Positions 1 through 64,000 of a DNA stretch of 64,000 nt are shown here, one piece after another; position 1 is the first letter of the stretch, and every line of letters begins with the position of its first letter. The translations under genes were made by a program, and so were the position numbers. Below the pieces are notes generated by a model. That model did not search any database. It saw only the letters and a program-made list of their open reading frames with translations, and was not told where the DNA came from. Where the stretch lies: contig NZ_CP034873.1 of NCBI RefSeq assembly GCF_005081445.1, positions 434,001-498,000 of the forward strand, given 5' to 3'. The DNA comes from Buchnera aphidicola (Hyadaphis tataricae). GTDB taxonomy: Bacteria > Pseudomonadota > Gammaproteobacteria > Enterobacterales > Enterobacteriaceae.

Positions 1-176
1 TCTAATTCTGCTAATGCTAATGCATATAAATTATTTAAACATTCATGTTTGCAATTTAGTAAATAATACCTTAAAGATTTTTTGATTAATTCACGCAAAG
101 GTCTTTTTGCAATTTGATCTTGAGAATTTTTATTAGGTACAATCAAACATGCTGATTTCGTTTTTTTTTCTAACAT
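1..176 (-). CDS. fis: Fis nucleoid-associated DNA-binding protein, N-terminal part (runs off the window)
   Basis: The minus-strand frame opens with ATG at 174-176 and stays open to the window edge, giving 58 residues. The product contains NSQDQIAKRPLRELIKKSL and then LYALALAEL, which line up with the E. coli Fis segments NSQDQVTQKPLRDSVKQAL and LYELVLAEV. This part holds the N-terminal arm and first helices; the C-terminal helix-turn-helix lies outside the window. Fis is a small (98 aa in E. coli) homodimeric DNA-bending protein acting on stable RNA promoters and nucleoid shape. In E. coli fis follows dusB; its upstream neighbour here is rluD, divided by about 90 bases of unassigned sequence. 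Identification rests on remembered family sequence, but the match is long and colinear. Confidence 0.9.
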   Translation of the reverse strand, partial: MLEKKTKSACLIVPNKNSQDQIAKRPLRELIKKSLRYYLLNCKHECLNNLYALALAEL

Positions 177-269
177 TCTTTTATCTACTCTGAATATTTT
201 GTAAAATTCCAATAAGAAAAGATAATATGTTTTATTAAAAAGAAATACAATAAATAAAAAAACAAGTTG

Positions 270-1226
270 TTATATTTTTGACAAACATAACAAAAGATTT
301 TTTATATCTTTAGGAAGAGGTATAGTCCAAGATATAAGATTTCTAGTTATAGGATGACGAAAAGATATATAACCTGCATGCAATGCTTGACGGGGAAATT
401 TTATTACTTGAGATATATAATTGCATGGTTTATGATTAACAAACTGTGAAAAACGATTGAGACCACCATATAGTGAATCACCAATTAATGGGTGACCAAT
501 ATGCAGCATATGCACACGAATTTGATGTGTTCTTCCAGTGTCTAAACGTATCTGGATATGTGTATGGAATTTAAAACGATGAATAATTTTATAATGTGTA
601 ACTGATCTTTTTCCCAAATTATGAACCATCATGCAGGTTCGTTTATAAAGATGACGCTGAATAGGTGCATCAATAGTACCTCCTGAGATCATATTTCCTT
701 TAACAATACCTTGATATTCTCTACAAATATTTCTTTTCTTCAATAATGCAACTAAATAATTATAAGAAAACATGGTTTTCGCGACAACCATTAGTCCACT
801 GGTATTTTTGTCTAAACGATGCACAATACCTGATCTTGGCAAATTTTTTATATCCTTATAACGATATAATAAAGCATTTAAAAGTGTTCCAGTATTATTA
901 CCAGATCCTGGATGCACAACGAAACCAGCAGGTTTATTAATTACTAATATTTCATTATCTTCATAAACAATATCTAAATCAATATTTTCAGGAAGATTTT
1001 GTGTTGCGATCGTGAAATATGGATAAATAGAAATGATTTCACCTCCTAATATTGTTTTATCAGGTCGATTTACAATATCGGAATCGATTACAACTTTATT
1101 TTTCAGAATTAATTTTTTTAAATAAGAACGAGAATATTCTGAAAACATCTTAGACAAGACTTGATCTAACCTTTTTCCTGACAAAGATAAACAGGAGACA
1201 ACCGCCGTTAATGCTTCTTGTTTCAA
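270..1226 (-). CDS. rluD: 23S rRNA pseudouridine(1911/1915/1917) synthase
   Basis: This 318 aa protein (E. coli RluD 326 aa) makes the conserved pseudouridines of helix 69 in 23S rRNA. An S4 RNA-binding domain occupies roughly residues 15-65 (GKRLDQVLSKMF), followed by the RluA-type catalytic domain with VYEDNEILVINKPAG and the signature HRLDKNTSGL, whose catalytic aspartate is residue 139. The motif GRTHQIRVHMLHIGHPLIGD near residue 235 is also typical. Only the C-terminal tail is slightly shorter than in E. coli. It is divergent from bamD, as rluD and bamD are in E. coli, which supports RluD over RluA or RluC. Confidence 0.95.
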   Translation of the reverse strand: MKQEALTAVVSCLSLSGKRLDQVLSKMFSEYSRSYLKKLILKNKVVIDSDIVNRPDKTILGGEIISIYPYFTIATQNLPENIDLDIVYEDNEILVINKPAGFVVHPGSGNNTGTLLNALLYRYKDIKNLPRSGIVHRLDKNTSGLMVVAKTMFSYNYLVALLKKRNICREYQGIVKGNMISGGTIDAPIQRHLYKRTCMMVHNLGKRSVTHYKIIHRFKFHTHIQIRLDTGRTHQIRVHMLHIGHPLIGDSLYGGLNRFSQFVNHKPCNYISQVIKFPRQALHAGYISFRHPITRNLISWTIPLPKDIKNLLLCLSKI

Positions 1227-1370
1227 GAATATAATCCTTATTAAGAAATATACAGTTTTGTTGATTTAATAAAATAATTTTTAACGTTTACAAGAAATAA
1301 TTTCTATAATACTATCAAATATAAATATATTTAATAAAAATGTTTATCAATTCAACTCGAACCAATCCTA

Positions 1371-2102
1371 ATGAAAAAAAAATACAAAATTATATCGATT
1401 TTTGTAATCATATGTTTTAATTTAATGGTTTATTGTCAAGCTGTAAATCAAAAAATTTTTGTAATCAAAAATGTACTTTATGCGTATTCAATAAAAAAAT
1501 TAAAAGAAAAAAAATTTGATGATGCCATAAGTATGCTAGAAAAAATTAAAAATCACATGGATAATGTAGACCAGGATAAAATTTTAATTCATTTAATTTA
1601 TGCTTATTATAAAAATTTAAATTTATATATGGCTCAAAAAACTGCGCAAGAATTTATTATGCTTTATCCTAATCACAAAAATAAAGATTATGTGATATAC
1701 CTTCAATCTTTAATTAGTTGGGCTATGGATCAAAATAGATTTTTTAATATTTTACCTATAAAATATCATACAAGTAATCCTATTCATGCCATTCATGCGT
1801 TGTCTCAATTAAAAGAGTTAATCTATTATTATCCTAATAGTTCATATGTTGTCAATGCCAAAAAACAGATTATATGTATACAACATCGTTTGTCAGAATA
1901 TGATTTTCAAATTTTACAATTTTATTTTTCATTAAAAGAACACGTAGCCGTAATCAATCGAGGAATAGAAATCATTCAAAAATATCCAGACACACCAGTT
2001 GCAAAAAAAACACTATTGTACATGCAAAAATCTTATACAGCTTTAAAGATTTTTGACGCTGCTAAAAAGATATCAAAAATACTGTTACTAAATAATGTAT
2101 AA
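1371..2102 (+). CDS. bamD: Outer membrane assembly factor BamD, with a non-canonical lipobox
   Basis: BamD is the essential lipoprotein partner of BamA in inserting outer membrane beta-barrels; it acts on the periplasmic face of the outer membrane. The 243 aa product (E. coli 245) has tetratricopeptide-type helices; LIYAYYKNLNLYMAQKTAQE and NAKKQI-type segments follow the family order. The N-terminus is a charged stretch and hydrophobic core ending MVYC at residue 22. A usual lipobox has a small residue (G, A or S) just before the cysteine; here it is tyrosine, so lipidation is doubtful. This matters because lgt, the lipidating enzyme, is frameshifted in this window. The next gene, alaS, starts 127 bases downstream. 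Confidence 0.9.
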   Translation: MKKKYKIISIFVIICFNLMVYCQAVNQKIFVIKNVLYAYSIKKLKEKKFDDAISMLEKIKNHMDNVDQDKILIHLIYAYYKNLNLYMAQKTAQEFIMLYPNHKNKDYVIYLQSLISWAMDQNRFFNILPIKYHTSNPIHAIHALSQLKELIYYYPNSSYVVNAKKQIICIQHRLSEYDFQILQFYFSLKEHVAVINRGIEIIQKYPDTPVAKKTLLYMQKSYTALKIFDAAKKISKILLLNNV

Positions 2103-2229
2103 ATTGAGAAATAACAAAAATACAATATACTGATCGCTAATTTTTTATAAAAATAATTAGAAATATTTATAAGAATTTTAAAAAATATTCAATAATGAAT
2201 TAATTTTTTCTTCAAATCAAAAAATAATT

Positions 2230-4869
2230 ATGCATAAAAAAACCAATAAAATACGTCAAGATTTTCTAACATTTTTTAAAGAAAAAAACCATGTTATTCT
2301 TCCAAGTAGTTCTTTAATACCATATAACGATTCTACTTTATTATTTACTAACGCTGGTATGAATCAATTTAAAGAAATTTTTTTAGGTCAAAAAAATACA
2401 CATCATCTTCGTGTTGCTACAGTTCAACGTTGTTTAAGAACTGGAGGAAAACATAATGATTTAGATAATGTAGGATATACTTCAAAACATCACACATTTT
2501 TTGAAATGCTTGGAAATTTTAGTTTCGGTGATTATTTTAAAAAAGAAGCAATAGAATATGCTTGGGAACTATTAACATCAGAAAAATGGTTTAATATACC
2601 GAAAAAAAAATTATGGATTTCAGTATATGAACAGGATTATGAGTCCTATGAAATATGGAAAAATATCATTCACATTAATCCTGAGAAAATTATAAAAATA
2701 GGTGATAAAGAAGGAATAAAATATAATTCAGATAATTTTTGGAAAATGGGAGACACTGGACCATGTGGACCATCTACAGAAATATTTTATGATTATGGAA
2801 ATGAAAACGAAAATACTCAATCAAGTTTTATCGAGAACAAAAACAATCGTTTTGTTGAAATTTGGAATATTGTTTTTATATCATTCAATCGTATTTCAAA
2901 AAACAAAATTATTTCTCTTCCAAAAATATCTGTAGATACAGGTATGGGATTAGAAAGAATTGCTGCTGTTTTACAAAATGTTTCTTCTAATTATGATATC
3001 GATATCTTTCAAGTATTAATCAAACATATATCTACCTTTAGTACGACAAAATGTTCAAATCATATATCTTTAAAAATTATAGCAGATCATATTAGATCAG
3101 CTGTATATATGATTGCAGATGATGTTTTACCATCTAACGAGCATAGAGGTTATGTTTTAAGAAGAATCATCAGAAGAGCTTTAAGACATGGACAAAAAAT
3201 CGGAATTAAAGAACATTTTTTCTATAAATTAGTATCCACTGTAATCAATACTATGCATGCAGATTTTCACATCTTACAAAACAAAAAGGAAACAATACAA
3301 AGTATATTAAAAAAAGAAGAAACACAATTCTCTGCAACATTAAAAAAAGGTTTAAAAATATTAGATTATGAAATAAAGAATACAAAAAATGATACACTTT
3401 CAGGAAAAACGATATTTTATCTTTATGATACCTTTGGATTTCCAGTTGATTTAACCAATGATATATGTCGCGAAAAAAACATCAAAATAGATTATCAAGG
3501 TTATAAAATATTAAAAGAAAAACAAAAAAAAAGATCTTTTGAAAACAATCAATTTTGTAAAAATTATAATAACGATATTGTTATAAACGATACTTGCTTG
3601 TTCAAAGGTTACAAAGAACACAAAACTAAATCTTTAGTAAAAAACATTGCCGCAAAAAACAAATTTGTTCAAGAAATTTCCAATAACGATCTGAGTATTA
3701 TTTTTCTTAACATAACACCATTTTATAGTGAATCGGGTGGACAAATAAGCGATATAGGTAAATTATATAATAAAAACGCATGTTTTATAGTAGAAAATAC
3801 GAAAAAATATGGCAATACAATAGGACACATTGGTAGATTAATTTTTGGGAAAATTAAAATTTACGATCGTTTATATAGTCAAATAGATCGAGAACATAGA
3901 AATGATATTCAATTAAACCATTCATCTACACATTTATTGCATGCAACATTAAGAGAAATTTTCGGATCTAATGTATATCAAAAGGGTTCTTTAGTCACAA
4001 ATAAATATTTAAGATTTGATTTTTCTTACTCTAATTCTATAACAATAGCTCAAATTCAAAATATTGAAAACATTGTGAATGCAAAAATTAGAGATAATAT
4101 TCCCATTGAAATTAAAGAATTAAGTTTGGAAGAAGCAAAAAAAAAGAAAGCAATGTGTTTATTTGATAACGCATACAGCTCAATTGTACGTGTTGTATTT
4201 ATAAAAGATTTTTCTATAGAACTTTGCGGAGGAACGCATACAAAAAGAACTGGAGACATTGGTTTTTTTAAAATTATTTCACGATCTAGCGTATCATCTG
4301 GTATTAAAAGAATTGAGGCAATAACCGGACAAACAGCAATAAATTTTTTACATAAAAAAGAAAATGATATACACGATATATCAACACTATTAAATTGCGA
4401 TATTGATTATATAAAAGAAAAAATTACTAAATTAATAAATACAACAAAACATTTAGAAACAAAAATAACGACGCTACAACATCAAGAGAACATATCTCAA
4501 ATAAAAAATATGATGAAAAGAGTAATAGACATAAAAGGAGTAAAATTTTTATCAAAAATATTTTATAATTATGAACATAAATCCATGAGAATTATGTTAG
4601 ATCAATTAAAAAAATTACTTAAAGTAACAATAGTGATTTTAATAAATATTATTAATCATCGTTTTACTATTATTGTTGGCGTTACAAAAAATTTAATTAA
4701 CGATATCAATGCTAAAAAAATTATAGATAAATTCATGGAAAAAACTCTAGGAAAAGGAGGAGGTAAAAAAGATATTGCTGAAGGAGGAGGTAAAAATACA
4801 AAAAAAATACCTGAGATATTAAATGATATTGAAATATGGATTGGTGATCAATTAAAAAATAGTTGTTAG
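2230..4869 (+). CDS. alaS: Alanyl-tRNA synthetase
   Basis: This 879 aa protein (E. coli 876) charges tRNA-Ala. The class II catalytic core is N-terminal (FTNAGMNQFK near residue 40, then GDTGPCGPSTEI). The editing domain carries the zinc-binding HSSTH near residue 564 and CGGTH with its cysteine at residue 666, the same number as in E. coli. The C-terminal DHHA1-type domain ends with the glycine-rich LGKGGGKKDIAEGGGK. All parts are present. No clear Shine-Dalgarno sequence precedes the ATG. The alaS-csrA order is the same as in E. coli. Confidence 0.97.
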   Translation: MHKKTNKIRQDFLTFFKEKNHVILPSSSLIPYNDSTLLFTNAGMNQFKEIFLGQKNTHHLRVATVQRCLRTGGKHNDLDNVGYTSKHHTFFEMLGNFSFGDYFKKEAIEYAWELLTSEKWFNIPKKKLWISVYEQDYESYEIWKNIIHINPEKIIKIGDKEGIKYNSDNFWKMGDTGPCGPSTEIFYDYGNENENTQSSFIENKNNRFVEIWNIVFISFNRISKNKIISLPKISVDTGMGLERIAAVLQNVSSNYDIDIFQVLIKHISTFSTTKCSNHISLKIIADHIRSAVYMIADDVLPSNEHRGYVLRRIIRRALRHGQKIGIKEHFFYKLVSTVINTMHADFHILQNKKETIQSILKKEETQFSATLKKGLKILDYEIKNTKNDTLSGKTIFYLYDTFGFPVDLTNDICREKNIKIDYQGYKILKEKQKKRSFENNQFCKNYNNDIVINDTCLFKGYKEHKTKSLVKNIAAKNKFVQEISNNDLSIIFLNITPFYSESGGQISDIGKLYNKNACFIVENTKKYGNTIGHIGRLIFGKIKIYDRLYSQIDREHRNDIQLNHSSTHLLHATLREIFGSNVYQKGSLVTNKYLRFDFSYSNSITIAQIQNIENIVNAKIRDNIPIEIKELSLEEAKKKKAMCLFDNAYSSIVRVVFIKDFSIELCGGTHTKRTGDIGFFKIISRSSVSSGIKRIEAITGQTAINFLHKKENDIHDISTLLNCDIDYIKEKITKLINTTKHLETKITTLQHQENISQIKNMMKRVIDIKGVKFLSKIFYNYEHKSMRIMLDQLKKLLKVTIVILINIINHRFTIIVGVTKNLINDINAKKIIDKFMEKTLGKGGGKKDIAEGGGKNTKKIPEILNDIEIWIGDQLKNSC

Positions 4870-5058
4870 CTAAAACATGCATTATAAAATTAACGTATTT
4901 CAACTAAAAATATTTTTAAAAAATATCGATTTATTAACATGATTTAATACAAAAACATGTATTATAAAATTATCTTTTTATTAACTATTCAATCTATATT
5001 ATTCATAACACCAGGAACTGGAAAGACCGAACTTCTTTTAATTTTTAAGGAGAAAAAA

Positions 5059-5244
5059 ATGCTAATTCTAACTCGTCGAGTTGGCGAAACGTTAATAATT
5101 GGCGATGAAATAACTGTCACAGTACTAGGAGTTAAAGGTAACCAAGTTCGAATTGGTGTAAATGCCCCTAAAAAAGTTTCGGTACATCGTGAAGAAATAT
5201 ATCAACGCATTCAAGCTGAAAAACAGCAACAAAAAAATTGTTAA
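5059..5244 (+). CDS. csrA: Carbon storage regulator CsrA (RNA-binding protein)
   Basis: The start is ATG 5059 because AAGGAG lies just upstream at 5047-5052 and the 61 aa product then matches E. coli CsrA end to end. The same frame stays open upstream, but the added residues resemble nothing and would give a 95 aa protein. By comparison with the remembered E. coli sequence only seven residues differ, four of them at the C-terminal tail, which is striking in so A+T-rich a genome. CsrA is a homodimer that binds GGA-containing hairpins in mRNA leaders and changes translation and stability. A strong terminator follows directly, so it probably ends the alaS-csrA unit. Confidence 0.96.
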
Positions 5245-5250
5245 TCAATG

Positions 5251-5287
5251 CTGCATCTTACTTACTTGTTTAGTAAGATGCAGTTTT
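5251..5287 (+). terminator. Rho-independent terminator after csrA
   Basis: A perfect 12 bp stem, CTGCATCTTACT pairing with AGTAAGATGCAG, with a 9-base loop and a following TTTT run, begins 7 bases after the csrA stop codon. It is one of the clearest intrinsic terminators in the window and separates csrA from the tRNA unit. Confidence 0.9.
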
Positions 5288-5326
5288 AAAAAGTTGATTT
5301 TCTAATATTCGAAAAGCAAAATTTGT

Positions 5327-5354
5327 TTGACTTATATATAAAAAAAAGTAGAAT
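5327..5354 (+). promoter_or_regulatory. Likely sigma-70 promoter for tRNA-Ser
   Basis: TTGACT (5327-5332) and TAGAAT (5349-5354) are separated by 16 bases and lie about 30 bases upstream of the tRNA-Ser 5' end, directly after the csrA terminator. Both hexamers match the sigma-70 consensus at five or four of six positions. Assignment is by position and sequence only. Confidence 0.6.
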
Positions 5355-5384
5355 ACAAGTTCTATTAGTATTAATTTCGTTTTA

Positions 5385-5477
5385 GGTGAGATGGCCGAGA
5401 GGATGAAGGCGCTCCCCTGCTAAGGGAGTATGTAAAAAAATTTTGCATCGAGGGTTCGAATCCCTCTCTCACCGCCA
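5385..5477 (+). tRNA. serV: tRNA-Ser (anticodon GCT), CCA encoded
   Basis: The acceptor stem GGTGAGA pairs with TCTCACC, the anticodon loop CTGCTAA gives anticodon GCT (AGC/AGU codons), a long variable arm follows (GTATGTAAAAAAATTTTGCATC region), and the T arm has GGTTCGAATCC. Unlike the other four tRNA genes here, the 3' CCA is present in the DNA (GCCA at the end). The class II variable arm confirms serine. The gene symbol is by analogy with E. coli. Confidence 0.95.
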
Positions 5478-5497
5478 GTATTAATTTTATAAACATT

Positions 5498-5571
5498 GCA
5501 TCCGTAGCTCAGTTGGATAGAGTACTCGGCTACGAACCGAGCGGTCGGAGGTTCGAATCCTTCCGGATGCA
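5498..5571 (+). tRNA. argV: tRNA-Arg (anticodon ACG)
   Basis: The cloverleaf has acceptor GCATCCG/CGGATGC, D arm AGCTCAGTTGGATAGAG, anticodon loop CTACGAA (ACG, read as inosine-CG after deamination) and T arm GGTTCGAATCC. The sequence is nearly identical to E. coli tRNA-Arg2. The terminal CCA is not encoded (GCA is followed by AAAAA). It lies 20 bases after tRNA-Ser, and the Ser-Arg pairing matches the enterobacterial serV-argV arrangement downstream of csrA. Confidence 0.96.
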
Positions 5572-5633
5572 AAAAATAATACTAAAAAAATAAAATATAC
5601 AAAAAAATAAGATTTTTAAATCAGGAGAAAACA

Positions 5634-7145
5634 TTGATACCAGATATCTCAGAAAAACTTTCCTGTTTGAAAAAAAATCCAAAAATACTAAAAGGAATTT
5701 TTCGAGGAATTGAACGTGAAGCGTTAAGAACTCAAAAAAATGGAATATTTTCTGAAAACAAACATCCTTATAACATAGGATCAGCTTTAACCCATCGATG
5801 GATTACTACTGATTTTGCAGAAAATTTATTAGAATTTATTACACCGACCAGTAACAGTATAGACTATTTATTATCTTTTTTAAAAAATCTCCATTCTTTT
5901 GTAGCATCAAAAACACCACATGAAAGAATATGGCCATTTAGTATACCATACTCTTATAATGCCGATACTAATATTAAAATTGCTCAATATGGTCTTTCTA
6001 AAATTGGAAAAATCAAGACTACGTACCGAATAGGTTTAAAAAAAAGATATGGAGATCTAGAAAACACCATTTCAGGTGTGCATTATAATTTTTCATTACC
6101 TATTACTTTTTGGAAATGTTGGAATGAAAAAAAATATGTAACATCTATTTCATCAGGATATTTTAATTTAATCAGAAATTATTATCAATTTGGTTGGATT
6201 ATTCCATATTTATTCGGAGCCTCTCCAGCTATATCAAAACATCTTTTTCGAGATAAACATCAAATATATAACTTTAAAAAACCAAAAGAAAACATATTGT
6301 ACCTGCCATGGTCTACTTCATTAAGACTAAGTAACATTGAATGCATTCATAAAAAAATTATAGATTTGAATATTATGTTTAACGATTTGAATTCATATGT
6401 TAGATCATTAAACAATGCTATAACAACTCCATCAAAAAAATTTGTCAATATCGGTTTAAAAGATGCTAACGGAAATCTTCAGCAATTAAATACTAATTTT
6501 TTGCAAATGGAAAGTGAACTATATACACAAATCAGACCTAAAATACGAACATATAATAATGAATCTTTTACTGAAGCTCTTCAAAAAAGAGGCGTGGAAT
6601 ATGTAGAAATACGTTCTTTAGATATTAATCCTTTTTCTTCTATTGGTATTAACAAAACTCAAATATTATTTTTAGATTTATTTTTAATTTGGTGTGCTTT
6701 AATTGATTCACCGCCAATGAATAAAAATAAGTTTTTATTGATTATTCAAAATTGGAAAAAAATTATTTTTGAAGGAAGAAAGCCCAATCAAAAAATATAT
6801 ATTACTAATCCAAGTAAAGCCAACACATTAGAAGAGATAGTGAAAATTATATTTAATGATTTAAAAAAAATTGCATGGATTCTTGATGATAACGAAAAGA
6901 ACTTTTTATATCAAAAAACATGTGAAAAAATGATTTTATTTTTTAAAAATCCTGAGTTAACCTATTCTGCAAAATGTTTAAAACTTTTTCTTGAAGATGG
7001 AGCAATGAATACCGCACTATATTTATCTAATCAATATCATAAAAACTTTATTGAAACCTGTAGTCACAATATACATAAAAATATGTTAGAACAAGAAGTC
7101 ATTAACTCTCATAAAAAACAAAAAGAAATAGAAGGACAAGAATGA
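5634..7145 (+). CDS. gshA: Glutamate-cysteine ligase
   Basis: GshA joins glutamate and cysteine in the first step of glutathione synthesis. The start is TTG 5634, preceded by AGGAG; the product then begins MIPDISEKL, matching E. coli GshA (which also uses TTG). It is 503 aa against 518. Recognisable blocks are GIEREALR near residue 26, [32 protein letters not shown] and [12 protein letters not shown]. The C-terminal tail is a little short. It is convergent with metK and downstream of two tRNA genes. The product uses cysteine made by the cys cluster elsewhere in the window. Confidence 0.96.
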
Positions 7146-7220
7146 GTTCTTTTTAAATCAGAACTTTTATAAAAAATTAATGATTGTTTTCAGTATAAAA
7201 AATATTTTTGACAAAAAATT

Positions 7221-8360
7221 TTATTTCAAAAGTTCTTTTACTTTATCAATTTTTTCCCATGGAAACTCGTTTCGTCCAAAATGGCCGTAAACAGCTGTAT
7301 TAAGATAAATAGGTCTTAAAAGATCAAGCATTTTAATTAATCCATAAGGACGTAAATCAAAAATATCACGGATCAAAGAAATTAAAGATTTATTGCTTAT
7401 TTTGCCTGTACCAAAAGTATCTACCATAATAGAAATTGGTTCAGCTATACCAATAGCATAAGATAATTGAATTTCACAACGATCGGATAAACCAGCCGCT
7501 ACAATATTTTTAGCAACATATCTCGCAGCGTATGCTGCAGATCTATCTACTTTAGAAGGATCTTTTCCCGAGAACGCACCTCCGCCATGTCTCGACATGC
7601 CACCATAAGTGTCTACAATAATTTTTCGTCCAGTTAATCCGCAATCGGCTACAGGTCCACCTATAACAAATCTACCTGTAGGATTGATAAAAAATTTAGT
7701 ATGTTTTGTTAACCATTTTTTAGGAAGAACTGGTTTAATAATTTCATACATAATAGCTTCTTTTAAAGTATTTTGAGTAACATTTTCTTTATGTTGCGTA
7801 GAAAACACAACAGTGTCTATACCTATTATCTTCCCCTTTTGATATTTGAATGTTACCTGGCTTTTAGCATCTGGTCTTAACCAAGATAAAACTTTATTTT
7901 TTCTTAATTCAGATTGCTTTTTCATTAAAAGATGAGCATAGGTAATTGGCGCAGGCATTAATACTTCAGTTTCATTTGTAGCATAACCAAAAATAATTCC
8001 TTGATCACCGGCACCCTGTTCTAAAGGATTAAATCGGTCTACTCCTTGATTAATATCCGGTGATTGCTTTCCTATAGTACTTAAAACCGCGCAAGAATCT
8101 GCATTAAATCCTGTATCAGAATCAGTATAACCGATATTCTTAATCGTATTACGAGTTATTTCTTCTACATCAACCCATGCTTTTGTAGTAATTTCTCCGC
8201 CAATTAAAACCATACCTGTTTTGACATATGTTTCACAAGCTACACGAGATTTGTTATCCTGTTTAAGTATTTCATCAAGTAATGCGTCAGAAATTTGATC
8301 AGCAATTTTATCTGGATGACCCTCAGATACTGATTCAGATGTAAAAAAATATTCAGTCAT
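7221..8360 (-). CDS. metK: S-adenosylmethionine synthetase
   Basis: MetK makes S-adenosylmethionine from methionine and ATP. The 379 aa protein (E. coli 384) starts [20 protein letters not shown], contains the ATP-binding [12 protein letters not shown] and the phosphate-binding [16 protein letters not shown], and is intact. AAGGA lies 8-12 bases upstream of the ATG. It is transcribed towards gshA. SAM is needed by MiaB, RsmE and the CysG methyltransferase encoded nearby. Confidence 0.97.
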
Positions 8361-8613
8361 TTTTAACGTCCTTATATTGATTAGTGATATATTTTATTAT
8401 TTTTAAAATATTAAAGGTTTTAATAATATAAAAAATTTAAAATATAGTTTTTATATTCAAAACCATTTTTATAAAATTTTAACTTAATATTTGTTCTTTA
8501 TAAAATAAAGTATATTATATATATTGATTAATAAAAAAAATAATAAATATTTTTTCATTGATAAAAGATTTATTAATCAAACATTTAATATAAAATCATT
8601 CAAAATACAAAAT

Positions 8614-9326
8614 ATGATAAAAAAATTGTTTATTTTAATTAGTATGTTTTTTTTTTATTTTTTAATACGCAAAATATTTTTAAAAAACATAGCAGAAAAA
8701 ATTTCTATCAAACAAAACTCATAGCAATAAAAATTCATGCCAAGACACCAGGTTCATTTTATTGTGGGTGTAAAATTATTTGGAAACAAAAAAAAGGCAT
8801 TCCTATTTTATCATCTTGCGGATATAAAATTCGCAAGAATTATAATCGAGCAACAAGAATTGAATGGGAACATGTAGTACCAGCTTGGCAATTTGGACAT
8901 AATAAAAAATGTTGGAAACAAGGAGGTCGTAAAAAATGCATGAAAGATAAAATGTACACCTATATTGAATCAGACCTTCATAATATACAACCCGCTATTG
9001 GCGAAATCAACGGTGATCGTTCTAATTTTATGTATAGTGAACTAAATAATTCAATCTCAAAATATGGACAATGTCAAGTAAAAATTGATTTTAAAAAGAA
9101 ATTAATTGAACCACCTAAAAGAGCTCGAGGCCCAATAGCTAGAACTTATTTTTATATGCATCAAAAATACAATATTGTTTTATCCAAGAATCAAAAAAGA
9201 TTATTTGAAATATGGGATAGGACTTTTCCAGTAACATTCTGGGAGTGTAAAAGAGAACAATTAATATTTTCAGTCCAAGGAAATCACAATTATTATGTGT
9301 ATAAAAAATGCTTTAATTCAAAATAG
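8614..9326 (+). CDS. endA: Periplasmic endonuclease I, frameshifted at a T10 tract
   Basis: The start ATG 8614 opens a signal-peptide-like stretch ([14 protein letters not shown]) which hits a stop at 8722-8724. The mature part is in the preceding frame: [17 protein letters not shown], then [31 protein letters not shown] and [13 protein letters not shown], colinear with E. coli EndA to the end at 9326. The frames meet at ten Ts (8647-8656). One added T joins them into 237 aa, against 235 in E. coli. The His and Asn residues of the nuclease core and many cysteines are kept. Either slippage rescues it, it is newly dead, or a base is missing from the read. The end overlaps rsmE. Confidence 0.85.
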
Positions 9327-10083
9327 TAATTATAATAATCTAAATAATCTTCCACGTATTTATATGCAAGAAAATTTGATAATTAGTCAATATTATTATC
9401 TATCAAAAAATAATACACACTACCTAAAAAAAGTTTTAAGAATGCAAAATAAACATATAATAGAAATATTCAATAATACTAATTATGTTTTTTTTGCTCA
9501 AATAATAAATTTTTTTAAAGCAACTATGACAGTTCAAATTGTTGAAAAAAAAGAAAAAAATATTGAATCCTTAATTAATATTCATTTGGGACAAGTGATG
9601 ACAAAATATGACAAAATTGACTTTATTATTCAAAAATCAGTTGAAATGGGTATCACAACGATTACACCGTTGTTTTCTGAATATTGTAATATTCAGAAAA
9701 AGTTTTTTAATGTGAAACATAAAATAGAAAGATGGAAGAAAATTATCATTTCTTCGTGTCAACAATGTCATAGGAACATTATTCCTAACATTAACCATCC
9801 TAAAGATATTTTTTCTTGGTGTCAAGAAAATGAAAAAAATGAAACAAAAATTGTTTTTGATCCAACATCTGATTTAAACATTTGTCATTTTAAAAAACCA
9901 AAAAAAAATTTTAGAATAATCATTGGTTCAGAAGGGGGTTTTTCAAAGTATGAAATGGAAAAAATTATTGAATACGGTTTCATTCCTATAAGATTAGGTT
10001 CAAGAATTTTAAGAACAGAAACAGCAACCTTAGCTGCTATTACAGTATTGCAAACTAAATTTGGCGATTTTGCAACATTTTAG
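9295..10083 (+). CDS. rsmE: 16S rRNA (uracil(1498)-N3)-methyltransferase
   Basis: RsmE is a SPOUT-fold methyltransferase that modifies U1498 of 16S rRNA using SAM. The C-terminal knot motifs [16 protein letters not shown] and [20 protein letters not shown] are clear, as is [21 protein letters not shown]. coli RsmE starts MRIPRIY; here PRIY (near 9349-9360) is preceded by no nearby ATG, so translation must begin upstream, most likely at ATG 9295 (AAGG at 9277-9280), inside the end of endA. A start at ATG 9364 would cut off the conserved PRIY. This gives 262 aa, about 19 more than E. coli. Confidence 0.93.
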
Positions 10084-10127
10084 TATTAAATATATATATT
10101 CATCTAAAAACTATAATATTTCAAAAA

Positions 10128-10715
10128 TTAAAAAGTCCATATTTTTTTTGGTGTTAAAACAACCGGTAACGATACATCCCATTTTTCTTTAGGTATTTTT
10201 AATACAAACTGAAAATCATAAGCCAAACCAATGGGAAAATACTTTTTTTTCATCGTCCAATTTCTTAAAAGTATGTCATAAAAACCACCACCCATTCCTA
10301 ATCTAAGACCAGTTTGATCAAAAGCTACTAAAGGAACAATAATGATATCTAATTGATTAATCGAAATATAATTGTTATTATTTAAAATAGGTTCAAATAT
10401 GTTATATTTGTTACGTTGTAATAGAGAAGAATTTTTAAATTCAACAAATAATAACTCTTTTCTTGTAAAAGAATGTACTACCGGAACAAAGATTTTTCTT
10501 TTATGCAGTAGCAAGTTATATATTAATGGATAAGTATTTATTTCTCCATCAAATGGCAAAAATATAGCGATATGTTCAGCTCTATTAAAAAAAATAAAAT
10601 TATCAGCTATTTTAGCAATTTTAATAGATTGTTTTTGTTGTTCCAGGATACTTAATGAATTACGAATTTTTCGAATATGTGCACGAAGATGATTTTTAAA
10701 AATTTTTAGCGCCAT
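10128..10715 (-). CDS. ygfA: 5-formyltetrahydrofolate cyclo-ligase family protein
   Basis: The 195 aa product belongs to the 5-formyl-THF cyclo-ligase (methenyl-THF synthetase) family, which returns 5-formyl-THF to the folate pool at the cost of ATP. The signature GLRLGMGGGFYD lies near residue 135, and FLPFDGEINTYPL is the usual N-terminal substrate loop. It follows rpiA by 7 bases on the same strand, so the two are probably co-transcribed. It is convergent with rsmE with a 44-base gap. Length is normal for the family. Confidence 0.92.
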   Translation of the reverse strand: MALKIFKNHLRAHIRKIRNSLSILEQQKQSIKIAKIADNFIFFNRAEHIAIFLPFDGEINTYPLIYNLLLHKRKIFVPVVHSFTRKELLFVEFKNSSLLQRNKYNIFEPILNNNNYISINQLDIIIVPLVAFDQTGLRLGMGGGFYDILLRNWTMKKKYFPIGLAYDFQFVLKIPKEKWDVSLPVVLTPKKIWTF

Positions 10716-10722
10716 AATATTG

Positions 10723-11388
10723 TTATTTATTTTTTTTCATTGTAGTTACTCCATTTTTTGTGCCAACTAAAGCAATATCAGCACATCGTGAAGCAAATAA
10801 ACCAACTGTCACTACACCGGGTAGTGCATTAAAAGTATGTTCCATCTGTATAGGATTTTCTATATTTAAATTATATGCATCAAGAATAACATTACCATTA
10901 TCTGTAATGGTATTGTTTCGATATTTTGGCTTTCCCCCAAGTTTAACTATTTCTTTAGATATATAAGACAAAGCGGTAGGAATAATTTCTATAGGTAATG
11001 GAAATTTTCCAAGAACACTTACAATTTTTGAATTATCTACAATACAAATAAATTTTTTAGCGATCGCTGCAATAATTTTTTCTCTAGTTAAAGCGGCTCC
11101 GCCGCCTTTAATCATTTGCATCTGATGATTTATTTCATCAGCACTATCAATATAAATCGTAAGAGAATGAAAATTTTTTAAGTCAAAAACTGGTATGCCT
11201 TGTTTTTTGAGTAATAAAGTAGAGGTATTTGAACTAGAGACAGCTCCACATATTTTATGTTTTATATTTTTTAAAGCTTCAATAAAATAAAAAATCGTAG
11301 TACCCGTTCCTACACCAATGATAGATCCAGGACGAATATAATGCAATGCAGCAAATGCCGCTTTTTTTTTAAATTGATTTAAGGTCAT
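10723..11388 (-). CDS. rpiA: Ribose-5-phosphate isomerase A
   Basis: RpiA interconverts ribose-5-phosphate and ribulose-5-phosphate in the pentose phosphate pathway. The 221 aa protein (E. coli 219) has [17 protein letters not shown] near residue 20, the active-site segment [24 protein letters not shown], and ends GVTTMKK. All expected motifs are present. It lies between the tRNA cluster and ygfA, transcribed with ygfA. Confidence 0.96.
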
Positions 11389-11521
11389 GATATAAAAAAT
11401 GATTTGATTTTTTAATAAACTACCAAATAATAAATGTTAAATTTATTTATTTTAAATAATATTAAATGATATTTTAAAAAAATATATGTGATACAGGTTT
11501 CAAAAAAATTGTCAAGATGTT

Positions 11522-11593
11522 CTGGGGTACCTGGATTCGAACCAGGGATGCCGGTATCAAAAACCGGTGCCTTAACCTCTTGGCTATACCCCA
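11522..11593 (-). tRNA. glnU: tRNA-Gln (anticodon TTG)
   Basis: On the minus strand the gene reads TGGGGTATAGCCAAGAGG onward, with anticodon loop TTTTTGATA (TTG) and T arm GGTTCGAATCC, closing with TACCCCA plus discriminator G. The sequence is close to E. coli glnU. CCA is not encoded. The order Met-Leu-Gln matches the start of the E. coli metT-leuW-glnU cluster. Confidence 0.95.
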
Positions 11594-11621
11594 TTATGAT
11601 CATGAAAAACACGTAAAAATA

Positions 11622-11703
11622 TACGGGAGGCGAGATTTGAACTCGCAAACCTTTCGGCGCCAGAACCTAAATCTGGTGCGTCTACCAATTTCGCCACTCC
11701 CGC
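11622..11703 (-). tRNA. leuW: tRNA-Leu (anticodon TAG)
   Basis: On the minus strand the gene starts GCGGGAGTGGCGAAATTGG, has anticodon loop GATTTAGGT (TAG), a class II variable arm, and T arm AGTTCAAATCT. The 3' side of the acceptor stem reads CTCCCGT, so the first pair is G-U rather than the G-C of E. coli leuW. CCA is not encoded. It is 82 nt without CCA, as in E. coli. Confidence 0.95.
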
Positions 11704-11711
11704 TAAAATTT

Positions 11712-11785
11712 TGGCTATGACGGGATTTGAACCCATGACCCCAGCGTTATGAGTGCTGTGCTCTAACCAACTGAGCTACATAGCC
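11712..11785 (-). tRNA. metT: tRNA-Met, elongator (anticodon CAT)
   Basis: On the minus strand the gene starts GGCTATGTAGCTCAGTTGG and has anticodon loop ACTCATAAC (CAT). It resembles E. coli elongator tRNA-Met, with a paired first position (G-C), unlike initiator tRNA. CCA is not encoded. A CAT anticodon could also mark tRNA-Ile2 (lysidine), but the body matches metT. It is the first gene of the three-tRNA unit. Confidence 0.92.
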
Positions 11786-11817
11786 TATAAAAATTAAATA
11801 CATAACAATTAATCTAC

Positions 11818-11844
11818 TTTATAATATATTAGTTTAATAATCAA
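11818..11844 (-). promoter_or_regulatory. Possible promoter of the Met-Leu-Gln tRNA unit
   Basis: On the minus strand TTGATT (11844-11839) and TATAAA (11823-11818) are 15 bases apart, about 33 bases upstream of the tRNA-Met 5' end. The spacing is slightly short for sigma-70, so this is tentative. Confidence 0.45.
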
Positions 11845-11889
11845 CAAAAATATTTCTATGAATTTTTTCATAGATCAAAAGATAAAAAA

Positions 11890-13581
11890 ATGAATACTAA
11901 AATAAAAAAATATCAAAATAACTTTATTGCTCAAATTATCAATAAAGATTTTAATCAAAATAAACATTTATCTTTTCATACTCGTTTTCCACCTGAGCCA
12001 AACGGTTATCTTCATATTGGTCATGCTAAGTCAATATGTTTAAATTTTGAATTATCAAAATTATATCAAGGTAAATGCAATTTGAGATTCGATGACACAA
12101 ACCCATTAAAAGAAAATGTGCAATATATTCAGGCTATTCAAGACGATATTCATTGGTTAGGTTATAAATATGATAATATTTGTTACACTTCTGAGTATTT
12201 TTCACAATTATATCAATATGCAAAAGAACTTATCAAAAAAGGTCTTGCTTATGTAGATCACTTAACAAAAGAAGAAATACGTGAATATAGAGGTAGTTTA
12301 ACGAAACCTGGAAAAAACAGCCCCTATAGAAATAGAACCATAGAAGAAAATATAACCTTATTTAAAAAAATGAAAAAGGGTGAATTTTCTGAAGGAGAAG
12401 TCTGTTTACGAGCAAAAATTGATATGAAATCTGCTTCTGTTATTATGCGAGATCCAGTTATATATAGAATTATTTTTGCTGAACATCATCAAACTAAAAA
12501 TAAATGGTGTATATACCCTATGTATGATTTCGCTCATTGTATATCGGATGCAATTGAAGAAATTACTCATTCATTATGTACATTAGAGTTTCAAGAAAAC
12601 AAGTTACTATATAACTGGATTTTGAAAAATATCAATATAAAAACGCATCCTAAACAATATGAATTTTCGAGATTAAATTTAGAATTTTGTATTTTATCTA
12701 AAAGAAAACTATCAATATTAATTAAAAAAAACATTATAACAGGATGGGATGATCCCCGTATACCAACAATATCTGGTTTGAGAAGAAAAGGTTATACACC
12801 TGATGCTATTAAAAAATTTTGTAAAAAAATAGGCGTTACCAAACAAAATCATTTAATAGAATTTTCAATGCTAGAACATTGCATCCGAAAAGAACTTAAT
12901 AAAACAGCTGTTCGTACAATGGCTGTACTAGAGCCAATAAAAGTATTTTTATATAATTTAGATCATGATCATAAGGAAATATTTGTAGTCCCTAATCATC
13001 CTAATAATCCAGACTTAGGAAGTCATGAAATTGTTTTTACTAATATAATATATATTGATCGAAATGATTTTAAAGAGCAGCATAACAAAAAATATAAACG
13101 ATTAACATTAGGAAAAGAAGTACGTTTAAGGCATGCTTATGTAATCAATGCAGAAAAAATAGAAAAAGATAGAGAAGGTAATATTACAAAAATAATATGT
13201 TATTGTGATCTCAATACTTTAGGAAAAAAAACAAAAAATAACACCAACCCTTCGGTGATCCACTGGATTTCAGAAAAAAATGCATTTCCAGCAGAATTTA
13301 GATTATATGATCAGTTATTCAAAATTCAAAATCCAGAAAAAGAAGTAAATTTTTTATCATATATCAATTCAAAATCAAAAATTATAAAAAATGGTTTTAT
13401 TGAAAAGAAGATTGGGCAAAATATTCAAGAAACAATCGAACGAAAAGAAAAGCGAATATTTTTTCAATTTGAAAGAATTGGTTATTTTTGTATAGATGAG
13501 ATAGAGTCTAAAAAAAGACAATTAATCTTTAATCGTACTGTTAGCTTACGAGAACTATGGAATCCTAAAAATATGAATTGA
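11890..13581 (+). CDS. glnS: Glutaminyl-tRNA synthetase
   Basis: GlnS charges tRNA-Gln, whose gene lies just upstream on the other strand. The 563 aa protein (E. coli 554) is class [19 protein letters not shown] with HIGH near residue 41, and [10 protein letters not shown], the KMSKS equivalent, near residue 267. [18 protein letters not shown] and the C-terminal beta-barrel anticodon domain ([11 protein letters not shown]) follow. Bacterial GluRS lacks the last domain, which separates the two. No frame problem is seen. Confidence 0.97.
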
Positions 13582-13839
13582 ATAAATATAATATAACTAA
13601 AAACATATCAATATAGAATGAACAGGATTGCATTTTTATAAAAATCAACAGTTCTTGAAATTAAATATAAAATAAATTAGTAATAAAATTGATTTATTTT
13701 AGTAATTGCAACAACATAATCATGTTGTACATATAAACATTATTAATGCATACCTATATTTTATAATTCAATATCATAATAAAATATTTCAAGTTAAAAA
13801 ATTATGATTTTTAATTAAACACTCATTTATCTTAACTAA

Positions 13840-15489
<1,650 letters not shown>

Positions 15490-15523
15490 TCAAAAACGTT
15501 TTTTTTAAATATTAGGGTGAAAA

Positions 15524-16810
15524 ATGTCTAAAATTATCAACATTATAGCACGTGAAATAATAGATTCTCGAGGAAATCCTACTGTAGAATCAGAAGTACA
15601 TTTAGAAGGCGGGTTTGTTGGTTTAGCATCATCTCCTTCTGGAGCTTCTACAGGAGCTTTAGAAGCTATTGAATTAAGAGATGGTAATAAAAAAAGATTT
15701 TTTGGTATGGGAGTAATGAAAGCAGTTTCATTGATTAATGATAAAATATCAAAATCATTAAAAAATAAAAATGCTAAAGATCAAAAATATATTGACAATA
15801 TCATGATTGATTTAGATGGTACTATAAATAAATCTAGATTAGGAGCCAATGCTATTTTATCTGTTTCATTAGCAGTAGCAAAAGCTGCTGCTCTATCGAA
15901 GGGTATACCTTTATATAAACATATTGCAGAGATTAATAATACTCCAGATATCTTTTCTATGCCGATGCCAATGATTAATATTATCAACGGTGGCAAACAT
16001 GCGAATAATAACATCGATATCCAAGAATTTATGATTCAACCAATTGGAGCAAAAAATATTAAAGAAGCTATCCGTATGGGATCAGAAATTTTTCATGCTC
16101 TAGGATCTGTATTGAAATCAAGAAAAATGAGTACAACAGTAGGAGATGAAGGAGGATATGCGCCTAATTTGAGTGCAAATGAAGAGGCTTTTGATATTAT
16201 TCAAGACGCTATATATAAAACTGAATACAAATTAGGAGAAGATGTTAAATTTGCTATAGATTGCGCTGCGTCTGAATTATATAACAAAAAGGATAAAATA
16301 TATCAATTAAAAGGAGAGCATAAAAACTTTTCCTCAAAAGAATTTACTCATTATTTAGAAAAATTATCTAATAAATATCCTATTGTATCTATTGAAGATG
16401 GACAAGATGAATCAGACTGGCAAGGATTTGCCTATCAAACAAAAATACTAGGCAAAAAAATTCAATTAGTAGGAGATGATTTATTCGTTACAAATACAAA
16501 AATTTTAAAAAAAGGAATTGACAACAATATTGCAAATGCAATTTTAATTAAGTTAAATCAAATTGGTACCTTGACAGAAACTCTAGACGCTATAAATATG
16601 GCAAAACAATATAACTATAATAATATAATCTCTCATCGATCCGGTGAAACAGAAGATGCATATATAGCTGATTTATCTGTAGGGACATCAGCAGGACAAA
16701 TCAAAACAGGATCTATGAGTAGATCTGATCGAACTGCAAAATATAATCAATTAATTAGAATTGAAGAAACTTTAGGAACAAATAATGCACCGTTTCAAAA
16801 ATTGAAATAA
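15524..16810 (+). CDS. eno: Enolase
   Basis: Enolase converts 2-phosphoglycerate to phosphoenolpyruvate in glycolysis and, in E. coli, is also part of the RNA degradosome. The 428 aa protein (E. coli 432) has [18 protein letters not shown] N-terminus ([14 protein letters not shown]), the metal ligands in SIEDG, the lysine of [13 protein letters not shown] and SHRSGETED near residue 370. AGGGTG precedes the ATG. It is in one unit with pyrG and ends at a terminator hairpin. Confidence 0.98.
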
Positions 16811-16847
16811 ATTTCAATTAATTTAATAATTATAAAAAAATATATTC

Positions 16848-16888
16848 AAAAAGAATCAGGTATTGTATTAATATACCTGTTTCTTTTT
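16848..16888 (+). terminator. Terminator hairpin after eno
   Basis: AAAAAGAA-T-CAGGTAT pairs with ATACCTG-T-TTCTTTTT around a short loop: an 8 bp and a 7 bp helix split by one T-T mismatch, ending in a T-rich run. It lies 38 bases after the eno stop codon and before queE. Confidence 0.8.
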
Positions 16889-16941
16889 ATAAAAAAACGA
16901 GTCAAAAATATATTTAAAAATAGGACAATTAACTGAAAAAC

Positions 16942-17601
16942 ATGCGTTATCCAATTAATGAAATGTTTCAAACAATACAAGGAGAGGGATACTATACTGG
17001 AATGCCATCGATTTTTATTCGATTACAAGGTTGTCCAGTACATTGCCATTGGTGCGATACCAAATACACATGGAATTGTATAAATGATAATCAAATATCT
17101 TATAAGGCATTAATTAATAAAAATATCTCTAACAAAACATGGAGTTATGTTAACATAAAAAACATTCTTGTAAATATTAAAAAACAAAAATGGCAAGCTA
17201 AACATATAGTTATTACCGGAGGAGAACCATGTATATATAATTTATCTTTTCTAATCAAAGATTTAGAACATCAAGGATTTACATGTCAAATAGAAACAAG
17301 TGGTACGCAATTAATTTATGCTTCTCCAAAAACGTGGGTAACTCTTTCACCTAAACTGCACAAGTTTCCATTATTATCTTCAATATTACGTGCCAATGAA
17401 ATTAAATTTCCTGTATCAAAAAAACAAGATTTATTTTATTTAGATAAAATTTTATTCATGTTAAAACATAGAAAACCATGTCACATTTTTTTACAACCTA
17501 TTAGTCAAAAGATAGATGCGCTAAATATTTGCATTGAAACATGTATCATAAAAAATTGGCGTCTATCTATACAAATGCATAAATATATTTCAATTAAATG
17601 A
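16942..17601 (+). CDS. queE: 7-carboxy-7-deazaguanine synthase (radical SAM)
   Basis: QueE forms 7-carboxy-7-deazaguanine, an intermediate on the way to queuosine in tRNA. The 219 aa protein (E. coli 223) starts MRYPINEMFQTIQGEGYYTG and has the radical-SAM cysteines C31, C35 and C38 in GCPVHCHWCDT, then ITGGEPC and CQIETSGT. It is convergent with queD, 13 bases apart; both act in the same pathway. Confidence 0.96.
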   Translation: MRYPINEMFQTIQGEGYYTGMPSIFIRLQGCPVHCHWCDTKYTWNCINDNQISYKALINKNISNKTWSYVNIKNILVNIKKQKWQAKHIVITGGEPCIYNLSFLIKDLEHQGFTCQIETSGTQLIYASPKTWVTLSPKLHKFPLLSSILRANEIKFPVSKKQDLFYLDKILFMLKHRKPCHIFLQPISQKIDALNICIETCIIKNWRLSIQMHKYISIK

Positions 17602-17614
17602 TATTGTCACATTA

Positions 17615-17995
17615 TTATGATTTGATTTTTTTTGAATCGTCTTGATATGTACATCCAGCTGTGCATGTTTCTTTAATTGTTACAGTGTATAAAGATGGTA
17701 AATGAGGTTTTAAATGTTTCCAAATCCATTTAACCAAAACTTCACTTGTAGGATTTTCTAAACCAGGTATATCATTTAAAAAATGGTGATCTAACTGATC
17801 ATAAATAGGTTTAAATTTTAATTGAATATCAGCATAATCCATGATCCATCCAGTTTTTTGATCTACTTTGTCGCGTATTTCTAAACGCACCAAAAAAGAA
17901 TGACCATGTAATCGTCTACATTTATGTTGTTTGGAAACATAGGGTAAATAATGAGCAGCTTCAAAATAAAAATCTTTAAATATTGTAGTTTTCAT
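17615..17995 (-). CDS. queD: 6-carboxy-5,6,7,8-tetrahydropterin synthase
   Basis: QueD acts just before QueE, making 6-carboxytetrahydropterin from dihydroneopterin triphosphate. The 126 aa protein (E. coli 121) has the zinc histidines in FEAAHYLP and RRLHGHSF, the catalytic cysteine in [11 protein letters not shown], and [20 protein letters not shown]. It ends [11 protein letters not shown]. Intact. In E. coli queD lies beside cysJ; here it lies beside nlpD, marking a rearrangement. Confidence 0.95.
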
Positions 17996-18050
17996 ATTTT
18001 TATCAAAGATATACTTTTTAAATGGTTTAAAAATAATTACTTTTTCATAT

Positions 18051-19004
18051 TTATTTTGGTAAAATATTTAATGGATTTATGGGTTCACCTTTGTAACGTA
18101 ATTCAAAATAAATGTGGAACAAATGATTTTTACATAAACTCATTGTAGAAATTTGTTGTTGTGCAAACACTTTATCTTTTTCCTTGACTAAAACAAAACC
18201 ATTACAACCATAAATACTAAGATAATGATTGTTATGTCGAATAATAATTAATTTACCATATTTTTCAAAAACATCAGTAATACATACTACTTCACCAGAA
18301 GACACTGCAAATATAGGTTCTTGTGTGAAACTAAAAATATTTTTTGATTTACGATTGTAAAAATGTTGAACATTTTTAATTTTTACAGGCCAAAACCAAA
18401 TATTAGAAAAACGAAAACGATTATTTTTAAATAAAGGATTTGTTTTTTGTTTTTTTGGATTATTTAAAAAACATAATTTTTCTTTTTTTATATTATTTGA
18501 AAAATCTTTTTTTAAAAAATTTATAAAATCTGCGATATTTTTAAATAGCGTTCGACAACTAGATAAGTTATTGCTTTTACTTACGGTATTAACTAGACAG
18601 ATATTTTGATTATTATCAATAAAAATATCACCTATCCAAATTTTTTGACCTACATAAATCTGATAAGGATATTTAATATGATTAAATTCAGATAATTTAT
18701 GATAATTATGACCAGATATTTTTGATATTGAATAAAGCGTTTCTTTTTTTTTAACAACATAAAACATTTTAAATCTATTTTGAAACAAAATGCCAAAAAA
18801 ACGATTATTCTTCATAACAAACTGTTCTTTTTTTTTAAAAAAAACTACATTAAAATTAAAATTGGTAAAACATTCATTTTTTTTTAAAAAAATAAACTTT
18901 TTTATATTATTTTTTTTGACAGAATAAGCAAAAGCAAAACTATAAAATAGAGTATATATCAATATAGCAAGAATCAATTTAAATATATTTTTTTTTACAG
19001 GCAT
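18051..19004 (-). CDS. nlpD: NlpD-like murein hydrolase activator, no lipobox
   Basis: NlpD activates the amidase AmiC at the division site. The 317 aa protein (E. coli 379) has a LysM peptidoglycan-binding domain at about 81-126 ([18 protein letters not shown]) and a C-terminal degenerate M23-type domain ([35 protein letters not shown]) that matches E. coli NlpD, including loss of catalytic histidines. The N-terminus [27 protein letters not shown] has no lipobox cysteine; it looks like a signal peptidase I site or a membrane anchor. It has several A9 runs, all in frame. It lies next to ispF, where E. coli has truD, surE and pcm in between. Confidence 0.88.
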
Positions 19005-19052
19005 TATATACTCTATTAAATCAAATAAATCAAAAAATGTTTTTAATGATTA

Positions 19053-19550
19053 TTATGTTATAGAACAATTGTTTATAACTTTTTTTAATAACATAACAAC
19101 AGCTTGACACGCTATACCTTCTTTCCGACCAATAGCGCTGATTTGTTTTGCAGTAGTTGATTTAATACTAATTTTATTTTCTTGAGTATTAAGATCTGAT
19201 CCTAAGTTAGTTTTCATATAGGATATATAAGAAGACATTTTCGGAGATTCAGCTATAATAGTGATATCTATGTTACAAATAACATATTGCATAAGTTGGA
19301 TTTTACTCCAAACATTTTTTAATAATACTCGACTGTCAATATCTTTATAAAGAATATTATCACTTGGGAAAAATGTACCAATGTCACCTATTGCCACTGC
19401 TCCCAATAAAGCATCAATTAATGCATGTATTAATAGATCTCCATTCGAATAAGCAATTAAACCTTTTTTATAAGGAATGGTTACACCACCAATAACTAAA
19501 GGTTTTATGCTTCCAAAAGAATGAATATCAAAACCATATCCAATACGCAT
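19053..19550 (-). CDS. ispF: 2-C-methyl-D-erythritol 2,4-cyclodiphosphate synthase
   Basis: IspF closes the cyclodiphosphate ring in the MEP isoprenoid pathway. The 165 aa protein (E. coli 159) begins [13 protein letters not shown] with metal ligands D8 and H10, and has [17 protein letters not shown] with the third ligand histidine. [12 protein letters not shown] is the C-terminal substrate motif. It follows ispD by 18 bases; the two consecutive-pathway genes are co-transcribed. Confidence 0.96.
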
Positions 19551-19568
19551 GAATATTTCCTTTATAAA

Positions 19569-20276
19569 TCAAATAACATGAAAACGTTTTAAATAAAACT
19601 CTGCAAGAGCAATATCTTCTGGATAAGTAATTTTTATATTACTCGCGCTGCCTAAAATTAAAACTGGGTAATATCCATAATATTCTAGTGCGGACGCTTC
19701 ATCTGTGATATCAATTTTTTTTTTAATAATTTTATATAAACAATTTTTTAATATATGAATCTGAAATAATTGGGGTGTTAACGCATGCCACAAATTTGTT
19801 CTATTTATAGTACATAAAACTGTTTTATTTTTATCGCTGTATTTTATCGTATCAGAAACAGGTCGCGCTAAAACAGCACCTATCAGTTTTGTATGAACAA
19901 CATCAATTAATTTTGATAAATCTTGGTATTTTAAACAAGGACGAACAGCATCATGTATTATCACCCAATTTGCATTAGTTTTGACACTTAACCCTGATAA
20001 GACTGAATTTATTCTCTTTTTTCCTCCTATCACAGAAGTGATACGAAGATGAGATGATATAGATAATTTATAAAAATAGTTGTCACTTTTATTCAAACTA
20101 ACAATAATATGAGTTATTGCAGGATGTAATAGTAATGTTTTTAAGGTATATTCAAGAATTGTATAACCTTTAATTTTTATATATTGCTTTGGTATACTAG
20201 ATTTCATTCTCGTACCCATTCCAGATGCAGGAACAATAGCAATAATTTTTGGTGGTACTTTATTATTTAAAATCAT
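19569..20276 (-). CDS. ispD: 2-C-methyl-D-erythritol 4-phosphate cytidylyltransferase
   Basis: IspD couples CTP to methylerythritol phosphate in the MEP pathway. The 235 aa protein (E. coli 236) has the nucleotidyltransferase motif ASGMGTRMKSSIPKQY near residue 17, VIIHDAVRPCLKYQDL near residue 103 and ITDEASALEYYG near 185. It is intact and sits between a truncated ftsB and ispF, in the same order as E. coli. Confidence 0.96.
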   Translation of the reverse strand: MILNNKVPPKIIAIVPASGMGTRMKSSIPKQYIKIKGYTILEYTLKTLLLHPAITHIIVSLNKSDNYFYKLSISSHLRITSVIGGKKRINSVLSGLSVKTNANWVIIHDAVRPCLKYQDLSKLIDVVHTKLIGAVLARPVSDTIKYSDKNKTVLCTINRTNLWHALTPQLFQIHILKNCLYKIIKKKIDITDEASALEYYGYYPVLILGSASNIKITYPEDIALAEFYLKRFHVI

Positions 20277-20438
20277 CTTATATCAAAATGTTGAATATTT
20301 TTAGTACGATCAAGATCAATATTAATGAGATTAATATGAATATTTGTGAATATTTAGATATGTTTTTTATTATTTATTTTTTTAATTACGTTCTTTAACT
20401 AATTAATATCTAAATAGATTATTTTAAAACAATTAAGA

Positions 20439-20573
20439 TTAAAAATTATTTTGTTCATAAGAAACTACTTTTTTATACATTTTTATATAATCTATAATAC
20501 CATTTTTTCCTAACCAAAAAGAACATTGAAAAAAAATTAACAATAATAAAAAAAAAATTTTTAATATTTTCAT
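20439..20573 (-). CDS. ftsB: Cell division protein FtsB, C-terminally truncated
   Basis: A 44 aa minus-strand frame starts at ATG 20573. It has one hydrophobic helix (MKILKIFFLLLLIFFQ) and then CSFWLGKNGIIDYIKMYKK, matching E. coli FtsB around LWFGKNGIHDY. E. coli FtsB is 103 aa; here a TAA cuts it at the start of the coiled coil. Past the stop (20280-20438) other frames hold short pieces reminiscent of the lost half but with several stops. The FtsL/FtsQ-binding part is thus missing. Position between ispD and cysC is as in E. coli. It may be a pseudogene or a minimal membrane anchor. Confidence 0.75.
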   Translation of the reverse strand: MKILKIFFLLLLIFFQCSFWLGKNGIIDYIKMYKKVVSYEQNNF

Positions 20574-20617
20574 ATAAGACTCAAAATAATCGATATCAAT
20601 AAAGTATGATTGAATAT

Positions 20618-21241
20618 CTATTCCATTGATTTAAACTTCGGTATAATATTTTTATTATATAACTTTTTTATTATTTTTTCTGCATTTTTTTTTAATGGTA
20701 AAGTACCATCTAAAATAAGATCAGGAGCTTCTGGAGTTTCATAGATTGATTGAACACCAGTAAAATCACGTATTTCTCCTGAATCGGCTTTTTTATATAG
20801 CCCTTTAGAATCTCTCTTTCTGCAAATACTAATTGGAGTATCAACAAATACTTCAAAACAATTATTTTTTCCTACAATATCAAAGATAAGTTGTCTGTGA
20901 CATTTATATGGAGATATAACTGATGCCAAAACTAGTATACCAGAATCTAACATTATTTTGCTAACTTCTCCTAGACGTCTAATATTTTCTTGTCTATCAA
21001 CCAAGCTAAAACTTAAATCAGAACACAAACCTAATCTGATATTATCTCCATCTAATAAATAAGTATTAACACCATGTTTAAATAACATAGCTTCTACAAC
21101 ATTAGCAATACTAGATTTACCAGATCCAGATAATCCTGTTAACCATACTAAAATAGATTTATGACCATTTTTATTTTCACGTTTTATACGTGTGATAGTG
21201 TTTTTCTGCCATATAATATTATTTCTAAAATTATCATGCAT
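20618..21241 (-). CDS. cysC: Adenylylsulfate kinase
   Basis: CysC phosphorylates APS to PAPS, the second step of sulfate activation. The 207 aa protein (E. coli 201) has P-loop GLSGSGKSS at 36-44, LLDGDNIRLGLCSDL, and FSLVDRQENIRRLGEV, which includes the serine region that is phosphorylated in E. coli. It follows cysN with a 1-base gap and is the last gene of the cysG-D-N-C unit. Confidence 0.97.
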   Translation of the reverse strand: MHDNFRNNIIWQKNTITRIKRENKNGHKSILVWLTGLSGSGKSSIANVVEAMLFKHGVNTYLLDGDNIRLGLCSDLSFSLVDRQENIRRLGEVSKIMLDSGILVLASVISPYKCHRQLIFDIVGKNNCFEVFVDTPISICRKRDSKGLYKKADSGEIRDFTGVQSIYETPEAPDLILDGTLPLKKNAEKIIKKLYNKNIIPKFKSME

Positions 21242-21242
21242 A

Positions 21243-22664
21243 TTAATTGGAAACCTTTTTGATTGCTAATTTTGGAATGTTCCAATGTGGAAAATGTTGG
21301 GAAATGAAAGCGTGAAAATGTAATTCAAAATCATTTTTATCATTATAAAAAATAGTGTCTGTTTTTTCTAATGTTTTATTAATCATTCCTGCTCCAACCG
21401 TGATATTTGTTAATAAATCAATAAAAATTATATTGCCTGTAAAACGATTTTGATAGTAGTCATCAAATATCACAAAATCACTAAATATTACTTTTACTCT
21501 TCCAATATTATTAAAAGATAAAAAATGGCTTTTTGTTTTTTTTAATGTTTGAATATCTATTTTAAATAAAATGTCTTTAATGTATGCGCGTGTTTTTTTT
21601 CCTGATAGTTTAACATTATATGATTGTTCTATTGATAAAATATTATCTGTCATCCAAACAATATCAATAATAGCTTCTTGAGAAGCTGTTAAATTAGAAT
21701 CACAATTGACGAAAAAATCACCTCTGTTAACATCTATATCATCTTCTAAAACAATAGTAATTGGTTCTCCTACTTCTGCAATTTTTAAATCTTTATTAAA
21801 GCTAACAATACGAGAAACATGAGAAATCTTATTAGAGGGTAATATTTTAATTGACTGTCCTGTTGTAATTGTACCCGATACTAACATTCCAGAATAACCG
21901 CGAAAATCTGAACTAGGACGATTAACATATTGTACTGGAAATCTTATTTCACGTGAATCTTCGTTTTTATTAATTATAATAGTTTCTAAAATATTTAACA
22001 ATGTACATCCATCATACCAAGGCATAAGGTTTTTTTTAAAAACAATATTTTCTCCAATTAAAGCCGAAATAGGTACAAAAATAATTTTTAATTCTTTAGA
22101 AATTTTTTTGGCAAAATCTAAAAAACTTTTTTGAATATTTATAAAAACATCTTTTTTATATTCAACTAAATCCATCTTATTTATCGCCACGATAAAATGT
22201 TGAATACCTAATAAATGTGAAATGAAACTATGTCTATATGTTTGTTCTGATAATCCTTTTCTAGCATCAACTAATAAAATAGACAAATCACATGTAGATG
22301 CTCCTGTAATCATATTTGATGTATATTGTTCATGACCGGGTGTATCTACAATGATAAATTTTCTTTTATTAGTAGAAAAATAACGATAAGCTACATCAAT
22401 TGTAATACCTTGTTCACGTTCTGATTCAAGTCCGTCAACGACTAATGCAAGATCTATTGCTTTTCCTTGAGTTCCATGAATTTTGCTATCATTTTTTAAA
22501 GAAAACAATTGATCTTCATAAATTTGCTGGGTGTCGTGTAACAATCTTCCAATTAAAGTGCTTTTGCCATCATCTACACTACCGCATGTTAAAAATTTTA
22601 GTAAAGTTTTTTTTTGATGTGTATTCAACCAGCTTTGAAAATGATTATTTGTATCTACGTTCAT
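21243..22664 (-). CDS. cysN: Sulfate adenylyltransferase subunit 1 (GTPase)
   Basis: CysN is the GTPase subunit that drives APS synthesis by CysD. The 473 aa protein (E. coli 475) has G1 GSVDDGKST near residue 28, the switch region GITIDVAYRYFST, G3 DTPGHEQYTSNM and G4 NKMDLV. The remaining domains resemble EF-Tu domains 2 and 3. It is separated from cysD by 17 bases. Confidence 0.97.
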   Translation of the reverse strand: MNVDTNNHFQSWLNTHQKKTLLKFLTCGSVDDGKSTLIGRLLHDTQQIYEDQLFSLKNDSKIHGTQGKAIDLALVVDGLESEREQGITIDVAYRYFSTNKRKFIIVDTPGHEQYTSNMITGASTCDLSILLVDARKGLSEQTYRHSFISHLLGIQHFIVAINKMDLVEYKKDVFINIQKSFLDFAKKISKELKIIFVPISALIGENIVFKKNLMPWYDGCTLLNILETIIINKNEDSREIRFPVQYVNRPSSDFRGYSGMLVSGTITTGQSIKILPSNKISHVSRIVSFNKDLKIAEVGEPITIVLEDDIDVNRGDFFVNCDSNLTASQEAIIDIVWMTDNILSIEQSYNVKLSGKKTRAYIKDILFKIDIQTLKKTKSHFLSFNNIGRVKVIFSDFVIFDDYYQNRFTGNIIFIDLLTNITVGAGMINKTLEKTDTIFYNDKNDFELHFHAFISQHFPHWNIPKLAIKKVSN

Positions 22665-22681
22665 TTTTAATGTACCTTTTT

Positions 22682-23593
22682 TTAAAAGTAACCGTGTCTT
22701 TTCTTAAATTCCATTGAACTCTTTTGATTATAATCAATAGTTCGACCCTTTCTTTCACTAGTTTTTACAGTTAGCGTTTCTATAATAATCTCTGGAACAT
22801 TTTTTGCTTGAGAAAGAATTGCACTTGTTAAAGGCCAACATCCCAAAGTGCGAAATCTAACCATTTTTTTATTTACAATCTCGTTAGAATGTATTTTCAT
22901 ACGTTCATCATCAACCATAATCAGCGCTCCGTTACGCTCTAGAACAGGACGTAAACGAGCAAAATAAAGCGGTACAATGTCTATTTTTTCTAAAAAAATA
23001 TATTGCCAAACATCTAACTCTGTCCAATTCGAAAGAGGAAAAACTCGAATATTTTCATTTTTTTTAATTTCACTATTATAATTCCACCACAATTCTGGTC
23101 GTTGTTGTTTAGGATCCCAATGATGAAATGAGTTACGAAAAGAATAAATACGCTCTTTAGAGCGTGATTTCTCTTCGTCTCTTCTAGCACCGCCAAATGC
23201 TGCATCAAAATTATATTTTGTTATCGCTTCTTTTAAACTCTCTGTTTTCATGACATCAGTATATTTTTCACCTCCATGTTCAAATGGGTTTAAATTGAGC
23301 ATTTTAGCTTTTGAATTCACATGAACTATTAATTCTATTTTATGAGTATTAGCAATATGTTCTCTAAACTGATACATTTCTTTAAACTTCCATTCGGTAT
23401 CTACATGAAGCAAAGGAAATGGAATATTTCCAGGATAAAAAGCTTTTTTTGCAAGATGTAGCATCACTGAAGAATCTTTACCAATAGAATATAACATTAC
23501 TGGATTTTTGAATTCTGCAACGACTTCGCGCATAATATAAATACTTTCAGATTCTAATTGACTTAAATGAGTAGTGTTAAATTTCAACATCAC
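22682..23593 (-). CDS. cysD: Sulfate adenylyltransferase subunit 2
   Basis: CysD carries the ATP-sulfurylase active site that adenylates sulfate. The 303 aa protein (E. coli 302) has the PP-loop [17 protein letters not shown] near residue 37, [19 protein letters not shown] near 135, and the C-terminal [13 protein letters not shown] tail ([19 protein letters not shown]). AAGGAA precedes the ATG. It follows cysG by 6 bases. Confidence 0.97.
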
Positions 23594-23599
23594 TTTTCC

Positions 23600-25021
23600 T
23601 TAAATAACTTTTACTATAGAAGATGTATTACGAACGTACGTAAATGTTTTTGAAGTTTGAAACCATTTTAATGTTTTATGAAACCGAACAACCTCGCCAA
23701 TAATAAATAAAGATGGAGTAATGGAAAATTTGATTATTTTTTCGATGTCTTCTAAACAGCCTATAATCACTTTTTGATTTACAGTCGTTCCTTTTTCAAC
23801 AATAGCTACTGGAGTTGACGCTGCGCGACCACACTGCATTAATTTTTTTGCAATATCTGTTGCATTGAACATTCCCATATACACTACTAGGGTATAAGAA
23901 GAATCTGCTAACACAGAACAGTTTTGTGAAAAAATATTTCCACATTTTTGACCAGTAATTAAAATAACACCATGAGAATATTTACGATGTGTTAACGGTA
24001 TTCCAGTATACGCAGAAACTCCAATAGCAGAAGTAATACCTGGAACCACTTGAAAATCTATACCATATTTTTTTGCAGCTTCTATTTCTTCAGCGCCACG
24101 TCCAAAAATAAAGGAATCGCCACCTTTTAATCGAACTACTTTCTTGCCTTGTCGTGCCAAAAATATTAACAATTTAATAATTTTATCTTGCTTAATACTT
24201 TTTAAACCAACTCGTTTACCAACATAAATACGTTTTGCATCACGACGAATTAAATCTAACACATCTGCACTCACCAAAGCATCATATAAAACCACATCTG
24301 CTTGTTGTAATATTTGAAACCCTCTTAAAGTTAATAAACCACTATCGCCAGGACCAGCTCCTACTAAAATAATTTCACCTCGCAATAAAATATCTTTTTT
24401 CATCATTTTTTTTAAAATATTAATTGCTTTTTCATAATTTTCATTCAAAACATGTTCAACAAAAATACTCTTAAACAATTTTTCCCAAAATCGACGTCTT
24501 TCTAATAAAGTATGAAAACGTTGTTTAATTTTTTCTCTCCATTCACCAGCTATTTTTGCAACATTACCTAATTTCATAGGTAACATTGATTCAATTTTTT
24601 CTCTTAACAAACGCAATAAAACTGGAGCAAATCCTCCAGAAGAAATCGATATAATAATTGGAGAACGATCAATAATAGAAGGAAAGATAAAAGAACATTT
24701 TGACTTATCATCAACAACATTAACTAATAAACTATGTTTTATACATAATTGAAATATATATTTATTTAATTGTAAATCGTTTGTCGCTGAAACCACTAAA
24801 TAAACGTTTTTCAAATAAATTTCATTAAATTCTCGAGATAACCAATAAATTTTTTTTTCATTAAAAAGTATTTTTACTCCTGAACACAGTTTTTTTGCAA
24901 TAACATTAACTTTAGCTTTTGAACGAAGCAACAGTGTAATTTTATTGAATGCCACTTCTCCAGCACCAATCACTAAAACAGTTTTTAAGTGTAAATCTAA
25001 AAAAACAGGAAGATAATTCAC
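23600..25021 (-). CDS. cysG: Siroheme synthase (multifunctional)
   Basis: CysG makes siroheme from uroporphyrinogen III; siroheme is the cofactor of the CysI subunit encoded nearby. The N-terminal half is the NAD-dependent dehydrogenase/ferrochelatase (VIGAGEVAFNKI near residue 18; CSFIFPSIIDRSPIIISISS around the key Ser). The C-terminal half is the SAM uroporphyrinogen methyltransferase (LVGAGPGDSGLLTLRG, YVGKRVGLK, VRLKGGDSFIFGRG, VVPGITSAIGVSAY). It is 473 aa (E. coli 457) and both halves are intact. In E. coli cysG lies in the nir operon; here it heads the cysDNC unit. Confidence 0.96.
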   Translation of the reverse strand: MNYLPVFLDLHLKTVLVIGAGEVAFNKITLLLRSKAKVNVIAKKLCSGVKILFNEKKIYWLSREFNEIYLKNVYLVVSATNDLQLNKYIFQLCIKHSLLVNVVDDKSKCSFIFPSIIDRSPIIISISSGGFAPVLLRLLREKIESMLPMKLGNVAKIAGEWREKIKQRFHTLLERRRFWEKLFKSIFVEHVLNENYEKAINILKKMMKKDILLRGEIILVGAGPGDSGLLTLRGFQILQQADVVLYDALVSADVLDLIRRDAKRIYVGKRVGLKSIKQDKIIKLLIFLARQGKKVVRLKGGDSFIFGRGAEEIEAAKKYGIDFQVVPGITSAIGVSAYTGIPLTHRKYSHGVILITGQKCGNIFSQNCSVLADSSYTLVVYMGMFNATDIAKKLMQCGRAASTPVAIVEKGTTVNQKVIIGCLEDIEKIIKFSITPSLFIIGEVVRFHKTLKWFQTSKTFTYVRNTSSIVKVI

Positions 25022-25209
25022 GTTAACCTTTTTTAAAAAATAAAATCAAAAATCACACATCTGATATAAAGTACTAGAAAATAATAAAACAGTATTTAAA
25101 TATTAATATTTTTTCTATTTATTTTGATAAGATAACAAATGTTGTTTCAACATACTTAAACAGAGTTAAACAGATTAGATTATAGAAAAACTATTTTTAA
25201 TATCAGCAT
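25022..25209. other. Intergenic region between cysH and cysG
   Basis: This 188-base gap is the largest inside the cys cluster and divides it into two same-strand groups, cysJ-I-H and cysG-D-N-C. It is the likely place for a promoter of the second group, but no convincing -35/-10 pair or terminator hairpin could be picked out by eye. Confidence 0.5.
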
Positions 25210-25944
25210 CTAGTCTTCATGCAACCCACATTCTCGTTTGAGTCCAAAAAATCGCGTTTCCTCTTCTAGCATACCTGGTGCATGTTTCAGCGTTGTATGA
25301 ACATCACCAACAGAAGAATAACCATCTTTTGATAAAGGATGTAATTTAAGATTATGTTTTCTTAAATATTCATTCGATTGATTATTAGACCAATCGACAA
25401 TAGGAAGAACCTTAAAAACGCCTTTTTTAATTTCAATATACGGTAATAAACTTCTACTTTTTGACTGATCACGACGTAAACCAGCAAACCATGTTTGAAC
25501 AGATAATTGGATTAAAGCGACATGCATTGGTTGCACTTTATTGATCTGATTATAACGATTGATACCTTGTATTCCTTTATTCCATAATTGTCCATATCTT
25601 GCTTCTTGCCATGCAGGAGAAATTTTTGATCTGAATACTTGCAAATTTAAATGATATTTATTAGTTATAAAATCAATAAAATGGTATGTTTCCGGAAATA
25701 AATAACCCGTATCAATTAAAATAACAGGAATATTAGGTTTTTGTTGAATTAATATATGTAATAAAACCATGGAATTAACACCAAAACTAGATGATATAAT
25801 ATGTTTATCAGGTAAATTATCTAATGCCCAAGAAACTCGCTCTTCCGCAGAAATGCGGGACATAAATAAATTTAATCTAGATAAAACTTTAATTCTATCT
25901 TTTAAACTCAATTGATTAATATTTTTAATATCAAGTTTTGACAT
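25210..25944 (-). CDS. cysH: Phosphoadenylylsulfate (PAPS) reductase
   Basis: CysH reduces PAPS to sulfite using thioredoxin or glutaredoxin. The 244 aa protein (E. coli 244) has [16 protein letters not shown] as its PP-loop-like motif, and [13 protein letters not shown]. The catalytic cysteine is C240 in the C-terminal KRECGLHED. It lacks the extra cysteine pairs of APS-type reductases, so it is the PAPS-type, consistent with the presence of cysC. Confidence 0.97.
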
Positions 25945-25959
25945 TTTTGTCTCTCCACA

Positions 25960-27666
25960 TTAATTCCAAAAATCATACACAGGATCAACAACTTCTTTAA
26001 TGATGCCTTTTCTAATAGTAAAATCTCCAAAATCTTCTTCTTTTTGACGATGATTAGACCAAACTTTTATTAAAAAATCTAAATTAATTAATATTTCTTT
26101 TTCAGTTATATTTTCTTTATAAATCTTAGGAATACGGCTACCTATTCTATTACCACCTATATATAAATTATATCTACCAATTGATTTGCCAATTAAACCT
26201 ATTTCAGATAATAAAGATCTTCCACAACCATTAGGGCAACCAGAAATACGAAAAATTATAGTTTCTTTTTCTACATTATATTTTAGCATGATGTTTTCTA
26301 GTTTAGTAATAAAAAAAGATAAAACACGTTCCGCTTCAGCCATAGCTAAAGGACATGTAGGAAATGAAACACAAGCCATAGAATTTTGACGCAAATTACT
26401 TATATTTCTTATTAATCCATGTGTAATAGCTATTTTTTCAATGTCATCTTTTTTATCTTCAGGGATCTCTGTAATGATAATATTTTGATTAGATGTTAAT
26501 CTAAAATTACCATCATGAATATTTGCAATTTTTGACAATCCTAATTTTAATGATTGATTATTATTGTCATCAATACGTCCATTAGGAATAAATAATGTTA
26601 AACTCCAGTAATTACAAATATCTTTTTTCCATCCAAAACTATCTCCTCGATTTGTAAAATTATAAGGTCTAATTTCTTCAAAAGTTACGCCTGATCTTCT
26701 TTCAACTTCTCTTTTAAAATTTTCTAAACCAACATTTTTAATAGTATATCTAGTCTTGGCATTATTACGATTGGTTCGATTGCCCCAATCTCTTTGTGTT
26801 GTGACTATTGATTCAGCAATCAATAACGTTTTTTCTATTGAAATATAACCTAATTCTTGCGCAAGAAAAGGCCATGTCAATTTATTTCCATGAACAAAAG
26901 ATAAACCACCACCTATTAAAACATTAAAACCAATAATGTTATTTTTCTTAGAAACAACAATAAAATTCATGTCATTAGCGTATAAATCGACATCATTATA
27001 TGGTGGAATAACTACTGTTGTTTTAAATTTTCTTGGTAAATAAGTTTTACCTAAAATAGGTTCTTTATCTTTTTTAGTAATTTTTTTCTGATCCAACCAA
27101 ATTTCTACATACGCTTTAGTATGTGGTAATAATAATTCTGAAATTTTTTTAGCCCATGCATAAGCGCTTTTATGAATTAAAGATTCCATCGGGTTAGATG
27201 TGCATAGCACATTTCTATTGACGTCATTTGCTGTTCCTAAAGCATCTAATTCTATTTCATGTAACATTTTATGCGCATCTTTTAATTTTTTCTTTAAAAT
27301 ACCATGAAATTGAAAAGTTTGACGATTAGTTAATCGAATTGAACTATATAACGTGTTTTGAGTAGCAAATTGATCAATTTTTAACCATTTTTTTGCTTTA
27401 ATGACTCCACCTGGTAGTCTACAACGTAGCATCATTGAATAAAGAGGTTCTAATTTTTGCTCATAGCGCTCCAAACGTAAATCACGATTGTCTTGTTGAT
27501 ACATACCATGAAATCGAATAAGTGAAAAATTATCTCCAGTAAAACTATTGGTTATATCATTTTTTAAATCTTCAACTATAGTGCCTCTAAGATAATTACT
27601 GTTTTCTTTAATGCGTTCTGCATCGGTAACGTTTTTTTTGACATCTATTTTATTATTTTTTTTCAT
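25960..27666 (-). CDS. cysI: Sulfite reductase hemoprotein (beta) subunit
   Basis: CysI reduces sulfite to sulfide on a siroheme coupled to a 4Fe-4S cluster. The 568 aa protein (E. coli 570) has the four cluster cysteines in [17 protein letters not shown] and [10 protein letters not shown], and the sulfite-binding arginines of [12 protein letters not shown]. It overlaps cysJ by one base (27666), so the two subunits are translated together. Intact. Confidence 0.97.
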
Positions 27667-29468
27667 TAATATACATCTCTTTGATAACGTTTATTCATAC
27701 GCAAACTACTTAAAAAATCTTTAGCATCTTCAATGTTCATGTTATTATTATTTGAAATGACATCTAATAAGGCTAATTCGACATCTTTAGCCATTTTAGA
27801 AGCATTTCCGCACACGTATATTGCAGCGCCGTCTTTAATCCAAGACCACATCTCTTTTCCATGTTCTCTAATTTTATCTTGAATATATATTTTATCGGCT
27901 TGATCTCGAGACCAAGCTAAAGTAATTTTATTCAGTAAACCACTTTTAATATATCTTTGCCATTCTATTTGGTATAAAAAATCTTCTGTAAAACTAGGAT
28001 TTCCAAAAAAAATCCAATTTTTTCCTAAAGATTGATCGTAATCTCTTTGTTGCATAAATGCACGAAAGGGAGCGATACCTGTCCCAGAAGCAATCATAAT
28101 CATTGATGTTTTCTGATCTTGAGGTAAACGAAAACTATCATTAGCCTCAACAAAAATTTTTATTTTATCGTCCGGTTTTAAAGCCTGAGAAAGATAACCA
28201 GAAGCACCCCCAAAATGAAAAGAACCAGAAATATTTTTTTTTACAACGCCAACGGTAATATGAATTTCATCATTTGTTTCAGATTGAGAAGAAGAGATAG
28301 AATATAATCGCGGATGCAAAGGTCTTAAAAAATTAATCAATTGTTCAGAAGATATTTTAGATTTGTGATCATGAAACATATTAACTAAAGGGGTATTGGT
28401 AACATATTCATTTAATCTTATTTTATTTAAAATAAGATTGTTTAAAAAATGGTTTTTTGAAAAAGCAGCATACTTTTTTACCATGTTTGTTGTATTAACA
28501 GTCAATTCAAAATGATTTTTTAATGCATCAAAAATACTGATAACATTATTTTTAATATTAACTTGTTCTAACGGATTAATAGACAGTGATGTCAGTATTT
28601 TCTTTATTAAATTAGAGTCGTTTTTATACCATACTCCAAGTGCATCACCTGGTTTATAACTTATATTCAAATCTTTTATATCAATTTCAATATGACGAAT
28701 ATCTTTACTAGAATATCGACCTGTTATTTTTTGATTTGTTAAAACTGTTGCTATAGCCGGATAATTTTTGTTGTAAGAACATTGATTGTTTATTAAATGA
28801 TCCTGATTTTTTAAATTTTTAGAGGAAGAAGAAAAAGAAACACATTTATTTTTAACAATAGATAATATTTTTTGAGACCATGCGAGATAATCTTTTTCAT
28901 ATTCAATATCTGCATCAAATCGACACAATAACGATTTAGCTCCTAATTCTTGCAATCTTCGATCAAAATCTTTTGCTGCTTGACAAAACAAATTGTAAGA
29001 GGTGTCTCCTAATCCAAATATACTGTAATATAAATTATCTAGTTTTGGAGCTCTTTTAGACATAATGAAATTATGAAAAGATATAGCTTCTTCTGGAACT
29101 TCTCCCTCACCTTGAGTTGAAATAATTAAAATTAATATTTTTTCATTTTTTATATTTTTAAATTTATAATCAAGAGCATGAATCAAATTATTTTTTATGC
29201 TGTTTTGATTGAAATATTTATTTAAACGTTGAGATAATAATTTAGCATTTCCAGTCTGAGAAGCTGAAATAATAGTAATTTTTTGTTCAATATTAACGAG
29301 TTGTTTTTCAATAACAGAAAAATGAGTATTTTTATTAGCGCTTCTCCAAAAATAACCCGATAACCAAGCATTTTGAATATCAGAACAATTATGTTCTAAT
29401 TGTTGTAAAAAACTTAGTTGTTCTTGATTTAAAGGACATACACAATCAAATGCTTTTTGATTATTCAT
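27666..29468 (-). CDS. cysJ: Sulfite reductase flavoprotein (alpha) subunit
   Basis: CysJ passes electrons from NADPH through FAD and FMN to CysI. The 600 aa protein (E. coli 599) has an N-terminal flavodoxin domain ([16 protein letters not shown] near 70; [24 protein letters not shown]), an FAD domain (RLYSISSSQ) and an NADPH domain ([19 protein letters not shown]), and ends RYQRDVY. It is the first gene of the cysJIH group; upstream lies the gene desert. Confidence 0.97.
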
Positions 29469-30358
29469 AATATTAAAAAATCCAAGTTTTGTTATATTAA
29501 AGAATTTATTTTTTTAAAAAACATAATTTTAAAAAATGTAAATCTTTTTATAAAAAATACAAAATATATAATATCAAATAAAACATTATTATATTTTTCA
29601 AAATTAAGATTGCTCAGTGCGTAATGTTATTAATTTTTTTTTTCATAATAACTTCAGGGCAACTAGACAATGATCATACCTATCAAAGAACAACTTTTTT
29701 GAAAAACATGTTTTATTTTTTATGCAATGCGACACAATCATTTAACTTCTATTGCAGTAGAGTGAAAAATTTTCACGCTATCTTAGTTGCAGATGATTTT
29801 TTTTAATCTAATAAAATAGATGAATAATAAAATTATAAATGCAAGATTATTCAGTTAATATCGAAAGAATGAATATGTTAAAAATGATCTTTTTATTGAG
29901 TGCTTCTAAAAAATTTATCAATCTAAACTAAACTATTAGATGTAAAATGATAAAGAATTATTAAACATGTTAGTTATGTTTATCATAAAAGTTAAGATTC
30001 TATTATTTAAATCATCTGAAAGACGCATTCTCGTAAAGATCTTATCAAAAGACTGATTACTACCTATTCATCAGGAACAAAATGAACAAAACAACCCAAA
30101 ATTGAAAATAAGAGTAATCAAATACATATAAGTGCTTTTAGCCATTACAATAGGTATTGTTGTGACTAAAATTTTTCCGTTTACATAATACAATGGAATT
30201 TTTATGCATGGATAGTTCAAAGATAGCTCAATAATTGGATCATAACTGCATAATAAAAACACACCGTTGTTCGTTTATCATAAAAAATATACAGTTTAAA
30301 AAAATATAAAACATTCAGATTAATGTGATGATACATCTTGTTTGCGCTAATTTTCTGC

Positions 30359-30387
30359 AGTGTTTTTTAAATATTTTAAAAAGCACT
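30359..30387 (+). repeat. Hairpin in the gene desert
   Basis: AGTGTTTTTTAAA pairs with TTTAAAAAGCACT across 13 positions (one G-U pair) with a 3-base loop. It overlaps the first base or two before a TATAAT at 30388-30393 and lies 52 bases before the terminator-like hairpin. Confidence 0.6.
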
Positions 30388-30439
30388 TATAATGTTAAAA
30401 ATCTCTGTATAATTTATTTCCTAAAGACAAGACTTGAGT

Positions 30440-30463
30440 ACAGCATTAACCATGCTGTTTTTA
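30440..30463 (+). terminator. Orphan terminator-like hairpin in the gene desert
   Basis: ACAGCAT-TAACC-ATGCTGT is a perfect 7 bp stem with a 5-base loop followed by TTTTTAT, the form of an intrinsic terminator on the plus strand. No gene precedes it. It may end a small RNA or be the remains of a lost gene. Confidence 0.6.
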
Positions 30464-31235
30464 TATGCTTTAAATAAGAGAAAAAATATAACGTACTATA
30501 TTCTTGAAGAACTTGCACTATATTATAGTATTTAACAATTAAGTGAACGTACACCTTATGCATTTGAATATAATCGCTCTAATAATTTTATTATATTTTA
30601 TTTTTAATGATTTAATGATTAATACTGTTGTATGTTCTTATTTAATATTTTTAATATACTCTTTTAAATTATTTTTAATAGATTTTAACTTATAAAATTT
30701 AATATTATAAAATTAGAAAATAACATTACCATCTCAAATAGATTTAGAAGGGTTTAAAGCAATTTCTGTATTTAATAAAAATTACAATTTTTTAACACAA
30801 TCAATTGATAAATGTATGTTATTCATATTTTTAATTTTTATTTTTTAATATTAAATAGAAATTAGTTAAAAATTTAATCTAGCACAAATGCGAACAAAAT
30901 CATGAGACAATACAGCACATACAGCACATTGAGTGCGAATTTTTTTCTAAATTTTTTCATTTGATTAATAATAATTTACTTTGTTATAACATTATTAAAA
31001 CAATCTTACATTTTTACACCGTTTTCTAAATAAAAAAAAATTTTTAATAAATTATTCAAACAACGATACAATGCTCTATTTCTTAGTATAGAAAGTACTT
31101 GTGTATTCAACACAATGAACAAAGTATTTTGAAATATTTCTAAACTGCTTTAAACATGAACGTCTATAAAATACTATGTTCTATACAATTAATTTTTAAT
31201 TCTTGAATATAAGAGAATTTTTTTATATAAATAAA

Positions 31236-31295
31236 TTTAGTATATTGAACAAAAAACCATCAAAAAATATTAAATATTGTTTTTTCTATACTAAA
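31236..31295. repeat. Inverted repeat in the gene desert
   Basis: TTTAGTATA (31236-31244) and TATACTAAA (31287-31295) form a perfect 9 bp inverted repeat around 42 bases, which themselves contain A6 and T6 runs able to extend the pairing partly. Confidence 0.5.
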
Positions 31296-32029
31296 TGCAT
31301 TTAGATTATGAGTTCGAAATTGCAATCTGATTGTGTTATGTGCGATCTATAAATAAAATTATAATTATGAATTTTGTTCAATGTTCTTTTATTCTTAATT
31401 AAAAGAAAATTAAAAAATATAACTTATAAATTCTTCAGGAACAAAAATTTCTTAAGGATTTTTTGTTCAAATGCTACGAGTACAATTTTAGATTGATAAA
31501 TTTTAAAAGAGCAAAACTTGAAGAAATATCCAAACAAGCATGTCTAAATAAATGTTGTTTTTGCCAAATATAAACTATGAAATTATTCGAACCTAATGTA
31601 TATCAGGTGTAATCTGTAATAGCTCCGAGAATGATTACGAAAACTATTTTCAAGATATGAATTTTTTTATAATGTCTCTTGATTGCAAGCGGCAATAGAT
31701 TTATCTCACTTTGATGAGTTTTAACGGATAATGATTCTATATATGATATAAAATCCCAGACATTGATATAATTTTATTATTAGAATATCCTGTATTTGTA
31801 AAAAGTGATTTTCAATACTGTAGATACTTATTCAGCTTTGCAATAAAAAGGTTTTCAAAAATTGCTCATGTTATACACAAGTAAAATATCAAGATATTTC
31901 AATTTTAAAGATCGATGCTATTTTAGCATGAGGATATTATTATCAAAGTACATCGTAGTATTTTCATAATATATAATATGCATTTAATATAAATAAAATA
32001 GCAACGCAAAACATCTACAGTACAATGCG

Positions 32030-32049
32030 AAATATCAATATTGATATTT
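32030..32049. repeat. Perfect 20-base palindrome upstream of dsbA
   Basis: AAATATCAAT followed directly by ATTGATATTT forms a perfect 20-base palindrome about 84 bases upstream of the dsbA start codon. It could be a protein-binding site or chance in A+T-rich DNA. Confidence 0.55.
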
Positions 32050-32132
32050 TTATGTTTTATATGTGTTACATTTTCTCTAATTTTAAAAATTTTTGATATT
32101 AAACAACAAAATAATAAATGAGATTATGAAAA

Positions 32133-32761
32133 ATGAAAAATATATTAATTGTAATATTTAATCTTTTTCTATGTTGTAATACTGTAGCGTATGAATTTAC
32201 ACAGCAAAAAGAATATACTATAAAAAAAAAAAAATTAGAAATGCACCAAACGTAATGGAGTTTTTTTCTTTTTTTTGTCCGTATTGTTATGAACTTGAAA
32301 AAATACATAATATAGAAAAATTAACAAAAAAAAACATAAAAAATATAACAATTCAAACATATCACGTGAACTTTTTAGGAGGAGAATTTAGTAATGTTTT
32401 AACAAAATCTTGGATAATCGCTGAACAAATGGGAATTGAAGATAAAATTATGTTGCCAATTTTTAAAGGCATCCAAGAAACTCATACAATTCACAACATC
32501 GATAATATTAAAAAAATTTTTAAAAAAAAAGCTTCAATCGACGAAAACATATTTGATAAATTTTGGAACAGTATAACCATTGAATTTATTGTGCAAAAAA
32601 AAAATAAAGAAATTATACAATCTCAAATAGATTATATTCCATTAATGTTAATTAATGGAAAATATATGGTTAATTATTCTACTATAGAAAATGTTTTCAA
32701 AAATAATTTTCCTAAGAAATATATCCAATTAATTCAATTTTTAATAAAAAAAAATGATTAA
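32133..32761 (+). CDS. dsbA: Thiol:disulfide oxidoreductase DsbA, frameshifted at an A13 tract
   Basis: DsbA oxidises cysteines of proteins in the periplasm. ATG 32133 opens a signal-like stretch (MKNILIVIFNLFLCCNTVAY) leading into EFTQQKEYTIKKKK, and that frame stops at 32253-32255. The rest is in the preceding frame: RNAPNVMEFFSFFCPYCYE, then YHVNFLGGEF and MLINGKYMV, matching E. coli DsbA. The frames meet at thirteen As (32222-32234). Adding one A gives 209 aa (E. coli 208) and makes the spacing from QYT to EFFSFF identical to E. coli. The active site is CPYC instead of CPHC. A second A10 run in the gene stays in frame. Confidence 0.88.
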
Positions 32762-32885
32762 TTAATAAAAAAAAATAAAATTTGATATTTTATATGTTGC
32801 TTTTAGTAAAGTTTTAGATGGAAATGGAATTTTTTTCGCTGTAAAAAATTATATCAATAATACTAATCTGATAAAAAGAGACAAT

Positions 32886-33749
32886 ATGTATCAGAAAAAA
32901 AACCCTACAATTATAATCGATGGTAGCTTATATTTATATACCTCTTATTATGGATTTCGTAATTTTAAAAATATTTCAGGCAAACCATTTGGAGCAATAT
33001 ATGGTGTATTAAAAATGATTGATAACATTTTAAAAAAATATAACAATTCCAAAAAAATAATTATTGTATTCGATTCATATCAACCTACATTCAGAAAAAA
33101 AATATTTAAAAAATATAAAAGTAATAGAAGCTCTATGCCTGATTTACTTTCTATGCAAATTCAACCACTGTTTAAAATATTGGAAAAAATTGGAATTAAA
33201 ATATTAAGTATACCAGGAATAGAGGCAGATGATATTATAGGCAGTTTAGCCTGTAAATTAGAAGAAGAAGGAGAAAAAATTATAATTGTTAGTCATGACA
33301 AAGATATGTTACAACTTGTCACTAAAAATATTAATGTTTTTAATAAGAAAAAAAACTCTATCATTACACCGGAAGTAATAAATATAGAATACGGCATTAG
33401 ACCTAAAGAATATATTGATTTTTTAGCATTAATTGGAGATACTTCAGACAATATTCCAGGGGTTCCAAAAATAGGTGTTAAAACTGCATTAATTTTACTA
33501 AAACAATTTTCTAATATCCATAATATATATTCTAATATCTCAAAAATACCACTTTTGTCTTTTAGAAATGCTAAAAATATTACGATTCAATTACAAAACT
33601 ACAAAAAAATAGCCTTTCTTTCACATCAATTAGCAGCTATACAACTAGATATCCCAATTTCTATCAAATCTGAAGATATGTTGTTAAAACAACATGTCCA
33701 AAAAAAATTATTTCAGTTTTTAAAAACATTTTATTATCAAACATATTGA
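32886..33749 (+). CDS. polA: 5'-3' exonuclease, DNA polymerase I N-terminal domain only
   Basis: The 287 aa product matches only the 5' nuclease domain of Pol I (about the first 300 of 928 residues): IIIDGSLYLYTSYYGF, GAIYGVLKMID, FDSYQPTFRKKIFKKYKSNR, GIEADDIIGSLA and ALIGDTSDNIPGVPKIGVKTA, with acidic metal ligands kept. The 3'-5' and polymerase domains are absent; the frame ends at TGA, and engB follows convergently 16 bases on, leaving no room for remnants. Such a short polA is known from Buchnera. It presumably removes RNA primers, with gap filling left to another polymerase. Confidence 0.93.
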   Translation: MYQKKNPTIIIDGSLYLYTSYYGFRNFKNISGKPFGAIYGVLKMIDNILKKYNNSKKIIIVFDSYQPTFRKKIFKKYKSNRSSMPDLLSMQIQPLFKILEKIGIKILSIPGIEADDIIGSLACKLEEEGEKIIIVSHDKDMLQLVTKNINVFNKKKNSIITPEVINIEYGIRPKEYIDFLALIGDTSDNIPGVPKIGVKTALILLKQFSNIHNIYSNISKIPLLSFRNAKNITIQLQNYKKIAFLSHQLAAIQLDIPISIKSEDMLLKQHVQKKLFQFLKTFYYQTY

Positions 33750-33765
33750 AAATTTTTTAAACATT

Positions 33766-34377
33766 TTAAACGTTTAAATAATTATTATAATATCTATTTA
33801 AAATTAATTGTAATTTTTTAATACCTATTTTTTTAGTTGATGAAAATAACTGGACTTGAAAATTATTCGATAATAATAACAATTGTTTAGTTACTACTTG
33901 CAATTGATGATTTTGTGCATGTATACCAAATTTATCACATTTATTTAATAATACTAAAACAGATTTTTTGAGATTAATTAAAACATTAATTATTTTTAGA
34001 TCTAATATCTTTAAAGGATATCTAATATCCATCGATAATATTAAATATTTCAATTGTTTTCGTGATTCTAAATAATGATATATTCTTTTCTCCCATATTT
34101 TTCGAACAAATTCTGGCGCTGTAGTATAACCATAACCAGGAAGGTCTACAATTCTAAAATCTGGCAGAACCTCAAAAAAATTAATTAGTTGAGTTCGTCC
34201 AGGAGTTTTACTCGAACGAGCTAATTTTTTTTGATTAGTCAAGGAATTGATAACACTAGATTTTCCTGAATTGGAATAACCAATAAATGCAATTTCAAAA
34301 CCGTCTTGAATGTCTATATTAGTTATTTGAGAAAAGCTTTTTAAAAATTTTGTTTTATGATAATTCAATACGTTCAC
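33766..34377 (-). CDS. engB: Ribosome biogenesis GTP-binding protein EngB (YihA/YsxC)
   Basis: EngB is a small TRAFAC GTPase needed for large ribosomal subunit assembly. The 203 aa protein (E. coli 210) has G1 GYSNSGKSS at 33-41, G2 around KTPGRTQLINFFE, G3 DLPGYGY and G4 NKCDKFG. It is adjacent to polA, as in E. coli (where spot 42 RNA lies between; none is seen here). Confidence 0.95.
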   Translation of the reverse strand: MNVLNYHKTKFLKSFSQITNIDIQDGFEIAFIGYSNSGKSSVINSLTNQKKLARSSKTPGRTQLINFFEVLPDFRIVDLPGYGYTTAPEFVRKIWEKRIYHYLESRKQLKYLILSMDIRYPLKILDLKIINVLINLKKSVLVLLNKCDKFGIHAQNHQLQVVTKQLLLLSNNFQVQLFSSTKKIGIKKLQLILNRYYNNYLNV

Positions 34378-34558
34378 ATTTTAATCCTAATTAATATATA
34401 ACAAAAAACATTAATACAAAAATATTTTTTACAGTATACATTACATTCATGTATAGAAATATTTCTTATAATCAAAAATTCATTACAATGCATCTATATT
34501 TCTAATAGTTTATAATATATTGCATCTGAAAATAAACACGTTTATAAAAGAGAAAAAA

Positions 34559-36379
34559 ATGCATAAAAATATAAGAAACATCGCTATTATAGCACATGTT
34601 GATCACGGAAAAACTACATTACTTGATCAACTATTACAACAATCAGGTACTTTTCAAAAACATGAAGAAACAACCGAACGTGTCATGGATTCTAATGATC
34701 TAGAAAAAGAAAGAGGTATAACAATATTAGCCAAAAACACTTCTATTAAATGGAAAAATTATAAAATTAATATAGTAGATACTCCTGGACATGCTGATTT
34801 TGGAGGTGAAGTAGAACGAGTAATGTCTATGGTTGATTCTGTTTTATTAGTCGTAGATGCATTAGATGGACCGATGCCGCAAACACGATTTGTTACTAAA
34901 AAAGCATTTAAATATAATCTAAATCCTATTGTAGTAGTCAATAAAATAGACAGAAAAAATTCTCGTCCTGATTGGGTAATAGATCAAATTTTTGATCTTT
35001 TTGTTAATCTTGACGCTAGTGATCAACAATTAGATTTTCCAATTGTTTACACTTCAGCTATGTTAGGCACTGCTGGAATAGATTATTTAAACATGCAAAA
35101 TAACATGGTGCCATTATATGAATCTATTATTAAATATGCTCCAGCCCCTCGTGTTGATCGCAATAAAAAATTTCAAATGCAAATTACGCAAATTGACTAT
35201 AGTAAATATTTAGGAGTAATAGGTGTCGGTCGCATTCAACAAGGTTGCATAAAAACAAATGACTCAGTCGCCATAGTAGATAGTTTAGGAAATAAACGCT
35301 ATGGTAAAGTAAGTAAGATATTAAGTTACTTTGGATTAAAAAGAATTGAGATTACTCAAGGCCAAGCTGGAGATATTATTGCTATTACGGGTCTTCATCA
35401 GTTGAATATTTCTGATACGCTCTGTGATCCAGAGCATGTAAAACCTTTACCAGCATTAATAATAGATGAACCAACAATAAATATGTTTTTCTCAGTTAAT
35501 ACATCGCCTGTTTCGGGAAAAGAAGGAAAGTATATTACGTCACGTCAAATTTTAGAAAGACTAAAAAAAGAAACGATGAACGATGTTGCTTTAAAAATTG
35601 AAGATACCAAAAATGCTAACGTGTTTTCCGTTTCTGGTCGTGGTGAATTACATCTATCTATACTAATCGAAAACATGCGTCGTGAAGGCTTTGAATTAGA
35701 AGTATCTCGTCCTAAAATAATTTTTCGTGAAAGCAATGGAGTTAGAAAAGAACCTTTTGAAAATATTATGTTAGATATTGAAGAAAAATATCAAGGTGTT
35801 GTTATGAAATTTGTAGGAGAGCGAAAAGGTGAATTAAAAAATATGACGATAGATAAAATAGGAAGAGTCAGACTAGAATATACTCTATCTAGTAGAGGAA
35901 TGATTGGTTTTCGAACAAATTTTATGAGTATTACTTCTGGAACAGGATTATGTTATTCATCTTTTAGTCACTATGATATATTGCAAAATATAAATATTGG
36001 ACAAAGAACAAATGGTGTATTAATTTCTAATAGTACAGGTGTTGCAGTTGGTTTTGCTTTATTTAATTTGCAAGAAAGAGGCAAGCTATTTATAGGACAT
36101 GGCGACGGAGTATATGAAGGGCAAATAATAGGATTGCATAATCGTTCTAATGATTTAACAGTTAACTGTTTAACAGGAAAAAAATTAACTAACATGAGAG
36201 CTTCTGGCACTGATGAGGCAATCACTTTAACTAAACCGGTTGATTTAACGCTTGAAAAAGCATTAAGTTTTATTAATGATGATGAACTTGTAGAAATAAC
36301 ACCGAGTTCTATAAGATTGAGAAAATTACATCTAAAAGAAAATGAAAGAAGACGGTTTTATCGTAATAAAACTCTTTGA
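34559..36379 (+). CDS. typA: Translational GTPase TypA/BipA
   Basis: TypA is a ribosome-binding GTPase related to EF-G and LepA, linked to stress and ribosome assembly. I chose ATG 34559 because the product then begins [20 protein letters not shown] like E. coli; an upstream in-frame non-ATG start would add 13 residues with no homology. It is 606 aa (E. coli 607). G motifs are [31 protein letters not shown] and NKIDRKNS. The C-terminal domain ([20 protein letters not shown]) is complete. Confidence 0.96.
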
Positions 36380-36429
36380 TTAAAAATCAGCATCAGTCGA
36401 TTTGTAAAAGCATGATGCTTTATCATAAA

Positions 36430-36464
36430 TTATATAATTCTATTTTCTCAATAGAATTATATAA
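36430..36464. terminator. 15 bp hairpin between convergent typA and gmk
   Basis: TTATATAATTCTATT (36430-36444) pairs perfectly with AATAGAATTATATAA (36450-36464) around the loop TTCTC. It lies between two converging genes and could end transcription from both sides, though no U-tract follows. A weaker inverted repeat AGCATCA/TGATGCT lies just upstream at 36389-36419. Confidence 0.65.
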
Positions 36465-36494
36465 ATAATATTAGATGATATCATCATGAAAAAA

Positions 36495-37118
36495 TTAACT
36501 TTTTAATAAGTCAATAATTAACTTGTTATGTCTCTGCTTTTGCTGTGATAAACATAAATGCTCAGCTGAAATAATAGTTTTTAAATCATTAATAGCGTTG
36601 TCAAAATTATCATTAATAATTAAATAATCATATTCTAAATAATGCTGCATTTCATCTACTGCTTTTTCCATTCTTTTTGAGATTACTAGATCACTATCTT
36701 GACCTCTTTTTTTTAATCTCTTATATAATACATCTTTAGAAGGTGGCAATACAAAAATACTTTTTGATTGAGGCATTTTATGTCTAATTTGTTTAGCGCC
36801 TTGCCAATCAATATCGAGAAATACATCTATTCCAGAATATAGCATAGTATTAATAGAGTGACGAGATGTACCGTAATAATTACTAAACACTTTAGCACAT
36901 TCCAAAAAACAATCTTGTTTAATCATAATCTGAAATTCTTCTTTAGAAATAAAATAATAATGCTCTCCATGTAATTCTCCAGGTCGTATATTTCGAGTAG
37001 TATAAGAAATAGATACTTGAATGTTTTGTAAAGACCGTGAATTTAATAGTCCTTGAATTAAACTTGATTTTCCTGTACCACTTGGAGCTGAGATAATAAA
37101 AAGAATACCTTGAGACAT
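36495..37118 (-). CDS. gmk: Guanylate kinase
   Basis: Gmk phosphorylates GMP and dGMP. The 207 aa protein (E. coli 207) has P-loop [15 protein letters not shown] near residue 9, the GMP-binding [19 protein letters not shown] and [12 protein letters not shown]. It is intact and convergent with typA; ygfZ lies behind it on the same strand. Confidence 0.97.
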
Positions 37119-37205
37119 GATATTTAAAAAATAACTGTATATAAAAAAAGTAAAAAATCAAAACACAAGTGATCTGAATTTAAGATAAAATGTATTGCAT
37201 AAATA

Positions 37206-38165
37206 TTAAATAGTTTTTATAAAGAAAAGGTTTTTAAATTCATCTATTCTGAACATGCTGTTAGAACTTACAGGTTTTTTTAGCACTGCTTGTATCAATG
37301 TTTTTTCAAAAAAAACATTAGATACAGACAATACAAAACCTACTTTACACCATTCATTTTGTCTTTTAACTTTAATAATAGAACCAATTTTTATAGAGAT
37401 GTATCCCTTTCCACATAAACAATATAAATTGTATTTATTTAAATTTTTAAAAAATATTCGAGCTATTGTTTCTTGTCCATAATAACATCCTTTTTGAAAA
37501 CTAATTGCCTTTAGCTTATCTAAATTAATGGCTTGAGGAGTAAACTTATTAACACATTCTTGATCAATAATTGGAAATCCGGCTTCAATATCCAATGATA
37601 ACCATTGTTTACTATTATTTAATGAAATATTTTTATCAATATTATTTTTAAATGATAAAAAATCTGAAATAGATAAAACCAACAAAAAACGTTCTAATGG
37701 TTGAGAAAACCACAATATCGTCATGCCTTCATTATGAATTATTGTTGTCTTTTCGTCAGGTATTATTTTTGAAAAACCTGATAAAAATGATCTAACATTT
37801 AATCCTGTCATTCCAACTAAAACAACATCATTTAATTGTTTAATCTTTACTTTTGAAAATAACGAATATTTTTTTAGTTCTGTTATTTGCATGTTAGAAA
37901 CACTTTTTCTTTGCACATAAGCATATCCTTGATCATATTTAAATATATGCATAGTGCTTAATACTTTTCCATTAAAATTACAATGACTGCAAAATCTATG
38001 ATGTGTTGTTTTTAACATATTTATGTCAATTGTTAATTGATTTTGAAGAAAATTTTTAGCATCGATACCCTCTATATATACCATAGACCATTCATCTAAA
38101 ATAATCATGGTTAAAGATAATTCATTCGAAAGAAAAACTATATTTTGCAACGTTAATGTTGACAT
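37206..38165 (-). CDS. ygfZ: Folate-binding protein YgfZ (iron-sulfur cluster related)
   Basis: YgfZ is a tetrahydrofolate-binding relative of GcvT that helps maintain some Fe-S enzymes, including MiaB, in E. coli. The 319 aa protein (E. coli 326) has the signature KGCYYGQETIARI near residue 225, with the conserved cysteine, and NFLQNQLTIDI in the N-terminal half. In E. coli ygfZ lies in another neighbourhood; here it is divergent from prfB. Confidence 0.93.
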   Translation of the reverse strand: MSTLTLQNIVFLSNELSLTMIILDEWSMVYIEGIDAKNFLQNQLTIDINMLKTTHHRFCSHCNFNGKVLSTMHIFKYDQGYAYVQRKSVSNMQITELKKYSLFSKVKIKQLNDVVLVGMTGLNVRSFLSGFSKIIPDEKTTIIHNEGMTILWFSQPLERFLLVLSISDFLSFKNNIDKNISLNNSKQWLSLDIEAGFPIIDQECVNKFTPQAINLDKLKAISFQKGCYYGQETIARIFFKNLNKYNLYCLCGKGYISIKIGSIIKVKRQNEWCKVGFVLSVSNVFFEKTLIQAVLKKPVSSNSMFRIDEFKNLFFIKTI

Positions 38166-38333
38166 TTCTTTTAATCCTTAAAAAAAGAAGTAAAAAATCA
38201 ACTAAAAAATAAATTAATTATTTAAAATAAATATATATAATGAATAAATTATATATATAAAATCACATTTAAACAGTAAAAACAGTATTTTTATTTTTAA
38301 TTGAACAGAAGTTATGAACACCATAGGAAAAAT

Positions 38334-39417
38334 ATGATTACTCATCAAATTAACAGAGCAAAAAAACGCATAGAAGCATTAAAGAGGCATCTTTGACTAT
38401 AATCAAAAAAAATTACGTATTTTAGAAATTGATTTAGAATTGTCATCTCCTACAATATGGAAAGATAACACGTCTATTAAAAAACTTAGTCTGGAAAAAT
38501 ATTCTTTAAACAAAACAATTCAAAAAATAAAAAAAATAGAAAAAAATATTAAAGAAATTATCATTTTTTTAGAACTAGCAATAGAGACTCATGATAAAAA
38601 AGTATTACAAGAAACAACCTTAGAATTTGAAAATATCGAAAAAGAAATAAAAACTCTTGAGTTGTATCGTATGTTTTCAAAAAAAAACGATCACTGCAAC
38701 TGTTATATCGATATACAATCTGGTTCAGGAGGAACAGATGCCCAAGATTGGTCAAAAATGTTACTTAGAATGTATTTAAAATGGGCTGATAAAAAACGAT
38801 TTCAAACAAAAATTATTCATGAATATTCTGGAGAAATAGTTGGAATTAAATCTGCTACAATAAAAGTATATGGAGAATACGCTTTTGGATGGTTAAGAAC
38901 AGAAACAGGAATACATCGTTTAATTAGAAAAAGTCCTTTTGACTCGGGTAAAAGACGTCATACGTCTTTTAGCTCAATTTTTATATATCCAGATATAGAA
39001 GATGAAATAAAGCTAAAAATTCGTCCATCTGATTTAAGAATCGATGTATATAAAGCTTCAGGAGCTGGTGGGCAACATGTAAATAGAACGGAATCGGCAG
39101 TACGTATTACTCATTTACCGACAAATGTTTCTACTCAATGTCAAAGTAATAGATCTCAACATAAAAATAAAGAACAAGCAATAAAACAAATCAAATCAAA
39201 GTTATATGAAATACAAAAAAGAGAAAAAAACATCAAGAAAAAAAAAATAGAAGCAAATAAATCAGATATAACGTGGGGACATCAAATACGCTCATATGTT
39301 TTAGATAGTTCAAAAATTAAAGATCTTCGAACAGGTTTTGAAAAAAACAATGTACAATCTGTACTAGATGGCGACTTAGATGAATTTATTGAAAAAAGCT
39401 TGATTATTGGATTATAA
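38334..39417 (+). CDS. prfB: Peptide chain release factor 2, with programmed +1 frameshift
   Basis: RF2 ends translation at UGA and UAA. ATG 38334 (AGGA at 38324-38327) opens 20 codons ending CTT (38391-38393) followed by an in-frame TGA and then C, the classic CUU-UGA-C shift site, with the SD-like AGAGG six bases before. A +1 shift leads to [16 protein letters not shown] and on through the main frame. The product is about 360 aa (E. coli 365). The SPF recognition tripeptide (KSPFDSG) and the catalytic GGQ ([13 protein letters not shown]) are present. This is autoregulation, not decay. lysS follows after 9 bases. Confidence 0.97.
38388..38397 (+). promoter_or_regulatory. prfB: RF2 autoregulatory +1 frameshift site
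   Basis: CAT-CTT-TGA-C sits at codons 19-21, preceded by AAGAGG. When RF2 is scarce the ribosome pauses at UGA and slips forward one base from CUU to UUU, letting translation continue. This layout is standard in bacterial prfB. Confidence 0.95.
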
Positions 39418-39426
39418 GGAATAAAA

Positions 39427-40932
39427 ATGTTAGAAAATAAGAATAGTAATTTTTCTAATCACGAATCTTTTATTAGAAAACAAAAACTTATTCAAATGAA
39501 ACGAGAAGGGTTTATTTTCCCAAACAATTTTTATAAAAATACTAATTCAAAAGAAATACACAAAAAATATGATAATAATAATATCAATCATCTAAAAGAT
39601 TTACAGGTTAAAGTATCTCTTGCGGGTAGAATGCTGCAAAGACGAATTATGGGTAAAGCAAGTTTTTTTACCTTACAAGATATGTATGGAAAAATACAAG
39701 TATATGTAAGTGAAAACACAATACCACCTCAACACTACAATGAAAATTTTAAAACGTGGGATATCGGAGATATATTGGGAGTTACAGGTATTTTATTTAA
39801 AACTAAAACAGAAGAGCTTTCTGTTTACTGCACAGAAATACAAATACTTAACAAATCATTAAAACCTTTTCCTGATAAATTTCATGGATTATCTAATATA
39901 GAAATGCGTTATAGAAAAAGATATTTAGATCTTATTAGCAATCATCAATCATACAAAATTTTTCAAAATAGATCTAAAATTATAATGTATATTAGAGAAT
40001 ATATGCATGAAAATGATTTTTTAGAAGTAGAAACTCCAATGTTACAAAATATTCCTGGAGGAGCGAAAGCTCGCCCTTTTGCTACGTATCATAATGAAAT
40101 GAATACAAAAATGTATTTAAGAATAGCTCCGGAATTATATTTAAAACAATTAATTGTTGGTGGTTTTGAACGTATTTTTGAGATAAATAGAAATTTTCGT
40201 AATGAAGGAGTATCTAGCCGACATAATCCAGAATTTACAATGATGGAAATGTATATGGCCTACTCTAATTATAAAAATATGATGATATTCACAGAAAATA
40301 TTATTAGATATATCACCAGGTCTCTTTTTAATCAGACTAAAATTAAATTTTCAAAGTATACCTTTGATTTTAGCAAACCATTTGAAAAATTAACAATGAA
40401 TGATGCAATTTTAAAATTTCATTCTAATATTAAATTAACTGATTTGAAAAACAAAAATACAATGCAAGAAATAGCAAAATCAATGAATATTCAAATAGAA
40501 GACAATTGGACCACAGGTAAAATAAAAAATGAAATATTTGAAAAAACAGTAGAAAAAACATTAATTCAACCTACTTTTATTACAGAATATCCAATTGAGG
40601 TTTCTCCGCTTTCTAGACGAAACGATTTAGATAAGAATATAACAGATAGATTTGAACTATTTATTGCTGGATATGAAATAGGAAATGGTTTTTCAGAGTT
40701 AAATGATGTAGAAGATCAAAAAATGAGGTTTTTACAACAAATTCAAAATGAAAAAATTGAAGACCATGAAAAAACATTTTATGATAAAGATTATATAGAG
40801 GCCTTAAAATATGGTTTACCTCCAACGTCTGGTCTAGGAATTGGTATTGATCGTCTGGTAATGATACTAACAAATCAAATTAGTATTCGTGATGTTATTT
40901 TATTTCCTACTCTTCGTTCTTCTAAAGCATAA
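39427..40932 (+). CDS. lysS: Lysyl-tRNA synthetase (class II)
   Basis: LysS charges tRNA-Lys. The 501 aa protein (E. coli 505) has the N-terminal OB-fold anticodon domain (VSLAGRMLQRRIMGKASFF), motif 2 RIFEINRNFRNEGVSSRHNPEFT and motif 3 GLGIGIDRLVMIL. TAAGGA overlaps the prfB stop codon and serves as Shine-Dalgarno. The prfB-lysS pair matches E. coli. Confidence 0.97.
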   Translation: MLENKNSNFSNHESFIRKQKLIQMKREGFIFPNNFYKNTNSKEIHKKYDNNNINHLKDLQVKVSLAGRMLQRRIMGKASFFTLQDMYGKIQVYVSENTIPPQHYNENFKTWDIGDILGVTGILFKTKTEELSVYCTEIQILNKSLKPFPDKFHGLSNIEMRYRKRYLDLISNHQSYKIFQNRSKIIMYIREYMHENDFLEVETPMLQNIPGGAKARPFATYHNEMNTKMYLRIAPELYLKQLIVGGFERIFEINRNFRNEGVSSRHNPEFTMMEMYMAYSNYKNMMIFTENIIRYITRSLFNQTKIKFSKYTFDFSKPFEKLTMNDAILKFHSNIKLTDLKNKNTMQEIAKSMNIQIEDNWTTGKIKNEIFEKTVEKTLIQPTFITEYPIEVSPLSRRNDLDKNITDRFELFIAGYEIGNGFSELNDVEDQKMRFLQQIQNEKIEDHEKTFYDKDYIEALKYGLPPTSGLGIGIDRLVMILTNQISIRDVILFPTLRSSKA

Positions 40933-40977
40933 CTCAAAAATGCAAAAAATTTTCATAATATTGAAATAGGAAAAAAC

Positions 40978-42243
40978 ATGCCACAAATTCTTGATAATAT
41001 TGAAAATAATTTCAATGTAAAAAAAATTAAAAGTTTAATAAAACAATACCAATGTCCGTTTTGGGTCTATGATTCTGATATTATTTATAAAAAAATACAA
41101 TTACTAAAAAAATTTGATGTTATTAGATTTGCTCAAAAAGCTTGCTCCAATATTAATATATTACGTTTAATGAAAAATGAACAGCTAAAAATAGATGCAG
41201 TATCACTAGGAGAAATCAAAAGAGCTTTATTAGCAGGATTTAAAAAAAACACAAATGACATTGTTTTTACTGCAGATATTTTAGATCAAGAAACGTTATC
41301 TACAATTATAGATTGCAAAATACCAGTAAATGCAGGATCTTTGGATATGTTAACAGAATTAGGGAAACATTCTCCAGGACATCATATATGGTTAAGAATT
41401 AATCCAAAATTTGGTTATGGACATAGCAAAAAAACTAATACTGGAGGAGAAAATAGTAAACACGGCATTTGGAATCCTGTAGCAGCAATACCGATAATAA
41501 AAAAATATAAATTAAAATTAATTGGTTTGCACATGCACATTGGGTCAGGAGTAAATTATGTTCATTTAAAAAAAGTGTGTAAATCTATGATAGACAATGT
41601 TATGAAATTAAATCAACAGGTATCATCCATTTCTGCAGGTGGAGGATTACCGATACCATATACATTCAATGAACCACATATTGATATTGAAAAATATTTT
41701 AAATTATGGGATGCATCTAGAAAAAAAATATCTAAATTTTTAGGAAAAAAAATTGAATTAGAAATTGAACCTGGAAGGTTTTTAGTAGGAGAATCAGGAA
41801 TTTTAGTGTCACAAGTATGGGCTGTAAAAAAAATGGGTACTAAAAATTTTGTTTTAATTGATGTAGGTTTTAACGATTTAATGCGCCCTACTATGTATGG
41901 CAGTTATCATCATATATCAGTAATTGCTGGAGATGAAAGAGAGATCAATACCAACGAAATAGTAGAAACTGTTGTAGCAGGACCTTTATGTGAATCAGGT
42001 GATATTTTTACTCAAACAGCAGGAGGAACTATACAAACTAGAAAATTACCTGTAATAAAAGTAGGAGATTATATAATTTTTCATGACACAGGTGCTTATG
42101 GTGCTTCAATGTCATCTAACTATAATTCTAGACCATTAATTCCAGAAATATTATTAAAAAACAATTGTTCTTTTATTATTCGAAGACGCCAAACAATAGA
42201 AGACCTGCTACAGTTAGAAACATCGTGTTTTAAAAAAATATAA
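40978..42243 (+). CDS. lysA: Diaminopimelate decarboxylase
   Basis: LysA makes lysine from meso-diaminopimelate, the last step of a pathway that supplies an essential amino acid to the host. The 421 aa protein (E. coli 420) has the PLP lysine K54 in RFAQKACSN, the HMHIGSG and EIEPGRFLV motifs and CESGDIFTQ near residue 340. AGGAAAA precedes the ATG. Asd, also in this window, acts upstream in the same aspartate pathway. Confidence 0.97.
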   Translation: MPQILDNIENNFNVKKIKSLIKQYQCPFWVYDSDIIYKKIQLLKKFDVIRFAQKACSNINILRLMKNEQLKIDAVSLGEIKRALLAGFKKNTNDIVFTADILDQETLSTIIDCKIPVNAGSLDMLTELGKHSPGHHIWLRINPKFGYGHSKKTNTGGENSKHGIWNPVAAIPIIKKYKLKLIGLHMHIGSGVNYVHLKKVCKSMIDNVMKLNQQVSSISAGGGLPIPYTFNEPHIDIEKYFKLWDASRKKISKFLGKKIELEIEPGRFLVGESGILVSQVWAVKKMGTKNFVLIDVGFNDLMRPTMYGSYHHISVIAGDEREINTNEIVETVVAGPLCESGDIFTQTAGGTIQTRKLPVIKVGDYIIFHDTGAYGASMSSNYNSRPLIPEILLKNNCSFIIRRRQTIEDLLQLETSCFKKI

Positions 42244-42285
42244 ATCTATAAAAATTTTTTAATAAATAAGGATATGTAAAAAAAA

Positions 42286-43148
42286 ATGTATATGATGTTT
42301 CCGAATTTTGATCCTATAATTATTTCTATTGGACCTGTATCTGCACATTGGTATGGTTTGATGTATTTTATAAGTTTTACTTTTGCTATGTGGTACGGAA
42401 AAAAAAAACATTAAAACAACAATATTCATGGCTGAAAAATAAAATCGAAACATTAATATATTCTATTTTTTTAAGCGCTTGTATTGGAGGTAGAATAGGG
42501 TGCGTGTTGTTTTATAATTTTTCATATTTTTCTCAAAATATATTACATATATTTTATATATGGGAAGGAGGCATGTCATTTCATGGAGGTTTAATAGGTG
42601 CCACAATTGCAATATCATATTTTTCTTTGAAATATCAAAAACCAATCTTAGAAATATCTGATTTTATCATTCCATTAGTACCTTTTGGTTTAGGAGCAGG
42701 AAGAATAGGAAATTTTATTAATGGTGAATTATGGGGTAGGGTATCAACAGATTACTCATATGGAATGATTTTTCCTAACGCCAAACAACAAGATATAGAA
42801 ATAGCAAGTCATCACCCAAAATTGCAAACTTTTTTAGATCAATATGGTGGTATACCTCGTCATCCTTCACAATTATATGAACTTTTTTTAGAAGGTCTCG
42901 TGTTATTTTTAATAATCTACTTTTTTACAAAAAAAAATAGACCAATCGGCAGTGTTAGCGGTATATTTCTAATATTTTATGGTTTATTTAGATTTATAGT
43001 GGAATTTTTTCGAGAACCAGATCCTTCAGTGGGATTATTAAAAAACATTATAAGCATGGGTCAATTACTATCAATACCAATGATTATTATCGGATTAATG
43101 ATTATGTGTAGTATTTTTTATCAAAAAGACGGGTCATCTAAAAAATGA
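42286..43148 (+). CDS. lgt: Prolipoprotein diacylglyceryl transferase, frameshifted at an A10 tract
   Basis: Lgt adds diacylglycerol to the lipobox cysteine of prolipoproteins in the inner membrane. ATG 42286 opens [18 protein letters not shown] and [18 protein letters not shown], matching the Lgt N-terminus, but this frame stops at 42412. From the A10 run (42399-42408) the preceding frame continues with [43 protein letters not shown] and the signature [16 protein letters not shown]. One added A gives 287 aa (E. coli 291) and the same spacing between FAMW and GRIG as E. coli. Its stop overlaps the thyA start (ATGA). Confidence 0.9.
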
Positions 43149-43939
43149 AACAGTATCTTAACTTAATTAAGGAAATCATTAAATACGGAAATCAAAAAAA
43201 AGATCGCACGGGTACTGGAACACTATCTATATTTGGTTATAATATGAAATTTCATTTAAAAGAAGGTTTTCCTTTAATTACAACAAAAAAATGTCATATT
43301 AAATCTATTATTCATGAGCTGTTATGGTTTTTAAATGGTGATACCAATATTAAATATTTAAATGATAATAACGTATCAATTTGGAACCATTGGGCAGATA
43401 AATTTGGAAATGTAGGTCCAATTTATGGAAAACAATGGCGTAGTTGGAATACAGTGGATAATAAAAAAATTGATCAAATAAAAAATATATTAAAAACATT
43501 AAAAACAAATCCTGATTCTCGTAGAATGTTAGTTTCTAGTTGGAACGTTGGTGAAATCGATAAGATGAAATTACCCCCCTGTCATGTTTTATTTCAATTT
43601 TATGTATGCAATAATAGATTAAGTTGCCAACTATATCAACGTTCTTGTGATGTTTTTCTAGGCTTGCCTTTTAACATAGCTAGTTATGCAATTCTCGTAC
43701 ATATGATTGCTCAACAGTGTAATTTAACAGTCGGAGATCTTTTATGGACAGGAGGTGATGTTCATTTATATAAAAATCATATTGAACAAGCAAAAGAACA
43801 AATCCTTAGAAAACCTTTAAAACTTCCAAAATTGATTATTTTAAAAAAGCCACATTCATTATTTGAATATTCTTTCAAAGATTTTAAGATCTTTGGATAT
43901 AATTCTCATCCTAGTATTAAAGCAAAAATATCGATATAA
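43145..43939 (+). CDS. thyA: Thymidylate synthase
   Basis: ThyA methylates dUMP to dTMP with methylene-THF. The 264 aa protein is the same length as E. coli. It has nucleophile C146 in [11 protein letters not shown], the phosphate-binding [18 protein letters not shown] and [14 protein letters not shown] near the N-terminus. The ATG overlaps the lgt stop (ATGA), suggesting coupled translation, as in E. coli lgt-thyA. Confidence 0.97.
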
Positions 43940-43978
43940 CAATATTTTACACATTACTTTAAGATGAATATTTAAAAC

Positions 43979-45298
43979 ATGAAATACGTATATATAAAAA
44001 CTTGGGGTTGTCAGATGAATGAATATGATTCATCTATGATAGTTAATTTGCTAGAAAAAGACAATGAATACATAATCACAGAAAATATAGAACAAGCTAA
44101 TATTTTCATATTAAATACTTGTTCAATTAGAGAAAAAGCACAAGAAAAAGTTTTTCACCAACTCGGAAGATGGAAAAAATTAAAAAATCGTAATCCAGAT
44201 ATTATTATTGCTGTGGGGGGTTGTGTAGCAACTCAAGAAGGAAAAGAAATATTTAAACGAGCTAACTATGTAGATATTGTATTTGGAACGCAAACATTAC
44301 ACAAATTACCAAATATGCTTTTAACAGCAAAAAAAAACCGAAAACGCGCTATAAATATTACTTTTCCTAAACTAGAAAAATTTAATTATGTTTTAAAACC
44401 TAAAAAAATACTATATTCTAGTGCTATTTCAATTATGGAAGGATGCAATAAATATTGTTCATTTTGTGTCGTACCATACACTAGAGGTAATGAAATCAGT
44501 CGACCATGTGATGATGTTTTATTTGACATATCCAATCTAGCAGAAACAGGTACAAGAGAGATTATTTTACTAGGACAAAATGTTAATGCCTACCAAGGTG
44601 TAACATTTAATGGAGGTATTTGTTATTTTTCAGAGCTCATAAGATTAGTTGCAGAAATAGACGGTATTGAAAGAATTCGTTTTATCACTAGCAATCCACT
44701 AGAATTCAGTGATGATATCATTGAAGTATATAGAGATACTCCAAAATTAGTTAGTTTTCTCCATCTTCCCGTTCAAAGTGGTTCTAATAAAATACTTCAT
44801 TTAATGAAACGATCATATACAATAGAGGATTATGAATCAATTATTCTAAAACTGATTGATGCTCGACCTAACATTCAAATTAGTTCTGATTTTATTGTCG
44901 GTTTTCCAGGAGAATCTCAAGAAGATTTTAAACAAACCATACAATTTATTAAAAAAATTAATTTTGATATGAGCTTTAGTTTTATTTATTCTGCTCGACC
45001 TGGAACTCCTGCATCTGAAATGGAAGATAATCTGAATTTAATAGAAAAAAAAGAACGTCTCCATCTTTTGCAAAATCTCATTAATACACAAACTATGATG
45101 TGGAGCAGAAAAATGTTTGGTACAATACAATCTATTTTAGTTGAAGGTTATTCTAAAAATAAAAATTTAGAATTGTATGGCAAGACAGAAAATAACAGAA
45201 CAGTTGTATTTTCAGGCACATCAAAAATGATTGGAAATTTTGTTAACGTTAAAATTACAAAGATTCATACACATTCATTGGAAGGTGTATTAGTTTAG
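43979..45298 (+). CDS. miaB: tRNA-2-methylthio-N6-dimethylallyladenosine synthase (radical SAM)
   Basis: MiaB adds the methylthio group to i6A37 of tRNAs reading U-starting codons. The 439 aa protein (E. coli 474) has the N-terminal cluster cysteines ([32 protein letters not shown]) and the radical-[18 protein letters not shown] near residue 157. The TRAM domain is complete, ending SLEGVLV; only the tail of about 35 residues found in E. coli is lost. ybeY follows 7 bases later; E. coli has ybeZ between them, here cleanly missing. Confidence 0.96.
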
Positions 45299-45305
45299 AA
45301 AAATA

Positions 45306-45761
45306 ATGAAAAAAAATATTATAAATCTTCAAATTTGTTGCAAAAATAATAAATCAATACCAAAAAAATCCTATTTTTTAAAGTGGATTAATCAAACACT
45401 ATCAAAAAAAAATATTAACATAATTACAATTCGTGTTGTAGAAAAAAAAGAAATACAATATTTAAACTCAAAATATAGAGGAAAAAACAAATCAACAAAT
45501 ATTTTGTCATTTCCTTATAATAAATTTATAAAATCAAATCAAACATTGTTAGGAGATTTGGTCTTATGCAAAGCAATAATAGAAGAAGAATCTTTACAAT
45601 ATAAAAGAACATTAGAATCATATTGGGCACAAATGATTATACATGGAACTCTACATTTACTAGGATATGATCATCACAATAAGCAATCAGCATATGTTAT
45701 GGAAACATTAGAAAATAAAATCATGCTTTCTTTAAATTATGCTCAACCGTATCAATATTAA
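45306..45761 (+). CDS. ybeY: Endoribonuclease YbeY (rRNA maturation factor)
   Basis: YbeY is a metal-dependent RNase involved in 16S rRNA 3' end maturation and ribosome quality control. The 151 aa protein (E. coli 155) has STNILSFPY and the zinc-binding HGTLHLLGYDHHN near residue 117 with all three histidines. It lies between miaB and corC as in E. coli, apart from the lost ybeZ. Confidence 0.95.
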   Translation: MKKNIINLQICCKNNKSIPKKSYFLKWINQTLSKKNINIITIRVVEKKEIQYLNSKYRGKNKSTNILSFPYNKFIKSNQTLLGDLVLCKAIIEEESLQYKRTLESYWAQMIIHGTLHLLGYDHHNKQSAYVMETLENKIMLSLNYAQPYQY

Positions 45762-45848
45762 TATTGTTAATCTTTATATAGAAAATGTTCTTACCCTGTC
45801 TACCATAAAATGGTAAAACATATTTAAAAAAATAGAAAATATAAAATT

Positions 45849-46733
45849 ATGAGTGATAATCATTCGAAAAAATACGATAAAATTAATAGAAAAGGATTTT
45901 TTTCTATTTTATTAGAGCAAATTTTTCATGATGAGCCAAAAAATAGAGAAGAATTGTTGGTATTAATTCGTGATGCAGAACAAAATGAACTCATTGATCA
46001 AAATACTTGTGATATGTTAGAAGGAGTCATGCATATCGCAAAAAAAAGAATTAAAGAAATCATGATTCCTAGAACGCAAATGATCACATTAAAATTAAAT
46101 TATGATTTAAAAAAATGTCTTGATGTAATTATTGAATCAGCACACTCACGTTTTCCAGTAATGAATAGCGATCAAAACTATGTTGAAGGATTCTTAATTG
46201 CTAAAGATTTATTACCTTTGATTAGAAATTCTAAGGATGTTTTTCGTATAAAAAACATACTACGACCAGCAGTAGTGGTGCCGGAAAGTAAATATGTGGA
46301 TAGAATGTTAAAAGAATTTCGTTCGAAAAAAAATCATATGGCAATCGTGATAGATGAATTTGGCGCTGTGTCTGGATTAGTCACTATAGAAGATATATTA
46401 GAATTAATTGTTGGCGAGATTCAAGATGAATACGATAAAGAGCAATTAAACATTAGAAAAATACAAAAATATACATTTTCTGTTCGAGCATTAACAGAAA
46501 TAAAAGAATTTAATGACACATTTCATTCTAATTTTCAAGATGATGAAGTTGATACTATAGGTGGATTGGTAATGAAAGAATTTGGTCATTTGCCAAATCG
46601 AGGAGAAAAACTGAACATCAATGGTTATACTTTTCAGGTTTCTGTAACTGATAGTAGAAAAATTATACAACTACATGTAACTCTTCCAGAAAATCAAATG
46701 TTAAAAAATTCAGGAAATGTCAAAAAATTGTAA
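45849..46733 (+). CDS. corC: CorC/YbeX CBS-domain protein
   Basis: The 294 aa protein (E. coli 292) belongs to the HlyC/CorC family linked to magnesium/cobalt efflux and ribosome function. Two CBS domains span about 70-200 (MIPRTQMITLKLNYDL; DEFGAVSGLVTIEDILELIVGEI) and a CorC_HlyC domain follows (DDEVDTIGGLVMKEFGHLP). No membrane domain. In E. coli lnt (lipoprotein N-acyltransferase) follows; here leuS starts 39 bases later and no lnt remains. Confidence 0.94.
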   Translation: MSDNHSKKYDKINRKGFFSILLEQIFHDEPKNREELLVLIRDAEQNELIDQNTCDMLEGVMHIAKKRIKEIMIPRTQMITLKLNYDLKKCLDVIIESAHSRFPVMNSDQNYVEGFLIAKDLLPLIRNSKDVFRIKNILRPAVVVPESKYVDRMLKEFRSKKNHMAIVIDEFGAVSGLVTIEDILELIVGEIQDEYDKEQLNIRKIQKYTFSVRALTEIKEFNDTFHSNFQDDEVDTIGGLVMKEFGHLPNRGEKLNINGYTFQVSVTDSRKIIQLHVTLPENQMLKNSGNVKKL

Positions 46734-46772
46734 TAAATTCGTGTTACATAGTTTCATGATAGAGATGAAATA

Positions 46773-49352
46773 ATGAAAAAACAATACCATCCAAAAAAAA
46801 TAGAAAATTACGTGCAAAAATTTTGGCACAAGAATAAAACTTTTCAAGTTATTGAAGATACAAAAAAAGAAAAATATTATTGTCTTCCAATGTTGCCTTA
46901 TCCTTCTGGAAAGTTACATATCGGTCATGTAAGAAATTACACAATTAGTGATGTAATTTCTCGTTATCACAGGATGTTAGGAAAAAATGTTTTACAACCA
47001 ATGGGTTGGGATGCTTTTGGATTACCTGCAGAAGAGGCCGCAATACAAAATAACACTGCCCCATCTAATTGGACAAAAAACAATATTGAATATATGAAAA
47101 AACAACTCCAATCATTAGGTTTTAGTTACGATTGGAGTAGAGAAATTACAACATGTCAACCAGAATATTATAAATGGGAACAATGGTTTTTTATTAAATT
47201 ATATGAAAAAAAATTAGTTTACAAGAAAAAAAGTTTTGTGAACTGGTGTTCATACGACAATACTGTGTTAGCAAATGAACAGGTTGTTAATGGTCGGTGC
47301 TGGAGATGTCATGGAAGAATAAAATTTAAAAAAATTTCTCAATGGTTTTTAAAAATACGAAATTATGCAGAATCTTTATACCAAGATTTAAAAAAATTAA
47401 TTCATTGGCCTGAAAACGTAAAAAATATGCAAAAAAATTGGATCGGTCGAACAAAAGGATTTGAAATTACTTTAAACATTTTCAAATGTGATAAAAAAAT
47501 ACAAGTTTTTACTGATAGATTAGATTTAATCATGGAAGTGACACATATTGTGATCTCTACTTACCATGAAATATCTACAGATTTATATAAAGAAAATAAA
47601 AAAATAAAAACGTTTATAAACAATTATAATAATCTTTCACCTGAAGAATCAGAACAGTTGAAATATGATGGCATCAAAACAGAAATCTTTGCAGTTCATC
47701 CACTTACAGAACAAAAAATACCTATTTGGATTTCAAACTTTATTCTAAAGGAATATGGAACACATTCCATGTTCTCTATACCTGAAAATAATGAACACCA
47801 TTCTAATTTTGCAGCCAAACATAAATTAACAATCACAAATATTATTACAATATTGAACAAAAACCAATATACACATCATACCGATTATATAGAAAAAAAA
47901 GATACTGTATTACATTCAAAAAAATTAAATAATTTACATACTCAAAAAAATACTGAAAAAATTAAACATATCCTTATTAAAAAAAATATCATAAAGAAAA
48001 AAATTCATTACAAATTGCAAGATTGGTGCATATCTAGACAAAGATTTTGGGGTGCTCCTATTCCTATGGCTCAATTGAAAAATGGCGAAACCATACCAAT
48101 ACCAAAAAATCATTTACCGGTTTTATTACCAGAAATTAATATCAATATTGATTCGTTGAAAAATAAAATTCAACCTGATGTGAAATGGACTAATGTTTTT
48201 ATTAATAATCAAGAAGCAATAAGAGAAACTGACACTTTTGATACCTTCATGGAATCGTCTTGGTATTATGCAAGATACACTTGTCCTCATTTTCATGAAG
48301 GAATGATTGATCCAAAATCATCAAAATATTGGTTACCCGTAGATCAATATGTTGGAGGTATTGAACATGCAATAATGCACTTAATATATTTTAGATTTTA
48401 TCATAAGTTATTAAGAGATTTTAAATTGGTTTCTTTTGATGAACCAGTAAAACATTTATTATGCCAAGGTATGGTGCTTGCTGAAACATTTTATCAAATT
48501 AAAAAAAATGGAGCAAAAAAATGGTTAAACACATCACTAGTATTAAAAAAACGTAATGCCCAAGGAAAAATTGTTCAATCATATGATCAAACAGGAAAAG
48601 AAGTAATTTATGCAGGTATGATGAAAATGTCTAAATCAAAAAATAATGGCATTGATCCAGAGTTAATAATAAAAAAATATGGAGCTGATGCAATACGTTT
48701 GTTTATTATGTTTGCCGCACCTATAGAATCTTCTTTAGAATGGCAAGAATCTGGTTTAAAGGGAACTTATCGTTTTCTAAATAAACTATGGATACTGATA
48801 TTTAATTATGTTGATATAAAAAATACACACATAAAAATGAATTTTAATTCATTAAATGAAAAACAAATTAAATTACGATATCAATTGCATAAAACTATTC
48901 AAAAAGTTTCAGATGATATGGGTCGCCGTAAAACATTTAATACAGCTATTTCAGAAATTATGAAATTAGTTAACGAAATAAATAATGCTCCAATAGAAAC
49001 AGAACAAGATAAATCTATAATGAAAGAATCGTTAACATGCATTATAAAAATGCTTTATCCTTTTACACCACATTTTTGTTTTGTTACTTGGCAATATTTT
49101 AATGAAAACAATTCTATAGATGAAGAAAGTTGGCCAATATTTGACGAAACGATATTATTAAAAACATATAAGATTATCGTTATACAGATTAATGGAAAAA
49201 AGAGAGATACGATGAAAGTCGATAAAGATTTAACTGAAAAAGAAATATTTTTACGTGCAAAAAAACAAATAAAAATTACACAATATCTTAAAAATGTAAC
49301 TATAAAAAAAACAATATATATTTCCAATAAAATAATAAATTTTGTTTGTTAA
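46773..49352 (+). CDS. leuS: Leucyl-tRNA synthetase
   Basis: LeuS charges tRNA-Leu. The 859 aa protein (E. coli 860) has HIGH in PYPSGKLHIGHVRNYT near residue 50, the CP1 editing insertion, and KMSKSKNNGID near residue 618. LYENKLVYKK-like segments and SRQRFWGAPIP are in order. The editing core is more diverged, being lysine- and asparagine-rich. The conserved T-rich editing peptide of E. coli is hard to see; a possible loss of editing is noted in the findings. holA follows directly; E. coli has lptE between. Confidence 0.96.
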   Translation: MKKQYHPKKIENYVQKFWHKNKTFQVIEDTKKEKYYCLPMLPYPSGKLHIGHVRNYTISDVISRYHRMLGKNVLQPMGWDAFGLPAEEAAIQNNTAPSNWTKNNIEYMKKQLQSLGFSYDWSREITTCQPEYYKWEQWFFIKLYEKKLVYKKKSFVNWCSYDNTVLANEQVVNGRCWRCHGRIKFKKISQWFLKIRNYAESLYQDLKKLIHWPENVKNMQKNWIGRTKGFEITLNIFKCDKKIQVFTDRLDLIMEVTHIVISTYHEISTDLYKENKKIKTFINNYNNLSPEESEQLKYDGIKTEIFAVHPLTEQKIPIWISNFILKEYGTHSMFSIPENNEHHSNFAAKHKLTITNIITILNKNQYTHHTDYIEKKDTVLHSKKLNNLHTQKNTEKIKHILIKKNIIKKKIHYKLQDWCISRQRFWGAPIPMAQLKNGETIPIPKNHLPVLLPEININIDSLKNKIQPDVKWTNVFINNQEAIRETDTFDTFMESSWYYARYTCPHFHEGMIDPKSSKYWLPVDQYVGGIEHAIMHLIYFRFYHKLLRDFKLVSFDEPVKHLLCQGMVLAETFYQIKKNGAKKWLNTSLVLKKRNAQGKIVQSYDQTGKEVIYAGMMKMSKSKNNGIDPELIIKKYGADAIRLFIMFAAPIESSLEWQESGLKGTYRFLNKLWILIFNYVDIKNTHIKMNFNSLNEKQIKLRYQLHKTIQKVSDDMGRRKTFNTAISEIMKLVNEINNAPIETEQDKSIMKESLTCIIKMLYPFTPHFCFVTWQYFNENNSIDEESWPIFDETILLKTYKIIVIQINGKKRDTMKVDKDLTEKEIFLRAKKQIKITQYLKNVTIKKTIYISNKIINFVC

Positions 49353-49387
49353 AAATAAATTATCTTTCTGATATAATTTTAGTGTAT

Positions 49388-50407
49388 ATGAATATTCTAC
49401 ATATAGAAAAACTTAAAAACCATTTAACTAAAACTATTCACCCTTGTTATGTCTTATTAGGAGAAGATGATTATTTAATAAAAAAAAATCAAGATTTAAT
49501 TTTAAAAATATCAAAATTCAAAGGTTTTCAAGATTCTATTATGATTGATATAGAAAACGTACAAGATTGGAAAAAAATCATCCATTTTTATCAACAAAGA
49601 AATTTATTTTTTAAAAAAAATATATTAATTATCAATTTTATTGCCAAAATATTAAATAAAACACTAATTTTAAAAATTAATAACATTAATAATTTATTTC
49701 ACAAAGATATTTTGATAATTTTAAAACTTAATCATATATCTAATTTGATTAAACAACATCAGTTGTTAGATAATTTAAAAAAGTATAGCATTTTGATTTC
49801 ATGTTTTACACCATATCGTTCACATTTTATTAATTGGATTAGATATGAAATTGATGAAAAAAATATAAAAATAGACGAAAAAGCTTATTTATTATTATGC
49901 GAACACTATGAAGGTAATACGGATTTTATTCATAAAATTTTAAATACAATATTGATATTTTATCCAAAAATTAATATTACAGTAGAAAAAGTTAAAAATA
50001 TAATTTTTGATTGCTTTAACTTTACCCCATTACATTGGATAAATGCTATACTAAAAGGAAATCAAAAAAAATCAGTGGAAATTTTAAATACTTTTTTTGA
50101 AAAAAAATATAATCCTCTTTCATTAATACGTTTTTTTCAAAAAGATTTATTAATATTAATTCAGATACATCGTAACAAAAAAATAAATATCGATGAGTTT
50201 TTGAAAAACAACAACGTGTGGAGTACAAGGCGTGCGTTATTTAAAAATATGATCTTAAAAATCGATAAAGATATAATGTTAAACGCAATTAAAATACTTT
50301 TAAAAATAGAAATAAATATCAAAAAAAACCATAATGATTCAATCTGGATACAATTGCATGAACTAACTTTAGTGTTATTTAAAAAAAATATCAAACTAAT
50401 TAAATAA
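49388..50407 (+). CDS. holA: DNA polymerase III delta subunit
   Basis: HolA opens the beta clamp within the clamp loader. The start ATG 49388 gives 339 aa (E. coli 343) beginning MNILHIEKLKNHL; an in-frame TTG at 49346 overlapping leuS would add residues with no homology. Sequence is diverged but colinear: CYVLLGEDDYLI, YEGNTDFIHKILNTI, FTPLHWINAILKGNQKKSVEIL and VWSTRRALF match E. coli segments. nadD starts 13 bases downstream, as in E. coli. Confidence 0.9.
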   Translation: MNILHIEKLKNHLTKTIHPCYVLLGEDDYLIKKNQDLILKISKFKGFQDSIMIDIENVQDWKKIIHFYQQRNLFFKKNILIINFIAKILNKTLILKINNINNLFHKDILIILKLNHISNLIKQHQLLDNLKKYSILISCFTPYRSHFINWIRYEIDEKNIKIDEKAYLLLCEHYEGNTDFIHKILNTILIFYPKINITVEKVKNIIFDCFNFTPLHWINAILKGNQKKSVEILNTFFEKKYNPLSLIRFFQKDLLILIQIHRNKKINIDEFLKNNNVWSTRRALFKNMILKIDKDIMLNAIKILLKIEINIKKNHNDSIWIQLHELTLVLFKKNIKLIK

Positions 50408-50420
50408 TTTATACATAATA

Positions 50421-51053
50421 ATGAACAAATTATACGCGATATTTGGTGGCAATTTTGATCCAATTCATTACGGCCACATTCTTTCTGTTAATAATCTAGC
50501 TAAAGAAATATCTATAAATCATATAATATTTTTACCAAATAACAACCCTCCACATAGAGAGAAAACAAAAACATCTATTATAGATAGAATTAATATGATT
50601 AAAATTGCTATTAAAAAAAATACTTTATTTAAAATCAGTTATTTAGAAACAAAAAAAAAACAAATTTTTTATACTATAAATACTTTAAAAAAAATCAGAA
50701 AAAACATTGGTTTTTCAGCATCCTTGTGTTTAATAATAGGACAAGATCACCTTCAACATTTACATCTCTGGAAAGATTGGCAAGAAATACTGCGATTTTC
50801 TCATCTATTAATTCTTCCTAGAATTTGCAAAAATATAAATTATACATTAGAAAAATGGATACAATCCCACATTGTTAGTAATTACAGTTTACTACATGAA
50901 CAATCGTCCGGTTTAATTTATTTTTCAAATATAAATCGAATTAATATTTCTTCCACTATCATTAGATATAATTATTTGAACGGTATCAGTTGTAATCAAT
51001 TGTTACCAGATTCTGTAAATCAATATATCTTATCAAAAAAATTATATTTTTAA
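50421..51053 (+). CDS. nadD: Nicotinate-mononucleotide adenylyltransferase
   Basis: NadD adenylates nicotinate mononucleotide in NAD synthesis. The 210 aa protein (E. coli 213) has the nucleotidyltransferase motif GGNFDPIHYGH at 9-19, IGQDHLQHLHLWKDWQEI near residue 108 and ISSTIIRYNY near 180. An A10 run near 50651-50660 stays in frame. Confidence 0.95.
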   Translation: MNKLYAIFGGNFDPIHYGHILSVNNLAKEISINHIIFLPNNNPPHREKTKTSIIDRINMIKIAIKKNTLFKISYLETKKKQIFYTINTLKKIRKNIGFSASLCLIIGQDHLQHLHLWKDWQEILRFSHLLILPRICKNINYTLEKWIQSHIVSNYSLLHEQSSGLIYFSNINRINISSTIIRYNYLNGISCNQLLPDSVNQYILSKKLYF

Positions 51054-51119
51054 CAAATAAAACTACATTAGTAAAATATTAATTTTATTATTTTAAAAAA
51101 ATTTTTGAATTAAAACATA

Positions 51120-51356
51120 ATGAAAAAAAACAATATAATTGTATTAAATTTGATTGGTCTGAGATGTCCAGAACCTATTATGATGATTAGAAAAACAATA
51201 AGAAAGATTCAACAAAACAAAAAAATATTAGTAGTTTCCGATGACCCTTCAACCAAAAGAGATATTCCTAATTTTTGTTATTTTATGGAGCATCAATTAT
51301 TAGAAAATAATATAGAACATATTCCTTATCATTTTTTATTAAAAAAGGGTATATAG
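51120..51356 (+). CDS. tusA: Sulfur carrier protein TusA
   Basis: TusA takes persulfide sulfur from IscS and starts the relay to 2-thiouridine at the wobble base of some tRNAs. The 78 aa protein (E. coli 81) has the sulfur-carrying C16 in [14 protein letters not shown] and [14 protein letters not shown]. It is the last plus-strand gene before convergent asd. Whether tusBCD and mnmA are present cannot be judged here. Confidence 0.95.
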
Positions 51357-51380
51357 TTATTTTTTTCAAAAAACATAAAT

Positions 51381-51427
51381 ATATACACTTAAATTTTAAT
51401 ATATTATTATTAAAATACAGTGTATAT
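51381..51427. terminator. Hairpin between convergent tusA and asd
   Basis: ATATACACT (51381-51389) pairs with AGTGTATAT (51419-51427), and inside ATTTTAATA (51393-51401) pairs with TATTAAAAT (51408-51416), giving two perfect 9 bp helices with a small internal loop. On the minus strand a T6 run follows 7 bases on. It probably serves as a terminator for asd and perhaps tusA. Confidence 0.6.
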
Positions 51428-51452
51428 AAAAACTATGTTTTATAAAAAAATA

Positions 51453-52562
51453 TTACAAATGAATCAATATATTTAACATTCTTCTTAAAGGTTCCGCAGC
51501 ACCCCATAGTAATTGATCCCCAACAGTAAAAGCTGACAAATATTTTTTTCCCATATTTAATTTTCTTAGGCGCCCTATTGGTACATTTAAAGTACCAGTC
51601 ACGGCTACAGGAGTTAATTGTGCTAAAGTATCTTGAATACTATTTGGAACCACATTGACCCAATTGTTTTGACAGCTAATAATATTTTCAATATTTTCTA
51701 AAGATAAATCTTTTTTTAATTTTATAAAAAATGATTGACTATGACATCGAAGAGAACCTATTCGAACACACATACCATCAATACATACATGATTTTTAAA
51801 ACCTAAAATTTTATTAGTTTCTACTTGACCCTTCCATTCTTCTCGACTTTGACCATTGCTCATTTTTTTGTCTATCCAAGGTATTAAATTACCCGCTAAT
51901 GGTATAGAAAAATGTTTTATAGGAAAAATATTGCTACGAGATATTTGAGTAACTTTATGCTCGATATCTAAAATAGAAGAATAATTTGATAAATCCTCAG
52001 CAATAACATTATAAATGGTGCCCATTTGTTTTAATAATTCAATTACATGACGAGAACCTGCTCCAGATGCTGCTTGATAAGTTGAAACAGAAATCCAATC
52101 GATGAGTTCTTCTTTAAATAATCCACCTAAAGACATGAGCATCAGACTAACTGTACAATTTCCTCCTACAAAAGTTTTAATGCCCTTTTCAATAGCATGA
52201 TGTATAAGATCGGAATTAATTGGATCTAATACAATAACGGTTTTTTTATCCATTCTTAAAATAGAAGATGCATCTATCCAATACCCATTCCAACCATATT
52301 TTCGCAATATTAAATACATTTTTTCAGTGTAAGCGCTGCCTTGACAAGTAATAATAATATCCATTTCTTTCAATAATTCTATGTTATAAGCATCTTGTAA
52401 TTTTTTATATAAAATATTTTTTATTGATGGACTATCTTGACCACATTGAGATGTAGAAAAAAAAACCGAATGAATATTACAAAAATCTTGTTCTTCTAAC
52501 ATTCTTTTTAATAATACCGAACCAACTATACCTCTCCAACCCACTAAACCAACTGTTTTCAT
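51453..52562 (-). CDS. asd: Aspartate-semialdehyde dehydrogenase
   Basis: Asd reduces aspartyl phosphate to aspartate semialdehyde, the branch point to lysine/diaminopimelate, threonine and methionine. The 369 aa protein (E. coli 367) has nucleophile C136 in [13 protein letters not shown], the NADP-binding [14 protein letters not shown] at the start, and [13 protein letters not shown]. It is intact. The product feeds LysA, encoded about 10 kb upstream. Confidence 0.97.
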
Positions 52563-52864
52563 AATTGATAAAATACGGATTGTTTATATTAACAATATTT
52601 TTTTTCATTGCGATATAGAAAAATTAGTTAAAGTAAAACAATTCCGCCTCCGAAGAAAATTGATAAAAAGAAACAATAAAAAGTATATACTTTTTATAAA
52701 CGTGTAATATATTTTTCAAAAAGATAAAAATCAAAACATAACAATTTATGTCTAAATATAATATAAAATTGTTTTTTATGTTAGAAGTAAAATCTATATA
52801 ATTATATTTTTTAAAAAATATATTGTATAGCAACATTATAACTGAAAAAGGCAAAAAAATTAAA
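52563..52864. promoter_or_regulatory. Divergent intergenic region of asd and yhgN with a 22-base palindrome
   Basis: This 302-base gap must hold the promoters of asd and yhgN. It contains a perfect palindrome, ATAAAAAGTAT/ATACTTTTTAT, at 52676-52697, roughly central. No coding frame of substance; a minus-strand open frame covering 52624-53097 is mostly the shadow of yhgN. No certain promoter hexamers were chosen. Confidence 0.5.
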
Positions 52865-53452
52865 ATGAATGAGATTATGTCTACAACTATATTATTAATA
52901 CTAATTATGGATCCATTAGGAAATCTTCCAATATTTATGACTGTTTTAAAACATCTAGAAGAAAAAAGAAGAAAAATTATAGTTATAAGAGAAATGATTA
53001 TAGCTCTCATTATTATGATATTGTTTTTATTTTTAGGTGAAAAAATACTAATTCTTTTAAATTTAAAAACTGAAACAGTTGCTATATCTGGAGGCATTAT
53101 TTTATTTATTATTGCTATTAAAATGATTTTTCCTACTGAAGAAACAGATAATATTTATTCAAAAGAAGAGCCTTTTTTAGTTCCATTAGCTATTCCACTC
53201 GTAGCAGGACCGTCTTTATTAGCTACATTAATGTTATTATCGCATAAATATTTAAATCAGATGCATTATTTAGTCCTATCATTACTAATAGCCTGGTTTT
53301 TCACAATAATAATATTATTATCATCTAGTGTATTTTTAAAATTATTTGGATCTAAAGGTGTTAATGCCTTAGAACGTCTAATGGGTCTTGTGTTAATTAT
53401 GTTGTCTACTCAAATGTTTCTTGATGGCATTCAAGATTGGTTTTCCAAATAA
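52865..53452 (+). CDS. yhgN: MarC-family inner membrane protein YhgN
   Basis: I chose ATG 52865 because the product then starts MNEIMSTTILLILIMDPLGN, as in E. coli YhgN; the frame is open upstream for 14 more codons without homology. It is 195 aa (E. coli 197) with six likely membrane helices and the MarC motifs MDPLGNLPIF and VPLAIPLVAGPSLLATLML. Function is unknown; in E. coli yhgN lies beside asd, as here. Its retention in a reduced genome suggests use. Confidence 0.93.
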   Translation: MNEIMSTTILLILIMDPLGNLPIFMTVLKHLEEKRRKIIVIREMIIALIIMILFLFLGEKILILLNLKTETVAISGGIILFIIAIKMIFPTEETDNIYSKEEPFLVPLAIPLVAGPSLLATLMLLSHKYLNQMHYLVLSLLIAWFFTIIILLSSSVFLKLFGSKGVNALERLMGLVLIMLSTQMFLDGIQDWFSK

Positions 53453-53527
53453 AATTATATTACTATTTATCTGTATATTTTTAAACAAATAAAATTTTAA
53501 AAAATTTATAATTAATGAGTGATCCTT

Positions 53528-54703
53528 ATGAACATAATAAAAATGAATGACTTAGATATCACGGGAAAAACTATTTTAATCAGAAGTGATTTAAATGTTC
53601 CTATAAAAAATGGAGTAATTCAATCGGATGCTCGACTCTTAGCTGCTCTTCCTACTATTGAATTAGCAGTGAAAAAAAATGCTAAAATTATTCTCATGTC
53701 TCATTTAGGGAGACCAACAGAAGGATATTATGAAAAAAAATATTCTTTATTTCCTATATTTGAATATTTTAAGAAAAAATTACATTATACAAAAGTATAT
53801 TTTTGTAGTAACTATTTGCATAATATAAAATTAAAAAAACAAGAAATTGCAATTTTAGAAAATGTTCGTTTTAACAAAGGAGAATTAAATAATGACGACA
53901 TACTTTCTAAAAAATATTCCGATCTTTGTGATATATTTGTAATGGATGCTTTTGGCAGTTCACATAGAATGCAATCATCTACTTATGGTGTAGCAAAATT
54001 TTCTAACATTGCATGCGCTGGACCGCTTTTAATAAAAGAGATAAATTGTTTAACAAAATTATTAGAAAAACCCAAACGTCCTATGGTAGCCATAGTCGGC
54101 GGCTCTAAAGTGTCAACGAAATTTAATCTATTAAAAAAAATATCTAAACTTGCAGATACTGTCATAGTGGGTGGCGGTATAGCAAATACTTTTTTAGCTA
54201 TTGATTATAATATCGGAAAATCATTATATGAAAAAGATTTTATATTAGAAGCTAAAAAAATACGTGATAAATATAACATTATTATTCCTATTGATTCTCG
54301 AGTAGGAAAAAATTTTTCTGAAACTGCGATATCTATAATTAAATCGCCCTATGATATACAACAAAACGAAGAAATCATGGATTTTGGGGATAAAACTATT
54401 CAAAAAGTCATTGATATTCTTAAAGAATCTAAAACCATTCTTTGGAACGGTCCAGTAGGAGTATTTGAATTCCCGAATTTTAGAAAGGGTACAGAAGCAA
54501 TTGCTAAAACCATTGCAAAAAGCAATGCTTTTTCTATAGCTGGAGGAGGAGATACGTTATCTGTAATTGATATGTTTAATATTAAAAACGATATCTCTTA
54601 TATTTCAACTGGAGGAGGTTCTTTTTTAGAATTTATTGAAGGTAAAAAATTGCCTTCAATACATATACTAGAGGAACGTTTTAAAACAAGAAAAATGAAC
54701 TAA
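53528..54703 (+). CDS. pgk: Phosphoglycerate kinase
   Basis: Pgk makes ATP from 1,3-bisphosphoglycerate in glycolysis. The start ATG 53528 gives 391 aa (E. coli 387), beginning MNIIKMNDLDITGKTILIRS; an in-frame GTG at 53519 would add three residues. Motifs are RSDLNVPIKNG, SHLGRPTEG, ENVRFNKGE, MDAFGSSHR, GGSKVSTK and SIAGGGDTLS. fba follows after 36 bases, as in E. coli. Confidence 0.97.
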   Translation: MNIIKMNDLDITGKTILIRSDLNVPIKNGVIQSDARLLAALPTIELAVKKNAKIILMSHLGRPTEGYYEKKYSLFPIFEYFKKKLHYTKVYFCSNYLHNIKLKKQEIAILENVRFNKGELNNDDILSKKYSDLCDIFVMDAFGSSHRMQSSTYGVAKFSNIACAGPLLIKEINCLTKLLEKPKRPMVAIVGGSKVSTKFNLLKKISKLADTVIVGGGIANTFLAIDYNIGKSLYEKDFILEAKKIRDKYNIIIPIDSRVGKNFSETAISIIKSPYDIQQNEEIMDFGDKTIQKVIDILKESKTILWNGPVGVFEFPNFRKGTEAIAKTIAKSNAFSIAGGGDTLSVIDMFNIKNDISYISTGGGSFLEFIEGKKLPSIHILEERFKTRKMN

Positions 54704-54739
54704 TATAATTTAAAAAACATTATATAATCGGAGAAAAAA

Positions 54740-55816
54740 TTGAAAATTTTAGATTTGATAAAACCTGGTGTAGTTAATGGAAATGAAGCCAGGATAATTT
54801 TTGAACTTGCCAAAAAGAAAAAATTTGCAATACCTGCTGTAAACTGTATCGGTACAGATTCTATAAATGCTGTATTAGAAACAGCAGCGCGAGTACAATC
54901 GCCAGTGATAATTCAATTTTCTCATGGTGGCGCTTCTTTTATTGCTGGATATGAAAAAAGATTTCTATCTCATCAAGAACAAGCTATAACTGGTGCTATA
55001 TCTGGAGCAAAACATGTTCATTTAATAGCTAAATATTATAAAATTCCGGTAATATTGCATACAGATCATTGTGCAAAAGATATATTATCATGGGTTGATG
55101 GACTATTAAAAGTTGGAAAACGTTATTATCAAGATCATAATAAACCACTTTTTACATCACATATGCTAGATTTTTCTAAAGAACACTTAAAAGAAAATAT
55201 TGCGATTTGCAGCAAATATTTAAATAAAATGCAAAAAATGAACATGATGTTAGAAATAGAATTAGGATGCACAGGAGGAGAGGAGGATGGTGTAAACAAT
55301 ACTGAAATCGATAGAAATTTGCTTTACACAACACCTGAAGATGTCAATTATGCATATGAAAAATTACAAAAAATCAGTAAAAATTTTACTATTGCAGCCG
55401 CATTCGGTAATGTACATGGTGTTTATAAAACCGGAAATGTTCATCTCCAACCTATTATTTTAAAAAATTCACAACAATATGTAAGTCAAAAACATAATTT
55501 AAAAAAAAATCCGTTAAATTTAGTTTTTCATGGTGGTTCAGGTTCTAACTTAAACGAGATAAAAGAATCGATTCAATATGGAATAGTTAAAATGAATATT
55601 GACACCGATATGCAATGGGCAACATGGAATGGAATCTTAACTTTTTATAAAAAAAATAAAAAGTTTTTACAAACTCAAATAGGAAATAATATTGATCGAT
55701 ATCAACCTAATAAAAAATATTATGATCCAAGATCATGGATCAGACACGCTCAAAAATCAATGTCTATTAGATTAGAAAAATCATTTAAAGAATTAAATTC
55801 TTTTAACGTTTTATAA
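54740..55816 (+). CDS. fbaA: Fructose-bisphosphate aldolase, class II
   Basis: FbaA splits fructose-1,6-bisphosphate. The start is TTG 54740 with GGAGA 8 bases before; the product MKILDLIKPGVVNGNEA then aligns to E. coli with 358 aa against 359. Zinc ligands are in ILHTDHCAKD and FGNVHGVYK, and VFHGGSGS and NIDTDMQWATW are conserved. It is in one unit with pgk; a hairpin follows. Confidence 0.97.
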   Translation: MKILDLIKPGVVNGNEARIIFELAKKKKFAIPAVNCIGTDSINAVLETAARVQSPVIIQFSHGGASFIAGYEKRFLSHQEQAITGAISGAKHVHLIAKYYKIPVILHTDHCAKDILSWVDGLLKVGKRYYQDHNKPLFTSHMLDFSKEHLKENIAICSKYLNKMQKMNMMLEIELGCTGGEEDGVNNTEIDRNLLYTTPEDVNYAYEKLQKISKNFTIAAAFGNVHGVYKTGNVHLQPIILKNSQQYVSQKHNLKKNPLNLVFHGGSGSNLNEIKESIQYGIVKMNIDTDMQWATWNGILTFYKKNKKFLQTQIGNNIDRYQPNKKYYDPRSWIRHAQKSMSIRLEKSFKELNSFNVL

Positions 55817-55835
55817 AATATATAATATTTTATTA

Positions 55836-55861
55836 CGGGGAATAAATAACAATATTCTCCG
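55836..55861 (+). terminator. Hairpin after fbaA
   Basis: CGGGGAATA pairs with TATTCTCCG (one G-U pair) around an 8-base loop, 20 bases after the fbaA stop codon. The next bases are AAAAAATGTTTTTT, so the U-tract is displaced; termination is plausible but not certain. Confidence 0.55.
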
Positions 55862-55932
55862 AAAAAATGTTTTTTAAAAAAATAATATATGCTTAATTTT
55901 TAATACTTGAGAGTAAATTTATAGGAATAATA

Positions 55933-56784
55933 ATGGAAGAATTAAATGTAGTCCACGATATTAATCATGTAGGAAATTGGGTACTGCGCAATCAAGAAAT
56001 ACTCTTCGGATATTTAATTAACCTCATATCTGCAATGATTATTTTAATAATCGGGCTATTTATAGCCAAAATAGTATCAAATGGAGTTTATCAAGTATTA
56101 ATTACCCGTAATATAGATATAACTATAGCTGGTTTTCTTTCAGCGTTAATGAAATATATTATTATTACTTTAGTTTTTATTGCTGCATTAGGACGTATCG
56201 GAGTGCAAACTACATCTGTTATTGCTATTTTAGGAGCTGCTGGGATGGCAATAGGTTTAGCATTACAAGGTTCTTTATCTAATTTTGCAGCTGGTATTCT
56301 TTTGGTTACTCTCAGACCATTAAAAACAGGAGAATACGTAGATCTAGAAAACGTATCAGGTACAGTTTTAACAATTCAAATTTTTTATACTACGTTACGA
56401 ACTTTAGACGGAAAAATCGTAGTAGTGCCTAATAACAAAATTATTTCTGGAAATATTATTAACTATTCTAGAGAGCCAGCTCGTCGTAATGAATTTATTA
56501 TTAGTGTATCATATGATAGCGATATTGATTTAGTAATAAAAGTATTACGAAAAGTAATAGAAAATGAAGAAAGAGTAATCAAAGATAGAGATGTTGTTAT
56601 TGGTCTTAGTGAACTCGCGCCCTCTTCTTTAAATTTTATAGTACGTTGTTGGAGTAATAATAATGACTTAAATATTGTATATTGGGACTTAATGGTTAAA
56701 TTTAAAAAAGCACTAGACGAAAACAACATTACTATTCCTTATCCTCAAATCGACGTGCATCTTCATAAACACAAAAATATATAA
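55933..56784 (+). CDS. mscS: Small-conductance mechanosensitive channel MscS
   Basis: MscS opens under membrane tension to release solutes. The 283 aa protein (E. coli 286) has three membrane helices, the pore helix being in GAAGMAIGLALQGSLSNFAAG near residue 100, followed by the beta domain (GEYVDLENVSGTV) and the vestibule. In E. coli it follows fbaA (yggB), as here. It is intact. Confidence 0.95.
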   Translation: MEELNVVHDINHVGNWVLRNQEILFGYLINLISAMIILIIGLFIAKIVSNGVYQVLITRNIDITIAGFLSALMKYIIITLVFIAALGRIGVQTTSVIAILGAAGMAIGLALQGSLSNFAAGILLVTLRPLKTGEYVDLENVSGTVLTIQIFYTTLRTLDGKIVVVPNNKIISGNIINYSREPARRNEFIISVSYDSDIDLVIKVLRKVIENEERVIKDRDVVIGLSELAPSSLNFIVRCWSNNNDLNIVYWDLMVKFKKALDENNITIPYPQIDVHLHKHKNI

Positions 56785-56847
56785 ATAAAACAAAAAATGT
56801 TAAGAATTTACATTATTTTGTACTTATTCTAAAATAATCAGGTTTTT

Positions 56848-59800
56848 ATGCTCACAGTTTATCAATCAAATGAACTTGATATTTTATTATCAAAAATATG
56901 CGAAATTATTCAAAAAAATCCGTTATGTAATATTTTTGAAAAAGAAATCATCATTCATGACAATAATACTTTATTTCAATATTTAAATATATTCATTTCA
57001 AATAAAATTGGCATTGCTGCTAATTTTAAGTTATATCATCCTAAAAATTTTATATATCAAGTATTTGAACGGTATTTATCTAAAAAATTTACAAAAAATT
57101 CTTTTAATCAATCAAGTATGATTTGGAATATCATGAATGTGTTAAATAAAAACAATATTTTCACAAAAATACATCAACCAAAAAATATGTTGAAACGATT
57201 TAAACTATCATATTTCATGGCAAAAATGTTTGAAAAATATCTTACTTATCGTCCGAATTGGATTGACTCATGGGAATCTAAAAAAGATCAATCTGCATTT
57301 GAAAAATGTGATATTTGGCAAATAAAATTATGGAAAGAAATAATAAAAGATTTTAAAAAAAATAATAAAAACTGTGATCACTTTTCTAGATTATTTTATG
57401 AATTTAATTCATTGTCAAATCATGAAAAAAAAGCAATTAAACTTCCTATACGTATTTTTATTATTTCTTCTATTACATTAAACTCTGCTTATATTAAGAT
57501 TTTTGAAATTTTAAGTCATAACATTGATGTATATTTTTTATACATTACTGCTTTTAAACAGCAGCAATACCATGTACAAAATCTGCATAATACATACTCT
57601 CTTTCAAACAATACAGATGTAATATTTAATCAAAAACATCATTACATCATATCATTATGGAAAAAAATTGAAAACTATTATAGTCCTAATATTTTCAATT
57701 TTAAAAACAGCAAAATTATTAATTGTTTTAAAAAAAACAAACAAAATACAATGTTACATTGTATTAAAGATAATTTTTTAAAAAACAATACTTTATATCA
57801 AAAAAAAAGAAAATTAATTTTAAAAGATGATTCTATTACAATTCATTCTTGTGATAGTAAGCAAAAAGAAATTGAAATTTTATATGAAAATATACTATTT
57901 TATTTAAAAAATAACAAAAATATAAAACTCAGGGATATAGTTGTAGTTTCATATTCACTCAGTGATTATATACCGTATATCAATGCAATATTCAAATCTA
58001 AAGATAAAAAATCTAATCTACATTTTTATATTACAGAAGAACCTCCTAAAAATCTAAAAACAACACTATTTTGTTTCAATAAATTATTAAATTTGAAAAA
58101 TAGTCGTTTTGAAAATAAAGAAATATTAGAACTGTTTGATATACCTGAAATAGCAAATAATTTCGATATTTCAAAAGAAGATATAAAAATATTGCATTAT
58201 TGGATAGAAGAATCCGAAATTCGCTGGGCTATTGATGCTAAACATAAAAACAGTTTTTTATTGCCTGAAAACAAAGAAAATACATGGATATGGGGAATCG
58301 AAAAACTGCTTCTGAGTTATGCCACAAATAAGACTAAAATGATTTGGAAGAATACTGTATCATGTGCTTTAATGAATAATTCTAGATCAGAGTTAGTAGG
58401 AAAATTATATTTTTTTATCAATACTCTTAAGAAATGGAAAAAAAAATTATCATATAAAAAAAACATTTTGTCTTGGCGTTCTTTGTCTACAGAGATAATA
58501 AACGACTTTTTTCATCAAAATAAAAGAACAGAAAAATCTGTTCAATTCATTCAAAAAAATTGGGAAAAAATGATTGATAATATTCTATTATCTAATTATG
58601 ATAATAAAATATCAATCGATATACTCAATAAATATTTTATGTTGCAATTCCAGTATAAGAAAAAAAATTTTTTTCCAAGTGTAATAAACTTTTGTCATCC
58701 ATCGGAAATATGTTACATACCATTTCAAATCATATGTGTCATTGGAGCTGATTATCAAAATACGCCAAAAAAATATGATTTAGATCAGATTAATCTATTA
58801 CATCGATATCCAAATCTTGGTGATCCAAATATTTATAAAAGATATTTTTATTTTTTGATTCAAATTCTTTCTTGTTGCAAAAAATTTTTTTATGTCAGTT
58901 ATGTTCACTCTAATGTTGAACAAGAACATGGACAAAACCCTTCAATCTTTATTAATCAATTGTTAAATTATGTATCATCTATTTTTTTTATTGAAGGAAA
59001 TAACAAAAATAAAGCAACGATATTTAATTTTTTATGTAAAAAATATGATAAACAATATTTTTATAAAAAAATACATATTTCTTATTATAATAAAAAAAAC
59101 ACAATAAAAAATCTTCAAAAAACTTCTTCAGACTGTAAATATTTAAAAAAAAATATACTGCAAAAAATTGATTTAAAAGATTTAATTTTATTTTGGAAGA
59201 ATCCAATACGTCATTTTTGTAATCATAAATTAAAAACTAGATTGAACTTCATGAATGAAAACTGTGTAAAAACTGAACCCTTTTCAATCAACACATTAAC
59301 TGCTTTCACAATTAAACAAACCTTATTAAATTATTTAATAAAAGAAAAAAAAACACAAAATATTTTGCAATATTATACATTATCTGGAAAACTGCCCTAT
59401 GGTTTTTTTGGACAGGTTGCTTTAGAAAAATTAAATAATGAAATGATGAATCTAGCGAATGTAGTAATTAAAGAGAGACATTTGACAAAAAACGAAACAA
59501 TTAATATCAGAATAAATAATTTTCAAATTCTTGGAACATTATCCGAAGTGCAAAGTACAGGATTGCTACGTTGGCAACCAAATAAAATTCACTATCATGA
59601 TAGAATGTCTTTATGGATAGAACATTTAGTATACTCATTAAAAAAAAATTATGGAACCAGTAAAATTATCGGATACAAAAATCAAATATGGTCTTTTCCC
59701 CCAATGTCTTATCACGTAGCATTCAATTATCTTGTACAGTATATCGAAGGTTACATAATAGGTTTACAACAACCAACGTTGCTGACAAAATCTGGTGCAT

Positions 59801-60045
59801 CTTGGCTTGATAAAGTTTATGATAAAAAAAATAACATAATCAAAATGGATGAAAACAGCCAATCTCAAGGCTATAAAAAATTCTTAGAAACATGGATTGG
59901 AAACGATTATGTGTCAGGAGAACAAAATGATTTATATGTTCAACAAGTGATTAATATATTAAATCAAAAATATATCAAAAAAATGTGTCAAACGGCTCAG
60001 ATATGGTTCAGTCCAATATTAAAAAATAAAACTGGTAAGAAATAA
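56848..60045 (+). CDS. recC: RecBCD exonuclease V subunit gamma
   Basis: RecC is the Chi-recognising scaffold of RecBCD. The 1065 aa protein (E. coli 1122) is diverged and lysine/asparagine-rich but colinear: an inactive helicase-like N-terminal half (LYHPKNFIYQVFERYL), PFQIICVIGADYQNTPKKYDLDQI-like segments near residue 630, and a C-terminal nuclease-like fold (LSGKLPYGFFGQVAL). recB starts 6 bases after the stop; E. coli has ptrA (protease III) between recC and recB, absent here. Confidence 0.93.
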   Translation: MLTVYQSNELDILLSKICEIIQKNPLCNIFEKEIIIHDNNTLFQYLNIFISNKIGIAANFKLYHPKNFIYQVFERYLSKKFTKNSFNQSSMIWNIMNVLNKNNIFTKIHQPKNMLKRFKLSYFMAKMFEKYLTYRPNWIDSWESKKDQSAFEKCDIWQIKLWKEIIKDFKKNNKNCDHFSRLFYEFNSLSNHEKKAIKLPIRIFIISSITLNSAYIKIFEILSHNIDVYFLYITAFKQQQYHVQNLHNTYSLSNNTDVIFNQKHHYIISLWKKIENYYSPNIFNFKNSKIINCFKKNKQNTMLHCIKDNFLKNNTLYQKKRKLILKDDSITIHSCDSKQKEIEILYENILFYLKNNKNIKLRDIVVVSYSLSDYIPYINAIFKSKDKKSNLHFYITEEPPKNLKTTLFCFNKLLNLKNSRFENKEILELFDIPEIANNFDISKEDIKILHYWIEESEIRWAIDAKHKNSFLLPENKENTWIWGIEKLLLSYATNKTKMIWKNTVSCALMNNSRSELVGKLYFFINTLKKWKKKLSYKKNILSWRSLSTEIINDFFHQNKRTEKSVQFIQKNWEKMIDNILLSNYDNKISIDILNKYFMLQFQYKKKNFFPSVINFCHPSEICYIPFQIICVIGADYQNTPKKYDLDQINLLHRYPNLGDPNIYKRYFYFLIQILSCCKKFFYVSYVHSNVEQEHGQNPSIFINQLLNYVSSIFFIEGNNKNKATIFNFLCKKYDKQYFYKKIHISYYNKKNTIKNLQKTSSDCKYLKKNILQKIDLKDLILFWKNPIRHFCNHKLKTRLNFMNENCVKTEPFSINTLTAFTIKQTLLNYLIKEKKTQNILQYYTLSGKLPYGFFGQVALEKLNNEMMNLANVVIKERHLTKNETINIRINNFQILGTLSEVQSTGLLRWQPNKIHYHDRMSLWIEHLVYSLKKNYGTSKIIGYKNQIWSFPPMSYHVAFNYLVQYIEGYIIGLQQPTLLTKSGASWLDKVYDKKNNIIKMDENSQSQGYKKFLETWIGNDYVSGEQNDLYVQQVINILNQKYIKKMCQTAQIWFSPILKNKTGKK

Positions 60046-60051
60046 AAAACT

Positions 60052-63000
60052 ATGAATACTTATCGTCCAAAAAAATTAGATCTTTTTAAAATTCCACTAA
60101 ATGGAATTAATTTAATAGAAGCTTCAGCTGGAACAGGAAAAACTTTTACTATTGTATTATTATATTTGCGTTTATTATTAGGTTTAAAAAGGGATAAAAA
60201 TGTAAAAAAAAAACTTTTAATAAATGAAATACTTATAGTGACATTTACTAATGCTGCAAAAGAAGAATTGCATAGAAGAATCAAAGATGGTATACATACC
60301 TTATATTTAATTTGTAAGAAAAATGATCAACCAAATTCTTTATTCAATATTTTTTTCAAAGAAATAGTTAATATAGAAGATGCTATTTGTACTTTAGATC
60401 AAGCTCAAAAAGATATAGATAATATCTCTATATATACAATCCATGGATTTTGCCAAAAAATTTTGAATTTATATGCATTTGATTTTCATCCTATTTTTAA
60501 AGAAAATATTATCGAACAGGAAGAAACATTATATTTACAAGCTATACAAGATTTTTGGAGACGTACTTTTTATCATCTTCCAAAAGATATAATTAATATT
60601 ATTTATAATGAATTTAATCACCCAGAACGTCTTTTACAACAAATTAAGCCCCTTTTGAATATTTATTCAATTGATTTTGAAAAAAAATTTGCAAAAAAAA
60701 ATAGTTTTCTCTACTGTCATAAGAACAATATTAATTATATTAATTATGTTAAAAAAATTTGGAAAAAGTATTATTATGTGATATTAAATAACATTGATAA
60801 AATTAAAACTAATAAAAATATATACAATAGTTTAAATATTCATAAATGGATCGAAAAAATTACAATATGGTCACAGACGACTACGACAGATTATACAATT
60901 CCATCTGTATTAAAATACTTCAGAAAAAAAAATATAGAAAAAGTATATTTTAAACATATTTTATTTAACTCAATTGAAAAAATACTCGAAAAAAATTTTT
61001 CATTAAAAAATTCTATTATATTACATGCTGTAAAAAGTATTCCTCAAATCATATCTAAAGAAAAAAATAAGAAATCTTTATTAGAATATAATGATTTATT
61101 AAGTATTCTTCTTAAAAAAATTAAGCAAGAAAAACATTTAAAATATTTAATCAGAGAAAAATACCCTGCGGTATTTATTGATGAGTTTCAAGATACAGAT
61201 CCTCAACAATATAAAATATTTAATTTAATATATAACACAAAAAAAACAACATTATTTTTGATAGGAGATCCAAAACAAGCAATATATAGTTTTAGAGGAG
61301 CAGATATTTTTTCTTATTTAAAAATAAAAAATACAATAAAAAATCAATATTATTTAGATACTAACTGGCGATCTTCAAGTAATATGTGTCAAAGCATTAA
61401 TCATCTATTTTCTCAAAATAATCATCCTTTCATACACGAAAAGATTTCTTTCATACCAGCATTATCCCCTAAAAAAAATGCAAACATGCACTTTACAATC
61501 AATGGAATGTCTCAATCCGCACTTAGTTTTATTTGTCGAAAAGAAGAAAACTCAAAAGAAAATAACAAAATTTGGATCGCACAACAATGTGCTAATGAAA
61601 TTAGCTATTGGTTAACTTGCGCACAAAAAGGAACAGCAAAAATTACTAATCAAAAAGGAGAAAAAATCTTAAAATCTAAAGACATTGCTATATTAGTAAG
61701 AAATAAAGAAGAAGCTAATATAATTCAAACAGAATTGCATAAATTAAATATCGATTCTATATATTCATCGCATAAAAAAAGTATATTTCAAACTGCAGAC
61801 GCGAAAGAATTATTATCGATATTGAAATCAGTTCTAGAACCTTCTAATGAAGAATTATTTCAACAAGCCATTTTTACTAAAGTATTTAAAAAAATATTTT
61901 TTAAAGTAAAAGAAAAAAAAAATTATTCATGTATTATAATAGAAAAATTATACGAATATTATAATATTTGGAATGAGACAAGTATTTTTTTGTTAATTGA
62001 GCATATCATACAAGAATATCAAAAAAATATACACTTTTTAGGTATTGATATAAATAATCAAAAAATTATCAATTTTTTACAAATTGCAGAATTATTACAA
62101 GAAAAATGTCAACATTATAATCAAAATATATCTTTATTATATTGGTTTGAAAATAAAATAAAAGAAAAAACACAACCTACATTTAAAGAACACATTAGAT
62201 CTTTTGAGACATCTGAACCAATTAAAATTGTAACAATACACAAATCAAAAGGTTTAGAATATTCTATTACATGGATACCCTTTAACATTTCATTGTATCC
62301 ATCAAAATTACCAATATATCATAACAGCAAAAATCTTAAACCTTTTTTTGACATTGAAAACAATAATAAAAATGTACGAAAGGCCCAAAAAGAAACACTG
62401 TCAGAAGACTTGCGTTTTTTATATGTTGCTCTTACAAGATCAATAGTACATTGTAGTATTGGAGTAACATATACCAAAAAAAGAACAATGCCATTGAAAA
62501 AAAATTACACTGATTTAAGCGCTTTAAAGTATATTATTCAAAATGGACAATATATGAATTATCATTGTTCACTTAACATTTTACAGAAACTGATAAAAAA
62601 AAATGTCATTGAGATCAAAAATAACACAAAATCACCAAAAGTATTCACAAAAAACAATCAATATCTATATTTACTGCAAAAACCTAATTATTCAAATATC
62701 AATATTGAGAATACTTGGAATATAACTAGTTTTACTAAATTGTCTCAAGAAAAAAAATTATTAATCCATAATAACCAAGAAATTATCTTAGAAAATTTTT
62801 CAATAGAAAATGAGTCAAAAAAATCTGATTTAAACATACATAATTTTCCTTTAGGAATAACTACTGGAAGATTAATTCATTATATATTAAAAAAATTAAA
62901 TTTTTCAAATAAAAAAACAATACATTGGTTTTCAGAAATATTAGAAATGTTTAAAATCTCACAAAAATGGTCTTTAATAATCATGTCTTGGATCGAAACA

Positions 63001-63531
63001 ATTATAAACATTCCTTTAAGCAATCATAAAATTACTCTATCTAAACTAAAAAAGAATTCATATGTAAAAGAACTAGAGTTTTTTTTGCCAATAAAAAAAA
63101 CATTATATTGTAAAGAATTTAACAACATTATTCAAAATTTTGATCCTATATCTCACTCTTCACCAAAAATATTTTTCAATCCTGTATCAGGTATATTAAC
63201 AGGTTTTATTGATTTAGTTTTGTTTTGGAATGATAAATACTATATTATAGATTATAAATCTAATTGGATAGGAAAAAATGATAATTGTTATTCTTATGAC
63301 CATATCAAAAAAGAAATGATTAAAAAAAGATATGATATACAATATCAAATATACACTATAGCAGTACATCAATATTTAAAAACAAAAATAAAAAAATATA
63401 ATTACGAAAAACATTTTGGTGGTATTTTATACATTTTTTTACGTGCTATTCATAACAAAAAACACAATGGAGTTTTTTATGTACTACCAAAATTTAAAAT
63501 GATAGAACGTTTAATTGATTTAATTTCATAA
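60052..63531 (+). CDS. recB: RecBCD exonuclease V subunit beta (helicase/nuclease)
   Basis: RecB is the 3'-5' helicase and the nuclease of RecBCD. The 1159 aa protein (E. coli 1180) has Walker A EASAGTGKTF at 23-32, Walker B region FIDEFQDTDPQQYK with Asp at 377, LDTNWRSSSNM and VTIHKSKGLEY. The nuclease residues are D1054, D1067 and K1069 in GFIDLVLF and IIDYKSNW, spaced exactly as E. coli D1067, D1080 and K1082. Two A10 runs in the gene stay in frame. recD follows. Confidence 0.96.
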   Translation: MNTYRPKKLDLFKIPLNGINLIEASAGTGKTFTIVLLYLRLLLGLKRDKNVKKKLLINEILIVTFTNAAKEELHRRIKDGIHTLYLICKKNDQPNSLFNIFFKEIVNIEDAICTLDQAQKDIDNISIYTIHGFCQKILNLYAFDFHPIFKENIIEQEETLYLQAIQDFWRRTFYHLPKDIINIIYNEFNHPERLLQQIKPLLNIYSIDFEKKFAKKNSFLYCHKNNINYINYVKKIWKKYYYVILNNIDKIKTNKNIYNSLNIHKWIEKITIWSQTTTTDYTIPSVLKYFRKKNIEKVYFKHILFNSIEKILEKNFSLKNSIILHAVKSIPQIISKEKNKKSLLEYNDLLSILLKKIKQEKHLKYLIREKYPAVFIDEFQDTDPQQYKIFNLIYNTKKTTLFLIGDPKQAIYSFRGADIFSYLKIKNTIKNQYYLDTNWRSSSNMCQSINHLFSQNNHPFIHEKISFIPALSPKKNANMHFTINGMSQSALSFICRKEENSKENNKIWIAQQCANEISYWLTCAQKGTAKITNQKGEKILKSKDIAILVRNKEEANIIQTELHKLNIDSIYSSHKKSIFQTADAKELLSILKSVLEPSNEELFQQAIFTKVFKKIFFKVKEKKNYSCIIIEKLYEYYNIWNETSIFLLIEHIIQEYQKNIHFLGIDINNQKIINFLQIAELLQEKCQHYNQNISLLYWFENKIKEKTQPTFKEHIRSFETSEPIKIVTIHKSKGLEYSITWIPFNISLYPSKLPIYHNSKNLKPFFDIENNNKNVRKAQKETLSEDLRFLYVALTRSIVHCSIGVTYTKKRTMPLKKNYTDLSALKYIIQNGQYMNYHCSLNILQKLIKKNVIEIKNNTKSPKVFTKNNQYLYLLQKPNYSNINIENTWNITSFTKLSQEKKLLIHNNQEIILENFSIENESKKSDLNIHNFPLGITTGRLIHYILKKLNFSNKKTIHWFSEILEMFKISQKWSLIIMSWIETIINIPLSNHKITLSKLKKNSYVKELEFFLPIKKTLYCKEFNNIIQNFDPISHSSPKIFFNPVSGILTGFIDLVLFWNDKYYIIDYKSNWIGKNDNCYSYDHIKKEMIKKRYDIQYQIYTIAVHQYLKTKIKKYNYEKHFGGILYIFLRAIHNKKHNGVFYVLPKFKMIERLIDLIS

Positions 63532-63548
63532 AAAAGTACATTTTTATT

Positions 63549-64000
63549 ATGAATATGTTAATTTTAATGCAACAAGCTTTACAAAAAAAAATCATCCATC
63601 CAATTGATTTTTATTTTGCACAATTTATTTCAAAAAAAAGTAATATTTTGATGTTAGTATCAACGTGCATGAGTTATGAATATAGAAATGGTTATAGTTT
63701 TTTGAAAATAGAATATTTTCAAAAAAAATTATTTTTTAATATTTTTCAAGATAAGTACTTTCAAAAAATTTCAGTACTATTAGATAAAAAAATCAATTGG
63801 GAAGCAGAATTATTGCGACATGAATCTATAGGTAATGGTGATGTTTGTACTCCTTTAGTGTATTTTAAAAAAAAAATATATTTGTATAAGATTTGGAAAG
63901 CAGAGGGTAATATTTTAAAATATTTATATAATAAAAAAAGTTTTTACTCAATCAAAAAAAATTTTTCTGTAATATTAGATAATTTATTTCCTAAAAAAAC
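63549..64000 (+). CDS. recD: RecBCD exonuclease V subunit alpha, N-terminal part (runs off the window)
   Basis: ATG 63549 opens a frame that stays open to the window edge (150 codons). The product has HPIDFYFAQFIS and HESIGNGDVCTPLVYF, matching the E. coli RecD N-terminal domain (RPLDVQFA and SHDAGEGHVCLPLS). The 5'-3' helicase motifs lie beyond the edge. It follows recB by 17 bases, as expected. Confidence 0.9.
   Translation, partial: MNMLILMQQALQKKIIHPIDFYFAQFISKKSNILMLVSTCMSYEYRNGYSFLKIEYFQKKLFFNIFQDKYFQKISVLLDKKINWEAELLRHESIGNGDVCTPLVYFKKKIYLYKIWKAEGNILKYLYNKKSFYSIKKNFSVILDNLFPKK

Follow-up and report, generated by a model that had tools for sequence, protein, structure and literature searches.

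The dsbA locus

The window, i.e., the whole 64-kb stretch of DNA that was analysed, belongs to the genome of the Buchnera symbiont of the aphid Hyadaphis tataricae (CP034873.1; G000). It contains a dsbA gene that is written in two frames, one base out of step with each other, which join at a run of thirteen As (Table 1). A sequence-only reading of this DNA had claimed that a signal-peptide frame beginning at ATG 32133 and a DsbA body in the preceding frame meet at this run, that one added A gives 209 residues, and that the rest of the gene is free of stops, unlike an old pseudogene. The sequence confirms all of this: frame 0 runs from the ATG to a TAA and specifies a product of 40 amino acids, the −1 frame encodes the DsbA body and is open to its end without an internal stop, and the 629 bases of the span, plus one, make 209 codons and a stop. 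The same reading had held that the residue spacing from QYT to EFFSFF is that of E. coli. The spacing stands: the tyrosine motif and EFFSF are 13 residues apart in 31 of 31 outgroup loci (from Pantoea, Erwinia, Mixta and others, a set from which Buchnera is absent), and one added base gives 13 here too; but the residues ahead of the spacer are EYT, not QYT. Within the window there are 27 runs of nine As, eight of ten and a single run of thirteen, which is the only one of at least 11.

Table 1. Positions of the features discussed, in window coordinates
Feature	Position	Strand	Remarks
Decayed mutS pseudogene, adjoining dsbA	29747..31962	-	three pieces, 31-38% identity, 46 stops
dsbA start codon, signal peptide and first residues, frame 0	32133..32221	+	89 nt from ATG to run, equal in 4/4 clade genomes
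A13 run, junction of the two frames	32222..32234	+	A10 at the homologous place in three sister genomes
Frame-0 tail ending at TAA 32253-32255	32235..32255	+	end of the unslipped 40-aa product
DsbA body, −1 frame	32235..32761	+	CPYC, cis-Pro loop, no internal stop, dN/dS about 0.10 in clade
ATG overlapping the frame-0 stop (TAATG)	32255..32257	+	possible reinitiation start
lgt	42298..43145	+	out of frame at A10, about 42354-42423; single frame in six other genomes
nadD	50421..51053		intact in window; broken in L138-L143, L145-L153

The identity of the body is supported by comparison with a family model and with structures. The Pfam family PF01323 matches it with 40 bits, above the cut-off, and this is the only match of the family found in the genome. 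Structures of E. coli DsbA match it with E values of about 1e-36, residue 1 of the body aligning with residue 23 of the chain. The best model is NF008198 (NCBIfam DsbA), but the body alone reaches 148.8 bits in it, below a cut-off of 279 that is set for the whole protein. The body is encoded in all 36 Buchnera genomes compared, each of which has the active-site motif CPYC and the cis-proline loop (V/I-P), including the four in which the gene is broken.

A search with PF02600 for DsbB, the usual re-oxidising partner, matched none of the 36 genomes of the genus and 6 of 14 control genomes; thus, DsbA is an oxidase that has been kept throughout the genus without a detectable DsbB. As this holds for lineages with intact and with broken dsbA alike, it limits what can be claimed about the pathway and not the identity of dsbA. 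A plausible client of DsbA is FlgI, which in E. coli requires DsbA: FlgI is present in 36 of the 36 genomes, and two cysteines are conserved in the five sequences examined (those of the four clade members and of the Myzus symbiont).

The break is shared by one clade

The junction was compared across the same 36 Buchnera genomes, the window's own included. The hosts were taken as Lipaphis pseudobrassicae (G003), Brevicoryne brassicae (G006) and Diuraphis noxia (G027; CP013259) and, among the others, Myzus persicae (G026), A. pisum (G029), Uroleucon ambrosiae (G016) and Schizaphis graminum (G001). A gene was counted as intact if it had an in-frame start codon at least 30 residues ahead of the active-site motif. 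By this rule, dsbA is intact in 32 genomes and broken in four, namely those from Hyadaphis, Lipaphis, Brevicoryne and Diuraphis. (In G023, which is among the intact, a TAA lies inside the match; this is the gene's own stop codon, at the end of an open frame of 209 codons.) All four broken genes need the same step at the homologous run, which is A13 in Hyadaphis and A10 in the other three. The three A10 genomes share the next bases, GTATA, and the A13 of Hyadaphis is this A10+GTATA sequence with two substitutions and no change of length, so that the residue count is the same and the phase is kept. Runs of this kind also occur at the homologous place in intact relatives (A12 in G028, A10 in G031 and G023). 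Thus, the length of the run does not by itself break dsbA.

A maximum-likelihood tree was made from nine neighbouring proteins, dsbA excluded, with 35 or 36 genomes for each and the best aligned piece per gene. In this tree the four broken genomes form one clade (UFBoot 100); the grouping within the clade is weak, with a bootstrap of 65 for Diuraphis plus Hyadaphis. Patristic distances within the clade are 0.26–0.56, to be compared with 0.46 between the symbionts of A. pisum and U. ambrosiae and 0.64 between those of A. pisum and S. graminum. That all four clade members have the same break, and that the 32 other genomes lack it, is beyond chance. Since the four form one clade, the simplest history is a single ancestral loss of one A, and we infer a single origin of the break from the tree and the shared phase. 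The counterweight is that Buchnera is known to break the same gene repeatedly, murF being an example (PMC3164680).

Selection on the broken gene

The part of the gene that follows the break was analysed with a codon model in 14 of the 36 genomes, by a self-written program whose optimiser was limited to 40–60 iterations. On the six branches within the clade dN/dS is 0.098, and elsewhere it is 0.120, values that are not different (2dlnL 0.69), and neutrality in the clade is rejected (2dlnL 146.3). Pairwise estimates (NG86) for the six pairs of clade members give dN of 0.11–0.20 and dS of 0.45–0.89. A simple neutral simulation (chosen base frequencies, no transition bias) taken to 0.2 substitutions per site left on average 7.5 stops in 170 codons, and none of its 400 runs stayed free of stops. 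In the part upstream of the run, which is open in all four clade genomes and is 89 nt long in each, no excess of third-position changes was found, this piece being too short and too loosely constrained. For the signal-peptide part, the sign of selection is thus that the frame is unbroken and the length constant.

Purifying selection alone cannot date the break, because dN/dS would be the same if an A11 had been inherited and had lost one A late, four times over; it is the clade in the tree that lets continuing selection be placed after the break. A true null would be at odds with a dN/dS of 0.10. The break being common to the clade and the protein conserved, DsbA is probably still made: the earlier suggestion that dsbA may be expressed is well supported, as far as genomes can tell, by the same-phase break throughout the clade together with ordinary purifying selection.

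The look of an abandoned gene can be seen next door. The seemingly empty stretch ahead of dsbA is a decayed mutS, which was named by NCBIfam via an intact ortholog in G022 and serves as a local control. In the Diuraphis symbiont mutS lies in four partly overlapping pieces with 13, 3, 1 and 1 stops, in the Lipaphis symbiont it has one frame break and no stops, and in the Brevicoryne symbiont it is open. Without mismatch repair, runs would be expected to change length by mutation more often.

Other genes out of frame at A runs

The base rate of such breaks was surveyed in 49 clusters of open reading frames, over about 60–64 kb, in seven genomes (the four of the clade and three outgroups). Breaks at runs of A9–A13 make up 14 rows: dsbA (4), polA (2), lgt (1), ybeY (3) and nadD (4). 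Left out of this count were cysN (c17), broken at an A8 in G027; c43 in G003, where there is no long run; and five mutS rows. Among the broken genes surveyed, dsbA alone is broken in every clade genome and unbroken in each of the three outgroups. In 12 of the 14 rows one base more is needed, which is not taken as proof of anything, since the rows are not independent and a deletion bias in DNA has the same sign. Within the gene spans of the seven genomes, runs of T10–T13 on the coding strand are absent and runs of A10–A13 number 8 to 16.

The 5′-nuclease part of polA (for this fragment, the first family name is 5′-3′ exonuclease) is broken at the same A run in the symbionts of Brevicoryne (A11; L074, about 12185–12215) and Diuraphis (A10; L095, about 11932–11972); the phases differ, so these two breaks are probably independent. 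The gene ybeY is broken near residue 35 at an A10 in the sister genomes G003 (L106, about 4193–4297) and G006 (L108, about 4213–4308), and near residue 35 at an A13, in the other phase, in G034 (L116, about 4144–4256). In G018 (taken as the Buchnera of Pentalonia nigronervosa) 31 As lie directly upstream of the likely start of dsbA (L086, 10796–10826).

The gene nadD was followed through the whole genus. In 15 of the 36 genomes its frame breaks at one or the other of two A runs, near residue 80 in nine and near residue 135 in six, and there are no stops in either of the best aligned pieces (the longer matches carry on beyond the break in the wrong frame and do have stops); 20 genomes have it intact, and G018 has a decayed copy. 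Eight of the nine genomes with a break near residue 80 belong to the clade of the tree that holds Aphis, the ninth being G004, and both phases occur at this run. For the C-terminal segment (codon model, 17 genomes), dN/dS is 0.15 on the eight broken tips of the Aphis group versus 0.10 elsewhere (2dlnL 2.05), and neutrality is rejected (2dlnL 71.2). Thus, a frame break at an A run and continuing selection coincide more than once in Buchnera. The literature search found no publication on Buchnera nadD.

How the frame may be restored

We consider it probable that dsbA carries an ancestral frameshift of the clade, tolerated since slippage by RNA polymerase would restore the frame in some of the transcripts. 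On this account, the Buchnera ancestral to those of Hyadaphis, Lipaphis, Brevicoryne and Diuraphis would have lost one A from the poly(A) run, and dsbA would have stayed out of frame ever since in the four lineages examined. Translated without slippage, the genomic frame would give a signal-peptide stub of 40 residues. RNA polymerase would slip on the A10 or A13 and add one A in a fraction of the transcripts, the corrected transcripts would give a secreted, full-length and active DsbA, and there would be enough of them for the entire protein to stay under purifying selection. That the polymerase slips, how efficiently it does so and that DsbA is made are our inference; slippage is the likeliest reading of how the gene is rescued.

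What is known of related systems lends this account weight on several points. In frameshifted genes of aphid and ant endosymbionts, 12–50% of transcripts are reported to be corrected (PMC5009743). Of 157 insertions recorded in Buchnera RNA, 151 fall in homopolymer runs, and their frequency climbs exponentially with the length of the run, up to 11 nt (PMC5574713). The A10 in Buchnera mur genes has been named as a slippage site (PMC6260861). Other reports count against it: poly(T) tracts provoke slippage by the polymerase of E. coli more easily than poly(A) tracts do, and deletions prevailed in one in-vitro study of an A11 (PMC6260861), which tells against slippage as a rescue here, as a one-base deletion on the A run does not restore the dsbA frame; and the insertion rate across the Buchnera transcriptome is only 1.3e-5 per nucleotide (PMC5574713).

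Those reports on the E. coli polymerase, which make it less prone to slip on poly(A) and, in one study, prone in the opposite direction (PMC6260861), are also an argument that the correction occurs on the ribosome, by −1 frameshifting on a run of the A AAA AAA type, with the mRNA copied faithfully. The step needed is indeed −1, frame 0 reads slippery heptamers within the run in each genome of the clade, and a run this long might slip without stimulators. The heptamer is, however, the only one of the usual elements of programmed −1 frameshifting that was found: a simple pattern applied to the upstream 30 nt detected no Shine-Dalgarno-like stimulator in any clade genome, and the downstream structure is no better than that of shuffled sequence (z 0.32 to 0.78 in the four). 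As such runs are, moreover, the reported sites of RNA-polymerase slippage in Buchnera (PMC5009743, PMC6260861), we regard ribosomal frameshifting as unlikely. Termination at the TAA followed by a restart at ATG 32255 would give the DsbA body without a signal peptide. The TAATG overlap in the window would allow it, and the product would also lack the first strand; we hold it to be very improbable. As a general explanation reinitiation was rejected, the body frames of G003 and G006 having no methionine ahead of the active-site motif.

The remaining questions concern the break itself. Homopolymers are the usual site of sequencing and assembly errors, but an error here is most improbable, because the same break is present in three other assemblies, one of which (Diuraphis noxia, CP013259) comes from a paper of its own (PMC10851558), and because the length of the run varies (A13, A10) and its phase does not. 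It is also conceivable that the ancestor had an intact A11 and that each lineage has lately lost one A, the genes being either young nulls or toggling within populations, a history that would be compatible with rescue by slippage. In favour of it, frameshifts at homopolymers arise often and convergently in Buchnera (PMC3164680), nadD is hit at two different runs (in both phases at one), and mutS is broken in every clade genome but that from Brevicoryne. Against recurrent breakage stand the uniform phase of the four breaks and the confinement of the break to the clade, the flanking bases shared by the three A10 genomes, from which the Hyadaphis run differs by substitutions and not by length, and the intact relatives that have A10 or A12 at this place (G023, G031, G028); four recent losses are accordingly an improbable history. 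A further reading accepts polymerase slippage and goes beyond it: the out-of-frame run might be the normal, selected means of setting the dose of DsbA in this clade. It would account for the difference between the A13 of Hyadaphis and the A10 of its sisters, which apparently arose by substitutions that hold the phase, as expected if the output of slippage were tuned, and for the lack of revertants among the four lineages, where one changed base in a mutable run would suffice. We regard selection for dose as rather doubtful.

Relation to known systems

Rescue by slippage in Buchnera and selected ancient frameshifts in Blochmannia are already known; dsbA is a new and unusually clear case. It has those features of the slippage class that genomes can show: a single homopolymer indel with open frames on either side, a run of the A10 class and continuing selection. 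The Buchnera mur genes (Tamas et al. 2008, as presented in PMC5009743, PMC6260861 and PMC3164680) likewise have a single-base break at a run of the A10 class in a gene that is otherwise intact, with RNA slippage as the rescue. In the mur genes, transcripts have been measured, whereas dsbA is known from genomes alone, but with a break throughout a clade and a test by codon model. The ancient frameshifts of Blochmannia (Wernegreen, Kauppinen and Degnan 2010, as presented in PMC3017870 and PMC4389277) resemble that of dsbA in being conserved between species in an undecayed gene; the symbiont is a different one, and in dsbA the break lies just after the signal peptide, with A13 in one genome versus A10 in its sisters at the same phase. 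For Buchnera of the Aphidinae, 8–18 homopolymeric frameshifts are tabled in each of six genomes, and slippage is suggested (Degnan et al. 2011, PMC3164680); none of the four hosts considered here is in that table, and the dsbA break looks inherited rather than convergent. The phylogenetic case for dsbA, built from genome comparison, is stronger than one genome can give.

In the literature searched, outside of which most subscription journals lie, no report of an out-of-frame Buchnera dsbA was found, and the string "dsb" is absent from the main text of PMC10851558 and of PMC11193766. In the annotation of the Diuraphis noxia symbiont, interrupted frames are labelled as pseudogenes and their coding sequences dropped (PMC10851558). 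The same paper points to Illumina and PacBio HiFi reads (PRJNA1019137) for several D. noxia biotypes and to RNA-seq reads that were mapped to this Buchnera.

Implications for Buchnera

An annotation of the pseudogene type would read dsbA as lost from these symbionts, and the comparison says the opposite. Despite its out-of-frame gene, DsbA would have been maintained while these symbionts diverged about as far as those of other aphid genera have from one another. With four species, two lengths of the run and intact outgroups to compare, dsbA is a clean test case for how long slippage in RNA can replace a correct DNA sequence. It is also a warning that single breaks at homopolymers should not be counted as gene loss, and nadD suggests that the habit reaches the synthesis of NAD.
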